IMG/VR virus record: IMGVR_UViG_3300034375_007944
Span: 1 to 49,550 of that record
Source: a virus
Reading direction: 5' to 3' (one strand)
Length of the DNA: 49,550 nucleotides
In this document: piece after piece, positions 1 through 49,550 of the stretch
Position numbering within the stretch: the first letter of the stretch is position 1
How the letters are laid out: the number at the start of each line of letters is the position of its first letter
Notes under the pieces: model-generated
What the model saw: the letters and a program-made list of their open reading frames with translations, nothing else
Told to the model about the DNA's origin: nothing
The model's database searches: none
Made by a program: the position numbers and the translations under genes

Positions 1-150
1 GTTTCCAATCTCAGTAACAATATCTCCGCCCGTACCTTCTCTATTTAAAACAGAAGCGTTTAAAGCGTCTATCCAATCTCCGTTGGGTAGAAAGCGAGGG
101 TCGTCGTCTTTGTTTAAGCCGCCAGTGAAAACTCTTGTTTCTTCTTTCAA
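1..150 (-). CDS. Tail muzzle-like protein, N-terminal fragment (runs off left edge)
   Basis: The minus strand opens at TTG (150-148) and reads 50 codons without a stop to the window edge. The start overlaps the TGA of the preceding gene in a TTGA arrangement, so the two are probably translationally coupled. The peptide contains TRVFTGGLNKDDDPRFLPNG followed by a W-I-D-A-L-N stretch. From memory this N-terminal pattern (GLNKD..PR..P.G.Y.DA.N) is typical of the large tail muzzle/stabilization proteins of crAss-like and related Bacteroidota podoviruses, usually many hundreds of residues long. Three connector-like genes upstream fit this. Only the first 50 residues are visible, so the assignment is by similarity of pattern and position. 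Confidence 0.6.
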   Translation of the reverse strand, partial: MKEETRVFTGGLNKDDDPRFLPNGDWIDALNASVLNREGTGGDIVTEIGN

Positions 151-788
151 CCTTTGAATCGTTTTCTGTTACGCCTAATAGAAGCTTGTAGTTCTTCTCT
201 TCTTCGAGTCTTTAATCTTTTTCTTGCGTGAGACTTAGCGTTGGCGTAAGCAATGTGGCGCATTTGTTTTTCACCTCTACTCACGCTGTCTTTGAACCTT
301 ACCAAGTCGTAGTCCATCCACAACAAAAGAGGCTCTTCTAAAAATTCGTGGACAAGGTATTTTCCGTCTACCTTTTGCGGGTTGGCAACGTACTTCATCC
401 AAATCTTTGTAAAGGTGTACTCCGTTCCAAACTCTAATCTTCCTGCCGCTCTGTTCTCTACAAAAGTACCTTTGAACTCACAGTTGTTGTTGGTAAATCT
501 GTCGTCTCCACAATCGTCCTTTTTTGGGCGAGATGTACTAAGAATCAAATCAACGTGTCCACCGTTTGTAATACCTCGTACTAATACGTGGCGAATGTAA
601 TCGTTTGGAATTGGAATGGTGTTGTCGCTGTCAAGTGTGTAAGTGTCTTCAACATTTATTCCGTCAACGTCGTAGCTTAACTCACGTAACCCTTTTATAG
701 CCGAACGAATAAGTCTGTCAAATCCGTGTGCTGAATCGTAACCTTTTCCTACTGCGTAATCTTTTACTATGTCAATTAAAGGTCTCAA
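147..788 (-). CDS. Connector/tail ring-like structural protein
   Basis: 213 residues, TTG start (788-786) overlapping the upstream TGA as TTGA. The N-terminal half is acidic and mixed alpha/beta (..YDSAHGFDRLIRSAIKGLREL..). The last ~45 residues are strongly basic (..KSHARKRLKTRRREELQASI..), suggesting contact with DNA or with an acidic partner. It is third in a run of three similar-sized neck genes followed by the muzzle-like gene, the order of the ring proteins in crAss-like podoviruses. No catalytic motif is seen. Role inferred from position and general character. Confidence 0.5.
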   Translation of the reverse strand: MRPLIDIVKDYAVGKGYDSAHGFDRLIRSAIKGLRELSYDVDGINVEDTYTLDSDNTIPIPNDYIRHVLVRGITNGGHVDLILSTSRPKKDDCGDDRFTNNNCEFKGTFVENRAAGRLEFGTEYTFTKIWMKYVANPQKVDGKYLVHEFLEEPLLLWMDYDLVRFKDSVSRGEKQMRHIAYANAKSHARKRLKTRRREELQASIRRNRKRFKG

Positions 789-1402
789 GCTTGGTCTATT
801 TCGTCGTTAATTATGTCTTCTCCTAACCCCTTTTCAATGGTGATTAATTCAACAGTTCCTCTAATAATATCGTTCACCGAAGACGGAGCAACAGGGAAGT
901 TATCAAAAGAGTCAAGGTCGTCACTTGTGGCTACAATGTTTAGTTGAAGCGTTTGCCCTTCTTCTTGGGCTGGTTGAAAATAAATGTTTTCTCCTTCGTA
1001 GATGTACCCACTCAACCCTTCCATCTGTGAAGAGAAGTCGTTGTTGTAGAAAAAGTTAAAGGAATTACTTAGCGGAATAAAAAGCTCTCCCATATCTTTG
1101 GCTGAAAACACTTGGTATATTCCGTAGTTCTTTGCGATGTCAAGAGGGCGGACAGGAAGGGTGGCGTAAGTAAGCCCTCGTTCACTATCACTCTTTACTT
1201 CTATTGTGTAGTTTGAAATAAAGTCGCCAAAAATTCCTAGCTCGTTTGCCCACACAGCTTGGTTAAGGTAAATGGTTGAAACTTGGTCACGCACAATCGA
1301 CAGCGCACTTTCCACTTCCCGAATGTTTATTTTGGTTTCGGGCTTAAGACGTGGCTGTAACAACCTTAAGACTTGTTCTGCGTATGACCTTTTAGTTCGC
1401 AC
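785..1402 (-). CDS. Connector/tail ring-like structural protein
   Basis: 205 residues from a GTG start that overlaps the upstream gene by 11 bases. It is a soluble acidic protein with no membrane segment. The N-terminal helices (RSYAEQVLRLLQPRLKPETK) are followed by a beta-rich middle (..FIPLSNSFNFFYNNDF..) and an acidic tail. Size, overlap and order (between two other connector-like genes and before the muzzle-like gene) support a neck-ring role. No detectable enzyme motif. A head-completion role is the main alternative. Confidence 0.5.
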   Translation of the reverse strand: MRTKRSYAEQVLRLLQPRLKPETKINIREVESALSIVRDQVSTIYLNQAVWANELGIFGDFISNYTIEVKSDSERGLTYATLPVRPLDIAKNYGIYQVFSAKDMGELFIPLSNSFNFFYNNDFSSQMEGLSGYIYEGENIYFQPAQEEGQTLQLNIVATSDDLDSFDNFPVAPSSVNDIIRGTVELITIEKGLGEDIINDEIDQA

Positions 1403-2339
1403 CTGCTCCCGCTATTTGTGTTATGTCAAATTCCCTTACGCTTATTCCCATAAGGGCTAAAATTCTTGCTACTATCTTTGGTAAATCGTACTCACTAACC
1501 TCAAAATCTGTGGAGTGGTCAGCGGCATTTATTGTTAAACTGTGTGACGTACCAACCGCTCCCGCCGACAAAGAAAGAGCCGTACCTGCTTCTGCGTTGG
1601 CTAAACTAGACGCTAGTTTTATAGTGCTTGGGTCAACTACAATAACAAAGTAATCCGTTGCGTCTGTTAGACCACCTATTGCTGTTCCTCCTTCGTCTGA
1701 GTAAAGAACGGCTTGTGTGTTGTGGAGTCCGTGATTGTTTATAGAAATAATGTTTAATGTGGTGTTTACGTTGCCCGTGTTTAAGAAAACTTTTTTAGAC
1801 GGGTTGGTGTTTGTTCCCGTTCCTCCTGCCCCTGCGAAAACCTTTCTGTTAGACGATACCGTATAGTTCCAAAAAGGACGGGTTGGTTCGCGCAAATAAG
1901 ACAACTCTACTTGAGTAATAGTGGTTGGGTAAAGTTGAATGTAGCTATCTCTTAAAACGCAAATAGGGTTTTGTTCGTTTGGGGCGATGAACTCACTAGA
2001 TAATCTCATTGAAGCTTCTGCGGGCTGTACCGTTTCCACGTTGATTGTACGACCTTTTACTTTGTAAGGTAGTTGAAAGAACTGAGCGTGCCAATAGTCG
2101 CTTGGGTATTTAGCCTCTCCGTTTGACACTTGAATTACTCTTGGTTTTGCGTCTAAGGTTTGTAAGCTGTCGTCGTTTTCTTGGCTTGACTCGTTTTCTT
2201 TGTACTTGTCGTTAAAGTAGCCACGTTGAGCCATATCAGCGTACCTGTTAAAAACAGTCTCGTCAAAGTATCCGCCACTTTGTGACTTTCTAATCAAGTC
2301 TTGGCAGATTTGGTAAACTTTATTTACAGATACAGCCAT
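1392..2339 (-). CDS. Connector/ring protein with an inserted beta domain
   Basis: 315 residues, ATG start. The N-terminus (SVNKVYQICQDLIRKSQSGG, then a Y-F-x-x-x-x-F-N pattern) and the C-terminus (DFEVSEYDLPKIVARILALM) look like the two halves of one phage connector fold. Between about residues 165 and 270 lies a Thr/Gly/Ala-rich beta domain with NNHGLHNTQAVLYSDEGGTA and later GGLTDATDYFVIVV, a module seen in many phage and adhesin proteins (IT..HGL..G..V....G..GGL..G..Y.VI). It therefore looks like a first-ring connector carrying a surface decoration domain. Fourteen residues of small spacer (GAGGTGTNTNPSKK) precede the insert. Confidence 0.55.
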   Translation of the reverse strand: MAVSVNKVYQICQDLIRKSQSGGYFDETVFNRYADMAQRGYFNDKYKENESSQENDDSLQTLDAKPRVIQVSNGEAKYPSDYWHAQFFQLPYKVKGRTINVETVQPAEASMRLSSEFIAPNEQNPICVLRDSYIQLYPTTITQVELSYLREPTRPFWNYTVSSNRKVFAGAGGTGTNTNPSKKVFLNTGNVNTTLNIISINNHGLHNTQAVLYSDEGGTAIGGLTDATDYFVIVVDPSTIKLASSLANAEAGTALSLSAGAVGTSHSLTINAADHSTDFEVSEYDLPKIVARILALMGISVREFDITQIAGAGAN

Positions 2340-2342
2340 ATA

Positions 2343-3164
2343 TTAGTTGTCGCTTCTTGATACCTCTAAAAACTTAGTTTCATTATAGATGTACAATTGT
2401 AGTATATCTCCCGAACCAAGCGTGTCGTTTCCATTAAGGTAAAAAGGCGGGGAATCAAGAAATACCGCTGCTGAATCGTCAACAACACCACTTGTTCCAA
2501 CAATAGTTAAAAACGTTCCAACTCGCGTGTTTACAAGAGCGCCAACCTCTGCTCTGAAAGGGCCACCGTAAGCAATAGTGTCAACGTTGTGAGCGCCAGA
2601 AAGAACTAGAAGTTTAGGCCCTCCCATTGTGTTGTCCAAAAAAGCCTCTCCTTTACTTTGAGTGAACTGCCCTTTTAGGTTTAACTCAGTAGCGTTTAAG
2701 TTAGAGCCGAGATACAAAGAGTCGGTTTCTGTTTTTGGTTGGATAGTTCCGTTAGCGGTTCTTTTAAAAAAACTTGTGTCGGTAGCAATACCAGTACCCC
2801 TAGTGACTCGGTTATCGTTGCCTATCTTTAAGAACGAACCACTCCCAGAAAGACCGTTAAGGTCTAATCCAGCAGCCTCAATAGTGTCTCCCGCATTTTT
2901 AGGCGTTATTTTGTTTGAAACTCTGTTAAAGAAACTTGTGTCTGTTGCGTCAATTTCAGAGCGAATTACCGTCCAAGGACTTGTGGTAGTGTCTTGGATT
3001 TTTAAGAAATGCCCTGAACCGTAAATTCCCGCAGAGTCAACTTTAAGCGTGTCTCCAATCTTAATCCCGTTTACAAAGTACAACTTTTGATTTACGTTCT
3101 TGTATTGGGAAAATCCCACAAAAGATACAAGAGTTAAAAGTGCTGTTAAAAGTAATTGTTTCAT
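2343..3164 (-). CDS. Secreted-type protein with Bacteroidota signal peptide in the tail operon
   Basis: 273 residues, ATG start. The first ~19 residues (MKQLLLTALLTLVSFVGFSQ) form a classical signal peptide ending in the FSQ pattern common in Bacteroidota exported proteins. The rest is beta-rich and contains two related units around residues 70-160, each starting A-T-D-T-S-F-F-x-R. It sits four bases after the connector gene boundary and directly between a structural protein gene and the neck genes, so it is expressed with virion genes. No family recognised; it could be a phage-encoded exported adhesin or a virion protein whose leader mimics a signal peptide. Confidence 0.55.
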   Translation of the reverse strand: MKQLLLTALLTLVSFVGFSQYKNVNQKLYFVNGIKIGDTLKVDSAGIYGSGHFLKIQDTTTSPWTVIRSEIDATDTSFFNRVSNKITPKNAGDTIEAAGLDLNGLSGSGSFLKIGNDNRVTRGTGIATDTSFFKRTANGTIQPKTETDSLYLGSNLNATELNLKGQFTQSKGEAFLDNTMGGPKLLVLSGAHNVDTIAYGGPFRAEVGALVNTRVGTFLTIVGTSGVVDDSAAVFLDSPPFYLNGNDTLGSGDILQLYIYNETKFLEVSRSDN

Positions 3165-3169
3165 CGTTA

Positions 3170-4396
3170 TTAAGGTCTAATTATGATTGCTTGAATTACA
3201 GCACCACTTGTTACTGTAAAACTAAATGTGTATTCACCCGTTGATACGTCGAAAGTTCCGCCCGTATCACTTATTCCGTCAACCGTTACAATGAAGTCTT
3301 TGTTGTAAGTTAATCCAATAAGAGCAGCGTTTGAACTTGTTGAACTTCCTGTAGCTGCGTCCGACTCCAAGAAAGTGTAAGCGGTTGTGTTTGAACTTGT
3401 GGTTTTAGAGTAAACCCTTTCTAAGTTATTGATAACGCCAACTCCCGTTACAAGCGTAGGAGTATTAGTAGAAGAACACTCGCATCCGTCACCTAGTATT
3501 TCTGTTAGTCTGTTCACGTAAGTTTGTATGTCTGTGCTTTTGCCACAATCAATAGAAAGTTGAAGCATCGTAAGAGCGTGTAACCCCTCTTCGTACTTAG
3601 CAAGGTAAGAGTTAGCTTTTCCTACGTTGGTTGTTTTGTTGTTGTAGTACCCGTTGTAAACTTCTTTTAGCGGGCAGTAGAAATCACAAATCGAAGTTGT
3701 GTCGCTAACCACGTAATCTAAAGCAGCTGTAGTTATGATGTCGGTAAGCGTGTAGTTTACCGCAGTTCCACTTGCGTCACTCCAATACCCGTCGGTAAAG
3801 GTGTAGCTCAACGTAGACTTTAAGTAAATAGTGTTTGTGCCTGTGTAAAAGGAGTTTGTGTTTATTGTGCTAGTTGTACTTTGAATGTAACCGCCAATAG
3901 TTGTAGGGTTGTACCTTCTAAAATCCCTAGTTGTTGTTGGGGTAATAGAGTTTACGTCGTAATCAGTTTCGTCAACTGCTAAGAAGAACTTAGGGTTAAA
4001 GATACTGTGGCTTACATCAATGTCGTGTACAGGGCGAGAGTAAGTAAGGGTGTAAACATAGTCTCTGTAGTAGGCGTTAGATAACCCTGTGTCGCTTACG
4101 TCAAAATAAGTAATGCGAATAATGTACTGACCTTGCAAAACGTTTCCATCTGCGTCTTGTGGAAGAGAAGTTGTGAAACTTGCGTCTACTCCTGTTGCGT
4201 CAGGACTTGAACCGTTTGTGTTGTTGTAACTTACCGTTCCTGTTGGGTCTGTAATCTTTACAAGAATTGCGTTGCTTGCTTCTGCCCAACTTAAATCTCC
4301 TGAGCCGTAAGTAGGGGAGGTGTCTTGAAAAGTAATAGTTTCAGAATTGAAAGCTATTGCGGTGGTGTAAGTAATTGCCGTACTCTGTGTAGCCAT
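3170..4396 (-). CDS. Virion structural protein, beta-rich
   Basis: 408 residues, ATG start, with a TATCTTTG box 18 bases upstream on the minus strand. It is Thr/Ser/Tyr-rich and beta-like throughout, with a central Cys-containing segment (ICDFYCPLKEVYNGYYNN) and a helical stretch around residues 265-310 ending GDGCECSS. A short motif D-[FY]-x-C-P-L-[KR] is shared with the Gly-rich tail protein at 42276-43004. Position just after the terminase and before the neck genes suggests a head fibre, hub or tail component. No enzyme motif; function inferred from context. Confidence 0.5.
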   Translation of the reverse strand: MATQSTAITYTTAIAFNSETITFQDTSPTYGSGDLSWAEASNAILVKITDPTGTVSYNNTNGSSPDATGVDASFTTSLPQDADGNVLQGQYIIRITYFDVSDTGLSNAYYRDYVYTLTYSRPVHDIDVSHSIFNPKFFLAVDETDYDVNSITPTTTRDFRRYNPTTIGGYIQSTTSTINTNSFYTGTNTIYLKSTLSYTFTDGYWSDASGTAVNYTLTDIITTAALDYVVSDTTSICDFYCPLKEVYNGYYNNKTTNVGKANSYLAKYEEGLHALTMLQLSIDCGKSTDIQTYVNRLTEILGDGCECSSTNTPTLVTGVGVINNLERVYSKTTSSNTTAYTFLESDAATGSSTSSNAALIGLTYNKDFIVTVDGISDTGGTFDVSTGEYTFSFTVTSGAVIQAIIIRP

Positions 4397-4414
4397 TTTT
4401 GTTTGTTTGTACTA

Positions 4415-4422
4415 CAAAGATA
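4415..4422 (-). promoter_or_regulatory. Bacteroidota-type -7 box (TATCTTTG)
   Basis: CAAAGATA on the plus strand reads TATCTTTG on the minus strand, matching TANNTTTG, 18 bases before the ATG of the 408-residue structural gene. A second CTTTG lies 5 bases upstream of the box. The -33 element is not clear, so the promoter call rests mainly on the -7 box and its position. Confidence 0.5.
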
Positions 4423-4442
4423 CAAAGGAAACTAAGGTGGCT

Positions 4443-6407
4443 TTATTTTGTAAATCTTCGCCTTGGAAGTGACTTACTTCTCACCCTTGGAGCAACCTTT
4501 GGTACTTCCCAAGCTACAATAGCCATCATAGAGGCAACCGTATCATCGTACTTTGTCCAACTGTTAGCCTCAAACCTTAGCCAATTCTCCAACAAATCGT
4601 CAAAAGGACAGAACCCGTATCCGTCGGCTTGCTTTCCTATTTTCTCCCAAGTGTGAATAACTAACTTATCCATGCACTCGTTACGTCTAGCTTCGCTTGT
4701 GGTTGGCGTACCTTCCGTCTGCAATCTTTTTATTGGGTCTTTTTCTAGCGGGTTGTGAATAATGTACTTCTCGTAACCCCTTTCTCTGAAGTAGTTTATC
4801 AGTCCTTGCTTTTGGTTCTCTACGTTTATTTCAGCAGAAAAGAACACGCAAGCTTTTATCATATCTTCGTAAAACTCGTTAGGGTTGTCGGGTCTGGTGC
4901 AATACCGAATCACCCAATCACTACCGTACCTTAGTCCGTACATCGACACCTTTGAACCCTCTCCAAAAGATACCGCTTTGTGGTCGACGGGGTCAACGCC
5001 TAACTTAATCGCCCGACCAATAGGCACTTTAAAGTTTCCGTTCCAAGCGTAGTTGTTTCGCTCTTCTTCCGACGGCATACTAGCTATTTGAAAAAAACCG
5101 TTGGTATCTCCGTCTACTAACTGCTCTCCCACAGGAACAGCTTTTACCGATACATCAACCTCGTCCCAAACTAGATTGTACATAGGCGGTGGAGCGCCGT
5201 TGTGTTCTAGTTGCTCTTGTACTTTTTCAACAGCTACAATAGAAGCGTCAGAGTTTTCCAAAAATATCTCGTCTTCGCTTAACGGATACTTTCTAATGTA
5301 ACTCAAAAGAGCAGAGCCACTTCTAGCTGCCCTTTCCGCCATGTGGTGTTTCCTAGCCGCTTCTTCGTCTGAATATCCCCACTCGTCAATAATAAACCCT
5401 CTGTCTGCGGGGTTAAAGTAACGCCCAAGACCACTTACGGTTCTTCCTGTGTCTTCACTTCTTCCCTCGTAGTTGCTTTCCTCCCAAAGTTTCTTTGTTT
5501 GTTGAGAGGAACTTTTCTCCATTTCGTCAACGGTAGTGGTTAGAATTAACTTTCCAACAACCTTGTCTCGCATAGAGCAAGTTTCCCTTGCTACGTAGTA
5601 TCTGTTTCGGGGGTTTACGTCTTTTTCTGTTTTTGCTATCTCATCTTGGTACATGGTGTAGTTACGAGTACCGTCCACTGCTTCGTCTCGGTTTGGATAA
5701 GTAACTATATAACTGTCAAGTACTTGTGACTTTTTCTTTTCTGCCGTTTTCTTTCTCGGAACGGTGAACTCTATTTTGTCTGTTGGGTTTTGGTTTCCTG
5801 TGTCTGTTGGTCGCCAAAAAGGGTGCATATTACGCCAAGCCTTTACAATCTTGTCACGAAAGACCGTTTCTTTTGCGTCTTTGAAAGTTTTACTTTGAAC
5901 CCCGAAGTTTCGGTTGTGACCCCAAGTTGTTCTCCAATACCCCGTACTTACAGCAAAGGTGGTCTTAAAGAATCGACGACCACTAAAGAGTAGCATTCCG
6001 TAACACCTTGGGTCGTTTTCTAACAAATCCCAAACGTAGTAACAATCCCTTTGTGCGTCTACAAAGTCTGCGTTACCCGTTGAGCCGTCCTCTCTTACTA
6101 TTGGAAAGTGTTGAAGCAACATATAGTGTTGCCCTGTTACGTACTCTAATTGGATGTTTTGGTCTGAACCGTTAAAGAACCAAAAGCCGTTTTGTCGCCG
6201 TTCAACCTCTTGGTCTTTTTGCTTTGGCGTTGGCTCATCTGGAAGCGGAGCGTAGGGGAATTTGCGCTTTTTTTCGTCCTTTTCACCGTAGTTGGCAATA
6301 GAAGAAATTGGTGGGGGTTTGGGTAGTTCAACCTCGTACCCCCTTATGTACCTATTTCTTTCAAAAGATTCGTAAGCTGCTTTATAAGCTTGCTTAACCG
6401 TTCTCAC
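4443..6407 (-). CDS. terL: Terminase large subunit
   Basis: 654 residues, GTG start overlapping the upstream gene by 14 bases. ATP-dependent DNA packaging motor. The ATPase domain shows a deviant Walker A, S-G-R-R-F-F-K-T-T (about residues 142-150), and a Walker B, T-M-Y-Q-D-E-I-A, around residue 253. The C-terminal RNase H-like nuclease is suggested by KLGVDPVDHKAVSFG and a late acidic pair in TKYDDTVASMMAIVA. Length suits the family, especially large crAss-like terminases. It lies downstream of the portal and capsid genes on the same strand. No small terminase subunit was recognised. Confidence 0.85.
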   Translation of the reverse strand: MRTVKQAYKAAYESFERNRYIRGYEVELPKPPPISSIANYGEKDEKKRKFPYAPLPDEPTPKQKDQEVERRQNGFWFFNGSDQNIQLEYVTGQHYMLLQHFPIVREDGSTGNADFVDAQRDCYYVWDLLENDPRCYGMLLFSGRRFFKTTFAVSTGYWRTTWGHNRNFGVQSKTFKDAKETVFRDKIVKAWRNMHPFWRPTDTGNQNPTDKIEFTVPRKKTAEKKKSQVLDSYIVTYPNRDEAVDGTRNYTMYQDEIAKTEKDVNPRNRYYVARETCSMRDKVVGKLILTTTVDEMEKSSSQQTKKLWEESNYEGRSEDTGRTVSGLGRYFNPADRGFIIDEWGYSDEEAARKHHMAERAARSGSALLSYIRKYPLSEDEIFLENSDASIVAVEKVQEQLEHNGAPPPMYNLVWDEVDVSVKAVPVGEQLVDGDTNGFFQIASMPSEEERNNYAWNGNFKVPIGRAIKLGVDPVDHKAVSFGEGSKVSMYGLRYGSDWVIRYCTRPDNPNEFYEDMIKACVFFSAEINVENQKQGLINYFRERGYEKYIIHNPLEKDPIKRLQTEGTPTTSEARRNECMDKLVIHTWEKIGKQADGYGFCPFDDLLENWLRFEANSWTKYDDTVASMMAIVAWEVPKVAPRVRSKSLPRRRFTK

Positions 6408-7470
6408 TTTCTAGTTCTACTAGCTTAGTTACTTTAGTTCGCAACTTCTCGTCCGTATCTAAACGGTTGATGATTGCCGTTCTTGAACTTCCAAGGTTCT
6501 CCCCTTCAAAAAGGTAAAGGTCTCCTTGCTTTTCAATAACGCCACAACTAATTGCTGAGTCTAGCACGTTTTTGTCCGATTGGCGCTCAACAACTTTCTT
6601 TTCCTTTTTACCCGTCACAAACCCCTTAATGGTGTCTAAAGAGTAAGCGTCGTTGGCGTTGTTTGTTGCAGCACCTTTAGCTAAAGCGTCAATAGCTCTT
6701 TGAGATACAGGAGCAGACTTCACTACGTTACCTGTTGAGTCAACAAGTACACGCCCCCCGTCCTTTTCTGACAAGTACCCTCTTTCGATAGCTTTTCTAA
6801 TGTAGAAAGCGTTCCAAATCTCTGGGGTATTGTACTCCTTTTGGAAAGTTTCAGGGTCTTTCTCGGCTCTGTAAGCTAACATATCCTCTAGTTCTGCGTC
6901 ACTAAGAGGTGCGCCATCTGGTGCTTTTGTGTTGATTCCTTTTGCAACACAGTAAGCCTTTTTAGCTTCGTAGTCACTTTCGTAAACAAGGGCTTTCGCT
7001 TTTGTTTGCTCCTTGTCGGAAGTCCTACGGGTTTTGGCTTGTTTCTCAAAGTTCAACTCGTAGTAAGAAGCAGTAACCTTTGGTTGCTCTTCTCTGAACT
7101 CGCTATCTTTAGCGTGGTTGTCTTTGTTGAACGGAGAGATTCTAAGGTAGTGCATAAGATTTTTTTCTGTTGGTCTTACGTACTTACCTTTCATTTGAGC
7201 AATCTGAATCTTCTCTCCTGTTGGGTCAATGATTAAAGATACCTCTCTAATGTTTAGGTTTTTAAACCTTTCGCCCCACTCTTCCACGTAAATGCTTGGC
7301 TTCATTGGGTCGTAACCAATCATTACTGTCCTTTGTTTTTCGGGACAGAAAGCCATACATACTCTTGGAATTGAAGTTGCGGAAGAAGATACGTTGATTC
7401 CGCTTGTGTGCTTAATAGTTAAGTCTTTTTTTTCTACCGCTACAAATATAGCGCCTCTTTCTTTTTTCAT
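6394..7470 (-). CDS. Unknown protein between capsid and terminase genes
   Basis: 358 residues, ATG start. Mixed-charge soluble protein; the first ~115 residues look alpha/beta (..IREVSLIIDPTGEKIQIAQM..), the middle is Lys/Glu-rich and helical, and the end reads like a small helical domain (..NLGSSRTAIINRLDTDEKLR..). No motif recognised. It follows a strong terminator that closes the capsid gene. A TATATTTG octamer lies inside its codons 8-10 (7443-7450), probably by chance. A head-associated or packaging accessory role is possible from position only. Confidence 0.45.
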   Translation of the reverse strand: MKKERGAIFVAVEKKDLTIKHTSGINVSSSATSIPRVCMAFCPEKQRTVMIGYDPMKPSIYVEEWGERFKNLNIREVSLIIDPTGEKIQIAQMKGKYVRPTEKNLMHYLRISPFNKDNHAKDSEFREEQPKVTASYYELNFEKQAKTRRTSDKEQTKAKALVYESDYEAKKAYCVAKGINTKAPDGAPLSDAELEDMLAYRAEKDPETFQKEYNTPEIWNAFYIRKAIERGYLSEKDGGRVLVDSTGNVVKSAPVSQRAIDALAKGAATNNANDAYSLDTIKGFVTGKKEKKVVERQSDKNVLDSAISCGVIEKQGDLYLFEGENLGSSRTAIINRLDTDEKLRTKVTKLVELESENG

Positions 7471-7487
7471 TTTCTTTACTTTAATTT

Positions 7488-7519
7488 AAAAAAAAGGGGG
7501 AGAATTTCGGCTCTCCCCC
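7488..7519 (-). terminator. Rho-independent terminator after the capsid gene
   Basis: On the minus strand GGGGGAGA, an 8-base loop and TCTCCCCC form a perfect 8-bp stem followed by eight T residues. It lies 16 bases past the stop of the major capsid gene and before the 358-residue gene, so it probably lowers terminase-region expression relative to capsid. Confidence 0.9.
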
Positions 7520-7535
7520 AAATAACCGTTTTTGT

Positions 7536-8957
7536 TTAGACGTAGAATTGTCCGAAACGCTGTCCAGCGAATCCTTCAAATCCACACTCTGAAAGCAAGT
7601 TGATAACAAACTCGTCGTTACCATCTGTCTCCATAGCGTTTCTTGCTACTTCAACGTACTCCCTTGAGCCTCCTTTACCATCTGACAAGCAGTTGATACG
7701 AAGGTTAGGAACGTTTTGACGGTCGTTTCCGAACTCGTCCATTGAAGCTACAACGTTTCCTAGTGGAATAACAAGACCCATGTTCTTGTAAGTAAGACCT
7801 GTTGCTCCCAAAAGCTCAGGAGAAGTCATTACTTCAAGTGGCTTGTAGTGGTAAGTGATTCCACCGTAGTTGATAGAATCAAAACCTAAATCAACGGCTC
7901 TCTTTTCTCCGCCCATTCCAGCGTATTGAACACCACCAGCTTTCAAGCCTTCGCTTGTTCTGATAAGGTTGTCAAATTCGAAAATCAAGTCGTGACCACC
8001 AACCATCATGTTCTCTGTAGAACCTCTTTGCTTGAAGAGTTTCTTAGACATTGATTCGATGTCAGTCAAAGCAAGTGAACCTGCTGTGTACTGCTCACGT
8101 TGTCCGTTAGCTTCGATAAACGGAACTAGACCGCTTGTAGATTTAGTTGTTCCAAAACCAGAAATACCTGTAAGGGTAGTGTTGGTAGTGGCTTCACCTA
8201 CTAGCAAAGAAGTCTCTCTGTCGTTAAACAGATTAGCTTTTTGTGTGCGAACTCCTTCGTAGAACCAATAAGACTCGTTCTCGTTTTCTCCAAGGTTATC
8301 AAACCAAGTCAAGTTGCCCATAGCACTTCCACTAACCTTAGCTTTTCTACGGAAAATCTGAGTGTTGTTAGTGTAAGAAGTAAGCGTTGGGTTTACAGCG
8401 CTTGGCTCAGAAGAAGACTCTCCGAACTGAGTACCGATGATAGCGATTTCAACCGCAGTGGTAACAGCAGGAATGTTTTCTCCTGTGATTTTTGGAGTAG
8501 CTTTAAACTGATTAGAACCGTCTGTAGTAGAGGTAACAACACACTGAACGTGTCCTCCTGAACCGTTTGGAACAAGGATTACGTCGTTTTGTTGTGGCAT
8601 TGTTACGACAGTACTACCCGAAGTTCCATATTCAGGAGCAGCCGAGTTAGAGTTAGTCGCTTGCTTTGAAGAGTCAACAGTAAAGATAACTTCAGCACCC
8701 GCAGGGCCAGCTGAAGCCGTTGCAACGATTACGTCACGAATCCTGTTTTCTTCAGAGTGAGAGTAGTGTGGGTTTTGAACAATGTTCTTATTCCCAATCA
8801 TAGATACAAGGCTAGAAAGGTATCCTAGTCCATAAGGACGAACCAAAGAATCTCCGACCTCTGGTTTGTCAAGTGTGATAGAACTGTAGCTAGAGTCAAC
8901 AATTTGAGAGTTCAAATAGTTTCTGACAGTAGCCGTTCTTTGAAAAGTAGTTGCCAT
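7536..8957 (-). CDS. Major capsid protein (probable)
   Basis: 473 residues, ATG start. The gene sits directly after the acidic scaffold-like gene and directly before a strong terminator, the usual position of a highly expressed major capsid protein. The protein is soluble, Gly/Asn/Thr-rich with mixed alpha/beta character; an N-terminal segment (GLGYLSSLVSMIGNKN) is followed by domain-like stretches and a C-terminal GFEGFAGQRFGQFYV. This suits a HK97-like fold but no unambiguous signature can be read by eye. Spacing to the scaffold gene is 22 bases, so they are probably co-transcribed. Confidence 0.7.
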   Translation of the reverse strand: MATTFQRTATVRNYLNSQIVDSSYSSITLDKPEVGDSLVRPYGLGYLSSLVSMIGNKNIVQNPHYSHSEENRIRDVIVATASAGPAGAEVIFTVDSSKQATNSNSAAPEYGTSGSTVVTMPQQNDVILVPNGSGGHVQCVVTSTTDGSNQFKATPKITGENIPAVTTAVEIAIIGTQFGESSSEPSAVNPTLTSYTNNTQIFRRKAKVSGSAMGNLTWFDNLGENENESYWFYEGVRTQKANLFNDRETSLLVGEATTNTTLTGISGFGTTKSTSGLVPFIEANGQREQYTAGSLALTDIESMSKKLFKQRGSTENMMVGGHDLIFEFDNLIRTSEGLKAGGVQYAGMGGEKRAVDLGFDSINYGGITYHYKPLEVMTSPELLGATGLTYKNMGLVIPLGNVVASMDEFGNDRQNVPNLRINCLSDGKGGSREYVEVARNAMETDGNDEFVINLLSECGFEGFAGQRFGQFYV

Positions 8958-8979
8958 TTTTTATGTGCAGTTTTAAAAG

Positions 8980-10128
8980 TTAGCTGTTAGCTCTACGTCT
9001 TTGTGCTATCTGGTAAGCTAGTAAGTCAGCCCCTTCTAATTGTGGCTTTCCGCTTTGCGGCGCAGATGGCTTTGTAGGCAATTCCGTGTTCTTTAAGGCT
9101 TTCACCGTTTTTTCTTCTCCTACTGACAAGGCTTGATTTACTGCCGCTTGTATAAGCGTGTCCCTTGTCTCTTTATTTGCCCACATTAAGTCTTCTGCGA
9201 GTTGTTGGTAAGATATGTTTCCGTCTTTAACGTAGTTGGAAAAGAAGGTGTTTTCAAAGACTACTTCGTTTAGCATTGTCTTCTTAATCTCCTTTACCTT
9301 GTCGGATACGTCAAGTGAAACGTCTTGGTCTGCTACGTTCACTTTGATTTGAGAGAACTCCTTTAGAGCAGCGTCAGCTTGTTTTGTTATCTCCTTTTTT
9401 CTAGCTTCAATCTCTTGTGGCGTTAATTGTGGTTGTTGTTCAACCTTCGGCATTGCCATTTGTGACTGTCGCTCTTGGAGCATTTTTCTTGCTTCACGCG
9501 CTCGGAACTTAGATGTAACTTCAGCGTCACGCTTACGTTGTCTGTAATCTTTTAGCCTGTCGTCGTACTCTTCGTCTAACTCGTCTTCCCTTTGAATTGG
9601 CTCTTTTTCGTATAGAGCGCCAAACTCTTTTTCCACTAAATAATGAATGTCTTCTTGGTCTGCGTCAGGGTTGTTTACCGTTAGCTCCTTAGTAATCAAT
9701 TCAATAGCGTGGCGAGGATTTTCAACGTCAAACGATGAGTAATCTACGTTCTGCTCAAGAAGAAAGTTTGCGTCTTGAATGTCGATTCCTTTTTGCTTGA
9801 ACTCAATGAGTTTGGCAATATAGGGGTCTTCTTCCAAGTTGTAGTACTTGTCTTTAGCGTCAGGAGAAATCCAACCTTCTTTAGAGGCTAGTTCTGTCCA
9901 ATCCGATACTTGCTCACTTTCCGTTGTTTCCGTTGGTTCGGTTTGTTCTGCCGATTCTTCGGTTTGTTCGGTTTGTGGTTCGGTTGCTTTTGGCTCGTCT
10001 ACCGTTTTTGTACTACCCGCTTCTTCTTGGGGTTCGTCTGTTTTCAAAGAACTATCTTCAATGCTTTCGTCCTTGTTTTTATCGCCACGTATTTGGCGAA
10101 TTAACAATTCTTCCTTTTCTTTTTCCAA
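8980..10128 (-). CDS. Scaffold-like capsid assembly protein
   Basis: 382 residues, TTG start (10128-10126). The first ~85 residues are extremely acidic and low-complexity, rich in Glu, Thr, Pro and Gln. The rest is largely charged helix (..RQRKRDAEVTSKFRAREARK..) consistent with coiled coil, and the end is basic (IAQRRRAN). This composition and the position directly before the capsid gene are typical of phage scaffolding proteins, which chaperone procapsid assembly and are removed on DNA packaging. No protease motif is seen. An ATG-free N-terminus makes TTG the most likely start. Confidence 0.65.
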   Translation of the reverse strand: MEKEKEELLIRQIRGDKNKDESIEDSSLKTDEPQEEAGSTKTVDEPKATEPQTEQTEESAEQTEPTETTESEQVSDWTELASKEGWISPDAKDKYYNLEEDPYIAKLIEFKQKGIDIQDANFLLEQNVDYSSFDVENPRHAIELITKELTVNNPDADQEDIHYLVEKEFGALYEKEPIQREDELDEEYDDRLKDYRQRKRDAEVTSKFRAREARKMLQERQSQMAMPKVEQQPQLTPQEIEARKKEITKQADAALKEFSQIKVNVADQDVSLDVSDKVKEIKKTMLNEVVFENTFFSNYVKDGNISYQQLAEDLMWANKETRDTLIQAAVNQALSVGEEKTVKALKNTELPTKPSAPQSGKPQLEGADLLAYQIAQRRRANS

Positions 10129-10145
10129 AATCTTTAATTTAACTC

Positions 10146-10176
10146 GTTGTTATTGCAAAAATAATTACTATATTTG
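10146..10176 (+). promoter_or_regulatory. Promoter of the XRE regulator gene
   Basis: TTG at 10146-10148 and TATATTTG at 10169-10176 are about 20 bases apart, matching the Bacteroidota promoter pattern. The ATG of the XRE gene follows 32 bases later. The promoter overlaps the leftward scaffold-operon promoter. Confidence 0.7.
10156..10163 (-). promoter_or_regulatory. -7 box for the scaffold/capsid operon
   Basis: CAAAAATA on the plus strand is TATTTTTG on the minus strand (TANNTTTG), 27 bases before the TTG start of the scaffold-like gene. It is only 5 bases from the plus-strand -7 box at 10169-10176, so the two promoters occupy the same DNA and polymerase could probably not use both at once. 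Confidence 0.5.
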
Positions 10177-10208
10177 CAGGTTATTATTCCTATACAACAT
10201 AAAGATTT

Positions 10209-10475
10209 ATGAAAGACGTAGACGCTGACAGCCAAGACCTAGACCAAAAACTACAAGTAGCAAATAACTTTTTTGGGCGGGGAATAAAGTTTCTTAGGAA
10301 AAAGCACAACATCACCCAACAAGAGTTGGAGTGGTATTCAGGTGTTCAACAAAACGTAATATCAATGATGGAAAGTGGAAAGGCTAACTTTAAAATGGAA
10401 CACGTTGTTAGAATAGCCGCAGCGTTCAACATGAACATTGTTACTTTCTTTGACGTTTGCTTAGTGGCTAGTTGA
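10209..10475 (+). CDS. XRE-family helix-turn-helix regulator
   Basis: 88 residues, ATG start. A Cro/CI-type HTH is clear: GIKFLRKKHNITQQELEWYS, then V-Q-Q-N-V-I-S-M-M-E-S-G-K and a fourth helix ending FNMNIVTFFDV. It is a small DNA-binding protein without a dimerisation or cleavage domain. It is the only plus-strand gene inside the leftward structural block and shares overlapping promoters with the scaffold gene, so it may control late capsid expression or its own synthesis. Confidence 0.8.
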   Translation: MKDVDADSQDLDQKLQVANNFFGRGIKFLRKKHNITQQELEWYSGVQQNVISMMESGKANFKMEHVVRIAAAFNMNIVTFFDVCLVAS

Positions 10476-10481
10476 TTATTC

Positions 10482-10545
10482 CGCACATTTAAAAACGTGC
10501 GCTAACAGTCGCTATCCATCATTAAAACGATGGGATAGCTTGGTG
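10482..10545. repeat. Pair of imperfect palindromes flanking a small cassette
   Basis: CGCAC (10482-10486) pairs with GTGCG (10497-10501). Next, GCTATCCATC (10511-10520) pairs with GATGGGATAGC (10529-10539) with one bulged base, and outer TAACA (10503-10507) can pair with TGTTA (10543-10547). There is no T-run, so these are not ordinary terminators. They lie directly behind the 3' end of the AT-rich gene at 10558-10812 and recall attC-like recombination sites, but the conserved integron boxes are not intact. Confidence 0.4.
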
Positions 10546-10557
10546 TTATGTACCATG

Positions 10558-10812
10558 CTACCGAATCATAATCATAAACTTCACTAAGTCCTCAAAATCG
10601 TCATATTGCATTTTTATTTTCACATCATCAATACTATAATCATCATTAGGTACATAATGTAATTCTACTGTTTTGGCTTTGCTATCATGCAATATTTCCC
10701 ATTTTGAATTATCACTTTCGCTTACCCACAACTTTTTCCAAAAAGCACGGTACATAACAAAGTATATAACCCATTGCTTTAGTTGTCTATATTTCCACTT
10801 TATGCAATCCAT
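10558..10812 (-). CDS. Small unknown protein in an AT-rich cassette
   Basis: 84 residues, ATG start. It has an aromatic, basic N-terminal half (KWKYRQLKQWVIYFVMYRAF) that could be a membrane-associated or amphipathic helix, then an acidic C-terminal half. Base and codon use (many ATA/ATC/CAT runs) is more AT-rich than the neighbouring structural genes. It is flanked by palindromes on both sides (10482-10545 and 10847-10867) and splits the portal gene from the scaffold gene. It looks like a recently gained cassette of unknown function. Confidence 0.45.
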   Translation of the reverse strand: MDCIKWKYRQLKQWVIYFVMYRAFWKKLWVSESDNSKWEILHDSKAKTVELHYVPNDDYSIDDVKIKMQYDDFEDLVKFMIMIR

Positions 10813-10911
10813 AAATCTGTTTCTTTTAATTAAATCCTGTGTAGCAACGGCTCATATACAAACCGTTAGGCAAATGTAAGTAAAATAATTGGAAAATCGA
10901 ACTTTTAATAT

Positions 10912-13305
10912 TTAAGACCTGATGTTTCTTTCGACATCATCCTCTGGTCTTGGGGTGGTTCTTACCGTGGGGGCTTTTGGCATACCTAACCCACCTCCTC
11001 CGTTAGCAGCCTTTGTGGTGTTTGTTGCAAGGGTGCTTTCTTCCCCATCTTTGGCAGTTTCTAAAAGGTCTTGCTTGATTTCGCCTTCCAACACAGCTAA
11101 CTCTTTCTTCTTCTCGTACTCTAGTTCTAAGTAGCGTTCTTTTCTGTCGTACTCTGCGTTTAGAACAGCCGCCTCTTTTTGTGCTTGAGCCTCTAAGGTC
11201 TTTCTCTTTTCTTCTTCCGCCACTCTTGCTGCTAGAGATTGGACTTCTGCGTTTTGTTGTTGCAGAGCCATAGACTGTTCTTGTTGCACCTTTCTGAATT
11301 TCTTCATTAGGTGTTGCATTACTCTTTCAGCGGTCTTTATTGATTGCTTAGATACCCTTCTTACAATCATAGCCATGTCAATAGAGATTTGGTTTCTGTC
11401 AAGGGCTATTCCTAAATCCCTTTCCATTTGCTCCATTTCCAAATCTGTAGGGCGGTAGTTAATCTTAACCCCAATCTCAGCTAACGAGAGGTCTTTGGTA
11501 AGATTAATCATATCAACCCGTTCCTTTCCTATTGCTTTGGAGTAGGCTTTATCCATTCCCGAACCCATAGCAATAGAGTCTCTTACAAGTAGTACAACGT
11601 TTTCTGCCGTTGCTTCTATTAACTTAGTGTAAGCTTCTGTAAGGTGCTTAATGGAGTTTTGGTGTGCTTTCTCCTTTATCTTTTCTATTCCAACCGCTGC
11701 GTCTTTATCAATAGAAGTGGTTTGGTTGAACCCTGTTATTTCGTACAGCTTTTGTAAACCGTAGTCGTACATTTGCTGTAGAACAATAATGTCTTGCGGA
11801 AGACCGTTTACCAACTGCCTTACAGGTTGTGGGTCGTTTATTGGTTGCCCTGCTTCGTCTTTTAAGGAGTAGTAAATAGTTCCCGTCTCGTCGAACATCT
11901 TTTGAGCTTCTACCTCGTCGTAAGAGTCGTAAGCCATTCCAGCCCCTTGAAGAGCATCGGAGTTGATTGCAAGTCCAGAAGGTCTCGACTCGTTTATTAA
12001 TTGCTGTCTCTTTAAATCAAGCAACATCATAAACTCAGCGATTGGTCGCATTTGCTCTACTTTAGACCGAAGGTTCATGTCTAAAATATTAGGAGCAACA
12101 ACTTTGTACGGACATTGCACCTTTGACTCATAAAGACCGTCGATTTTTTTACGCAACAGATTCTTTTTCATTCCGTAGTCGTAAATGAAATTCGTCTCAA
12201 CAACCCACTTTCCTCCGTAAATTGTTTCAACTGTTTTGTCTACTACCTCTGTTACTTTGTGCTTTCCTTTTTCGTCGTACTCGTCACTCACCATTTCAAA
12301 GCGGTAAGTAGAGCCTTTTCCTGTTTGCTTTTTTCTCCACTTGAACTTATCGGCGCTTCTAAAGATGAAGTCTAACACAAGAACTTTTACAGATTGTATG
12401 TCGTCCCAACCTACTTCTCTTCTGAACTCGTCGTACTTTCCGTATTCCCAAGAGCGGTTGCCCCACTTTCCTTGAGACATATAAGCTGCTCTAAAAATAT
12501 CTTCTTTGTTGAACTCTCCGTTTGTTTCTTTTATAAGTTCGGAGATTTCCATTTCTTGTACCTCTCCAAAGTATCTCCAATCAGAAGCGTCTTCTTCCGT
12601 AAAATAAGAGTAAATGAAGTTAGGAATCTGTACCGCTCTTATTCTTGGGTTTCCAAACTCGTCATAGTCTGTTCTTGTTGCGGCAATTTGATTGGACATA
12701 AGGTTAAAAGCTATTCTTCTTCTTAACCAATAGTCTCTGTTGTTTTGAAATACGTACTGAAGTGCGCCTTCGTAAGCCTCTTCAAAAGGAGCTTTGTAGT
12801 TTAGCTCAAGGTCTATTTCTATTTCCTCTAACGTGTCGGGTACGGTTTCCATTTCCTCTTCCGACATTATTTGGATTCCGTTTTGCGCGAACTCGGCAGC
12901 CTCTTTCTTTAGTCTTAGCTTTCCTCTACGCCTAGCTAGTTCTTTATCGTACTCTCCTTTTGAGGTGATGTCGTAAGCCTCGCAAACTAAGTCGTAGTCT
13001 CTTGAGGTAGTTCGGTTTACAAAGTCGTTTACAAGCGTTACAATAGGGTTTGCAACGTTCCAGTTCATTTGAGAGTAAGAGTTGTCTCCTGTGGCTATGC
13101 AGTCGTGAAGGTAAGTAATGTCCTCTTGACCCGTTGACCAATTAATGTTCTCTATCATTCTGTTTCTACGCTCGGTAGAATAGAAGTCAACGCCTTGGTA
13201 TTCGTTCCACCAAATTGCTTTTACGTAGTCGAGAATGTACTTTTTACTTTTTTTCTTTGACTTAGGTGCTACTAAATCTGGAAAATTTAAAGGGGAAGAC
13301 GACAT
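10912..13305 (-). CDS. Portal protein
   Basis: 797 residues, ATG start, preceded by a TATCTTTG box 19 bases upstream. It is large and helical with a basic N-terminus (APKSKKKSKKYILDYVKAIW), an alpha/beta core and a long C-terminal coiled coil (residues ~680-760, Gln/Glu/Lys/Ala-rich) ending in a Gly/Pro-rich tail. Size and layout fit podovirus portals of the crAss-like type, the dodecameric ring through which DNA enters and leaves the head. It is the first gene of the leftward head block. Identification is by layout and general resemblance; no short catalytic motif exists for this family. Confidence 0.7.
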   Translation of the reverse strand: MSSSPLNFPDLVAPKSKKKSKKYILDYVKAIWWNEYQGVDFYSTERRNRMIENINWSTGQEDITYLHDCIATGDNSYSQMNWNVANPIVTLVNDFVNRTTSRDYDLVCEAYDITSKGEYDKELARRRGKLRLKKEAAEFAQNGIQIMSEEEMETVPDTLEEIEIDLELNYKAPFEEAYEGALQYVFQNNRDYWLRRRIAFNLMSNQIAATRTDYDEFGNPRIRAVQIPNFIYSYFTEEDASDWRYFGEVQEMEISELIKETNGEFNKEDIFRAAYMSQGKWGNRSWEYGKYDEFRREVGWDDIQSVKVLVLDFIFRSADKFKWRKKQTGKGSTYRFEMVSDEYDEKGKHKVTEVVDKTVETIYGGKWVVETNFIYDYGMKKNLLRKKIDGLYESKVQCPYKVVAPNILDMNLRSKVEQMRPIAEFMMLLDLKRQQLINESRPSGLAINSDALQGAGMAYDSYDEVEAQKMFDETGTIYYSLKDEAGQPINDPQPVRQLVNGLPQDIIVLQQMYDYGLQKLYEITGFNQTTSIDKDAAVGIEKIKEKAHQNSIKHLTEAYTKLIEATAENVVLLVRDSIAMGSGMDKAYSKAIGKERVDMINLTKDLSLAEIGVKINYRPTDLEMEQMERDLGIALDRNQISIDMAMIVRRVSKQSIKTAERVMQHLMKKFRKVQQEQSMALQQQNAEVQSLAARVAEEEKRKTLEAQAQKEAAVLNAEYDRKERYLELEYEKKKELAVLEGEIKQDLLETAKDGEESTLATNTTKAANGGGGLGMPKAPTVRTTPRPEDDVERNIRS

Positions 13306-13324
13306 ACTTTGCTTTACTTAATTG

Positions 13325-13332
13325 CAAAGATA
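13325..13332 (-). promoter_or_regulatory. -7 box (TATCTTTG) before the portal gene
   Basis: CAAAGATA on the plus strand; the minus-strand box TATCTTTG lies 19 bases before the portal ATG in the 94-base gap between the portal gene and the upstream membrane protein gene. Confidence 0.6.
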
Positions 13333-13399
13333 ATAAACTAAGTAGTTGGCTATTATTTAGTATTGCGATACTTGATAAAGAGTTTTTAATTCGCACTAT

Positions 13400-13765
13400 T
13401 TACTTAATCAGCCCAACGTTGTAGAAATAACTGAACGAAAAGCCAAAACAAACCCTCCAAATAAGCGCAAAGAAAATTGTGTCGTAGATGTTTTGAGAAC
13501 CTATTACGATAATAGATATGGTTACTGTGGTCAACAAAAAGCTTTTAGCTAAGTGCCACCCATCTGTGAAAGTTACAGGAATGTTCCTTCGGGTTGTAAA
13601 CGTTTCGTCAACGTACTTGTTTTTCCATCCGTCTTGGTGAAAGAACAGAAACAACTTCTTGTTGTCTATTTCTGAAAATACAGACCTTTCCCAACGGTGT
13701 TTAATAACGTCCATTACGGCGTTAAAGAAACCGCAAATAAATCCTAAGAGAAACGCTTCGCCCAT
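13400..13765 (-). CDS. Small membrane protein
   Basis: 121 residues from the ATG at 13765, which overlaps the end of the upstream gene by 22 bases. A longer in-frame opening exists but its extra 52 residues lie over the neighbouring coding sequence and are unlikely to be real. An N-terminal hydrophobic helix (EAFLLGFICGFFNAVMDVI) and one or two near the C-terminus (LLTTVTISIIVIGS, IFFALIWRVCFGFSFSYFY) flank a soluble loop. No family recognised. Possibly part of host-envelope modification or superinfection exclusion, but nothing shows that directly. Confidence 0.5.
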   Translation of the reverse strand: MGEAFLLGFICGFFNAVMDVIKHRWERSVFSEIDNKKLFLFFHQDGWKNKYVDETFTTRRNIPVTFTDGWHLAKSFLLTTVTISIIVIGSQNIYDTIFFALIWRVCFGFSFSYFYNVGLIK

Positions 13766-13971
13766 TTTCTGTGACTTATGATTATAGCAACGGTGTAAAT
13801 AGTAAACAGCACCGCAAGGCAAACCTTTGGTACAGTTGACTCCATTACGTCGTTTACTGATTCTTCGTTGAAGTGTAGCCAAATAAATATACTCGGCAAA
13901 ACGATAAAGTTCAAAGCGCAAAATATGCCGAAACCTCTATCTGCTTTTATGTGTTTTATGAATGTTTTCAT
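13744..13971 (-). CDS. Small two-helix membrane protein
   Basis: 75 residues, ATG start two bases after the stop of the exonuclease gene. Two hydrophobic segments (FGIFCALNFIVLPSIFIWL and VCLAVLFTIYTVAIIIS) with a short acidic loop between and a basic C-terminus. Holin-like topology, but it is far from the endolysin gene and sits with DNA-metabolism genes. It overlaps the next membrane protein by 22 bases, so the two are probably a translationally coupled pair. Confidence 0.55.
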   Translation of the reverse strand: MKTFIKHIKADRGFGIFCALNFIVLPSIFIWLHFNEESVNDVMESTVPKVCLAVLFTIYTVAIIISHRKWAKRFS

Positions 13972-13972
13972 G

Positions 13973-14935
13973 TCATTTCGGTAAGCTTGAAGTTATGTGT
14001 TGATTTGCTCCTGCGGGAGTGTTTGCCCTTCTTGCTCTTGTTTGGCTTCCACAGTCGTCACACCTATAAGCGTCGTAAGTGTTTACTGTTGTTGCGTAAT
14101 CGCCAATGTAAGTTAAGTGCGTTCCTCCGCAAGACGGACATACCCTATCAAAGTTGCTTTCAATGAACAACCCGATATTTGGGTGCGGTTGAATGTAAGG
14201 TCTCATTTCGAGGTAAACATTTTCAAGGAGCGTGCAGTCAATGTCGCAATATTTTTGCATACGCTCCATAGCTTCCTTGTCTCCGTCCTCTACTTTATCC
14301 CAAAGACCTTTTTCTGTTTCTAGCTTTCTTCCAACACCTAAAAACTCACCTAGATAGTCTAGTCGGTTGCTTGTTATTTTAAACTGTTTTCTTGCGTGAA
14401 GAAGTGTGTCTATTGTTTGGTAAGGGGAGGGAAGAGCTATCCCGTTTTTTAAGAACCTAGTTTGGGCTACCTTACGGTCAAATCTGTTTAAATTATGTGC
14501 GATTACAATGTCAGCCTCGTCCAACATATTCCAAAGGGCTTGCGTAACCCTTTTATCGTCTCCCTTTTCTATTTCGCTTGGGGTGCAAGAGGCGTTGTAA
14601 ATCTTATCTTCAAATAACCACTTAGCAGACCAACACAGTATGTGCCAATCTTTTGTTATGTGGTCGGGGTTTAAGTTCTGTTGCCAAATGCTAAATACCC
14701 TTGTCTTAAACTCAATGTGAGAGGTTTCAATATCGAACAGAAGTATCTTTGCGGTGTTCTTTAAATCAGCCAACCCCTTTCTGTTGATTAGTCGTCTTGC
14801 ATAAGTCCTTAACAAGTCTACTTCGCTAGTGTTTTTATCTACTCCTAAAATCTTTTTGGCGATGCTGTAGTAGTTCTTGTCTCCGTGTTTGTAGTTCTCG
14901 ATAATCAAGTTATCGTACTTTTTCCACTTGCTCAT
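13973..14935 (-). CDS. DEDDy 3'-5' exonuclease with C-terminal zinc ribbon
   Basis: 320 residues, ATG start in an ATGA overlap with the HNH gene. The RNase H-like exonuclease motifs are visible: Exo I in ILLFDIETSH (D and E, residues ~64-73), Exo II in VIAHNLNRFDRK (~residue 147) and Exo III in YCDIDCTLL (~residue 228, Tyr four before Asp). This fits the RNase_H_2/DnaQ-like family. A C-terminal zinc ribbon is formed by C-P-S-C-G and C-D-D-C-G (residues ~268-298). It could proofread or trim DNA ends; no polymerase domain is attached and none is seen in the window. Confidence 0.8.
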   Translation of the reverse strand: MSKWKKYDNLIIENYKHGDKNYYSIAKKILGVDKNTSEVDLLRTYARRLINRKGLADLKNTAKILLFDIETSHIEFKTRVFSIWQQNLNPDHITKDWHILCWSAKWLFEDKIYNASCTPSEIEKGDDKRVTQALWNMLDEADIVIAHNLNRFDRKVAQTRFLKNGIALPSPYQTIDTLLHARKQFKITSNRLDYLGEFLGVGRKLETEKGLWDKVEDGDKEAMERMQKYCDIDCTLLENVYLEMRPYIQPHPNIGLFIESNFDRVCPSCGGTHLTYIGDYATTVNTYDAYRCDDCGSQTRARRANTPAGANQHITSSLPK

Positions 14936-15270
14936 TTCTTATTTTTAATTAAGTTGTAATAGGACTCGTCAAGACCTTTTATTGTTTCAAGATTTTCTTT
15001 GTAGTCAAACATCTTTTCTACTCCCGCTAGTTGGTTCTCCCAAATCCCGTGGCAAGTTCGACAGTGTAAGGTGAGATTTTCTACGGTGCTTTCCAAGGAC
15101 TTGTTGTATCCGATTGGCACGAGGTGGGAAATATCTATGCGTCCATTTGATACCCCACATCCACAACAAAAAGCGTATCCATAGGTGTCTAAAAAAGACT
15201 CCAAAAACTGTTTCTTTGCTTTTGATACCTGTTGGTTTGATTTTGATTGCTTTTTACTTACCTTTCGCAA
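14932..15270 (-). CDS. HNH endonuclease
   Basis: 112 residues, TTG start at 15270 overlapping the upstream gene by 17 bases; the N-terminus is Lys/Ser-rich. It carries a metal-binding C-x-x-C (AFCCGCGV), the HNH core I-D-I-S-H-L-V-P-I-G and N-L-T-L-H-C-R-T-C-H. Small stand-alone HNH proteins near phage packaging genes often act as packaging nickases; a homing role is the alternative. It is embedded in the leftward operon with ATGA coupling to the exonuclease, which favours a resident phage function over an insertion. Confidence 0.75.
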   Translation of the reverse strand: MRKVSKKQSKSNQQVSKAKKQFLESFLDTYGYAFCCGCGVSNGRIDISHLVPIGYNKSLESTVENLTLHCRTCHGIWENQLAGVEKMFDYKENLETIKGLDESYYNLIKNKK

Positions 15271-15586
15271 GATAGTCTTCTAAACTTCCCTCGGCTGCTT
15301 TTTCTACGTATTTGCTGTCAAGGTTTAAAATGCTGTTCTCTAAATCGGCTAAGTCTTTTGTGTACTGTGATAGTTTTTCTAAAAGTACCTTTCCCCTGTC
15401 CCAAGATTTCTCGTCTTTGTCCGATAGGTTATTTTTCGTGGCAAGAACGTTTTGGTTTAAGTAATCTGTGATTCCGTCTACTTGTTTCTTTAAAGCGTGG
15501 TAAGCTTTTACTTTTGTAGACTCGCTTGTAAGAGTAAACACAATCTCTAAAAGCTCTTCTTTTGTCTTGTTTTCAAACTTCTTCAA
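15254..15586 (-). CDS. Unknown coiled-coil protein
   Basis: 110 residues from TTG at 15586, two bases after the upstream stop and with GGAG a few bases before it. A promoter box (15602-15609) lies just upstream, so the longer 125-residue reading, which would begin before the box, is less likely. Predominantly helical and charged (..FENKTKEELLEIVFTLTSES.., ..VLLEKLSQYTKDLADLENSI..), consistent with a coiled coil. No family recognised. Confidence 0.5.
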   Translation of the reverse strand: MKKFENKTKEELLEIVFTLTSESTKVKAYHALKKQVDGITDYLNQNVLATKNNLSDKDEKSWDRGKVLLEKLSQYTKDLADLENSILNLDSKYVEKAAEGSLEDYLAKGK

Positions 15587-15588
15587 AA

Positions 15589-16404
15589 CTACTCCTTTTC
15601 GCAAATATAGTAAATATCTTGCTTGATACAACCCGAATACTTCTTTTTTTTGTACTCAAAGTTATTTGACTGTACTTTGTGGTAGTAAACACGACTGTCT
15701 TTCCACCTTCCCCAACCTCTTAGAGCTTTGTCTTTTGGTATAAAAACTCCGTTCTTTTCTACAAAGTCTTCTTTTTCTTCGTCGTCTAGCGGTTCTATAA
15801 TGGCGTAATCTCCGTAAGGAACAAGTTCACCTTTGTCTATTGTAGCCATGATATGTTGGTCTTGGACTGCTATTAGCTCTTTTTTATTTTCGTCCAAGAA
15901 ATCGTAGTCTGCGTCCTCGCTAATGATTATTTCTGTCCCCGCTTTTATCTTGTTGGACTTTACAACTTTGAATTGGTTCTTTAAGTTGTCGGGTTTTGTT
16001 TTAAGAAATATTGCGCCAGATTTGTAGTTTTCCTCTGGCTCTTCTATTCTTTCTACTATTGTAACGTCACCAACGGCTCTTTTGTTGGTGCAAAGAATTA
16101 GTTGGTAAAGGTTTCCGATTCCTTCACAGAACTTTTGGTCTACCGAGTAGTAAACCTTGTCTTTTATTTGGATACGGGCTTGGTAGTTTCTAGCTAAATG
16201 GGAGAAGTAAACCAACTCACCTTCATCGATGTCAAATTTAGCTGATTTAGGTTTTGCGACCAAAGTTCCGTATTGAACCATGTTGTCGTGTTCTGACCCA
16301 AGAGAAGCGTCAAAGTATATTTCTTTGTCTCCAATTTTTTGTTTAAATGCGTCTTTTTCGGGTACGTCAAAGACATATCTATTTACTACTTTCAAAATAT
16401 TCAA
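15589..16404 (-). CDS. Possible double GroES-like fold protein
   Basis: 271 residues, ATG start overlapping the upstream gene by 26 bases. Two halves each resemble the GroES beta-barrel. The first has VQYGTLVAKPKSAKFDIDEG followed by E-L-V-Y-F-S-H-L, close to the GroES pattern of G-x-V-x-x-V followed by hydrophobic V-G-D/E-x-V-x-F. The second has LVPYGDYAIIEPLDDEEKED, like the GroES opening (GDR-V-LIEP). It may be a virion-assembly co-chaperonin or a structural protein that reuses the fold. A separate clear GroES is encoded at 26535-26810. Confidence 0.4.
   Translation of the reverse strand: MNILKVVNRYVFDVPEKDAFKQKIGDKEIYFDASLGSEHDNMVQYGTLVAKPKSAKFDIDEGELVYFSHLARNYQARIQIKDKVYYSVDQKFCEGIGNLYQLILCTNKRAVGDVTIVERIEEPEENYKSGAIFLKTKPDNLKNQFKVVKSNKIKAGTEIIISEDADYDFLDENKKELIAVQDQHIMATIDKGELVPYGDYAIIEPLDDEEKEDFVEKNGVFIPKDKALRGWGRWKDSRVYYHKVQSNNFEYKKKKYSGCIKQDIYYICEKE
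15602..15609 (-). promoter_or_regulatory. -7 box (TATATTTG) inside the end of the upstream gene
   Basis: CAAATATA on the plus strand reads TATATTTG on the minus strand, 15 bases before the TTG at 15586, with an AAGGAG sequence between. It overlaps the last codons of the 271-residue gene, so it would be an internal operon promoter. Confidence 0.45.
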
Positions 16405-16648
16405 TTTTACTTACCTCGCGCAAAGATAAGTCAAACCACTTATACTCTACGTCTGTTTGCGTATCTTTTACGAAAATACTTAACATTAGTACTTCGTCCG
16501 TTGTGTGATACGCTAACTCGTCAAACGGAACAATCCTTGTTATCTTTACCTTTCCGCCTCTTTGGAAGCCGTTGACAAGATAACTCATTCCGTCTTTTAA
16601 GTCGCCAACGGTGATTTTTCGTATGTTGTCGAAAGTTGGAAACTCCAC
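16379..16648 (-). CDS. Unknown small protein
   Basis: 89 residues, ATG start six bases after the upstream stop. Soluble, mixed alpha/beta, with a Gly-containing turn (LVNGFQRGGKVKITRI) and an aromatic C-terminus. No motif or family recognised. It overlaps the next gene by 26 bases and belongs to the same leftward operon. Confidence 0.5.
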   Translation of the reverse strand: MEFPTFDNIRKITVGDLKDGMSYLVNGFQRGGKVKITRIVPFDELAYHTTDEVLMLSIFVKDTQTDVEYKWFDLSLREVSKIEYFESSK

Positions 16649-16654
16649 AAAAAC

Positions 16655-16933
16655 TTACTCTCCAGCTTTTGCGTACTCAGCTTGAAAAGCTTTTTTAGAC
16701 ATTACAGAGTAGTTTCCGTCTTTATCTTTGATAAGATAGTCACCAGCGTAAGCAACAGATTTTTCTCCGCCATTTCCGAAAACTGTAACTCTTAGTCCTT
16801 TTCCTTCCGAGTCAACGGTTACGTTTTGGGCGATGGTTGCTTTTGTTTTGAGTATTTTTCGCAAGTCTGATTTCTTTAGTTCAGATGCTTGAATGTCTTC
16901 TTGTGAGATTTTTACGTAGCTATCAAATTCCAT
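16655..16933 (-). CDS. Unknown small protein, possibly single-domain beta/alpha
   Basis: 92 residues, ATG start with its own TATCTTTG box 17 bases upstream. Charged N-terminal helical part (DIQASELKKSDLRKILKTKA), then a beta-like stretch with GEGKGLRVTVFGNGG-type glycine turns. No family recognised. It is the first gene of the leftward run that continues to the exonuclease. Confidence 0.5.
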   Translation of the reverse strand: MEFDSYVKISQEDIQASELKKSDLRKILKTKATIAQNVTVDSEGKGLRVTVFGNGGEKSVAYAGDYLIKDKDGNYSVMSKKAFQAEYAKAGE

Positions 16934-16950
16934 TTTTTCTTTACTTTGTA

Positions 16951-16958
16951 CAAAGATA
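16951..16958 (-). promoter_or_regulatory. -7 box (TATCTTTG)
   Basis: CAAAGATA on the plus strand; minus-strand box 17 bases before the ATG at 16933, in the 57-base gap behind the gene at 16991-17197. Probably the main promoter for the 13400-16933 gene run. Confidence 0.6.
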
Positions 16959-16990
16959 AGACTTTATTAGTTAGGGTATTATTCCGAACA

Positions 16991-17197
16991 TTAAGATATT
17001 TTAGCTACATTATTTTCTATGTCAAGTGATTTTGCCCAACCTTGCATAACCAAATTTGGTTGAGTTTTATTCCACTTACTTTCAGTTGGCACTTCACAAA
17101 CAACATCATCTACTCTGTAGCACTTTCCTCTAAAATGCACAGATAGACATTTGTATTGTTTGTAGTAGTGATAAAAGAATCTATATTTTTTTGCCAT
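16991..17197 (-). CDS. Conserved small phage/plasmid-type protein, function unknown
   Basis: 68 residues from ATG 17197 (M-A-K-K-Y-R-F-F-Y-H-Y-Y), chosen over an opening 30 bases further up that overlaps the membrane protein gene more deeply. Contains LSVHFRGKCYRVDDVVCEVP and N-K-T-Q-P-N-L-V-M-Q-G-W. From memory this H-F-x-G-x-C-x-x-V ... P-x-E ... Q-P-x-x-V-M-x-G pattern recurs in small proteins on Bacteroidota phages and plasmids, with no known function. Codon use is more AT-rich than the operon to its left. Confidence 0.55.
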   Translation of the reverse strand: MAKKYRFFYHYYKQYKCLSVHFRGKCYRVDDVVCEVPTESKWNKTQPNLVMQGWAKSLDIENNVAKIS

Positions 17198-17211
17198 CGC
17201 TATTTCGCTTT

Positions 17212-17400
17212 TTAATGAAATACCCAAAATAATATTTGCATTGCTATTATAAATTCAAATAACAACACTACCAATCCAGACAGATAAACATCTACTTCTA
17301 TTCCAAATACCTTGTAATCATTTCGTTCTAAAAACCTAACTGTTAACGCTAGGGGTATTACAAAGTACGCAATAATTCCGATTATGATTAACGCCATCAT
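17212..17400 (-). CDS. Small two-helix membrane protein
   Basis: 62 residues, ATG start. Two hydrophobic segments (ALIIIGIIAYFVIPLALTV and VYLSGLVVLLFEFIIAMQIL) with a short charged loop, R-F-L-E-R-N-D-Y-K. No family recognised; topology alone would fit a holin or envelope-modifying peptide. It is separated from the GH16 gene by a 97-base AT-rich gap. Confidence 0.55.
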   Translation of the reverse strand: MMALIIIGIIAYFVIPLALTVRFLERNDYKVFGIEVDVYLSGLVVLLFEFIIAMQILFWVFH

Positions 17401-17497
17401 ATTTTGTGATTGTAGTTTTTATTTATATCAATCATAAGTTTTAATTTTTCAAATTAATTTTGACATCGCTCAAATATTTAATTATTAGTTCTATATT

Positions 17498-18124
17498 TTA
17501 CTTATTATATTCAAAATTTCTAACTCTTATTGTTCCGTTCTTTGCACTTACAATCGGGATTATTCTGTCGGTGGAGTCAATGTCTTTGAACCTTCTTACC
17601 CTTACTCCGTTGTAGAAAATATCAACGTGTCTATCCCAAATCATTTCGTAAGTGAACCAATCTGTAAACTTCCACCCCCTGAAAACCTTGTTAAACCAAT
17701 TAAGATGATTTTTGCCACCCTTTTGAAAGTGAGTGCTTGTTCCGTAGTTTAGCCCGAAGTGGAGATTGCTTTGCATCTTTTTTCCGTAGTAGACCTCTAC
17801 TACGTCAATCTCTGGCATGATGTAGTTCTCACTCACAAACCAAAGTGGTGCTGAGTGAAAGCCTTGATTTACCTCTTCCACCTTTGCCTCTATTTTGTAG
17901 TGACCCCTTTGAAAACTATTTGTTGGGATTAACGCTGTTCCGCTTTGAGTAACAGGTAACATTGCATCAACAGAACCTAACTTAGCCCAATCTGTCTCTA
18001 TTTCTTTTCCGTTGTGGTGAAGTAGTAGTTCGTTGTCTCCTAACTCTGTCACTGACCCTAACTCCAAAGCTACATCTTCGGGACAGTACCAAAGCCTCTT
18101 TTGAAAATCTTTTAGCTGTATCAT
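17498..18124 (-). CDS. Glycoside hydrolase family 16-like enzyme
   Basis: 208 residues, ATG start four bases after a TATATTTG box, so the transcript may be leaderless. GH16 enzymes cleave beta-1,3/1,4-linked polysaccharides (laminarin, agar, carrageenan and similar). The family active-site motif E-x-D-x-x-E is intact in MPEIDVVEVYYGKK (about residues 102-115). Flanking features also fit: FQRGHYKIEAKVEE before it, HFGLNYGTSTHFQKGG and a WDRHVDIFYNGVRVRRF strand after it. There is no signal peptide and it is slightly shorter than most GH16 catalytic domains. It is probably a depolymerase acting at lysis or on the virion, against host or algal glycans. Confidence 0.7.
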   Translation of the reverse strand: MIQLKDFQKRLWYCPEDVALELGSVTELGDNELLLHHNGKEIETDWAKLGSVDAMLPVTQSGTALIPTNSFQRGHYKIEAKVEEVNQGFHSAPLWFVSENYIMPEIDVVEVYYGKKMQSNLHFGLNYGTSTHFQKGGKNHLNWFNKVFRGWKFTDWFTYEMIWDRHVDIFYNGVRVRRFKDIDSTDRIIPIVSAKNGTIRVRNFEYNK

Positions 18125-18128
18125 GTCA

Positions 18129-18136
18129 CAAATATA
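18129..18136 (-). promoter_or_regulatory. -7 box four bases before the GH16 start codon
   Basis: CAAATATA on the plus strand gives TATATTTG on the minus strand; the ATG begins after only TGAC. Bacteroidota transcripts start a few bases past this box, so the mRNA would begin at or next to the start codon. Confidence 0.6.
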
Positions 18137-18405
18137 GTTTTTTTTTAGATAAACAGCTATTGCTCCGTAAAAAGTTCGACTGTTTGTAACTATAACTGCT
18201 AGTAAACTAACTGCTTAGAGCTAAGGAACTCTGAGCAGTAACTAGAGAAAAAGCCACTATAGTCTAATGAACGCGTGTGCGTGTACGCGAGGCAAAAAAC
18301 CATAGTGTGACTCCACCCCTGCTTGTCGCTTAAGTGACCCGTCGCAGTTTGCTTTTTGTTTAGGCACGCCACTAACTCGCCTACCGAGAACTTTTAACTC
18401 GATGT
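18137..18405 (-). ncRNA. Untranslated leader or small RNA in the divergent region
   Basis: A minus-strand promoter with both boxes (18410-18441) reads into about 270 bases without a credible gene. The stretch holds an 11-bp near-perfect hairpin (18210-18220 with 18229-18239, loop CTAAGGAA) and the near-palindrome GTCGCTTAAGTGAC around 18337. It is locally richer in G and C than its flanks. It may be the long leader of the GH16 gene or an independent small RNA. No known RNA family recognised. Confidence 0.4.
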
Positions 18406-18409
18406 TTTG

Positions 18410-18441
18410 CAAAGGTAAGTAAAAAAATTATGAAATCCAAA
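18410..18441 (-). promoter_or_regulatory. Strong leftward promoter in the divergent region
   Basis: On the minus strand TTTG (18441-18438), 20 bases, then TACCTTTG (18417-18410): a complete match to the Bacteroidota promoter pattern, the best one in the window. The nearest start codon is nearly 290 bases downstream. Confidence 0.7.
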
Positions 18442-18460
18442 TGATAAGTGAAAATTTATT

Positions 18461-18468
18461 TATATTTG
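18461..18468 (+). promoter_or_regulatory. -7 box five bases before an HNH gene
   Basis: TATATTTG followed by CTTTA and the ATG at 18474. The box lies inside the longer open frame beginning at 18441, which supports the downstream ATG as the real start and implies a leaderless transcript. Confidence 0.6.
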
Positions 18469-18473
18469 CTTTA

Positions 18474-19016
18474 ATGAAGTACACATCAGAAGACGAAGAT
18501 TACGACTACGACAGTCTAAACAGAAAAGCTTTAGAGACTGATTTCAAAGCTATAATTAGGCACAGGAGAAGGCTTTCTTATACTGAGTTTGATATATTGG
18601 GAATAAAACCAATTCGTGATTTTAAGGAAGAAATAGAAATAGACAACCTAACAAACAAGCAGTTAATGCTTTTTATAGAGTGCGATGATGAGAAAAAGCG
18701 CATGGCAAAAAAGCATAGAAGGGTGTCTATTCGTGGAGATAGGTCTAAGAGAAATAAAAGGCAGCCGAAACACCGAAATAAGAAAAAGGTTAAGAGTTCA
18801 CATAAGAAAGCTTACGATAAGTACATAGATAGCGACCAATGGACAATGATGCGTTGGGGTCTGTTTTACAAGCGTGGGGAGAAGTGCGAGCGATGTGGAA
18901 AAACTGAGAATATACAAGTTCATCACAAAACATACGAAAATCTTTTTAGGGAGAAATTTGCTGATTTAGAGATACTTTGCAAAGAATGCCACAGAAAAGA
19001 GCATGGACTTAGTTAA
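18474..19016 (+). CDS. HNH endonuclease, stand-alone with own promoter and terminator
   Basis: 180 residues from ATG 18474. Acidic N-terminus (SEDEDYDYDS), a very basic linker around residues 75-105 (RGDRSKRNKRQPKHRNKKK), then a C-terminal HNH: C-E-R-C-G-K, I-Q-V-H-H-K-T-Y, and L-C-K-E-C-H-R-K-E-H. All metal-binding cysteines and catalytic His residues appear present. It is first in the rightward block but has its own -7 box and a terminator 73 bases after the stop, as expected of a mobile homing-type gene. A packaging-associated HNH is less likely given the early position. Confidence 0.8.
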   Translation: MKYTSEDEDYDYDSLNRKALETDFKAIIRHRRRLSYTEFDILGIKPIRDFKEEIEIDNLTNKQLMLFIECDDEKKRMAKKHRRVSIRGDRSKRNKRQPKHRNKKKVKSSHKKAYDKYIDSDQWTMMRWGLFYKRGEKCERCGKTENIQVHHKTYENLFREKFADLEILCKECHRKEHGLS

Positions 19017-19088
19017 TTGTAAGATATTTTTCTTTATGTTTGCTCCGAACAAATTTTTAACCAAGTGTTAAAGTTCAAGTTTTGAGGT

Positions 19089-19116
19089 AGCGGGGGTTTA
19101 GTCGCCCCCGCTTTTT
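19089..19116 (+). terminator. Rho-independent terminator behind the HNH gene
   Basis: AGCGGGGG and CCCCCGCT form an 8-bp stem around an 8-base loop, followed by T residues. It isolates the HNH gene from the early operon starting at 19127. Confidence 0.9.
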
Positions 19117-19126
19117 AAACAAGTTT

Positions 19127-19312
19127 ATGGTAAATCAAGAAGAAATACAAAAAGAAATAGATAGGTTAGCTGTTATTCGTAACACAGAAGCTAAGATGTT
19201 TATATTGGGTAAATACGATAACTTAATAGAACCTGACAGAAGAAAAAGACTTGAAAACCACGCTATGTTGGTTGGAAAGATGGAAGCTTTACAATGGGTA
19301 ATTGAAGAATAG
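19127..19312 (+). CDS. Unknown small helical protein
   Basis: 61 residues, ATG start ten bases after the terminator. Charged and helical throughout (NQEEIQKEIDRLAVIRNTEA). No family recognised. Its stop is immediately followed by the ATG of the next gene, so they are coupled. It is the first gene of the operon after the terminator and I see no promoter box between. Confidence 0.45.
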   Translation: MVNQEEIQKEIDRLAVIRNTEAKMFILGKYDNLIEPDRRKRLENHAMLVGKMEALQWVIEE

Positions 19313-19582
19313 ATGAGACCACTGCCAAAAGAGTTTGACGGAAAAGGAGAGGTAAAGGGATACACTTTTACCCAAGTTGTAAAAGAGCGGTTTGGGTACG
19401 TATACCGAGTGGACGGAGGAAGCAAAACAAGGTACGAGGTGTTTAAACACAAAGAGAACGAGCGGTACGGTATTGTCCGTTACCCTCGCTCTCAGCACTT
19501 TGGAAGGTGGGCGTATTGGACTTTTGACTTTGAACGAGCAAAAGAAATATTGTTGAAAAGATGGAAGAAAAAAGAGTCGTAA
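19313..19582 (+). CDS. Unknown small protein
   Basis: 89 residues, ATG directly after the previous stop. Aromatic and basic, with several short beta-like pieces (KERFGYVYRVDGGSKTRYEV) and a basic C-terminus. Overlaps the next gene by 22 bases. No family recognised. Confidence 0.45.
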   Translation: MRPLPKEFDGKGEVKGYTFTQVVKERFGYVYRVDGGSKTRYEVFKHKENERYGIVRYPRSQHFGRWAYWTFDFERAKEILLKRWKKKES

Positions 19583-19728
19583 CGTACTTTGGAAATATTA
19601 TCTTTGACGGAGTTGCACTTTACGGAAAAGAGGCAAACGTGAATTGGGAGAAAGGTTCTGTCGTTAGTCTTGATTTCGGAAGTGGAAAAACAGTAGAAGT
19701 TTTTAAATCAGAAGTAAAATATGTCTGA
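19561..19728 (+). CDS. Very small unknown protein bridging two genes
   Basis: 55 residues, ATG start inside the preceding gene (22-base overlap), ending inside the following one (8-base overlap). Mixed beta-like sequence (VVTYFGNIIFDGVALYGKEA). It exactly fills an otherwise empty 140-base gap, and the double overlap matches the packing of the rest of the operon, which supports it being real. Confidence 0.5.
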   Translation: MEEKRVVTYFGNIIFDGVALYGKEANVNWEKGSVVSLDFGSGKTVEVFKSEVKYV

Positions 19729-20080
19729 GTACGATTGGGACAATTACGTAGATTACCTTGAGAAAAAATACCGAGGGACTACACAGGTGAAAAATTTAGT
19801 GGATTTGCTTTACGACATAAAGCCAAGCAAACTACACAAGGTACACTCTCTTTACTCAAAGAAGCTACCACCGCAACCGTCAAGGTTCAAAGAAATGCTA
19901 GCGCTTGTCTTTAACAACCCCGATTTGCTTGGGGTGGTAAGGGTAGAGCAACACTGCTACAAAATCTTTGAACACAGATTGATGCACCCTGAGACTTTGG
20001 CTGATTTTATTAACGATTGCGACAGATACGGTTATAGACTGTTTTGGCAAAAAGAAGTGTACAATGAATACCTTATTTGA
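19721..20080 (+). CDS. Unknown early protein
   Basis: 119 residues, ATG start. Soluble and helical, with acidic N-terminus (SEYDWDNYVDYLEKKY) and basic middle. A short motif L-Y-S-K-K-L-P-P-Q-P-S-R-F-K sits in the centre. No family recognised. Overlaps the next gene by 17 bases. Confidence 0.5.
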   Translation: MSEYDWDNYVDYLEKKYRGTTQVKNLVDLLYDIKPSKLHKVHSLYSKKLPPQPSRFKEMLALVFNNPDLLGVVRVEQHCYKIFEHRLMHPETLADFINDCDRYGYRLFWQKEVYNEYLI

Positions 20081-20486
20081 CGAACTACAAGATGGCGTAC
20101 AAGCGGTAGCTAAGTGGTACAGAACAGAGGCTTCTAATCCTGAGATTAACCCAAACCTTATTGTTTCGGCTCAGATTAAGTTAACCTCTTACATTTCCAC
20201 TATTGCCGCCCAAGAAGTAGCAGCTAAAAGAGAGGCAACCCAAAGTAAACTTAACTACGAGTTTGAACACTTTAGCTCTGTCTCAAAGGTTAAAAAAGAC
20301 CTACAGTGTAGCAACGCAGAAGCCGAGCGAGTTTCAGAACTAGAAACGTTTGAGTTAAAGCGGGTTTACAAAGAGTTAGAGGACGACCACCACGCTTGGA
20401 GGACTTTGTACGCAAGTTCAAAAGTGTTTTGGGAGCAGCTTCGCTCGCACCTTTCGTACATAAAAGAACAACTTGGAAATGAGTAA
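20064..20486 (+). CDS. Unknown helical early protein
   Basis: 140 residues, ATG start. Almost wholly helical with a likely coiled coil in residues 55-135 (AAQEVAAKREATQSKLNYEF, ELKRVYKELEDDHHAWRTLY). Similar small coiled-coil proteins often sit next to phage nuclease and SSB genes, but no specific family is recognised. Confidence 0.5.
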   Translation: MNTLFDELQDGVQAVAKWYRTEASNPEINPNLIVSAQIKLTSYISTIAAQEVAAKREATQSKLNYEFEHFSSVSKVKKDLQCSNAEAERVSELETFELKRVYKELEDDHHAWRTLYASSKVFWEQLRSHLSYIKEQLGNE

Positions 20487-20733
20487 AAAGAAGCTAAACG
20501 TAGAAAGGGACTTTGAGTTAATAGACAAGGTTATAAGAGGCGCTTTTGAGCAGATGCTTGGGAGAGATATTCAAGACGCTGTTATAAAAGAAAGCGAGTT
20601 AAACGTTTACGTTTCTTTTTGCGGAAGAATAGCTAACTTCCTTTTCAACTACACAAAGATGAGCCAAGAAGAGGTGGAGAAATCAATCCAACGCACCGAG
20701 CAGTTTTACAACATTACTTTAGAGAAATCTTGA
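20479..20733 (+). CDS. Unknown small early protein
   Basis: 84 residues from the ATG at 20479, preferred over a TTG six bases earlier because it forms the usual short overlap with the preceding gene. Helical, mixed charge (RDFELIDKVIRGAFEQMLGR). Its TGA overlaps the TTG start of the nuclease gene, so it is coupled to it. No family recognised. Confidence 0.5.
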   Translation: MSKKKLNVERDFELIDKVIRGAFEQMLGRDIQDAVIKESELNVYVSFCGRIANFLFNYTKMSQEEVEKSIQRTEQFYNITLEKS

Positions 20734-21431
20734 ATAAACCCACATATTCTTTCTCTAGGCTGTCGTCTTTTGACGAGTGCTACTTAATGTTTAAGTACAA
20801 CTACGTTGACGAATTAAAGGGCGAGGCTAACTTCTTCAACGAAATGGGTAGTTTAGCACACCTTATCTTTGAGTTAAAGGACAAAGGAAAGATAACCGAC
20901 TGTGGTAAAGCTTGGGAAACGGGTTACATAAAAAGAGTTCGGGGACACGAACAGGAGTGGTACGAGAGTTGGTACATGGACTGTTATAGTTTCTTTAAAA
21001 GCTGGAACGGACACGAACAAGAGGCTACTTGGATAGAAGAACACAGCGTTTCAGATTTCGGAGACTTTCTGTTTCAAGGATACGTTGACAGACTTCACCT
21101 CGGAGAAAAAGGTTTTGTTATTACTGACTACAAAGTATCAAAGCCGTTTTTAAAAAAAGACATTGTAAAGAAAAGAAGGCAACTCTATTTGTATTCTCTT
21201 TTTGTTAAGGAAAAGCTTGGTGAATATCCCGCCGAGCTTTCCTTTTTTTTCTTTCGCCAAAATAAAAAGCTTAACTTTGATTTCAATAAAAGCGATTACA
21301 GCGAAGCGATAGATTGGGCAAAAAGAACTTTTGAGAGAATCCAAAAAGAAGAAGAGTTACTAATAAAAGACGGTAACGACTATTTCTGTTCAAGCGTTTG
21401 TAGCTTTAGGAATATTTGTGAAAAAAGATAG
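20730..21431 (+). CDS. PD-(D/E)XK nuclease, Cas4/RecB-like
   Basis: 233 residues, TTG start in a TTGA overlap. The opening SFSRLSSFDECYLMFKYNYV is the hallmark start of PDDEXK_1/Cas4-RecB nucleases. The active site reads F-Q-G-Y-V-D-R-L-H ... V-I-T-D-Y-K-V-S-K (D ... D-x-K), followed by the conserved Q in RRQLYLYSLF. Cys17 plus three cysteines at the C-terminus (C-S-S-V-C-S-F-R-N-I-C) match the four-cysteine Fe-S cluster layout of this family. It probably processes DNA ends during recombination or host DNA degradation, and sits just before the SSB gene. Confidence 0.8.
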   Translation: MNKPTYSFSRLSSFDECYLMFKYNYVDELKGEANFFNEMGSLAHLIFELKDKGKITDCGKAWETGYIKRVRGHEQEWYESWYMDCYSFFKSWNGHEQEATWIEEHSVSDFGDFLFQGYVDRLHLGEKGFVITDYKVSKPFLKKDIVKKRRQLYLYSLFVKEKLGEYPAELSFFFFRQNKKLNFDFNKSDYSEAIDWAKRTFERIQKEEELLIKDGNDYFCSSVCSFRNICEKR

Positions 21432-21451
21432 CCAAACTAAAGAAATTTAAC

Positions 21452-21459
21452 TATATTTG
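21452..21459 (+). promoter_or_regulatory. -7 box (TATATTTG) before the SSB gene
   Basis: TATATTTGC lies 23 bases before the SSB ATG. No clear -33 element. It is in the 51-base gap after the nuclease gene, one of the few real gaps in this operon. Confidence 0.6.
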
Positions 21460-21482
21460 CAACACACAAAAATTAAATAAAA

Positions 21483-21848
21483 ATGAGTGATATAATTAGA
21501 CAAGTGGGAACAATCTCACACATCAGCGCCCCTGAAAACGGGCAATCAAACGGAAAGCCTTGGACAAAGCAAACCGTTGTTATCGACGTTAACGTAACAA
21601 CAAAAGACGGAAATTCTTTTGAGAGAAAAGTAGCGGCAGAAGCTTTTAACAAAGACCTTTCTAACTTTCGGGTTGGGCAAAAAGGTACTCTGTCCCTAAT
21701 TATATCGGCACGTGAGTACAACGGAACTTGGTACACTAACCCTAAGTTTATTGGCTTTGACCCCGAACAAGGGCAAACAGCTTCTCAAACGCAAGCCGTT
21801 CCGCAAAAAGAATCAGCTAACGACGCTAACGATAATTTGCCGTTCTGA
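21483..21848 (+). CDS. ssb: Single-stranded DNA-binding protein, DUF3127-like
   Basis: 121 residues, ATG start with its own promoter box. An OB-fold-like core (TVVIDVNVTTKDGNSFERKV, then W-Y-T-N-P-K-F-I-G-F) follows the pattern of DUF3127, an SSB-like family found in Bacteroidota. The tail is Gln/Asn/Ala-rich and ends D-A-N-D-N-L-P-F, very like the acidic SSB tip (DDDLPF) that recruits replication and repair enzymes. It lies between the nuclease and primase-helicase genes. It should coat single strands at the phage fork. Confidence 0.75.
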   Translation: MSDIIRQVGTISHISAPENGQSNGKPWTKQTVVIDVNVTTKDGNSFERKVAAEAFNKDLSNFRVGQKGTLSLIISAREYNGTWYTNPKFIGFDPEQGQTASQTQAVPQKESANDANDNLPF

Positions 21849-21853
21849 TAGAT

Positions 21854-22417
21854 ATGCCTAAGTCAAAAATAACGAGAGTAGAAGAGTCGTCCCGTCCTTG
21901 GAATAACCCCCAAGGCGGAACGATTTACTACCGCACTATCGAGTTTGAAAACGGAGACGTTGGTTCTATTGGTACAACAAAAGAGATAGTTCCCGATTGG
22001 ATGCAAGAGGGAAAAATCTTAGAGTACACAAAAGACAAAACAAAGATAAAGCGGGTAAACGAGAAACCAAGTTTCGGTGGTGGTGGGTTCAAAAAGAAGG
22101 ACAACACTAAATCTTGGGAGTCTATTTCGGGTATGTTTAAACTCAACGCTTTAGAGTGTGCGGTTGAAACAGAAAGCTACAACAGCGGGGTATCCCGTAA
22201 CGATGCGCTTGTAAAGTACCTTGAGTTCCTTTGCGATATTCCAGACAGCTACAAAAGCGGAATTGACAAGTGGGGCAAAGAGTCGGAACACCTTATCGTT
22301 AGAATGGGTGTAACAAAGAGAGTGGCACAACTATTTAAGGTTGACAAATCCATGACCCTAGATACTATCGTTTCTAAGTGTAACGAGTATCTTTCTTGGG
22401 TGTCTAAGCCTCTGTAA
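21854..22417 (+). CDS. Unknown replication-module protein, possible OB-fold N-terminus
   Basis: 187 residues, ATG start five bases after the SSB stop. The first ~65 residues look beta-barrel-like (GGTIYYRTIEFENGDVGSIG), then a Gly-rich linker (FGGGGFKKKDN) and a helical C-terminal domain of about 100 residues (ALECAVETESYNSGVSRNDA). This layout resembles DNA-binding accessory proteins paired with SSB. No family recognised for the C-terminal part. Confidence 0.5.
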   Translation: MPKSKITRVEESSRPWNNPQGGTIYYRTIEFENGDVGSIGTTKEIVPDWMQEGKILEYTKDKTKIKRVNEKPSFGGGGFKKKDNTKSWESISGMFKLNALECAVETESYNSGVSRNDALVKYLEFLCDIPDSYKSGIDKWGKESEHLIVRMGVTKRVAQLFKVDKSMTLDTIVSKCNEYLSWVSKPL

Positions 22418-22453
22418 AAAGAGGGCAATTTTTTTTTCAAAAAGCAAATAGAG

Positions 22454-24280
22454 TTGAACGAAAAGATAAGCGTGTACGAGAATATCAAGGAAGTTAAAAA
22501 CGGCTACACCATAACCGTTAAGACTGCCCTTGACAGGATAAAAACAGGAAAAAGCAAGGAGCTTCTGCTTGATATTCGCAAAGCAAAAACAAAAAAGGAA
22601 AAGAACGCACTAAAAGCAAACTTACCTTCTGTTACTTTTTCAGGAACTTTTACCGAGCGTAACGACGAGTCTTTAAAAGAGGCGAGTGGTTATATGGTAT
22701 TGGATTTTGACGACGTTAAAAGCGTTGAAGCCAAGAAGAAAGAACTATCTAACAACTCTTACGTGTTTGCTTGTTGGGAGTCTCCTTCGGGTAACGGGGT
22801 AAAAGCTTTGATAAAGATAGCTAACCCAAAGAAGTTTAAAGAACACTTCAAAGAGGTAGAAAAGGAGTTCAAAGGTATAGACCCGTCTGGAAAGAACATA
22901 TCAAGGGTTTGTTACGAGTCCTTTGACCCCGACATCTACATAAACCAAAACGCAAAAGTTTTTTCTAAAGTTCCGCAACAAGACGGGTACACCGTTAAGA
23001 ATTGGGACAGCGTAAACAAAGCTTTACGCAAAATTGAAGACTCAATAGAAGGAGAAAAGCACGACGTAAGAATACGAATATCTTATCTGTTCGGAGGTTG
23101 GGTCGCTTCGGGAGAAATGACTTATGACGACGCACACAGGTTGCTTATAAACGCTGTTCTAAAAAACACAGAAGACCCTGAGTTAGCAATAAAAGATGTT
23201 GAAGACTCTTTGAGAGAGGGTATGAAAAGCCCTTGCTCTATGACCAAACAAAACGAAATACTTAGTATGCGTGTTGGGGTCGGAAAGCTTTGGGTGACAA
23301 TGACAGATGTTGCTAAAGAGGTAGAAGAGTTTCAAAGAAAAGGGTACGAGCGTGGAGAGAGTTGTGGCTTTTCAAGTGCTGACGATTATATTTCCTTTCT
23401 TCCTTCCGCTGTTACTTACATATACGGAGCGCCTTATAGTGGAAAATCAAACTTCACTCACGAAGTTTGCATGAACTTGAGCGAAAGCAAAGGTTGGAAG
23501 TGGGTGCTTTTAACTCCCGAAACAGGAACGCCAGCCCAAGTCTACGGAGAGTTAATGTCGATTAAAGCAAAAAAGAGTTTTGTAGCGGGGGGTGTTGTTG
23601 ACCAAGAAGCGGCTCGGTTTGTCCGAGACCACTTTATCGTGCTTGATACAAAAGGCGCTGAGTTTTACCTTAAAGACTTCTGTAACCAAGTCGAAGGAAT
23701 AGAGCGAGAACTTAATATAAAAATAAACGGAACGGTAATAGACCCACACAACTACCTTGACTTTGACCTTAATTTGCGTGAAGACAGAGCTATTGGAAAA
23801 GACCTTGACTTAATGTTGGCAGACGCAAGAAAGAACGCTCGTCACAACATCTTAGTCACCCACGTAAGAGACCAACAGTTGCGGTTTATAAAAGACAACC
23901 AAGGGCAAGTCTCTAGGTCTTACTACCCTGCTGCTTCTCCGCGTGAGATACAGTACGGACAGATTTTTTTTAGAAAGGGAATGCAAATGATTTCCGCTTG
24001 GAGACCGCTTGACATCGAGGGTGAACCACTACCCGATAGCACGGGGGTTGATTACGACTCAAACGAAACACACTTTATCGTACATAAGTCCAAACCAAAA
24101 GGAATTGGAAGGACGGGAACTTTTAAGCTTTGGTACGACGTTGATAAAAACAGATACTACGAAAAGGCAATAAACGGAGAGCCTAAGTACGCTTTTGGAA
24201 ACGTTATCTACAACCCTAACAAATTTATTGAGCCGTCGGTAGAGTTTGAAGACGTGCCTGAGTACAAAGAATCAACATAA
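22454..24280 (+). CDS. Primase-helicase, VirE_N/BT4734-type N-terminus with RecA-like ATPase
   Basis: 608 residues, TTG start. The N-terminal region (residues ~55-175) matches the BT4734-like/VirE_N family related to archaeo-eukaryotic primases: Y-M-V-L-D-F-D-D-V (metal-binding hhDhD), E-S-P-S-G-N-G-V-K and I-S-R-V-C-Y-E-S-F-D-P-D-I. A PriCT-like helical section follows. The C-terminal RecA/DnaB-like ATPase has Walker A YGAPYSGKSNFTH (~residue 320), Walker B around G-T-V-I-D-P-H-N, and I-L-V-T-H-V-R-D. It should prime and unwind DNA at the phage fork. No start other than TTG precedes the primase motifs. Confidence 0.8.
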   Translation: MNEKISVYENIKEVKNGYTITVKTALDRIKTGKSKELLLDIRKAKTKKEKNALKANLPSVTFSGTFTERNDESLKEASGYMVLDFDDVKSVEAKKKELSNNSYVFACWESPSGNGVKALIKIANPKKFKEHFKEVEKEFKGIDPSGKNISRVCYESFDPDIYINQNAKVFSKVPQQDGYTVKNWDSVNKALRKIEDSIEGEKHDVRIRISYLFGGWVASGEMTYDDAHRLLINAVLKNTEDPELAIKDVEDSLREGMKSPCSMTKQNEILSMRVGVGKLWVTMTDVAKEVEEFQRKGYERGESCGFSSADDYISFLPSAVTYIYGAPYSGKSNFTHEVCMNLSESKGWKWVLLTPETGTPAQVYGELMSIKAKKSFVAGGVVDQEAARFVRDHFIVLDTKGAEFYLKDFCNQVEGIERELNIKINGTVIDPHNYLDFDLNLREDRAIGKDLDLMLADARKNARHNILVTHVRDQQLRFIKDNQGQVSRSYYPAASPREIQYGQIFFRKGMQMISAWRPLDIEGEPLPDSTGVDYDSNETHFIVHKSKPKGIGRTGTFKLWYDVDKNRYYEKAINGEPKYAFGNVIYNPNKFIEPSVEFEDVPEYKEST

Positions 24281-24307
24281 CAAACGACCTTAAAAATAGA
24301 TACTTTT

Positions 24308-24514
24308 GTGGGAGTGTTAATCGAAATCTACAACTCAAAAACTGGGGAACTTGAACCTCACGAAGTTAACGATTCTGTTGGTACTTTAATCCTTCAGTTG
24401 CAGATGGAGTGCGACCTACTAGACGCTGAAAACGAATATTTAAACAACACTTTAAAAACACCAATATATGAGTACAACGAAAACGGAGCAATCGAATTTA
24501 GACACCCTAGCTGA
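24308..24514 (+). CDS. Unknown small protein
   Basis: 68 residues, GTG start. Acidic, with a leucine-rich helix that could be a short coiled coil (TLILQLQMECDLLDAENEYL). Overlaps the next small gene by 47 bases in another frame. A TACTTTTG sequence overlaps its start codon; it fits TANNTTTG but is wrongly placed for this start. No family recognised. Confidence 0.45.
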   Translation: MGVLIEIYNSKTGELEPHEVNDSVGTLILQLQMECDLLDAENEYLNNTLKTPIYEYNENGAIEFRHPS

Positions 24515-24599
24515 AAAAATGCTTAAGCGCCAAACCGAAAACAACGTACAAGCTTGCGACCTTGACGCTCCTGAAGGGTGTGAAACTTGCAGTGGTTGA
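24468..24599 (+). CDS. Very small Cys-containing protein
   Basis: 43 residues, ATG start within the preceding gene, ending four bases before the next. The C-terminus C-D-L-D-A-P-E-G-C-E-T-C-S-G carries three closely spaced cysteines that could bind metal. The helical N-terminal half is charged. Overlap and spacing fit this operon; no family recognised. Confidence 0.5.
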   Translation: MSTTKTEQSNLDTLAEKMLKRQTENNVQACDLDAPEGCETCSG

Positions 24600-24602
24600 G
24601 TT

Positions 24603-24902
24603 ATGGCAAAGAGAGTAGATAAATCAAAGATGAAGTGCAACAAACCAAAGCGCACTCCAAGTCACGCAAAGAAGTCACACATAGTAAAGGCTTGTTCTGG
24701 CGGAAAGGAAAAAATTATTAGATTTGGGCAACAAGGCGTTAAAGGCGCTGGCTCTAACCCTAAGTCCAAGTCAGAAAAAGCAAGACGGAAATCGTTCAAA
24801 GCCAGACACAAGAAAAACATCCAAAAGGGAAAGATGAGTGCGGCTTATTGGAGTAACCGTGTCAAGTGGATTTTAATATTTTCGTTATGGCTTCCGCTTT
24901 AG
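24603..24902 (+). CDS. Conserved basic phage protein with C-terminus altered by HNH insertion
   Basis: 99 residues, ATG start. The core (KEKIIRFGQQGVKGAGSNPK, then K-A-R-R-K-S-F-K-A-R-H-K-K-N-I and S-A-A-Y-W-S-N-R-V-K-W) matches, from memory, a small basic protein family in crAss-like and marine phages that normally ends at or just after V-K-W. Here the frame runs on for ten hydrophobic residues (I-L-I-F-S-L-W-L-P-L) into the start of an HNH gene. Excising the HNH unit at the repeated AAGTGG would restore V-K-W-stop. Function unknown; probably nucleic acid-binding. Confidence 0.65.
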   Translation: MAKRVDKSKMKCNKPKRTPSHAKKSHIVKACSGGKEKIIRFGQQGVKGAGSNPKSKSEKARRKSFKARHKKNIQKGKMSAAYWSNRVKWILIFSLWLPL

Positions 24903-25402
24903 AATTGCCGAAAGAAGTATATAAAGGAGAAGATGGACGCTGGCATAAACCTTGTCCTAGCTGTGGTGATGAGCAATCATATTTAAGACGCAACTACGCT
25001 ATAATGTCTTACAATGAGGCTAAAGAATGTAAAAGTTGCTCCAATAAAAAACCAGAAAGTAACTCTCATAAGGGGTGGGTTAAGGATGTTCTTAGAATTT
25101 CTTTTTGTTATAAATATCAAGCTCAAGCAGATATAAGAGGATTAGATTGGGATGTTACATTTGAGTACCTAGCAGAATTGTTGATTAAGCAAGACTTTAA
25201 ATGTGAATTGACAGGATGGGATATTGATGCTATGGAAGTAAACAAAAACACAGCCTCATTAGATAGAATAGATTCATCTAAAGGATATATTGAAGGTAAT
25301 GTTCAGTGGGTTCATAAGATAGTTAATATGAGTAAACAGCAATATAGTCAGGAAGAGTTTATTGATATGTGTAAAGCTGTTGCTAATAAAGTTAAGTGGT
25401 AA
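24887..25402 (+). CDS. Homing-type HNH endonuclease
   Basis: 171 residues from ATG 24887; a GTG 21 bases earlier is possible but lies within the disrupted neighbour. The N-terminus has two zinc-binding pairs (C-P-S-C-G and C-K-S-C-S). The C-terminal part has C-E-L-T-G-W, A-S-L-D-R-I-D-S-S-K-G-Y and G-N-V-Q-W-V-H-K-I-V-N-M, the classic pattern of phage intergenic HNH enzymes. The protein ends V-K-W, copying the end of the neighbouring gene. Its DNA is more AT-rich and less like the operon's codon use, consistent with recent arrival. Confidence 0.8.
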   Translation: MASALELPKEVYKGEDGRWHKPCPSCGDEQSYLRRNYAIMSYNEAKECKSCSNKKPESNSHKGWVKDVLRISFCYKYQAQADIRGLDWDVTFEYLAELLIKQDFKCELTGWDIDAMEVNKNTASLDRIDSSKGYIEGNVQWVHKIVNMSKQQYSQEEFIDMCKAVANKVKW

Positions 25403-25414
25403 GGTATAATTATT

Positions 25415-25477
25415 ATGGCAAAAGGAAGGACATTAAGGTACTATAAAACAGGGTCAACTGTGGAAAGTTGGGGTTAA
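25415..25477 (+). pseudogene. Truncated duplicate of the 25831-26133 gene start
   Basis: Only 20 codons: M-A-K-G-R-T-L-R-Y-Y-K-T-G-S-T-V-E-S-W-G then stop. The first 16 match the N-terminus of the gene at 25831 at 13 positions (M-A-E-G-R-T-A-R-Y-Y-R-T-G-S-T-V), but the DNA has diverged at many third positions. It is therefore a remnant from a related phage or an old duplication, left between the HNH gene and the nuclease gene. Confidence 0.65.
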
Positions 25478-25480
25478 AGC

Positions 25481-25825
25481 GTGGACTATTGTAGCGACTT
25501 TCGATTTGACTTAAAGATAGCCCAACTGAAAGAAAAGGAGTTGGGTGAGTTGCTTGATAACGCATCTGTTGAAGTTAAGCACGACTTAAAAGCCCTAGAA
25601 ACTAAAAACGTATTTGTTGAGTACAGTAGCAGGCAAAAGCCTAGCGGAATATCCACAAGTGAAGCAGATTACTATTGCTTTTGTTTCGGTAAGACTTTTC
25701 ACTTCATATCAACAAAAGAACTTAAGCGCCGTTGCCGCAAATATATAGGCACAAAACGTGATGTGGCAGGCGGGGATAACAACACATCTAAAGGTATTTT
25801 ATTACCGATAGATGATTTATTTTAA
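25481..25825 (+). CDS. PD-(D/E)XK resolvase-like nuclease
   Basis: 114 residues, GTG start. Motifs ASVEVKHDLKALE (E-x-K ... D), N-V-F-V-E-Y-S-S-R-Q-K-P-S-G-I-S and E-A-D-Y-Y-C-F-C-F match, from memory, a compact phage PD-(D/E)XK family in which E-V-K-x-D and V-E-Y form the active site. Such proteins are thought to cut branched DNA. It is bracketed by the truncated and complete copies of one small gene. An endonuclease I-like resolvase is encoded separately at 39576-40001. Confidence 0.65.
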   Translation: MDYCSDFRFDLKIAQLKEKELGELLDNASVEVKHDLKALETKNVFVEYSSRQKPSGISTSEADYYCFCFGKTFHFISTKELKRRCRKYIGTKRDVAGGDNNTSKGILLPIDDLF

Positions 25826-25830
25826 AGAAT

Positions 25831-26133
25831 ATGGCAGAAGGTAGAACAGCAAGATACTACAGGACAGGCTCAACGGTAAAAGGTAAGGGTAACGCTAAAA
25901 AGGCGAGTGCTGCAAGAAAGAAAAAGGCAGATTACGACAAGAAGTTTAATGCCCGACCTGAGCAAAAAGCAAAGCGTAGAGAGTTAGCTAAAGCTCGTAG
26001 AAAAAGAGGTATTATGGGAAAGGGCGGAGACGACCTTCACCACACTAAGTCAGGGCATCTTGTAAAAATGTCTCCTTCTAAAAACAGAGGAAATAAAGAA
26101 AAGAGCAGACTAAAAGGCTCAAAGCGTAGCTAA
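25831..26133 (+). CDS. Conserved basic phage protein with degenerate HNH-like motif
   Basis: 100 residues, ATG start. Very basic (KASAARKKKADYDKKFNARP) with a C-terminal D-L-H-H-T-K-S-G-H-L-V-K-M-S-P-S-K-N-R-G. The G-R-T-A-R-Y-Y opening and the H ... G-x-L-V ... N-R block recur, from memory, in small proteins of marine and crAss-like phages and echo an HNH core (H, N, N/R). It may be a nuclease or a DNA-binding virion component. Its stop overlaps the stop of the convergent HTH gene. Confidence 0.55.
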   Translation: MAEGRTARYYRTGSTVKGKGNAKKASAARKKKADYDKKFNARPEQKAKRRELAKARRKRGIMGKGGDDLHHTKSGHLVKMSPSKNRGNKEKSRLKGSKRS

Positions 26134-26498
26134 TCCTCGTTTCCGTCCCACTTTATCTTTTGTGGCTTGTAAAGCGAACTAGCTAAGATAACTTCCACTT
26201 CTTTTTTCTTCATCCCGTTTAGCGGGGCGTTCTTTTCCACAAGTTCAAAAACGTCTTTTACGGGCATATCCAACAACCTAGATATTTTCTTTAGGTGTTT
26301 AACGGTGATGTGGTCTTGTAGTTTCTTTCTTCTTTTTTCGTAAACCTCTCTTTTCCATCCAAGTAGCTTTAACATATTTGTTTTGGAGAATCCGTTGTCA
26401 AGGAAAGCTGCTTCAAAAAGGTCGGGAGAGCGGTAGCTATTTCCACCGTCTTGCACCATTGTTTTAAAAATATCAATTTTTTTGTGGGTTATTCTCAT
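26130..26498 (-). CDS. Divergent helix-turn-helix regulator
   Basis: 122 residues, ATG start, the only minus-strand gene in the early block. A Cro/XRE-like fold is suggested by FSKTNMLKLLGWKREVYEKR and by ITVKHLKKISRLLDMPVKDV, the latter typical of the last helices of XRE domains. It is divergent from groES with -7 boxes two bases apart, so it probably represses groES and/or itself. It is convergent with the gene to its left, stop codons overlapping. Confidence 0.6.
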   Translation of the reverse strand: MRITHKKIDIFKTMVQDGGNSYRSPDLFEAAFLDNGFSKTNMLKLLGWKREVYEKRRKKLQDHITVKHLKKISRLLDMPVKDVFELVEKNAPLNGMKKKEVEVILASSLYKPQKIKWDGNED

Positions 26499-26506
26499 CT
26501 TTTATT

Positions 26507-26514
26507 TATATTTG
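26507..26514 (+). promoter_or_regulatory. groES promoter -7 box (TATATTTG)
   Basis: TATATTTG with TTTG at 26481-26484, 22 bases upstream. The groES ATG is 20 bases downstream. Two bases separate it from the opposing box of the HTH gene. Confidence 0.7.
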
Positions 26515-26516
26515 CC

Positions 26517-26524
26517 CAAAGATA
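26517..26524 (-). promoter_or_regulatory. HTH gene promoter -7 box (TATCTTTG)
   Basis: CAAAGATA on the plus strand, TATCTTTG on the minus strand, 18 bases before the HTH ATG. It overlaps the footprint of the rightward groES promoter, so the two should exclude one another. Confidence 0.6.
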
Positions 26525-26534
26525 CAAAATTAAT

Positions 26535-26810
26535 ATGACAAAAGGAAAACCAGTTGGAACACACATTTTAATAGAGCCGATGAAAGTAGACGACTTATCG
26601 GAAACTATTATCACCGACTTTGTAAAGACAGAGTACCAAAAAGGAAAGGTGCTAGCGCTTGGGTCGGGAAAGATAGAAGGAACAGAAAAGATAGATTGGG
26701 ACATTGAAGTTGGGGACGTTGTGTACTACAGCGGAAAAGGTTCTGAAATAAACACCGAAAGCGGAACAAAGTTGTTTATCCGTCACGGTCAAATATATTG
26801 GGCAGAGTAA
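26535..26810 (+). CDS. groES: GroES-like co-chaperonin (Cpn10)
   Basis: 91 residues from ATG 26535; an opening at 26451 would run through the promoter and is rejected. Cpn10 features: PVGTHILIEPMKVDDLSETI (first strand and mobile loop), Y-Q-K-G-K-V-L-A-L-G-S-G-K, V-G-D-V-V-Y-Y-S-G-K-G-S-E-I and a C-terminal I-R-H-G-Q-I-Y-W. The mobile loop S-E-T-I-I-T-D-F is unlike host GroES, as in phage co-chaperonins such as T4 gp31. It likely redirects host GroEL to capsid or tail folding. Confidence 0.8.
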   Translation: MTKGKPVGTHILIEPMKVDDLSETIITDFVKTEYQKGKVLALGSGKIEGTEKIDWDIEVGDVVYYSGKGSEINTESGTKLFIRHGQIYWAE

Positions 26811-26816
26811 CATATT

Positions 26817-27035
26817 ATGGAGAAAGCAACTAACTTTAAAGCGGGTGAGTACTACTTTGAGCCAGTATCTCAAAAGGTTGTGGTAATTGACAGCATACCC
26901 AAAGAAGACGTGGTTTTTATGCGGTATTTTGACGGGTCTGAGTATAAGAATGTAAGACTAAAGCCACAAATGAAACTTTACAGTTTAACAAAACTAGAGC
27001 AACTTGTTCTAGGAGTAAAAATACCGAAACTTTGA
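26817..27035 (+). CDS. Unknown small protein
   Basis: 72 residues, ATG start six bases after groES. Beta-rich, SH3-like pattern (AGEYYFEPVSQKVVVIDSIP). Its TGA overlaps the TTG start of the next gene, so it is coupled both ways in the groES operon. No family recognised. Confidence 0.5.
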   Translation: MEKATNFKAGEYYFEPVSQKVVVIDSIPKEDVVFMRYFDGSEYKNVRLKPQMKLYSLTKLEQLVLGVKIPKL

Positions 27036-27361
27036 AAAAATACGACACAGAGTACGTAAACCAAATTTTTATGCGGTTTACCAACAAAGAAGACCCAGAC
27101 AGGGCTTTTATGAAGATAATGCTTAACCTTGATAAGTTCGTGGAAGAAGCGTCAAAGTATGTCGCTGATAACGGGTTTGTTTATATGTACGTGATGGCTG
27201 ATAAGGAGTCGTACAACAACCGCCACAAAAAAAACGGAGTTATTAAAAACCCTTTTATTGTGGTAAACCAAAAGGAAAAAGTAAAAGCAAACTACGAGGT
27301 AAAAAGAAAACTAGAGCGACTAAAAAGAAACAACAACAACGAAAATGAAACCGATTATTGA
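27032..27361 (+). CDS. Unknown small protein
   Basis: 109 residues, TTG start in a TTGA overlap. Helical N-terminal half (PDRAFMKIMLNLDKFVEEAS), basic C-terminal half with a run of asparagines (K-R-N-N-N-N-E-N-E). No family recognised. Overlaps the next gene by 17 bases. Confidence 0.5.
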   Translation: MKKYDTEYVNQIFMRFTNKEDPDRAFMKIMLNLDKFVEEASKYVADNGFVYMYVMADKESYNNRHKKNGVIKNPFIVVNQKEKVKANYEVKRKLERLKRNNNNENETDY

Positions 27362-27599
27362 GCAATTAATAAAACTGTCGGAGTCAACACAAATTGTGAT
27401 TTACTCCGAGAATCACTTTAACTTTTACAAAGCGCTTTACAAAGAGGTGGTTGGTAAACCGTACAGCGGTGATAACATTCCTGTCTTAGAGCTAAAGAGC
27501 GGAAAGGTAAACATTACGGTTATGGACTCTGACTTAGAGAGCGATAACTTGTTTTTAGGGGACAGCGACGATGATTACGATTACATTACAGGAATATAA
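27345..27599 (+). CDS. Unknown small acidic protein
   Basis: 84 residues, ATG start. Very acidic C-terminus (M-D-S-D-L-E-S-D-N-L-F-L-G-D-S-D-D-D-Y-D-Y). An acidic phage protein of this size could be a DNA mimic or a host-enzyme inhibitor, but nothing specific shows this. Its stop shares one base with the next start (TAATG). Confidence 0.5.
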   Translation: MKPIIEQLIKLSESTQIVIYSENHFNFYKALYKEVVGKPYSGDNIPVLELKSGKVNITVMDSDLESDNLFLGDSDDDYDYITGI

Positions 27600-28024
27600 T
27601 GAATAAAGCTTACGACTTAAAGATTTACAACGAAGACGGCTCTGAGAAAGCTTTTATTTTTTCTGTCTCGACTTTTGACGAGGCAGTTAGGTTAGCAAAA
27701 GGTTTTTTAGACTCAGAGTGGAAGAAAACAAGAACCAAAGCGGAGTGGAAAAGAAGCGCTCCCGACTCGGTGTTTGGCGGAGATAGTTTAGAGATTGCTA
27801 AAATAATGGAACGCAAGTGGGGCAACACTGTTCCTAAAGCAGAGCAAAAGAGTTACAAGTCCAACAAAAAGATTCGCCAAAAGATTGACAGACGGCTTAG
27901 TGACATCGCTTCTTTGGAAGCTATGCGGGGCTGTTGGGGTGACGAAGAAGAAATTCTTAAAAAAATTGCCGAACTAAATAAAGAAATTAGTATTTTGGAC
28001 TCAGAATTTTTAAACGAAGAGTAA
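27599..28024 (+). CDS. Unknown protein
   Basis: 141 residues, ATG start in a TAATG junction. N-terminal alpha/beta part (AFIFSVSTFDEAVRLAKGFL), basic middle and a C-terminal acidic coiled coil (EEEILKKIAELNKEISILDS). No family recognised. It directly precedes the DnaA-like gene by five bases. Confidence 0.5.
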   Translation: MNKAYDLKIYNEDGSEKAFIFSVSTFDEAVRLAKGFLDSEWKKTRTKAEWKRSAPDSVFGGDSLEIAKIMERKWGNTVPKAEQKSYKSNKKIRQKIDRRLSDIASLEAMRGCWGDEEEILKKIAELNKEISILDSEFLNEE

Positions 28025-28029
28025 TTATT

Positions 28030-28629
28030 ATGACTGTAGAAAAAGCAAAAGAAACGATGTCAAACTTAGACTTTGTAAAAACTATTGCTGATATAGTTTG
28101 CGTGGAGTTTAACTTAGATTTTGACGAAATAAAAACAAACACATCTAGGGATAAGGTAGTAGCAATGCCAAGGCAAATAGCAATGTACTTTATTAGGGAG
28201 AACACAACTTTAAGTTTTGAAGCTATTGGTTCTTTCTTTGGGGACAAAGACCACGCTACTGTTATGCACGCTTGTAAAGTGGTAAAGCGAGATATGTTGG
28301 CGGTAAACAAAAAAGGAAACCCAATGATGCCTGACGTTTACAACTCAATCAAAACTATAGAGTCGATAATAAACAAGCACCTTAACTCAAAAGAGGGAAG
28401 CGCAAGAGAGGTTGCTTTGCGAAAGATTTTAGTAAACAAGTTCCGAGAAAGAGTTCTAAAAGGAGAGCAGTTTAACTTTGATTTGGAAAAGTACAAAGGA
28501 CAGACAAGAACAAAGAGGAACGTTTTCTTAGATTTAAGTTCTCTTATTTCTGTTCGTGATGAATTAAACGAAAAGATAAAAGAACTAGAAGTAGTTAAAA
28601 ATAAAGTTTTTTACAACGGCGATGTTTAA
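28030..28629 (+). CDS. Stand-alone DnaA domain IV-like DNA-binding protein
   Basis: 199 residues, ATG start. Residues ~25-85 match the DnaA C-terminal domain (Bac_DnaA_C): the basic loop and helix V-V-A-M-P-R-Q-I-A-M-Y-F-I-R, L-S-F-E-A-I-G-S-F-F-G-D-K and the signature D-H-A-T-V-M-H-A-C-K-V-V (bacterial DnaA: RDHTTVxHAxxK). No AAA+ domain is present. The remaining ~110 residues are helical and charged and unknown. It should bind DnaA boxes, either recruiting replication to the phage origin or competing with host DnaA. TGTGG repeats resembling DnaA boxes lie 2.5-3.7 kb downstream. Confidence 0.8.
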   Translation: MTVEKAKETMSNLDFVKTIADIVCVEFNLDFDEIKTNTSRDKVVAMPRQIAMYFIRENTTLSFEAIGSFFGDKDHATVMHACKVVKRDMLAVNKKGNPMMPDVYNSIKTIESIINKHLNSKEGSAREVALRKILVNKFRERVLKGEQFNFDLEKYKGQTRTKRNVFLDLSSLISVRDELNEKIKELEVVKNKVFYNGDV

Positions 28630-28756
28630 GTTATTTTGGCTTCGGGGTTTTTGTGTTGGCGTTACGGCTGATTACGAAGAGGTAAACGACGTTGTTATAA
28701 ACGATGTTAGATTATATTTTGGAATAGTAACTTTACAAATAGTATGGCTGAGTTAG
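28622..28756 (+). CDS. Very small hydrophobic protein
   Basis: 44 residues, ATG start overlapping the DnaA-like gene by 8 bases and the next gene by 13. Hydrophobic N-terminus (FKLFWLRGFCVGVTA) and C-terminus, acidic middle. It fills an otherwise empty 114-base gap with overlaps of the kind seen throughout the operon. Possibly a membrane peptide. Confidence 0.45.
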   Translation: MFKLFWLRGFCVGVTADYEEVNDVVINDVRLYFGIVTLQIVWLS

Positions 28757-28929
28757 ATTTAAAAGGAGTACAAGAAAGGTACAGAAAGTTGCGGAAAAAA
28801 GGCGCAACTAAACTAGAAGATTCTTTTTACGCAAAGTACGGAGAACACGGATATTGCGAACACAACTTCTTCGGAGAAACGTGGGTAAGAGAAACACTAA
28901 ACGGAAAATTTAAGAAAAGAAAAGGTTGA
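28744..28929 (+). CDS. Unknown small basic protein
   Basis: 61 residues, ATG start. Basic (VQERYRKLRKKGATKLEDSF) with a central Y-C-E-H-N-F-F-G-E-T-W segment. No family recognised. Its TGA forms a TTGA overlap with the next gene. Confidence 0.5.
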   Translation: MAELDLKGVQERYRKLRKKGATKLEDSFYAKYGEHGYCEHNFFGETWVRETLNGKFKKRKG

Positions 28930-29201
28930 AAGTAACTGTACAGCAAGAGAGGGACTGTAAGCACTACGAGGTTAAGTTACGTGGGGCTAGTCTTTACTTT
29001 GTCGAGTACTTTGATAAGATACACTTGTCGGTTATTGAGGTCAAGGATAAAAGGAGGGGACGGGGAACAAAGTTAATGCGGGATTTGGAGTACTTTGAAA
29101 AACCAATAGAGCTTTGTCCCGTTCCAGAAAGCGCCTCTAACTTTTACCTTAAACTTGGGTACAGGTGGATAAGTGAAACTAAAATGAGAAAAGAGATATG
29201 A
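28926..29201 (+). CDS. Small GNAT-like acetyltransferase
   Basis: 91 residues, TTG start in a TTGA overlap. GNAT motif A is seen in L-S-V-I-E-V-K-D-K-R-R-G-R-G-T-K-L-M (acetyl-CoA pyrophosphate loop R-x-x-G-x-G/T) and motif B in A-S-N-F-Y-L-K-L-G-Y-R-W. The N-terminal strands are reduced compared with the usual ~150 residues, so this is a minimal version. Substrate unknown; phage GNATs can modify host proteins or small molecules. Confidence 0.65.
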   Translation: MKVTVQQERDCKHYEVKLRGASLYFVEYFDKIHLSVIEVKDKRRGRGTKLMRDLEYFEKPIELCPVPESASNFYLKLGYRWISETKMRKEI

Positions 29202-29416
29202 AAGCGAAGTTTGAAGAGGACACAACCAAACCCGCCCACTACGAAAGGTTAGCTATTGATGTGTACGAGTTTTGTCACGCAAATAACTTAGGTATGCTTG
29301 AGGGTAACGTTATTAAGTACATTGTCCGTCGAAAGGACAACCGCTTAGAAGACCTTAAAAAGGCTATGAACACCCTTGAGAGGTTAATTGAGTTAGAAAA
29401 CGATTTACCGAGATGA
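29198..29416 (+). CDS. DUF3310 family protein
   Basis: 72 residues, ATG start in an ATGA overlap. The family pattern is clear: K-P-A-H-Y-E at the start, G-N-V-I-K-Y-I-V-R-R-K-D and L-E-D-L-K-K-A-M-N-T-L-E-R-L-I-E. Widespread in tailed phages, often annotated as nucleotide kinase-related without proof. Function unknown. Its TGA overlaps the next ATG. Confidence 0.8.
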   Translation: MKAKFEEDTTKPAHYERLAIDVYEFCHANNLGMLEGNVIKYIVRRKDNRLEDLKKAMNTLERLIELENDLPR

Positions 29417-29604
29417 CACCTATTTCAACTCTAACAGAAGTACTTAGCTACATACGAGACTTTGGCGGGGAGTACAAGCTTTACTGCGAACAAGGTGTGA
29501 TACGAGTGGAGTTGTACCTTGGGAATAAGCGGGTTCTGTTTGTAAAGGACACAGACCCAAAGAACATTTTAAAACAAATACTAAAAGAGTGGTTGGAGGA
29601 TTAA
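29413..29604 (+). CDS. Unknown small protein
   Basis: 63 residues, ATG start in an ATGA overlap. Alpha/beta (EVLSYIRDFGGEYKLYCEQG ... RVELYLGNKRVLFV). No family recognised. The next gene's GTG start lies 15 bases before its end. Confidence 0.5.
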   Translation: MTPISTLTEVLSYIRDFGGEYKLYCEQGVIRVELYLGNKRVLFVKDTDPKNILKQILKEWLED

Positions 29605-29795
29605 CACTAAGCGTAAAGGGGTACGACTGTGAGGTAGAGTACGACATTGAAGAGTTAAAAGACTCTTTCGGGGAAATAAGAAGCATTACAGTACTAGATA
29701 AGCCAGATGAACTAACCGAGCAAGAAGTTTTAGACGAGGCGGATTACGCTATTTACAGCCACTTAGAAACTTTCACGCCAGAGGACTATGATTAA
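29589..29795 (+). CDS. Unknown small acidic protein
   Basis: 68 residues, GTG start. Strongly acidic (DCEVEYDIEELKDSFGEIRS, ending E-T-F-T-P-E-D-Y-D). No family recognised. Overlaps both neighbours by 8-16 bases. Confidence 0.45.
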   Translation: MVGGLTLSVKGYDCEVEYDIEELKDSFGEIRSITVLDKPDELTEQEVLDEADYAIYSHLETFTPEDYD

Positions 29796-30033
29796 AGTAA
29801 TCCCTTGTAAGACCAACAGAGTTTGGACAGCGGATGTGGTGTTTGAGTACCGCTACCGCAAAAAAGCCATACGAAAGACGGTAAACACCTGTCTTACTTC
29901 CCCCGACTCCCACAACTTAACAAGCTTTCAAAGGTCTTGTTTAATGCGGGGATTACCAAAGACCGCAGAGTTTAGTCGGGTGGTTGAAATAAGAAACGCT
30001 GTTGAGTGGTGTGGCAAAAAGAATTTTGTTTAA
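29788..30033 (+). CDS. Unknown small basic protein
   Basis: 81 residues, ATG start overlapping the previous gene by 8 bases. Basic with several cysteines (V-N-T-C-L-T-S-P-D-S, S-C-L-M-R-G-L, W-C-G-K-K); no regular zinc-finger spacing. No family recognised. Confidence 0.45.
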   Translation: MIKVIPCKTNRVWTADVVFEYRYRKKAIRKTVNTCLTSPDSHNLTSFQRSCLMRGLPKTAEFSRVVEIRNAVEWCGKKNFV

Positions 30034-30042
30034 GTTTGTGAT

Positions 30043-30261
30043 ATGATTATGAAAGAAAAATACACCAAATACTTTTGGTTGGCTTACGCCCTGTTCTTAG
30101 TGCTTATCGTTATCTTAGCGAGTGCTTGTAGGTCTGTTCCAAATCCAAGGTATAACGAACACATTAAACTAGCTAACGACGGATACGTTGAAGTTACGGT
30201 TTGTAACCTTTTAACAGGAAAACAAGAAATAAGAATAGTAAGACTGGATGAAAGCAAGTGA
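30043..30261 (+). CDS. Small lipoprotein
   Basis: 72 residues from ATG 30043 (or 70 from ATG 30049). A basic start, a hydrophobic segment (WLAYALFLVLIVILASACRS) and lipobox A-S-A-C mark it for lipid attachment, leaving about 45 residues outside. A TAAGTTTG box (30031-30038) ends four bases before ATG 30043. Phage lipoproteins in early operons are often superinfection-exclusion factors; that is only a possibility here. Confidence 0.6.
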   Translation: MIMKEKYTKYFWLAYALFLVLIVILASACRSVPNPRYNEHIKLANDGYVEVTVCNLLTGKQEIRIVRLDESK

Positions 30262-30616
30262 ATTAAGGATAGGGAATTGGGTTTATATTTCTAATGTTGG
30301 CGAGGTTCAAGTTGAAGGAGTGGACTATGGAATCATGCACAATATTCACAGATACGAAGAAGATAGCGTTGTTGGAATACCTCTCACAGAAGAGTGGTTG
30401 GAGAAGTTTGGGTTTGAGAAAGTAACAGATAAGGATAATGTTTACGGGCGACACTTTTACAGACTTAATCAAGTTGATATTTTTTGGGATTTAGATGATG
30501 GAGGTTGGCTACCGTTTGGATTTAATGTTTCTAATAGTGTAGATTTTTGCTATGTCCATCAACTTCAAAACCTTTACTTCGCACTAACAGGGGAGGAATT
30601 AGAAATAAAAGAGTAG
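30248..30616 (+). CDS. Conserved Bacteroidota phage/plasmid protein, function unknown
   Basis: 122 residues, ATG start overlapping the lipoprotein gene by 14 bases. K-A-S-E-L-R-I-G-N-W-V-Y opens the protein, G-I-P-L-T-E-E-W-L-E-K-F-G-F is central and V-H-Q-L-Q-N-L-Y-F-A-L-T-G-E-E-L ends it. From memory this trio defines a family common in Bacteroidota phages and prophages, with no known role. Last gene before the long non-coding region. Confidence 0.6.
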   Translation: MKASELRIGNWVYISNVGEVQVEGVDYGIMHNIHRYEEDSVVGIPLTEEWLEKFGFEKVTDKDNVYGRHFYRLNQVDIFWDLDDGGWLPFGFNVSNSVDFCYVHQLQNLYFALTGEELEIKE

Positions 30617-30646
30617 TAGTGAAAAGTGTTACAAGGAAAAAAATTG

Positions 30647-30654
30647 TATATTTG
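30647..30654 (+). promoter_or_regulatory. -7 box (TATATTTG) entering the non-coding region
   Basis: TATATTTG 31 bases after the stop of the last early gene. Transcription from here would start near 30660 and run into a GC-richer, structured stretch before any start codon. Confidence 0.55.
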
Positions 30655-30659
30655 AATAT

Positions 30660-30866
30660 GCCTATATTGTTCTTTCAAGTGGCGAAGATAGAATGATTAG
30701 GTTAATGCCCAATCAATAGCGTTGCCTTCTGCTAGGGCTGAGGGGGTAGTGGACATCCTGACTAGGTTATGCAGACCGAAAAGGGTAGAGTGTAGCCAGC
30801 ACTATTTCCACTCCCCTTCATAGGAGGTCACTAACTAGCTGTGCATATATCAACAATAGAAATAAG
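30660..30866 (+). ncRNA. Candidate structured RNA or long leader
   Basis: About 200 bases between a promoter box and a 37-codon reading frame, with no convincing gene. Possible stems include GGGTAGAGTG (about 30778) with CACTCCCC (about 30812), AGTG/CACT inside it around TAGCCAG, and CTGC/GCAG spanning 30728-30774. It is richer in G than the AT-rich DNA on either side. No known family recognised. Confidence 0.35.
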
Positions 30867-30980
30867 ATGAAACTAACAGAACTAAAAGTACCAGAAGACG
30901 TACTTGTTGAGATTAGGGTGGCGGCTTTTAAGAATAAACTATCCACCTCTCGCCCCGTAGCAAACAAGATTAGCTTCTGA
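30867..30980 (+). CDS. Possible 37-residue peptide at the origin border
   Basis: ATG start, 37 residues: acidic/hydrophobic first half (KLTELKVPEDVLVEIRVAAF) and basic, Ser-rich second half. It is isolated between the candidate RNA and the repeat region, so coding status is uncertain. Confidence 0.3.
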   Translation: MKLTELKVPEDVLVEIRVAAFKNKLSTSRPVANKISF

Positions 30981-31043
30981 GTCACCTTACCCCCACCCAC
31001 AGCAATATACTTATATTTAGCTATTAGCTACGGCTTTTAGAGT

Positions 31044-31112
31044 AGCTATAGCTGTTAATAACCCAAAAAAAACTATAGCTACCTAACAGCTATAGTTACC
31101 TATTAGCTATAG
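31044..31112. repeat. AGCTATAG repeat cluster
   Basis: Four copies: the perfect palindrome AGCTATAGCT (31044-31053), CTATAGCT (31073-31080), AGCTATAG (31088-31095) and AGCTATAG (31105-31112). CTATAGCTGTTA (31046-31057) and TAACAGCTATAG (31084-31095) are a perfect 12-base inverted repeat. Likely protein-binding sites. Confidence 0.7.
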
Positions 31113-31167
31113 TAGTATATACTAACACGCGCGAGCAAAGCACACATTTACCGCTTTTAGACCCCTC

Positions 31168-31435
31168 TGTGGTTAATTTACCCGTTGGCGTGGCAAAAAG
31201 ACGTAAAGCCCCAATAGGTAACAGCAATTAGCCAAAGTTTAAGCCCGACCAAAGACACCACCCTTGGTTGTCAAGTCGCAAACGGAAATCTTTAATTGTG
31301 GTTGTTAGGCAACCTTTGGGAGTCTGTGTGAATATGGATGTCAGGTGGCTTGGGGTGTCTTGATGTGGTTAAATCCTTGCTTAAGAAGCGTGAATGTGGT
31401 TGTTAGGTTTCCTTTTAGTGCGTTAATGTGGTATA
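31168..31435 (+). repeat. DnaA-box-like iteron array
   Basis: TGTGGTTAA (31168), TGTGGTTGT (31297), TATGGATGT (31333), TGTGGTTAA (31364), TGTGGTTGT (31395) and TGTGGTATA (31427); a further TGTGGCTAA is at 31745. The last five in the array start 36, 31, 31 and 32 bases apart, about three helical turns. TGTGGATAA is the complement of the DnaA box TTATCCACA, from which TGTGGTTAA differs by one base. Longer copies share GTGGTTGTTAGG. Confidence 0.6.
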
Positions 31436-31694
31436 ATACTTTAACACTAAGGGTTACTTAACCAAAAGAAAACGCAACCCTCAGACTGGGTACCCTCTTG
31501 CCTCATCCATCTGCTTTTATTATGGCTATTCTAGGGTAAAATACCAGCCAAAAGTCATATAATATATGTTATGTAAAGTAAATTCCAGCTACTATATTAC
31601 TACTTAATATGCAGAGGCTCAAGGTTTTACAGGGCAAAAGTTCAACCAATACTTTAAGACGTTGTGCACATTTGCGACAGTTGACTAAGCAAAG

Positions 31695-31720
31695 TTAGAT
31701 TTATCTAACAATATTGTTAG
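31695..31720. repeat. Two overlapping palindromes
   Basis: TTAGATTTATCTAA (31695-31708) overlaps CTAACAATATTGTTAG (31705-31720), a perfect 16-base palindrome. They could be operators or melt into hairpins. Confidence 0.7.
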
Positions 31721-31834
31721 GCTAGTCTAATCTTTGACCTTAGATGTGGCTAATTATATTTTAGGTAGTATGCATTGCAAGGTAGTAGGTATTGAATTAT
31801 CCCCATCAAAAATAACCCCAATACTTTCACCTTT

Positions 31835-31870
31835 GATAGTATTACTATCGCTCTCGATAGTTTTGCTATC
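31835..31870. repeat. Tandem GATAG/CTATC hairpins
   Basis: GATAGT-ATT-ACTATC (31835-31849) and GATAG-TTTTG-CTATC (31856-31870) stand six bases apart, the arms being shared between the two units. Confidence 0.65.
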
Positions 31871-31892
31871 AATATAAATAGATATACTTATA

Positions 31893-32033
31893 TTTACCGC
31901 TTAATAAGTTCTTTTTGTCAATTAGTTTTTTTTGTTTATTCACGCGCGCACGGTTTCTTATTTGAATAAGTGTTATTTGTTTATGTTGCTGATTTTCAAT
32001 TACTTAAGTATTTTTTTTACCGTTTAATAAGTT
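31893..32033. repeat. 18-base direct repeat, two copies
   Basis: TTTACCGYTTAATAAGTT occurs at 31893-31910 (Y=C) and 32016-32033 (Y=T), 123 bases apart, in AT-rich DNA containing few other features. Confidence 0.7.
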
Positions 32034-32496
32034 TAATTAAAAAAACTCTTTGTTAACTCTTTGTCATCTCGATTTTTCTGTTTTCCTTTGTCATCAACAA
32101 AGCGGGAAACGTCTCGCTCCGTTCCTTGACACACTGACTACATTCACTCGCAAAGAGCTGAACAAACCGACGACCAAAGCTGCCTAAAGGGCTGAACCCC
32201 TTTTGCAAGCGCACCCAAGCGGGCGCGGGCTAACCTATCGAAAAAGCTTTGAGAGCGCACCAAAGACACCAGCGCATCACGCGCCGTGCGCCGTTCGTTT
32301 CATTGCTGCCCCGAAATAGGCAATTCGGGCTAAGGGATACGCTAAACCCTTTTAATAGTGAAGACGTTTGAATGTAGTTTGAGAATTTACCCAAAAGAGG
32401 ACAGAAGTCCGCTCCTTGTTAATAGATATTAAGCAGCAAGGCAACCGAAAGACGAAAGTCGGGGTTGAGCCGCCGTAGTTGATGAATTGCGGTGCT

Positions 32497-32548
32497 AAAT
32501 TGATAGGTGCAAAAAATAGCACAATATTGTGTTCAATGCCTATAATTT
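32497..32548. repeat. Long imperfect palindrome
   Basis: AAATTGATAGG (32497-32507) pairs with CCTATAATTT (32539-32548) apart from one bulged G, and encloses the perfect palindrome CACAATATTGTG (32520-32531). No T-run follows. Confidence 0.65.
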
Positions 32549-32588
32549 AAGAGGGTGAATTCGTGCTAAAAAATATACCTTAAATTTT

Positions 32589-32633
32589 GGCAAAGGTACG
32601 TTGTAGACGTATGCAGCAATTGCGACCTTTGCC
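32589..32633. promoter_or_regulatory. Palindromic back-to-back promoters
   Basis: GGCAAAGGT (32589-32597) and ACCTTTGCC (32625-32633) are perfect inverted repeats and each is a -7 box. Rightward: TTG 32601-32603, 20 bases, GACCTTTG 32624-32631, leading to the ATG at 32655. Leftward: TTG 32619-32617, 18 bases, TACCTTTG 32598-32591, reading into the structured non-coding DNA. Confidence 0.55.
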
Positions 32634-32654
32634 GCTAAACTTAATCTAAACATC

Positions 32655-33053
32655 ATGAAGTATCTGAAAGAAGGGGTTACGGGAAAGCAATTAACCCAGC
32701 AAAAAAAGGCTTTCAAAGATAGCGTTAAAAAGACGCAAAACAGTTTTTCAACGTTGCTAAAAATAGCTTTAGCTGACAAAAAATTGAAGGCTTTGCTTGA
32801 ATCTTTGCAAATAGACGTTAAGGAATTGACGCCGCGTAATTTGTTACCATATCGCACCGAGCGCGAAAAATCGCAAAAGAACGAATGTACAGCGCATATG
32901 CTGACAAATCAAATTCAGCGATATGCAAAGGCTCAAGTGCAATTTGCCGACCTTAACAAATCGAAACGTGCGGAGGCTTATATGCAAGCGCACGAATTGA
33001 GGGCTGAAAAAGCTAGAAACGCAAAGAAAGTAGAACTTAAAAAAGTAGCATAA
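32655..33053 (+). CDS. Unknown basic helical protein next to the origin region
   Basis: 132 residues, ATG start 23 bases after the rightward -7 box. Highly basic and helical (QLTQQKKAFKDSVKKTQNSF), with a Lys/Ala/Glu-rich coiled-coil end (AEAYMQAHELRAEKARNAKK). Codon choice differs from the early operon (more GCG, CGC). It could bind DNA or RNA at the neighbouring repeats. No family recognised. Confidence 0.55.
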   Translation: MKYLKEGVTGKQLTQQKKAFKDSVKKTQNSFSTLLKIALADKKLKALLESLQIDVKELTPRNLLPYRTEREKSQKNECTAHMLTNQIQRYAKAQVQFADLNKSKRAEAYMQAHELRAEKARNAKKVELKKVA

Positions 33054-33061
33054 AACTAACA

Positions 33062-33114
33062 GCCCAAAGCAAAAGTTGAAATAAGACTTTTAACCGTTCG
33101 TTCGGACTTTGGGC
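33062..33114 (+). other. Nested hairpin between two genes
   Basis: GCCCAAAG (33062-33069) pairs with CTTTGGGC (33107-33114); inside, AAAAGT (33071-33076) pairs with ACTTTT (33086-33091). It may be an attenuator or weak terminator between the genes at 32655 and 33138. Confidence 0.5.
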
Positions 33115-33137
33115 GCAAATTTTAAAACTAGATTGAT

Positions 33138-33419
33138 ATGAAGTTAATAGAAACTCAAAGAGGTATTGAGATAGAAACAACAAATGGCATCGAAACGGTT
33201 CACGTTAACCATTCTCACGACAATCTTAAAGGCTATAAAGAGGACGTTTATAGCCCTTTTTTAGTGTTTGAGCATTGCACGAACTTTGCAAGGGTACATT
33301 TGCTCACAGCTTCAAGTGAGGACGATGCCCTTCAAGAGGTTTTTGACTATCTAATCGAGCAAGAAAACGACGACCCCAATGAGATAAACTTGATGGGTGT
33401 TGAAAAAATAAACCTTTAA
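33138..33419 (+). CDS. Unknown small acidic protein
   Basis: 93 residues, ATG start 23 bases after the nested hairpin. Acidic with several histidines (ETVHVNHSHDNLKGYKEDVY) and a C-terminal D-D-A-L-Q-E-V-F-D-Y-L helix. No family recognised. Confidence 0.5.
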   Translation: MKLIETQRGIEIETTNGIETVHVNHSHDNLKGYKEDVYSPFLVFEHCTNFARVHLLTASSEDDALQEVFDYLIEQENDDPNEINLMGVEKINL

Positions 33420-33423
33420 AACT

Positions 33424-33534
33424 ATGAAACAACCTGAAACAAAAGTAGACACAAAAGAACTAGCGACAGCTTTAATGTGGGGTTTAGTGGCTCTTATAGC
33501 CTTTGTTAGTTGGCACGAATTTTTAAATCTTTAA
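33424..33534 (+). CDS. Very small single-helix membrane peptide
   Basis: 36 residues, ATG start four bases after the previous stop and four bases before the next gene. A polar N-terminus is followed by one membrane helix (TALMWGLVALIAFVSWHEFL). The tight spacing supports it being translated. Confidence 0.5.
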   Translation: MKQPETKVDTKELATALMWGLVALIAFVSWHEFLNL

Positions 33535-33538
33535 GACT

Positions 33539-34060
33539 ATGAGAACAATAGAAACAAAAGTTTATCAGTTTGGCGAATTGTCAGACGAAGCAAAAAAGAA
33601 AGCGGTTGAAAATATGTATGACATCAATGTAAACTACGATTGGTGGGAGTTTATTTATGAAGATGCAGAACAAATATGCTGTAAAATAAACGGCTTCGAC
33701 ATTGGTAGGGGTCAGTATTGCGAACTAGAGACAAAGTACGGCTTTAAAGATACAGCAACTGAGATACTAAAAAGTCATGGCGAAATGTGCGAAACGTACA
33801 AGATAGCCGTTGAGTTTTTTGAAGAGTACGATAGCCTAGTGGAAAAGTACAGCGATGGAGGTGATACAGTAACGGAAGAAAACGAATACGACTTTGACCA
33901 AGAAGCTGATGAACTAGAAAGCGAGTACGAAAAAAAGTTAGGCGAAGAATATTTCTCAATGCTTGAGAGGGATTATGAATACCGAACAAGTGAGGAGGCT
34001 ATTATAGAAACTATTGAGGCAAACGAGTACGAGTTTACCGAAGATGGAAAGTTATTTTAA
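33539..34060 (+). CDS. Unknown very acidic protein
   Basis: 173 residues, ATG start. The opening M-R-T-I-E-T-K-V-Y-Q-F-G-E-L-S-D-E-A-K-K resembles, from memory, a loosely conserved plasmid/phage family. The rest is very rich in Glu, Asp and Tyr (DFDQEADELESEYEKKLGEE), which would fit a DNA mimic such as an antirestriction factor, but no specific motif proves it. Confidence 0.5.
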   Translation: MRTIETKVYQFGELSDEAKKKAVENMYDINVNYDWWEFIYEDAEQICCKINGFDIGRGQYCELETKYGFKDTATEILKSHGEMCETYKIAVEFFEEYDSLVEKYSDGGDTVTEENEYDFDQEADELESEYEKKLGEEYFSMLERDYEYRTSEEAIIETIEANEYEFTEDGKLF

Positions 34061-34106
34061 CCAATAAAACAAGCAATTCAACGAAAACTTTTTAAACCTA
34101 AACACT

Positions 34107-34859
34107 ATGAACTTATTAGCAAGCGGAAAGACGAACGCGAAGACGTCTAAAAACAAACGCAACACAGCAATAATGTACATTGCTCCGTTCAATCAAAACG
34201 AGCGAGGTACTAACCTTTGCCCCAAAGCAAGTAACGGGTGCGCTGCAGCCTGTCTGTATAACTCAGGACGCGGTAAATTTAGCAACGTGAAACAAGCTAG
34301 AATAAACAAAGCTAACTACTTTGTAAGTGACAAACGAAAGTTTACAAAGCAACTACTTGACGAACTGGTGAAGCTTAACAATAAAGGCAAATTTGCGGTA
34401 AGGCTTAACGGCACAAGTGACGTTGACTTTATAAAGTTAATTGACCTACACCATAACGTTGACGTTCTTGAGTCTTTGCCTAACTTGACGTTCTACGACT
34501 ACACAAAGGTATTAACGCGGGTAAAACGGTACGCTGGTACTAACTACAGGCTGACGTTTAGCAGGTCTGAAACAAACGAACACGAAGCGGTTGAAGCCTT
34601 AACCGTTGGCTCACCAATATCTGTAGTGTTTAGCACAAAGAAAGGCGAACCTTTGCCGAGTGAATACTTAGGACACACAGTGGTGGACGGTGACGAAGCT
34701 GACGATATTATGCTTGACAAACGCGGAGCGTATGTGTTAGGCTTAAGGTTCAAAGGTTCTAACTCAGACAGGATTGAAGCTGTTGACAGCGGATTTGTGG
34801 TGAACGTAAATAAACTAAAAGATGAAGTTAAAAATAACGGTGAGTTGGTTCAAGGGTAA
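34107..34859 (+). CDS. GP88-like (DUF7227) protein
   Basis: 250 residues, ATG start. Recognisable blocks: N-L-L-A-S-G-K-T-N-A-K-T-S-K, A-P-F-N-Q-N, then C-P-K-A-S-N-G-C-A-A-A-C-L with three cysteines, V-R-L-N-G-T-S-D-V-D and L-P-N-L-T-F-Y-D-Y-T-K-V. This matches the gene product 88 family of phages and plasmids (named from mycobacteriophage L5). The C-x(6)-C-x(3)-C cluster suggests metal or Fe-S binding. Biochemical role unknown. Confidence 0.7.
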   Translation: MNLLASGKTNAKTSKNKRNTAIMYIAPFNQNERGTNLCPKASNGCAAACLYNSGRGKFSNVKQARINKANYFVSDKRKFTKQLLDELVKLNNKGKFAVRLNGTSDVDFIKLIDLHHNVDVLESLPNLTFYDYTKVLTRVKRYAGTNYRLTFSRSETNEHEAVEALTVGSPISVVFSTKKGEPLPSEYLGHTVVDGDEADDIMLDKRGAYVLGLRFKGSNSDRIEAVDSGFVVNVNKLKDEVKNNGELVQG

Positions 34860-34980
34860 GTACGAAACTTACGAAAAAGAATTTAAAGACGAACAACACT
34901 ACTCTAATTGGGTGGACTTAATCCTGAGAAAGGGTGGTAAAATAATTGGGACTTATGAGTCCAAAATGAAAATACTATGA
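34822..34980 (+). CDS. Very small unknown protein
   Basis: 52 residues, ATG start inside the end of the GP88-like gene (38-base overlap), TGA overlapping the next ATG. Aromatic and basic (KITVSWFKGKYETYEKEFKD). It fills the gap completely, which supports it. No family recognised. Confidence 0.5.
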   Translation: MKLKITVSWFKGKYETYEKEFKDEQHYSNWVDLILRKGGKIIGTYESKMKIL

Positions 34981-35237
34981 GTAAAGAAGCAACACATTTT
35001 TTGTACAGCGAAAGAATCCACACAAACGGTTACTTTATTACCCTATACAAAATAGTAAAAGGGCAATTTAATGAGGCTAGACCAATGTATCTTTCCCCAC
35101 TTGGATGGAGTAACCATCAACCAAAGAACGATAAAAAGATACTTGACAAACTTATACCAATACAAAGATTGGAAGAGTTTACAGGTGATGACATAGACAA
35201 AAATCAATTTAACGAACGTAATTTATACGCAGGATGA
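34977..35237 (+). CDS. Unknown small protein
   Basis: 86 residues, ATG start in an ATGA overlap. Soluble, aromatic, basic (GQFNEARPMYLSPLGWSNHQ). Its TGA overlaps the following ATG. No family recognised. Confidence 0.5.
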   Translation: MSKEATHFLYSERIHTNGYFITLYKIVKGQFNEARPMYLSPLGWSNHQPKNDKKILDKLIPIQRLEEFTGDDIDKNQFNERNLYAG

Positions 35238-35500
35238 ACACAACGAAAAAGCACATCATAAAGGAAGTAATAAAAGCAAAGGCTGGAAAGTTTTTCAGCG
35301 TAGAGTTTATAAAGAAAGACGGGACTCCAAGACTAATGCTTTGTAGGACGGGCGTCAAGAAATACCTTGCGCCTAACCCAAGACCAATGAGAAGGTCTGA
35401 GGTAGTACAGAAAGTATATGACGTACACAAAAAAGCTTACCGTTCTTTTAACTTTGATACAGTAACAAGAATTGACAACGTAAAATTTATTGAAGAATAA
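35234..35500 (+). CDS. Conserved small phage/plasmid protein
   Basis: 88 residues, ATG start in an ATGA overlap. The layout G-K-F-F-S-V-E-F-I-K-K-D-G-T-P-R, C-R-T-G-V-K-K-Y-L and V-Y-D-V-H-K-K-A-Y-R-S-F-N matches, from memory, a small beta-rich family frequent in phages and plasmids. Function unknown. Last gene before the DUF932 promoter. Confidence 0.55.
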   Translation: MNTTKKHIIKEVIKAKAGKFFSVEFIKKDGTPRLMLCRTGVKKYLAPNPRPMRRSEVVQKVYDVHKKAYRSFNFDTVTRIDNVKFIEE

Positions 35501-35532
35501 TTTGCCCAAGTCAAACGGGCTTTGTATGTTTG
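35501..35532 (+). promoter_or_regulatory. Complete promoter of the DUF932 gene
   Basis: TTTG (35501-35504), 20 bases, TATGTTTG (35525-35532); the ATG follows 22 bases later. Both elements match the Bacteroidota pattern. Confidence 0.75.
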
Positions 35533-35554
35533 GCAAAACTTAAATTTAAACAAA

Positions 35555-36472
35555 ATGAGTACAAATGAGGTAATATTTGAAGTGTTGGAGAACACAGGTC
35601 TGAATTGGACAGTAAAAAAATCTCCACTAGTAACCGTAGAAGGAATAGAAGTTCCTGACAAGTACGGGGTGATAAGAAGCGATAACAACAAAGCGCTTGG
35701 AATTGTAGGTAACAAGTACGAGTTCTTGCAAAACAAGGACATGGCACACGTCATCTACGATGCAGGTGGTGAGTTGTTTGACAAGGGCGCAAAGTTCAAA
35801 CACCCTTGGAATAACTCAGAAACGCTGGGTTCTTTTGGTAACATTGGGGGTGGCTCGTTGAAGGATGGTCGCGCTGTGTTTATGCAGATTGAACTTCCTG
35901 ACGAATACATCGGACGCTCTGACATTAAGCGATACATTACAGTTACCAACTTTCACGATGGAAGCGGTAGTGTAGGCTTTGGAACGGGCAACCAAGTTGT
36001 TTGTTGTGAGAATACCTTTCAAAAGGCACAGCTTGAACTGAGTAAGTTCAGACACACCTCTTCTATGCAACAACGTATTGACGAGGCGGTGTTGGTGATT
36101 AACAGGATGTTAAGAGAAGACGATAAACAAATGCAAGTCTTTGAAGAGGCATCGACTAAGCCGATACAGAATCAGAACATAAAAGAGATTGTTCAGTCTG
36201 TGTTTGGGCGTAACATCTTTGATATACCTGACGATAAGCTTAGTACTAGACGTAAGAATCAAGTAATGGCTTTATCTCAAGACATCGAAACGTCCATAGC
36301 TGAACAAGGGTCAACCCTTTGGGCGTTGTTCAACGGGGTGACGAGATACACCAACCACAGCACATCGTCGAAAGACGTTGACTACGGGTTGATGTTTGGA
36401 ACAGAGGCTAAGATTAACGAAAGAGCGTACAATACTATGCTCAGATGGTTGAATAAAGAAGAATTAGTTTAG
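35555..36472 (+). CDS. DUF932 family protein (plasmid/phage-like)
   Basis: 305 residues from ATG 35555; an opening 33 bases upstream begins inside the promoter. Features: L-N-W-T-V-K-K-S-P-L, G-I-V-G-N-K-Y-E-F-L-Q-N, F-G-N-I-G-G-G, Y-I-T-V-T-N-F-H-D-G-S-G-S-V, C-C-E-N-T-F and a C-terminal L-W-A-L-F-N-G-V-T-R-Y-T-N-H. These match the DUF932/TIGR03299 family, widespread on phages and plasmids, of unknown function. It stands alone between its own promoter and terminator, so it is probably strongly expressed. Confidence 0.8.
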   Translation: MSTNEVIFEVLENTGLNWTVKKSPLVTVEGIEVPDKYGVIRSDNNKALGIVGNKYEFLQNKDMAHVIYDAGGELFDKGAKFKHPWNNSETLGSFGNIGGGSLKDGRAVFMQIELPDEYIGRSDIKRYITVTNFHDGSGSVGFGTGNQVVCCENTFQKAQLELSKFRHTSSMQQRIDEAVLVINRMLREDDKQMQVFEEASTKPIQNQNIKEIVQSVFGRNIFDIPDDKLSTRRKNQVMALSQDIETSIAEQGSTLWALFNGVTRYTNHSTSSKDVDYGLMFGTEAKINERAYNTMLRWLNKEELV

Positions 36473-36483
36473 GTTAGGTTTAG

Positions 36484-36517
36484 GCGGGGTGGCTGTTATT
36501 AGTTGCCCCGCTTTTTT
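36484..36517 (+). terminator. Rho-independent terminator after the DUF932 gene
   Basis: GCGGGG (36484-36489) pairs with CCCCGC (36506-36511), followed by six T residues. It lies 12 bases past the stop. Confidence 0.85.
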
Positions 36518-36529
36518 AAAAAGATTATT

Positions 36530-36853
36530 ATGACTGAACAACAAATAAAAGAAGCGAAGCTCATACTAGATTTTATGGGCGCAAAACACAGCCCCAAACG
36601 AAAGGGATACCTTGAGGCATGGACGCTTGACCTATGGGGTCACGGAGAAATAACAATATTGTTTGATAGGGAGGAATACAACCCAAGATTTCATTCCAAT
36701 TGGAATTGGTTAATGCCTGTGCTGAAAAAGATTGAATCAGTAAACGAGGGAGTGCCACAACAACTAATTAACTGCTCTTTATACAGCCCAATAGGTGAAG
36801 TGTATGAAGCAGTAGTAGATTTTATCGAAGAATATAATAAACAACGTGAGTAA
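36530..36853 (+). CDS. Unknown small protein
   Basis: 107 residues from ATG 36530, chosen over an opening that starts within the terminator. Alpha/beta, with G-H-G-E-I-T-I-L-F-D-R-E-E-Y and a Trp-rich S-N-W-N-W-L-M segment. No family recognised. Confidence 0.5.
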   Translation: MTEQQIKEAKLILDFMGAKHSPKRKGYLEAWTLDLWGHGEITILFDREEYNPRFHSNWNWLMPVLKKIESVNEGVPQQLINCSLYSPIGEVYEAVVDFIEEYNKQRE

Positions 36854-36959
36854 TATATGGGGGTTATACTTTAAAAAAAATGAAAGGTGAGGGTTCTTTA
36901 AATTCGCGCTTAATTGTAGCAAGCCTTTCAGCCCCCTATAACTCACATTACGGATTACA

Positions 36960-36987
36960 GCCCGTTAGGGCGTTAAGAGCGAATGAA
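36960..36987 (+). promoter_or_regulatory. Two-hairpin leader element A
   Basis: Stem 1: GCCC-GTTA-GGGC (36960-36971). Stem 2: GTT (36972-36974) with AGC (36978-36980), extendable to CGTT/AGCG. The in-frame ATG at 36988 follows six bases after stem 2. Confidence 0.6.
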
Positions 36988-37185
36988 ATGAGAGATTACT
37001 TTGAACACTACGATAAACTTCCAAAAGAAATTCAAGACTTAAGCGATTGGATGTTCGAGGAACAACACCCACGATATGACAACTTGAAAAAGTGGAAGGA
37101 AAGATTTGAAAAAGAAGGCTGGACTTTCAGCTACGGCTTAGACGGAGAGCCTTTTAATCTTCGTCCTAATATTTTAACGACATGA
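36988..37185 (+). CDS. Unknown small protein behind leader element A
   Basis: 65 residues from ATG 36988. The frame is open from 36880, but that upstream part covers leader element A and reads as non-protein-like sequence, so the ATG after the leader is preferred. Charged and aromatic (MRDYFEHYDKLPKEIQDLSD ... RFEKEGWTFSYGLDGEP). Its TGA overlaps the next ATG. No family recognised. Confidence 0.5.
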   Translation: MRDYFEHYDKLPKEIQDLSDWMFEEQHPRYDNLKKWKERFEKEGWTFSYGLDGEPFNLRPNILTT

Positions 37186-37373
37186 AAACAAATTACGAAT
37201 TAAGAACTGAGGGATTAGAAGCGGGAGCAGCTTCAATCTTTATTGAGTTATCCGAAGCGACAATAACCGTAAAGCACGGGACGGACGGAAATGTACTAAA
37301 GCGAATAAACAGGGTAAAAGACGGGTCTTGGGATAAGATATGGGAAGCAATAAACGAAATAGAATCTAAATGA
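37182..37373 (+). CDS. Unknown small protein
   Basis: 63 residues, ATG start in an ATGA overlap. A beta-rich start (ASIFIELSEATITVKHGTDG) and a helical end. Leader element B begins five bases after the stop. No family recognised. Confidence 0.5.
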   Translation: MKTNYELRTEGLEAGAASIFIELSEATITVKHGTDGNVLKRINRVKDGSWDKIWEAINEIESK

Positions 37374-37378
37374 CTACA

Positions 37379-37408
37379 GCCCGACATGGCGCTAGGAGCA
37401 AAGCGACT
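37379..37408 (+). promoter_or_regulatory. Two-hairpin leader element B with five-codon frame
   Basis: Stem 1 is weaker here: GCC/GGC around CGACAT (37379-37390). Stem 2: GCT (37391-37393) with AGC (37402-37404), extendable to CGCT/AGCG. The following ATG (37409) opens only M-T-I-G-L-stop, the stop falling inside element C. Confidence 0.5.
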
Positions 37409-37417
37409 ATGACAATA

Positions 37418-37452
37418 GGTCTTTAGACCGTTAGGAATGAAAACGAAGTTGA
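37418..37452 (+). promoter_or_regulatory. Two-hairpin leader element C
   Basis: Stem 1: GGTC-TTTA-GACC (37418-37429). Stem 2: GTT (37430-37432) with AAC (37442-37444), extendable to CGTT/AACG. The ATG at 37453 lies seven bases after stem 2; another ATG at 37436 is in the stem 2 loop. Confidence 0.55.
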
Positions 37453-37605
37453 ATGACTACTTACACAATAAAACACAACGGAAAGGCAATAGCAAGGGAG
37501 ATGGGTGAGAGTCCGTTTCACGCTGTTGATAGGTTTGTTACAGCCCACAAGCTTTGGGACTATCGAACACAATTAACGGCTGTTCCTTGGTTACCTAAAA
37601 AATAA
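37453..37605 (+). CDS. Very small unknown protein behind leader element C
   Basis: 50 residues, ATG start. Sequence T-T-Y-T-I-K-H-N-G-K-A-I-A-R-E-M-G-E then an aromatic, basic end (L-W-D-Y-R-T-Q-L). Placed correctly relative to the leader, and it fills the gap before element D. No family recognised. Confidence 0.5.
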   Translation: MTTYTIKHNGKAIAREMGESPFHAVDRFVTAHKLWDYRTQLTAVPWLPKK

Positions 37606-37623
37606 TTTTTAAATTTGAAAATA

Positions 37624-37655
37624 GCCCGAAAGGGCGCTAACGAACGCAGTGAGTT
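37624..37655 (+). promoter_or_regulatory. Two-hairpin leader element D
   Basis: Stem 1: GCCC-GAAA-GGGC (37624-37635), a GNRA tetraloop. Stem 2: GCT (37636-37638) with AGT (37648-37650), a G-T wobble closing pair, extendable to CGCT/AGTG. ATG 37656 follows. Confidence 0.65.
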
Positions 37656-37886
37656 ATGAAAGCACAAGTAGAAGTAAAGGACGGAAGGATAACCGTTAAG
37701 ACAGAAAAAGAAGTAATCGCTACTAACTTTGATAAGCGACACCCACCTTTGCCCGAAAGTTTTATACAGAACGGGTGGATGTTTGGGTTTCCAAAAGAAG
37801 TTAACGTGGCAACTTACGTGAACGAAAACATCGGTGAGTGTTTGGAAGTAGATAACACCACAGGTGCAGTTAAAATTGAATATTGA
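37656..37886 (+). CDS. Unknown small protein behind leader element D
   Basis: 76 residues, ATG start. Beta-rich N-terminus (KAQVEVKDGRITVKTEKEVI), a central F-D-K-R-H-P-P-L-P-E-S-F and an acidic end. No family recognised. It is followed six bases later by the next gene. Confidence 0.5.
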   Translation: MKAQVEVKDGRITVKTEKEVIATNFDKRHPPLPESFIQNGWMFGFPKEVNVATYVNENIGECLEVDNTTGAVKIEY

Positions 37887-37892
37887 TTTACG

Positions 37893-38096
37893 ATGCACAG
37901 ACTTTATAGATTAATGGCAAACAATAAGTTAGTAGTGGCTTCTTACGACAAGAAGCAACTATTTGACTTTGCTAGACGAAACAGAATAAAGGGAACACTA
38001 ATCAAGCAGTACGAACCCGCTTGGATTATCCGCCAAATTAGAGAGCGAGATAAGTTATTGTTCTCCAACAACGAACAACAAATTGATATACTTTAA
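37893..38096 (+). CDS. Unknown small basic protein
   Basis: 67 residues, ATG start. Basic, with a short alpha/beta pattern (NNKLVVASYDKKQLFDFARR). No family recognised. The next gene begins three bases after the stop. Confidence 0.5.
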   Translation: MHRLYRLMANNKLVVASYDKKQLFDFARRNRIKGTLIKQYEPAWIIRQIRERDKLLFSNNEQQIDIL

Positions 38097-38099
38097 CCT

Positions 38100-38345
38100 A
38101 TGGAACAACAAGAACAATCCGACAGCATTCCTTTCTCCACCGCTTTAAGCGTGGGATTAAGGTCATATTACCTCACAGTAGAGGATAAAATAACAAAAAG
38201 GTGTTGCGCTATGGAAGTGGTGGCAAAGACCTTAAACGGGGCAAAGAACAGAGCCGTTGCTTGTTTTGAGTCCTCTTCACAAGAGGTGATAGTGAAAGAG
38301 ATAACAAAGACAGAATACAGCGAACATAAATTTAAAGACGATTGA
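38100..38345 (+). CDS. Unknown small protein
   Basis: 81 residues, ATG start. Contains S-Y-Y-L-T-V-E-D-K-I-T-K-R-C-C-A-M-E-V-V-A and a C-terminal lysine/acidic stretch. No family recognised. A ten-codon frame (38350-38382) follows but is too short to judge. Confidence 0.5.
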   Translation: MEQQEQSDSIPFSTALSVGLRSYYLTVEDKITKRCCAMEVVAKTLNGAKNRAVACFESSSQEVIVKEITKTEYSEHKFKDD

Positions 38346-38399
38346 AGCTATGAAAAACGATTTCACCTACAACTACGGATAAAACTAAAAAAAGAGATT

Positions 38400-38561
38400 A
38401 TGGAAGATTGGCTAGAAAGTGAACGAAACAAAATAAAAGAAATGGTTCACCTCTTAAATAAAATAGAGGCTTGGAGTTTTAAAACAGCGGAAAACGAAAA
38501 GAACCGCCCAACACTTAACAAATACAAACAACGTTATGGAGCGATTAAAAGGATTTTTTGA
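38400..38561 (+). CDS. Very small helical protein
   Basis: 53 residues, ATG start. Charged helix (EDWLESERNKIKEMVHLLNK) and a basic end. Overlaps the next small gene by 26 bases. No family recognised. Confidence 0.45.
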   Translation: MEDWLESERNKIKEMVHLLNKIEAWSFKTAENEKNRPTLNKYKQRYGAIKRIF

Positions 38562-38643
38562 CAAGAAAACAGTTTGGTTTTTTATAGACCTACTTATTCT
38601 TGGCGGGGCAGCTTTGTTGATTAACTACTTAATCGAGCTTTAG
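38536..38643 (+). CDS. Very small single-helix membrane peptide
   Basis: 35 residues, ATG start. Basic N-terminus (ERLKGFFDKK) and a membrane helix (VWFFIDLLILGGAALLINYL). Its stop codon overlaps that of the convergent endolysin gene. Position beside the endolysin hints at a lysis role, but it is on the opposite strand. Confidence 0.45.
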   Translation: MERLKGFFDKKTVWFFIDLLILGGAALLINYLIEL

Positions 38644-39104
38644 GCGTTGTAAACATCCATCGTTCTTAGAGACCATCCCCCTAAAAATTTAGCTTGTGAT
38701 TGGTTTCTGCGTACAAGTTGGCAGTAAAAGAACATTCTCTCAAGCGCATATCTCTCTTTGGAGACGCTTTTAGACGCTTCAAGGGTGTTAGCCCCAATGA
38801 TTCCGTCCTTTTTTACTGAGGCGCAAGATTGAAGGGTTTTAATAGCCCTTGATACCCCACCATTTACTGCGAAGTCAAACACAGAGTATCTTATGTGGTC
38901 GGGCAACTCATCACAGCGACACTTATCCCAATAGTCTCGCTTGTATATTGTGGCAGCTTCCTTTTGGGTTAAGCTTTTTATGTCAAGGTCTGGATACGCC
39001 TTTTGGCTTATGCCGTACTTTGTTAACCCCCCACTATCTGCGGGGTCGTCACTAATATAGCCTTCGTGCTTAAATAGTTTTTGTATTGCTTCTTCAAATA
39101 TCAC
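38640..39104 (-). CDS. Endolysin, glycoside hydrolase family 108
   Basis: 154 residues, GTG start five bases after a TATCTTTG box (leaderless arrangement). GH108 N-acetylmuramidase signature: F-K-H-E-G-Y-I-S-D-D-P-A-D-S-G-G-L-T-K-Y-G-I-S with the catalytic Glu of H-E-G, then Y-K-R-D-Y-W-D and F-D-F-A-V-N-G-G. The C-terminal half matches the peptidoglycan-binding domain usually found with it (D-G-I-I-G-A-N-T-L). It cleaves murein at lysis; no signal peptide, so it needs a holin. Confidence 0.9.
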   Translation of the reverse strand: MIFEEAIQKLFKHEGYISDDPADSGGLTKYGISQKAYPDLDIKSLTQKEAATIYKRDYWDKCRCDELPDHIRYSVFDFAVNGGVSRAIKTLQSCASVKKDGIIGANTLEASKSVSKERYALERMFFYCQLVRRNQSQAKFLGGWSLRTMDVYNA

Positions 39105-39109
39105 AATTA

Positions 39110-39117
39110 CAAAGATA
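39110..39117 (-). promoter_or_regulatory. -7 box five bases before the endolysin GTG
   Basis: CAAAGATA on the plus strand is TATCTTTG on the minus strand; TAATT separates it from the GTG start. Transcription would start at or beside the start codon. Confidence 0.6.
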
Positions 39118-39155
39118 CAACTAAAAAAAGAGGTGGATTATCTAACAAAAAATAC

Positions 39156-39163
39156 TATATTTG
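39156..39163 (+). promoter_or_regulatory. -7 box (TATATTTG) before leader element E
   Basis: TATATTTG; transcription would begin near 39168, so the complete two-hairpin leader E would form the start of this mRNA. No clear -33 element. Confidence 0.6.
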
Positions 39164-39175
39164 AAAAGTAGATAA

Positions 39176-39206
39176 GGTCGCAAGACCGCTAACGAGCAAA
39201 GCGATT
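39176..39206 (+). promoter_or_regulatory. Two-hairpin leader element E
   Basis: Stem 1: GGTC-GCAA-GACC (39176-39187), a GNRA tetraloop. Stem 2: GCT (39188-39190) with AGC (39200-39202), extendable to CGCT/AGCG. ATG 39207 follows after ATT. The best-formed copy, and the one with its own promoter. Confidence 0.65.
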
Positions 39207-39311
39207 ATGAAAAACTTTCTACACTGCGTGCTGTTATTTGCAGGGCTACCTTTGGTGTGGCTTTCTATTTGTTTTACAATCACATATTATTGCGGAAATG
39301 AGTCATACTAG
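39207..39311 (+). CDS. Very small membrane peptide behind leader element E
   Basis: 34 residues, ATG start. One hydrophobic helix (FLHCVLLFAGLPLVWLSICF) then a short polar tail. It could be a signal-anchor peptide or, with one cysteine in the helix, a lipoprotein-like remnant. Overlaps the next gene by 14 bases. Confidence 0.5.
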   Translation: MKNFLHCVLLFAGLPLVWLSICFTITYYCGNESY

Positions 39312-39579
39312 AGTAAAGACAACATATAGCGAAGAGGGTGCTTACGGAAGCACTATAACAAAAACACTTTATTGCCATCATAATCACAGTTGCGACTACG
39401 TTACATACTATAACGAGGACGGAAGTATCGCGTCAATGTGCTTTGGGGAATGGGATGAGGGAAATGATTTATGGGATGCCATGCAAAGGCTATGGTTTCC
39501 ATTTAAAGACGAATGGGGTGGTGAGTTGAAAGGTGGTGTTGAGTATTATAATATACCACCTTGGGAGTCAAAAGATTAA
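39298..39579 (+). CDS. Unknown small protein with His/Cys cluster
   Basis: 93 residues from ATG 39298, chosen over an opening 60 bases earlier that lies inside the membrane peptide gene. A Y-C-H-H-N-H-S-C-D-Y cluster could bind metal; the rest is acidic and Trp-rich (GEWDEGNDLWDAMQRLWFPF). It ends overlapping the stop codon of the convergent endonuclease gene. No family recognised. Confidence 0.5.
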   Translation: MSHTRVKTTYSEEGAYGSTITKTLYCHHNHSCDYVTYYNEDGSIASMCFGEWDEGNDLWDAMQRLWFPFKDEWGGELKGGVEYYNIPPWESKD

Positions 39580-40001
39580 TTTACTAACTCTTTCTTCCAC
39601 TCACTAGGCATCTTTGTTTCAGCGCAAGGGAAGCCGTTCTTTCTTGCCCACTCAAGGTAAGTAGTAGCTGATACCTTTGATATGGTGTTAGAACCTCTTT
39701 GAAAGATTATTCGTATGTCTAGTTCGGGGTGACACTTCTTCACATTGATTAGAACTGTTCTGCTTCTAGCGTCTAAGATTCCCTTTGTCTCTATGTACAT
39801 CTTTGAGCCGTCCTTCTTTTCAAAGCAGAAGTCGGGAGTGTACTTACGAGGAACAACGTACTCTATCTTGTCAGTCTCGTAATCGAAGTTTACTTTTCGT
39901 TGGTTAAGGTTCTTTGCGAACTCAGACTCAAACTTAGAACGGTATTTACTACCACGTCTAGCTTTATGCCTAGCCCTTGTGTTAGATTTCTTTCTAGCCA
40001 A
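39576..40001 (-). CDS. Endonuclease I-like Holliday junction resolvase (T7 gp3 family)
   Basis: 141 residues, start at 40001 two bases after the preceding stop. Basic N-terminus (ARKKSNTRARHKARRGSKYR) then the T7 endonuclease I pattern: S-K-F-E-S-E-F-A-K-N-L (catalytic Glu), Y-T-P-D-F-C-F (catalytic Asp), M-Y-I-E-T-K-G (E-x-K), R-x-x-x-x-N-V-K-K and L-D-I-R-I-I-F-Q. It should resolve branched DNA before packaging. It lies in the leftward block next to lysis genes. Confidence 0.85.
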   Translation of the reverse strand: MARKKSNTRARHKARRGSKYRSKFESEFAKNLNQRKVNFDYETDKIEYVVPRKYTPDFCFEKKDGSKMYIETKGILDARSRTVLINVKKCHPELDIRIIFQRGSNTISKVSATTYLEWARKNGFPCAETKMPSEWKKELVN

Positions 40002-40002
40002 A

Positions 40003-40092
40003 CTACTTCTTTCTCTTAACGGTCTTGATACGCTTACCGCTTGGCATCTTTGTTACTACCTTGGTTTTGCAAGCCTTTCTTCCTTTTCTCAT
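40003..40092 (-). CDS. Very small basic protein
   Basis: 29 residues from the ATG at 40092, which forms an ATGA overlap with the holin-like gene; the frame is open further but over that gene. Nearly all Lys/Arg/Thr/Val (R-K-G-R-K-A-C-K-T-K-V-V-T-K). It may bind nucleic acid. Small basic peptides of this kind occur in several phages; function unknown. Confidence 0.5.
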   Translation of the reverse strand: MRKGRKACKTKVVTKMPSGKRIKTVKRKK

Positions 40093-40295
40093 CCTTTCTT
40101 CTCTTGGTATTTTTGCCCTAATTTTAAACCACCCGCTAGTCCTACTAGCCCAGATACTAAAGCTAAACAAGCAACACTTCCTTCGTTTAAAAGTGTCCAC
40201 CATCCAGTAACCAAAGCGTAAGCTATCATTACTAAAAATACTAACCTCATCGAGCTAAAGTTGCCCTCGTTGTCTTGAAAAAATCCGTTTCTCAT
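40089..40295 (-). CDS. Holin-like two-helix membrane protein
   Basis: 68 residues, ATG start overlapping the upstream gene by 4 bases. Two membrane segments (LVFLVMIAYALVTGWWTLL and VACLALVSGLVGLAGGLKLG), polar N-terminus and a basic tail, the usual layout of small phage holins. It lies 1 kb from the endolysin gene on the same strand. Other hydrophobic candidates are at 44098 and 13744. Confidence 0.6.
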   Translation of the reverse strand: MRNGFFQDNEGNFSSMRLVFLVMIAYALVTGWWTLLNEGSVACLALVSGLVGLAGGLKLGQKYQEKKG

Positions 40296-40747
40296 AGTTT
40301 ATCTTTTTTTGTTATTTGTTTTTTAAGTCTTGATAAACACTCCTCATCAGATAGCGTTCTCCAAAACGCCCAATCTTGAAGGGTGATTGTGTGCTGTTTT
40401 TCCTTATCATAAGAGAACGTAACATCTACCGAAGTGTTCAATATGCTGTTTACTTTTTTGCTTACAAACTTAACTGTTCGTAGTAAGTATTCGGTTGAGT
40501 AAACCTTCCCCGAAATTTCTACCGTATCGTTTAGGAAGTACTCTTGATTATCGTCGGAGTAGAATATATCAAGGATAGGTCTGTCTCCTCGCCAAGAATC
40601 TAAAATTGGTTTGTACTTTATGAAGTTACTACCCTCGGCAATAAAAGGTTCTTTCTGCCAATTATCCATAGATATTTCGTGGCTAGATAAATATGATTTA
40701 ATGGACTTTATATCTTGACTAAAATCGAATGTCTCTATTACGTTCAT
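40292..40747 (-). CDS. Unknown tail-cassette protein with paralogous N-terminus
   Basis: 151 residues, ATG start. Residues 8-60 (F-S-Q-D-I-K-S-I ... W-Q-K-E-P-F-I-A-E-G ... Y-K-P-I-L-D) match the N-terminus of the protein at 41480-41983 (F-K-E-D-I-D-Q-I ... W-Q-S-E-P-I-F-H-D-G ... Y-A-P-K-I-D). The remainder is beta-like. It follows the LamG-like fibre gene; a capsid/tail decoration or fibre chaperone role is possible. Confidence 0.5.
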   Translation of the reverse strand: MNVIETFDFSQDIKSIKSYLSSHEISMDNWQKEPFIAEGSNFIKYKPILDSWRGDRPILDIFYSDDNQEYFLNDTVEISGKVYSTEYLLRTVKFVSKKVNSILNTSVDVTFSYDKEKQHTITLQDWAFWRTLSDEECLSRLKKQITKKDKL

Positions 40748-40751
40748 TTTC

Positions 40752-41483
40752 TTAAGTTATAGTTATCCAAGTAAATCCGTAAGTAGTAGCCAACTCTGAA
40801 CCTATGGCGTTAATGTTAGCTAAATCATCTTCTGCGTTTTCTACTCTAATCTCTGCGAATTTTCCGTTTGCTCTAACAACACTACTAAACGCGCCTAAAA
40901 ACTTAAATCCTGAATTACCTACATTATAAGATGATATTGCCTCTGTATCTACCGCACTACCTCCGTTCTTGTATAAATAAAAGTTTGTACCGTCAGACCT
41001 TAAAAGCCAAACAGCAGCATCGTCTAAAGATGCATCGTTAAGAAGTGGGTCTGAGCCAGATGCGCTAGTAACCCTTCCTTGGTATCTTAGGTAGCCTAAA
41101 TCCTCAAAAAACGTCATGGAAGTATAATCTGATGTTAGATAAGTACCAAAAGTATCAAACCTCTGTCCAGTATCTATGCTACCTACCCACCAAAAGCAAG
41201 AGCCTTGAATAGGGTCATAGGGAAACACAGATTTAAACTCGTACCAATCGTCAGTAAATACTATTGAAGATTTGTTGTTAAAATCTGCATCTACTTCGTC
41301 CCAAACAGCTTGTAATGCTCCCGATGTTTGCACAGCATCGTTACCGTTTCCGCTAGAGTCGGGTATAGTTTCAATAGGGTTTCCGTCTGTTACACCAGTA
41401 ACGTTAGAGGCAACAAGTTTTATTTCGTACTTATTAGCTCCGCCCCCACCTCCTGAGCCACCAACGTATAAACCACTAATCAT
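40752..41483 (-). CDS. LamG/ConA-like tail fibre protein with Gly-rich head
   Basis: 243 residues from ATG 41483, in an ATGA overlap with the upstream gene; a further upstream opening is rejected. M-I-S-G-L-Y-V-G-G-S-G-G-G-G-G opens the protein. The body has D-S-S-G-N-G-N-D-A, W-Y-E-F-K-S-V and L-Y-K-N-G-G-S-A, typical of LamG/concanavalin-like beta sandwiches that bind glycans. Probably a receptor-binding or decoration protein. Confidence 0.6.
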   Translation of the reverse strand: MISGLYVGGSGGGGGANKYEIKLVASNVTGVTDGNPIETIPDSSGNGNDAVQTSGALQAVWDEVDADFNNKSSIVFTDDWYEFKSVFPYDPIQGSCFWWVGSIDTGQRFDTFGTYLTSDYTSMTFFEDLGYLRYQGRVTSASGSDPLLNDASLDDAAVWLLRSDGTNFYLYKNGGSAVDTEAISSYNVGNSGFKFLGAFSSVVRANGKFAEIRVENAEDDLANINAIGSELATTYGFTWITIT

Positions 41484-41983
41484 AGTCCTAAAAATCTTTT
41501 CCACCAAGGTTTAGCTAATTGTTCTCTTAATAAACTAACCTCCCTAGCAAGAGACGTTAAGCTAATTATTTCGGTGTTTATGTTTACGGGTTCTTGCTTT
41601 ATGTTTATCTCAGGTGTGGGAACTTCTACGTTTACCGAAATTGGCTCAGGCTTTTCAACTGAAACGTTTACTTCTACAGGGTCGGGCTTTCTAAATATTA
41701 CTTGTGGGTTAAACTCTACCTTAACAGGGTCTACCTTTACCTCCAATGGCTGTACTACGCTTTCTTTAGGGGCTTCACCACTCTGCGCTGAGTTATTAGG
41801 GTCTAAGTCTATAATGTCTTTTCCCTCTGCAAAACCATCAATCTTTGGAGCATAAGCAATGTACATATCCCCATCGTGGAAGATTGGTTCTGATTGCCAA
41901 GTCTCTTGGTCTGTTCTCCCAAATAGCAACATATCTATTTGGTCTATATCTTCTTTAAAGTTGTTTGTTTTAATTAATAACAT
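41480..41983 (-). CDS. Tail-cassette protein with Pro/Val repeat stalk
   Basis: 167 residues, ATG start. The N-terminal ~58 residues match the paralogue at 40292-40747. Then comes a Pro/Val/Glu-rich stretch of alternating residues (V-D-P-V-K-V-E-F-N-P, P-D-P-V-E-V-N-V-S-V-E-K-P-E-P), probably an extended stalk, and a short basic helical end W-W-K-R-F-L-G-L. It may link a fibre to the virion. No family recognised. Confidence 0.5.
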   Translation of the reverse strand: MLLIKTNNFKEDIDQIDMLLFGRTDQETWQSEPIFHDGDMYIAYAPKIDGFAEGKDIIDLDPNNSAQSGEAPKESVVQPLEVKVDPVKVEFNPQVIFRKPDPVEVNVSVEKPEPISVNVEVPTPEINIKQEPVNINTEIISLTSLAREVSLLREQLAKPWWKRFLGL

Positions 41984-42272
41984 TTGGTTCTTCTATTTTT
42001 GGAGGGTAGCCAATAGTTGTTTTGATTACACCTCCTTGGTTAATTACTTTAATTACTTCCTCTAAACACTTTTCATTACTCCAAGGGTCTTCGTTTTGCC
42101 CTGACCAATGGAAACATCTTTCGTTTACTAAATTATCGTGTGAGTCAAACCTAAAATAAACGTCAATACCTCTTTGCACTCCGAGCAACACATCGGCTAC
42201 CTTGCACTCAAATCTTATGTTACGAATGTCCACAAAGTTACCCTTAGAATCTAATTCTACAGTCTTTTTCAT
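41970..42272 (-). CDS. Unknown tail-cassette protein
   Basis: 100 residues, ATG start three bases after the upstream stop. Contains H-W-S-G-Q-N-E-D-P-W-S-N-E-K-C and a beta-like N-terminal half (TVELDSKGNFVDIRNIRFEC). It is in the middle of the first of two duplicated tail cassettes. No family recognised. Confidence 0.45.
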   Translation of the reverse strand: MKKTVELDSKGNFVDIRNIRFECKVADVLLGVQRGIDVYFRFDSHDNLVNERCFHWSGQNEDPWSNEKCLEEVIKVINQGGVIKTTIGYPPKIEEPNVIN

Positions 42273-42275
42273 AAT

Positions 42276-43004
42276 TTATGGGTTGGGTATTATTGGTTGG
42301 GGGATTATTCGATAAGGCACACCTCTTGAACCCGATAAAGTCGATGTTTTGGTTTGAGAACCTTGAGCACCTCTGTTCTGCAGTTGATACCTAATATATC
42401 GAGTTGTGGAAAAATCCACAAAAGGAGTTGCGCTTAAAAAAACTCTAGTCCCAACTCCAATGCTATCAAAATCAGTATTGATTAATGCGCTTCCACTGTT
42501 AATATAAGTCACAACGCTATTAATAATTGTTCTAAGAGGGCAATGATAATCTGAATTACCTAAAGGGTCTGTGTAAGCCTCTATGGCTGTTATCACATCA
42601 TTTGCCGTATGAATAGACGCATCAAAAACAGAGCCTGTATCATTATTATTTTTGTACCACCAAATGCCTGTTAGATTGTCTAGCATTAATCCGTTTGTGT
42701 AAGTCGTGCCACCTAATTCATCCGTAAAACGAATTTTATTGCCAAAAGGGTTATTGTGTAGCAAAGTCCTACAAGTAGTGTCGGAATAGTCTAATTGTTG
42801 TACTTGGCATTGTACGCCTGTGGCTGTGGTATTGTTCCAATTATCAAATAAGCCTTGAGCTATTTGCCATCCTTCATCTCCTGTAAAGTAGCTAATTGTG
42901 TGAGTGGGCAAATCAGGTCTTTTGTATAGGGTAATAACATCAGAAGACCCACCTCCGCCACCACCACCTACAAGTATTCCGTCGCAATTTATTAAGTTTG
43001 GCAT
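42276..43004 (-). CDS. Gly-rich-head tail protein
   Basis: 242 residues, ATG start. The N-terminus has G-I-L-V-G-G-G-G-G-G-G, like that of the LamG-like protein. The body is beta-rich (TTYTNGLMLDNLTGIWWYKN), shares D-Y-H-C-P-L-R with D-F-Y-C-P-L-K of the protein at 3170-4396, and ends in a Pro/Ile-rich tail. Probably a tail fibre or spike piece; the glycine run may be a flexible joint. Confidence 0.55.
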   Translation of the reverse strand: MPNLINCDGILVGGGGGGGSSDVITLYKRPDLPTHTISYFTGDEGWQIAQGLFDNWNNTTATGVQCQVQQLDYSDTTCRTLLHNNPFGNKIRFTDELGGTTYTNGLMLDNLTGIWWYKNNNDTGSVFDASIHTANDVITAIEAYTDPLGNSDYHCPLRTIINSVVTYINSGSALINTDFDSIGVGTRVFLSATPFVDFSTTRYIRYQLQNRGAQGSQTKTSTLSGSRGVPYRIIPQPIIPNP

Positions 43005-43008
43005 CCTT

Positions 43009-43623
43009 TTACCTTACCTCTATTACTTTGTTTTCCAATACCGTGTCGCTGGCACACTCGTTTATTACACTAACCTTCCCAAACTTTCTTCCCCACTTAG
43101 GAGTCCAACCCCAACCAAAGAGACGCTTTCGCTCCCAATGGTCAACCATTAAAAAGGAGTTGTTATTGGTGATAGTGAAAGTACCTAAAGAGTCTCCGTC
43201 CACCCAAACAAAACTTCCACTTGTGCAACCCCTTTTAAAGTCGGCAACGTTAAGGTCGTTGAAGTTAAAATCGGGGGATTCATTTATTACGCTTATAATC
43301 GTGTCGTGTTCTACGGTTATAATCTTCTGTATGCGTGTGACTGTTTTAGGTTTTATGGACAAACTATCCCGCAAAGTAGCCAACTCCGTTTCGTAGTACT
43401 TCTTTAGCTGTTTTGTGGTAAGAACTTGTTTTTGGGTTTGGGCTTGTGCGTCTGCTATCTCAGCTTCGTAGTTGTCGGTTGCTGTTAGTAGTTCGTCTTG
43501 GTACTTCTTGCAAGATTGAACAGCAAAGATTAACCCGACGATTAAAGCCCCAATCGCAATCTTTTTCCAGTGCTTTACTATTACTTTTTCAGCTACTTTT
43601 AAACCTATTGTTTCTAGTATCAT
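43009..43623 (-). CDS. Spanin-like inner membrane protein with coiled coil
   Basis: 204 residues, ATG start with a TATCTTTG box 8 bases upstream. A basic start, one membrane helix (KIAIGALIVGLIFAVQSCKK) and a long periplasmic coiled coil (residues ~40-95), then a globular beta domain with W-E-R-K-R-L-F-G-W-G-W-T-P-K-W-G. This topology resembles i-spanins and similar proteins of Bacteroidota phages that link the membranes at lysis. A tail tape role is unlikely at this length. Confidence 0.5.
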   Translation of the reverse strand: MILETIGLKVAEKVIVKHWKKIAIGALIVGLIFAVQSCKKYQDELLTATDNYEAEIADAQAQTQKQVLTTKQLKKYYETELATLRDSLSIKPKTVTRIQKIITVEHDTIISVINESPDFNFNDLNVADFKRGCTSGSFVWVDGDSLGTFTITNNNSFLMVDHWERKRLFGWGWTPKWGRKFGKVSVINECASDTVLENKVIEVR

Positions 43624-43631
43624 CTTAAAAG

Positions 43632-43639
43632 CAAAGATA
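43632..43639 (-). promoter_or_regulatory. -7 box (TATCTTTG)
   Basis: CAAAGATA on the plus strand; minus-strand box 8 bases before the ATG of the spanin-like gene, implying a very short leader. Confidence 0.55.
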
Positions 43640-43664
43640 CAAATTAAAAAAGCGTAGGCTTATT

Positions 43665-44105
43665 TTAACACCTCACTTGATAACCAAAGATAGTTTTGGT
43701 CTTTCCACCTTTTGTGCCAACAACGGTGTTTCGGTAGTAGTACTTTACGTTTACCCCTGACTTGTGTTTAACAGTTATGTAACCGCTTGTGCATTCTCCT
43801 GTTCTGATTGTTTGGTCGAACTTTAAGTTTGATTCGTCTACCTCTTCTTTTTTAGCTACTGAATATTTAGACTCCATTGTAAGAGGTAGCTCTTCCTTTG
43901 TGTATTCGTAAGCTTGTTGATAACCCTCTGAAACCCTTTGGTCTACAACGTACTCGTCTCCCACCCAAGTTATGTCCATGATGTGATAACCAAACGGAAA
44001 CAAATCGTCCAACACATCAATCGTGAAGTCAATCGGGCGGATTTTGTCAAGGTTCTTTGACAGACTTTCAAGTTTTTTGTCTATTGAAAGAAACTTATCA
44101 TCCAT
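43665..44105 (-). CDS. Unknown protein
   Basis: 146 residues, ATG start overlapping the upstream gene by 8 bases. Acidic N-terminal coil (LSIDKKLESLSKNLDKIRPI) and a beta-rich C-terminal domain with I-R-T-G-E-C-T-S-G-Y-I-T-V-K and a final C. No family recognised. Co-transcribed with the membrane coiled-coil protein before it. Confidence 0.45.
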   Translation of the reverse strand: MDDKFLSIDKKLESLSKNLDKIRPIDFTIDVLDDLFPFGYHIMDITWVGDEYVVDQRVSEGYQQAYEYTKEELPLTMESKYSVAKKEEVDESNLKFDQTIRTGECTSGYITVKHKSGVNVKYYYRNTVVGTKGGKTKTIFGYQVRC

Positions 44106-44388
44106 TATTGTTCTGAATAATTAGCGCTATCAATCTGTCCATTCTGTCGAGAAGTTTTTCTAAGTCTTTCTTCTCGGCTTTATCTCGGTAAAGTTTTTCG
44201 ATGTCAACCTTTAGTTGGTTGTAGTCTGTTATAAGCTGCTCTATCTGTTCTGATTGAGCGGTGTCTACGTTTTCTTTTGTGGCTTCCTTTGCCCCTTGTT
44301 TTTTGATTAGGTCGTAGATTTTTATTACCCCGAAAACAAGGGCTAAACCTCCCCCGCTTAAATATGCGAGTAGTTCACCAACCGTCAT
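44098..44388 (-). CDS. Membrane-anchored coiled-coil protein, holin-like
   Basis: 96 residues from ATG 44388 (M-T-V-G-E-L-L); an ATG six codons earlier is possible. One membrane helix (LLAYLSGGGLALVFGVIKIY) followed by a charged coiled coil (QLKVDIEKLYRDKAEKKDLE). Small phage proteins of this layout are often called holins or haemolysin-XhlA-like. It sits in the lysis/tail region upstream of the spanin-like gene. Confidence 0.55.
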   Translation of the reverse strand: MTVGELLAYLSGGGLALVFGVIKIYDLIKKQGAKEATKENVDTAQSEQIEQLITDYNQLKVDIEKLYRDKAEKKDLEKLLDRMDRLIALIIQNNNG

Positions 44389-44412
44389 ATTGATTATAAG
44401 AAACACCCCTTT

Positions 44413-44883
44413 TTAGTAATCTACCCCTTTTTGGGTGTACTCTACAAGTGGGTTGTTTGTTGCTCCGTCAACGATGATTGGCTCACAGAACTCTCCACCG
44501 CCTTTTCCTGCCGCACTTCGGTTCAAAGAAGTGGAGGCGGGAAGTGTACTGCTGTCTCCGTTTTTACTCCAAATAGTAACCGAACCTCCACTTGGGGCGG
44601 CAACAGAAATAGAAGCAACTTTAGCGTCGTTCTTTGTGATAATGTCAACAGCTACAGCCGATAGGTCAGAAGAAAAAGCTGACTCCATAAAACCTTCTGT
44701 GGTTGAACGAACATCTACAATCTTTCGTAACTCGTTTCCAGCAACGCTCCAAATGTAATCACCAACTTGAAAAGTGTTAGCTGCGCTTGTGGTGTACTTT
44801 GCTCCCGAAGTGGTAACTGTAATTGTGGCGACATCTGTGTGAGCTGGAACAGTGTCTTTTGTGGTATATGTCTTAGCTGGCAT
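44413..44883 (-). CDS. Small virion structural protein candidate
   Basis: 156 residues, ATG start 14 bases after a TATCTTTG box. Thr/Ala/Ser/Gly-rich, beta-type throughout (VATITVTTSGAKYTTSAANT), no charge clusters. The composition resembles head decoration or tail proteins. It is the first gene of the leftward run that ends at the endolysin. Confidence 0.5.
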   Translation of the reverse strand: MPAKTYTTKDTVPAHTDVATITVTTSGAKYTTSAANTFQVGDYIWSVAGNELRKIVDVRSTTEGFMESAFSSDLSAVAVDIITKNDAKVASISVAAPSGGSVTIWSKNGDSSTLPASTSLNRSAAGKGGGEFCEPIIVDGATNNPLVEYTQKGVDY

Positions 44884-44897
44884 ATTTGTTGTTTTTA

Positions 44898-44905
44898 CAA
44901 AGATA
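44898..44905 (-). promoter_or_regulatory. -7 box (TATCTTTG) for the tail/lysis run
   Basis: CAAAGATA on the plus strand; TATCTTTG on the minus strand, 14 bases before the ATG at 44883. Probably the promoter of the run 38640-44883. Confidence 0.6.
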
Positions 44906-44939
44906 CAAAGAGTTAGTAGTGGGTATTATTTAAATTTTA

Positions 44940-44947
44940 TATATTTG
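44940..44947 (+). promoter_or_regulatory. -7 box four bases before an HNH gene
   Basis: TATATTTG then CTTT and ATG, nearly identical in layout to the box before the HNH gene at 18474. Implies a leaderless transcript. Confidence 0.6.
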
Positions 44948-44951
44948 CTTT

Positions 44952-45437
44952 ATGAGTAAAAAAACTAGAGGGCTTATAGAGGCTTACCAAAAAGGATACA
45001 GGGTTACAAAGTGTGGGACTAAAGCTACAAACCCAAGCGGAAAAGAAATGAGCTTGTACTTAACTAAACGATACAAGTCCTTTTCTTTTAGAAGTTCAGA
45101 AGGAACTATAAACGTAGAGCTACACAGGCTTCAAGGTTATCAGAAGTTTGGGGATAAGATTAAAAAATTTTTTGTTAGACACTTAAACGGTGACGAGTCT
45201 GATAACTCTTGGGATAACATAGGTATTGGAACTCACAGCGATAACATGATGGATATGCCTAAAGAGGTTAGGGTGGCAAAAGCTAAACACGCTGCCTCTT
45301 TTTTAAAGAAATACAATCACGAAGATGTAACAGAGTTTTATAAAAGCGTTAAGTCTTACAAAAAAACTATGGAGAAATTTGGAATAAAAAGTAAATCAAC
45401 GATTCACAGCATATTAAAACAACAGGACGTTCTTTGA
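44952..45437 (+). CDS. Homing-type HNH endonuclease
   Basis: 161 residues, ATG start. HNH_3-like core: V-E-L-H-R-L-Q-G-Y-Q, V-R-H-L-N-G-D-E-S-D-N-S-W-D-N-I and G-T-H-S-D-N-M. The C-terminal ~50 residues look like a DNA-recognition helix-turn-helix (F-G-I-K-S-K-S-T-I-H-S-I-L). It is the only plus-strand gene in this late region, with its own promoter box and terminator, so it looks like an inserted mobile gene between two late transcription units. Confidence 0.75.
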   Translation: MSKKTRGLIEAYQKGYRVTKCGTKATNPSGKEMSLYLTKRYKSFSFRSSEGTINVELHRLQGYQKFGDKIKKFFVRHLNGDESDNSWDNIGIGTHSDNMMDMPKEVRVAKAKHAASFLKKYNHEDVTEFYKSVKSYKKTMEKFGIKSKSTIHSILKQQDVL

Positions 45438-45438
45438 G

Positions 45439-45502
45439 AAGCCAACGGAGGCTTTTCTTTTTTTAGGGAATAAGACCCCGCTTTGTTGTTGGCGGGGTTT
45501 TT
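45439..45502 (+). terminator. Two consecutive terminators behind the HNH gene
   Basis: AAGCC/GGCTT (45439-45454) followed by a T-rich run, and ACCCCGC/GCGGGGT (45475-45498) followed by five T residues. The second may also work weakly leftward for the 1341-residue gene. Confidence 0.8.
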
Positions 45503-45510
45503 AATAAAAG

Positions 45511-48500
45511 TTACTTTCCGCGCTTCATTATTCTGTCTTTGTTTTTGTAGTACACATATCCCGACCTTACGTCTTTTGTGATAATACCTAACGAAGCCAG
45601 CACTTCAATCGCAGCTTTGTACTTATAGTAAGTCTCTAAGTCTTTCTTGTTTTTGCTTAAAAACATCTTATCCTTATTCTCAAGGTATTTATCGACGGCT
45701 TTCCAAGTTGTTTCGGTTGCCCCGATAAACGGAGATAACTGTGGCATAATAACTTTTGACGCTTCAAAAGCACTCATCTTATCAAGTTCTGTTATGTCAA
45801 TCTTATTGTACATAACACTGTTTGAGTATTTGTTGTAGTCGTCTCCTTTTTCCCTAGTAACTCCCTCGCCAAACACATCGTTTAGAATCTCAATAGCCAC
45901 GTTCATTGGAACTCTAGCGAAGTTACTCATGTTTCTTTGGATTGTAAGAGCCACAAAAGCACTAAGGAAAGAACGTCCGAACTCTTTTGGGTTTGGTAAT
46001 ATGTCCCAAATATCCTCATCATCGTCGGTGAAAGGTGCAAGCAACATTCTTGAAACCACATCCGCTATTACCCCGTAAGTAGCGAACCTTAACATGATTG
46101 GAAGGGAAGTAGTAGCACCACCAACAAAGCCGTCTCTAATGTAAGCACCCCTTAGCTGCTCGTACTCGTTAATCATAAATGGAAGCATGAAGTACTTAAA
46201 CCTCCCGCCCATTGCGCCCTCTGTTGCTTTTAGCTGCGCTCCCGCTCTTTCTGCGGGGTTGGTAGTAGCAAAGGCTTTTCTTAACGCCCTATCGCCAATC
46301 TTAAACGCTTCACGCAGTACTTTTTTGTTTTGTCTTACGAAGTCCTTATCCTTTAAACTCATTAAGTCAAGGTCTTTTCCCGTCTGCTCTTTGAAACTTT
46401 TCTTTACGGCTGAAAATAAAACACCGCGAGCAAAGAACCTATCTGGTGAGCGCATTATTTCTTCTTGGTAAGCTTTTGGACTTATTTTAGTTCCACCTAT
46501 CATAGGCACGCTCTCTGGAACTTTTAACCCCCACCAATCTTGTGCGCGTTTTAAGACTTCGGCAGCTTTAGTGTCAAGGTCTTTTCTTTTTACCGAGAAG
46601 TCAACCCCTTCACTAAAGGTGGAAGCAACGTCAGCGTGACCCATGAACTTAGCGTTACCCATTACCCTCTCTCTTTGCGTTGTTTGTTGTGTGTTTTGAA
46701 GGATTTCGCCTATGTCCAAGCCTTTATCAGCTAGGTATATAGCTTCTTTAAATGCGTTGGGGTCACTTGTAAGTACATAAAGTGCGTTAGATAACCCTTC
46801 CGCCACAAACCTTTGAGTGCTGCCCAATAAGTATCTATAAGCTGCCTCTGTTACTTGGTTGTAAAGCTTACTGTTTAATCCTTGTGTTGCTTGGGTTCTT
46901 AAAAGGTGCTTTCGCTGAACACGAATACCGTCTCTTATCCCCTCCACTACTTGAGACATACCCTCTTCGTCTTTTGCCATTTCACTTAGCTTATTTAAAG
47001 CGGAGAACTCTGTCTTTAAGGGGTCTGTTAGGTAGTAATCTTTTAAGGTTTCGTTGTAAGAGTTTTGTACAGATTCAGCCAAAGAAAAAGAAACAGGAGG
47101 TACAGCAACTTGCCTTTCCTTTAGCATCGACCTAGTTGACATATTGTTTACGTTACCACCACGCATAACACTTTCCACCGCAGCGCTTACCTTATCCCTT
47201 GTCATAGAGGAGACAACGGGATAGTTTATGTAGTTCTCAAACTCCTCGAAAGGCTCACTGCGCATAAAAGCAGCGGCTCTTGCTTTTGGTGTTGTGTCGT
47301 CTAAAATCTTTCTCACCCCGTCAACGTACTTCTTTTCCGCCTTGGTCATTGATTCGTAAACGGCTTCCACATCCAAATCCCCGTCCTCATCTTTGAACTG
47401 CTCCAACATTTCGTTGATGCTTTGCAATCTTTTTTTGCCGTAAATTTTTATGAACTCGTTTCTCGACCTAGCGTCTTTGTTAAGAACCTCCACCAATTCT
47501 CTTACCGAGTGAACCTTCTTTGAGTCGGGGTTTGAGCGACTTTGAAGTTCAGCCATGTACATAAAGGCTTTGATGTCCGACTCTTCGTTTTTTCTAATAC
47601 CCTTTAACAGCGTTGCTAATTGAGCATCGTTTCTGTACTTCTCTGCTGAAAAGTTTGCGTACCCTAAGTTAAACTTACGCAAAGCGTCGTCTATTGCCCT
47701 TCCTTTAAATCCTAGCGCAGCGTCAATCTCAGGGGTTTGTGACTTAAGAACCCTTGCTTCGGTTTTTGCTCTTTTTGTATCGAAAAGAGTTTTTAGTGGC
47801 GTTTCTATAACTGTGGTTATCTTTCCTCGAACACCTTTTTGTGACCTTAACTCCTCGTTAATATTACTAGCTTCCCTAAACGCTGTAATATCCCTTGCCA
47901 CTCTTATTACTTGGCTAGGGACAATACCAACCTCCATAGCGTCTAACACTCTGTTAAGCAGTGAAAGTTGTTGTGGGGTTAAGTTATCTAAGTCACTTTG
48001 CGTAACGCTAACCACGGTATCAACAGCGTCTTCCACTTGACTATCCTCTACCTTTGGCTTGTTATTTGAAACAAACTCCGCCCTATCTTTTACTTCGTAC
48101 TCTAACTGCCCTCTGTTTATTGGCTTAGACTCCGACCCTAACAACCTTCTTTTGTTTTTGGTAAGGAAATTCGCCAACTTCTCAGATATTACACCGTCTT
48201 CTAACATTTTAGCAACGCTTGAAGTAAAGTTATCTTCGGTAAGCCCTTGTGCTACTTGCGAAGCCTCTGCCTCTAAAGTACCTATAGCGTCCTCCGCTCT
48301 TTGTTGAATTTCCAAAGCGTCGTCTATAATAAGGTCGAGGTCTTCCACCCTGTACTTACCTTCTTGAGTTAAAGCGTCAACTATTTCAGTATACCTTACT
48401 ATGTCTTGGTCTTGGATTATTTTAGGGTCAAGTCTTAACAGCGGAAGCAGGGCGTTGGCTTTTGTACCAAAATCAGACTTAGATACCCTCTTAGCTGCCT

Positions 48501-49536
48501 TCTTAGCCTTTTTTGTGTACTGAGATAGCCTCTTACCCTTTGCTTCTTGTATTAAAGCGTCATAGACCTTCTCAAGCTGTTGGTCAAAGTTAGTGTCCTT
48601 TGTGTTTTTTAACCCCGAAAGAAGCCTTGAAACCCTACCCCTTCTAAGGTCGCCCAAGCCAAGTTCTCTCATTTCTTGGTTAATGATTTTTGTCAACTCC
48701 TTTTGGGCAGCCTTGTCTTCTCGCTGTTTTTGCTTTTCTTCCGACAGCTTACCTTTAAACTTCTCCTTTACTTGAGCTATCTTGTCGTTAAGCTTTTGTT
48801 TTATCTCGGCTAACTTGCTTTCTTTTGCTGCAAGAATCTCTTCCAACCCTTGCTTAGCTTGTTCGGCTTCGGTAAGACCTTTTGTTTCGCTTTTAACGGT
48901 GGGCTTCTTTGTTACCTTGTTTATTTTTATTGGCTTAACCCCCTTATAAACTCCCTCTCTTGCCCTAATGTCGTAACTACCATCATCGTTAACAGATTCT
49001 ACAACGCCACGCCTTTGCTTAGTTACCTTTTTACCTTTACTATTATAGGCTTCGTAAGTTACAGTTACTTCATCTTTGGGGGCTACTTTTTCTTGTGTTT
49101 GAGGCTGCTCTTGCAAATCGCCCACGCTTTCTTCTTGGGTTGCTTCTTGCTTACCTTCCTTACGCACCTCTCTAATTTCTTGGGCATCTGTTTGTTGTTT
49201 TGTATTGTATTTTTTAGATAACGCCTCTATAGCCTCAGATTTAGTGTCTCCGTCATTAAATCTATTTAAGCCATCGACAACCATCCAAACACCACCTTCA
49301 TCTAGCTCGACCTCAAACCACCCATCGCCATCTAGCCTCTGAACAAAGACATCTCTTTCGCCAATACGTATACCGTGAATGGGGTTTTCCATATCTGGCT
49401 TATCAACGACCCTTGATTTATCTGAGCTTAAGTTGTATTTCTTTTTTGGGGTATAGGTCATTTCACCGAAATCCTTACCCTCCTCGAAAGAAAAACCGTT
49501 TTTCTTATACCAATTTACTAAATCAGACTCACTCAT
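45511..49536 (-). CDS. Large virion internal/ejection protein candidate
   Basis: 1341 residues, ATG start (49536) in an ATGA context with an upstream frame that leaves the window. N-terminal ~100 residues look like a small separate domain; residues ~100-450 are Lys/Glu-rich coiled coil; the middle is helical and charged. Near residues 1130-1210 there are hydrophobic segments (LPIMLRFATYGVIADVVSRM, SFLSAFVALTIQ). Such huge helical proteins with a late membrane-active part are typical ejected virion proteins of podoviruses. No enzyme motif seen. Confidence 0.6.
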   Translation of the reverse strand: MSESDLVNWYKKNGFSFEEGKDFGEMTYTPKKKYNLSSDKSRVVDKPDMENPIHGIRIGERDVFVQRLDGDGWFEVELDEGGVWMVVDGLNRFNDGDTKSEAIEALSKKYNTKQQTDAQEIREVRKEGKQEATQEESVGDLQEQPQTQEKVAPKDEVTVTYEAYNSKGKKVTKQRRGVVESVNDDGSYDIRAREGVYKGVKPIKINKVTKKPTVKSETKGLTEAEQAKQGLEEILAAKESKLAEIKQKLNDKIAQVKEKFKGKLSEEKQKQREDKAAQKELTKIINQEMRELGLGDLRRGRVSRLLSGLKNTKDTNFDQQLEKVYDALIQEAKGKRLSQYTKKAKKAAKRVSKSDFGTKANALLPLLRLDPKIIQDQDIVRYTEIVDALTQEGKYRVEDLDLIIDDALEIQQRAEDAIGTLEAEASQVAQGLTEDNFTSSVAKMLEDGVISEKLANFLTKNKRRLLGSESKPINRGQLEYEVKDRAEFVSNNKPKVEDSQVEDAVDTVVSVTQSDLDNLTPQQLSLLNRVLDAMEVGIVPSQVIRVARDITAFREASNINEELRSQKGVRGKITTVIETPLKTLFDTKRAKTEARVLKSQTPEIDAALGFKGRAIDDALRKFNLGYANFSAEKYRNDAQLATLLKGIRKNEESDIKAFMYMAELQSRSNPDSKKVHSVRELVEVLNKDARSRNEFIKIYGKKRLQSINEMLEQFKDEDGDLDVEAVYESMTKAEKKYVDGVRKILDDTTPKARAAAFMRSEPFEEFENYINYPVVSSMTRDKVSAAVESVMRGGNVNNMSTRSMLKERQVAVPPVSFSLAESVQNSYNETLKDYYLTDPLKTEFSALNKLSEMAKDEEGMSQVVEGIRDGIRVQRKHLLRTQATQGLNSKLYNQVTEAAYRYLLGSTQRFVAEGLSNALYVLTSDPNAFKEAIYLADKGLDIGEILQNTQQTTQRERVMGNAKFMGHADVASTFSEGVDFSVKRKDLDTKAAEVLKRAQDWWGLKVPESVPMIGGTKISPKAYQEEIMRSPDRFFARGVLFSAVKKSFKEQTGKDLDLMSLKDKDFVRQNKKVLREAFKIGDRALRKAFATTNPAERAGAQLKATEGAMGGRFKYFMLPFMINEYEQLRGAYIRDGFVGGATTSLPIMLRFATYGVIADVVSRMLLAPFTDDDEDIWDILPNPKEFGRSFLSAFVALTIQRNMSNFARVPMNVAIEILNDVFGEGVTREKGDDYNKYSNSVMYNKIDITELDKMSAFEASKVIMPQLSPFIGATETTWKAVDKYLENKDKMFLSKNKKDLETYYKYKAAIEVLASLGIITKDVRSGYVYYKNKDRIMKRGK

Positions 49537-49550
49537 TCCACCCTCTCCAA

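Follow-up and report, generated by a model that had tools for sequence, protein, structure and literature searches.

A candidate replication origin with DnaA-box-like sites in an uncultured phage encoding a stand-alone DnaA domain IV protein

The window analyzed here is the whole of the 49,550-base linear record IMGVR_UViG_3300034375_007944 (IMG/VR), which comes from an uncultured phage. A gene-free region at positions 30617–32539, marked by the lack of any gene-like ORF, an excess of DnaA-box-like sites, and segments of weak duplex DNA, is probably where copying of the phage DNA starts. The fuller reading, in which the phage's own DnaA-domain-IV protein, which has no AAA+ domain, reads this region as an origin, stands in our estimate at about an even chance.

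A second assembly of the window phage (G001), 99.9% identical to the record, bridged the window ends with approximately 10.1 kb, indicating a circular map of approximately 59.7 kb for the genome. Head genes, including those for the terminase large subunit (4443–6407, − strand) and the portal (10912–13305, − strand), occupy the − strand on the left side of the window, and a + strand block at 18.4–38.3 kb encodes an exonuclease, an SSB-like protein, a primase-helicase, the DnaA-domain-IV protein, and gp88. The SSB and primase-helicase named in the initial annotation were both present and formed one module with the exonuclease: the SSB-like protein (21483–21848, + strand) is a DUF3127 protein matching phrog_4932 (single-strand binding), and the primase-helicase (22454–24280, + strand; phrog_18375) has a BT4734-like N-terminal domain. 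Judging from TTG-TAnnTTTG promoter motifs, protein families, and relatives, the host is probably a member of the Bacteroidota. In a strain comparison, the gene-free region was identical across the other assemblies of the window phage, which made the comparison uninformative. Another strain (L059) carried approximately 1.4 kb (its positions 123–1508) that was unmatched in the window and replaced window positions 29202–29254. The window also encodes a GroES/Cpn10-like phage protein at 26451–26810 (PF00166, E = 2.6e-8).

The proposed reader of the boxes is a 199-residue protein encoded at 28030–28629 on the + strand. Its residues 17–84 form a DnaA domain IV (PF08299, E = 2.1e-24, above the curated cut-off; found once in the record), and its AlphaFold model superposed on the DnaA domain IV-DNA structure 1j1v with an rmsd of 1.8 Å and a TM score of 0.86 by target length, bearing out the phage DnaA domain IV that had been proposed from the sequence. 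Alignment to 1j1v and 8btg showed that the DNA-reading residues of DnaA, whose role is described in PMC5043019, were largely retained (R48 and KDHATV), and these positions were invariant or nearly so among phage homologues. This retention supports the origin reading. Neither an AAA+ DnaA (PF00308) nor a Rep_3 initiator was detected in the record. Stand-alone DnaA domain IV proteins were common in viral contigs (235 matches); the set used here consisted of the best 80 of these, and all inspected representatives were shorter than 200 residues. A single-query search of viral contigs with the window protein returned the same species only. The DnaA_C matches examined in human-gut "phages" proved to be full-length bacterial DnaA and were excluded.

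Within 30617–32539, 11 sites had at most one mismatch to TTATNCACA, compared with a mean of 2.4 and a maximum of 8 in 300 shuffles, and the enrichment held rank 0 among 400 permuted patterns. The CACA core was intact in six of these 11 sites (null 1.0; 0 of 1000 shuffles). DnaA-box-like sites in the region included ATATGCACA (30840–30848, − strand), TTAACCACA (31168–31176, − strand, and again at 31364–31372, − strand, within the repeat array described below), ATATTCACA (31327–31335, − strand), TTGTGCACA (31662–31670, + strand), and TTAGCCACA (31745–31753, − strand). The motif TTARCCACA occurred three times in 49.5 kb, each time in the gene-free region, an observation made post hoc and not put to a test. 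That the box enrichment is specific to this region argues for the origin reading. Against it stand the lack of any exact TTATNCACA in the gene-free region and the finding of a DnaA-box cluster in 0 of 74 other phages with a stand-alone DnaA domain IV. Two exact consensus boxes of the phage lie elsewhere (4652 and 4754).

The box-like sites adjoin AT-rich, easily opened DNA, as in bacterial oriC. A weakly paired AT-rich stretch at 31840–32060 is a candidate opening site; only one other 200-bp duplex in the window is weaker than the one starting at 31856, and weak duplex DNA was detected at 31550, 31840–31872, and 31956. The presence of weak duplex DNA and the lack of any other recognized initiator (Rep_3 or AAA+ DnaA) in the record also favor the origin reading.

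A repeat array on the + strand at 31263–31441 comprises units at 31297, 31333, 31364, 31395, and 31427, preceded by a weaker CTTGGTTGT unit at 31263. The initial annotation had described five TGTGG-core nonamers close to the complement of the DnaA box, placed on one strand and one face of the DNA. Four of the five do carry TGTGG, whereas the second (31333) is TATGGATGT with a TATGG core. The spacings of 36, 31, 31, and 32 bp were correct, and the TGTGG copies, including the flanking ones at 31168 and 31745, all lie on the + strand (31168, 31297, 31364, 31395, 31427, and 31745). These spacings correspond to 3.43, 2.95, 2.95, and 3.05 helical turns; because the 36-bp step is approximately 3.4 turns, the first unit falls roughly half a turn out of phase and a shared DNA face applies to the last four units only. 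Taken at 10.5 bp, the phases of the five units gave a resultant length of 0.65, and those of the six TGTGG sites together gave 0.29. The sites at 31168, 31364, and 31745 are one mismatch from the DnaA box, but those at 31297, 31333, 31395, and 31427 are three mismatches away, which counts against the origin reading.

TGTGG was found six times in 30617–32539 against 1.2 expected, a count reached by 3 of 1000 dinucleotide shuffles. The array units are only loosely alike and lie 31–36 bp apart; the top chain in the gene-free region consisted of five TGTGGTTGT-like 9-mers (at most two mismatches, 28–38 bp steps), and 200 shuffles of the region gave a chain of five once and a chain of four nineteen times. 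A spacing range of 34–44 bp also gave a chain of five, built on a low-complexity word, so that periodicity by itself is modest evidence. The excess of box-like sites over the whole region is the stronger and more robust signal. The initial annotation had passed over this excess, as well as three large inverted repeats and the alternating purine-pyrimidine element at 31941, all described below or above. A scan with an ATGTGGT-triplet pattern, tried as a DnaA marker and rejected, returned 68 loci that were mostly coding repeats or unrelated arrays, and a DnaA_C protein accompanied TGTGG triple arrays at 0 of the 48 loci tested elsewhere, indicating that the array alone is not diagnostic. No nucleotide relatives of the gene-free region were found among phage records.

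Relatives with arrays upstream of gp88 were found through a search with the gp88 family, which in the window is represented at 34107–34859 (+ strand; PF17338, E = 7.7e-36, and synteny). In one relative (L007), whose DnaA-domain-IV protein is 35% identical to that of the window, five TTTGTTATGATGGG iterons directly follow the DnaA domain IV gene; another (L006) has a fivefold TCTTTAACATAGTA array upstream of gp88. Arrays of TTTAATATGATGGGG, often spaced 43-32-19-25-19, were present in L009–L018 and many other contigs, and many of the phages that carry them are marine. Several phage contigs hold two TTTAATATGATGGGG arrays approximately 1–2 kb apart (5984–6087 and 8229–8317 in L010). A diverged DnaA-domain-IV-derived protein was encoded in 28 of 50 array-bearing records, and in 18 of 24 that were at least 10 kb long, compared with 0 of 49 controls (array-free records of gp88 or other relatives); four of the positives seeded the search model, the negatives were mostly short fragments, and the records are mutually related, so that the counts do not amount to independent trials. 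The L010-type protein was not found among phage isolates.

The order DnaA-derived gene, 29198-type gene, array, and gp88 was conserved, mostly on one strand. The window shares this order, with its 29198-type gene at 29198–29416 (+ strand), a small gene with a homologue that in relatives comes after the DnaA-derived gene, and with the TGTGG array in the array slot. Both the conserved order together with a DnaA-domain-IV-derived protein in array-bearing relatives and the five iterons placed right after the gene in L007 speak for the origin reading. The array sequence in relatives differs from that of the window: a matrix of their iterons left the window array unmatched and gave one weak inverted unit at 31799, which weighs against this reading, as does L006, whose recognition helix is the canonical RDHATV yet whose iterons lack CACA. 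Because L006 breaks the pairing, we do not claim a strict correspondence between recognition helix and iteron. DnaA boxes are absent from the relatives' arrays, which could have a role in transcription instead of replication. As a whole, the earlier proposal of an iteron-type origin served by the phage's own initiator found partial support, in the protein, the replication module, and the arrays in the same slot of relatives, and gained strength from the comparison; strict phasing and five boxes were not supported.

In relatives, most arrays are followed, usually 80–250 bp downstream and ahead of gp88, by an element of the form TTGTA-(alternating purine-pyrimidine)-GTWC in AT-rich DNA. Its alternating core is GC-rich and mostly 11 or 13 nt long, with a median alternation score of 7 compared with 3 in neighboring DNA (p = 4.5e-9, related sequences being counted separately). 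Alternation was retained while the letters changed, the pattern to be anticipated where structure, be it Z-DNA or flexibility, is what counts; dinucleotide-repeat slippage could instead account for it. An alternation test in 17 spacers is given no weight here, since these spacers were themselves chosen for alternation. In the window, TTGTTTATTCACGCGCGCACGGTTTC at 31930–31965 (+ strand, alternating core at 31941) was the best of 4950 segments when compared with the relatives' elements and had the right orientation; this shared element, ranking first of 4950, supports the origin reading. Window positions 31839–32091 were colinear with L007 just past its array (52.5 bits; the best of 272 scored shuffles reached 49.4), an alignment that suggests homology of the two loci. 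By the same alignment the window array lies approximately 400 bp further upstream than that of L007, a point against the origin reading. The strongest alternating tract of the window, ACGCGTGTGCGTGTACGCG, lies elsewhere (18271–18289), between the divergent genes where GC skew reaches its minimum.

In the course of events that we infer from these features, the DnaA-domain-IV protein would bind TTARCCACA/TGTGG-type sites in and around the array, the AT-rich DNA at 31840–32060 would serve as the opening site, and the protein would help to recruit and load the phage primase-helicase, making the region active as an origin at which a host polymerase would copy the phage DNA. The initial annotation had named cumulative GC skew as a check. 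On the 59.7-kb circle, the minimum was at 18.4 kb, in a divergent intergenic region, and the maximum at 39.5 kb; neither a GC-skew switch at 31 kb nor a clear switch at third codon positions was observed. The missing switch counts against an origin there; GC skew follows gene strand in this genome and is of no help in locating the origin.

Much of the same DNA could be described as a transcription-control region, in which the array, the palindromes, and the alternating element are operators controlling downstream genes including gp88, possibly with the DnaA-domain-IV protein acting as the transcription factor. We regard this as unlikely, although it is the strongest of the alternatives. An operon lies downstream of the region, the sequence TGTGGTATAAT at 31427 resembles an extended −10 box, and of the three large inverted repeats in the gene-free region (a long one with AGCTATAGCT motifs at 31018–31113, z = −4.5; one at 31685–31743; and a double GATAG-CTATC palindrome at 31833–31872, which begins the stretch alignable to L007 past its array) the latter two are operator-like. 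A Bacteroidota-type promoter motif, TTG-N-TACCTTTG, at 32592–32619 on the − strand also fits; it faces the gene-free region and has no evident gene behind it. However, a control region of approximately 1.9 kb would be long, promoter-like matches were not in excess (7 compared with 4.9 in shuffles), and easily melted DNA with box enrichment suits an origin better; one region could also serve both roles. As separate observations, two assemblies of the window phage (G003 and G001) terminate on either side of the palindrome at 31685–31743 (span 31676–31781), and the + strand segment 32377–32530 is structured (z about −3.2), with several hairpins and no Rfam match. The Rfam scan gave nothing at curated thresholds, and the sub-threshold matches look like chance.

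It is quite improbable that the origin is read by another phage protein, such as the primase-helicase acting on its own repeats in the manner of P4 alpha, with the DnaA-domain-IV protein otherwise employed. The C-terminal part of the primase-helicase is helicase-like (phrog_5482, weak PF00910 match) and most array units match the DnaA box poorly, but the box enrichment and the company that the relatives' arrays keep with a DnaA-derived protein argue against this explanation. Capture of host DnaA, which would either start the phage origin or have its initiation in the host disturbed by the phage sites and the small protein, has a low probability: the sites resemble the common DnaA box and host DnaA, unlike the phage protein, possesses an AAA+ motor, whereas the exact consensus boxes of the phage lie outside the region and the relatives' arrays are devoid of DnaA boxes. 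A packaging site (pac or cos) with terminase-binding repeats is very unlikely, since the DnaA-derived gene is what stays with the array, and the window terminase is 25 kb away from it, even though a terminase gene lies close upstream of the array in L007 and L011.

An origin read by the DnaA-domain-IV protein would resemble bacterial oriC in its apparent clustering of TTATNCACA-like 9-mers next to AT-rich DNA with weak pairing and in the DnaA-domain-IV protein encoded nearby. It would differ in having no exact box, no AAA+ domain in the phage protein, several palindromes, no skew switch, and a phage setting. It would come close to iteron origins of the lambda O and Rep_3 types in what looks like an array of direct repeats, placed in gene-free DNA not far from a replication module; in contrast to them, no Rep_3 protein was found in the window, its units are only loosely alike, and its proposed initiator is of the DnaA-domain-IV type, encoded approximately 2.6 kb upstream of the array. 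A replication initiation protein DnaA has been reported in Polaribacter phages P12002L and P12002S (PMC4615864). Like Leeuwenhoekiella phage Arctus_1, they are phages of marine Flavobacteriia in which a DnaA-like gene is present, and Arctus_1 encodes a stand-alone domain IV protein (WYD67201.1) next to a replication gene. The Arctus_1 locus has no clear array, and no origin array was described for P12002L/S or Arctus_1 in the literature examined.

We tentatively suggest, as a possibility rather than an expectation, that these loci represent an undescribed class of Bacteroidota-virus origins, with a DnaA-domain-IV-only initiator lacking AAA+, a recognition helix and array that diverge together, and, past the array, a conserved alternating element that may be prone to Z-DNA formation. 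If the origin reading is true, these phages made the DNA-reading domain of DnaA their own stand-alone initiator, and the related phages would offer a natural series of readers and binding sites that vary in step. Origin function without a DnaA AAA+ motor of the phage's own would become directly testable, and the conserved element of alternating purines and pyrimidines would come as a surprise among origin parts.
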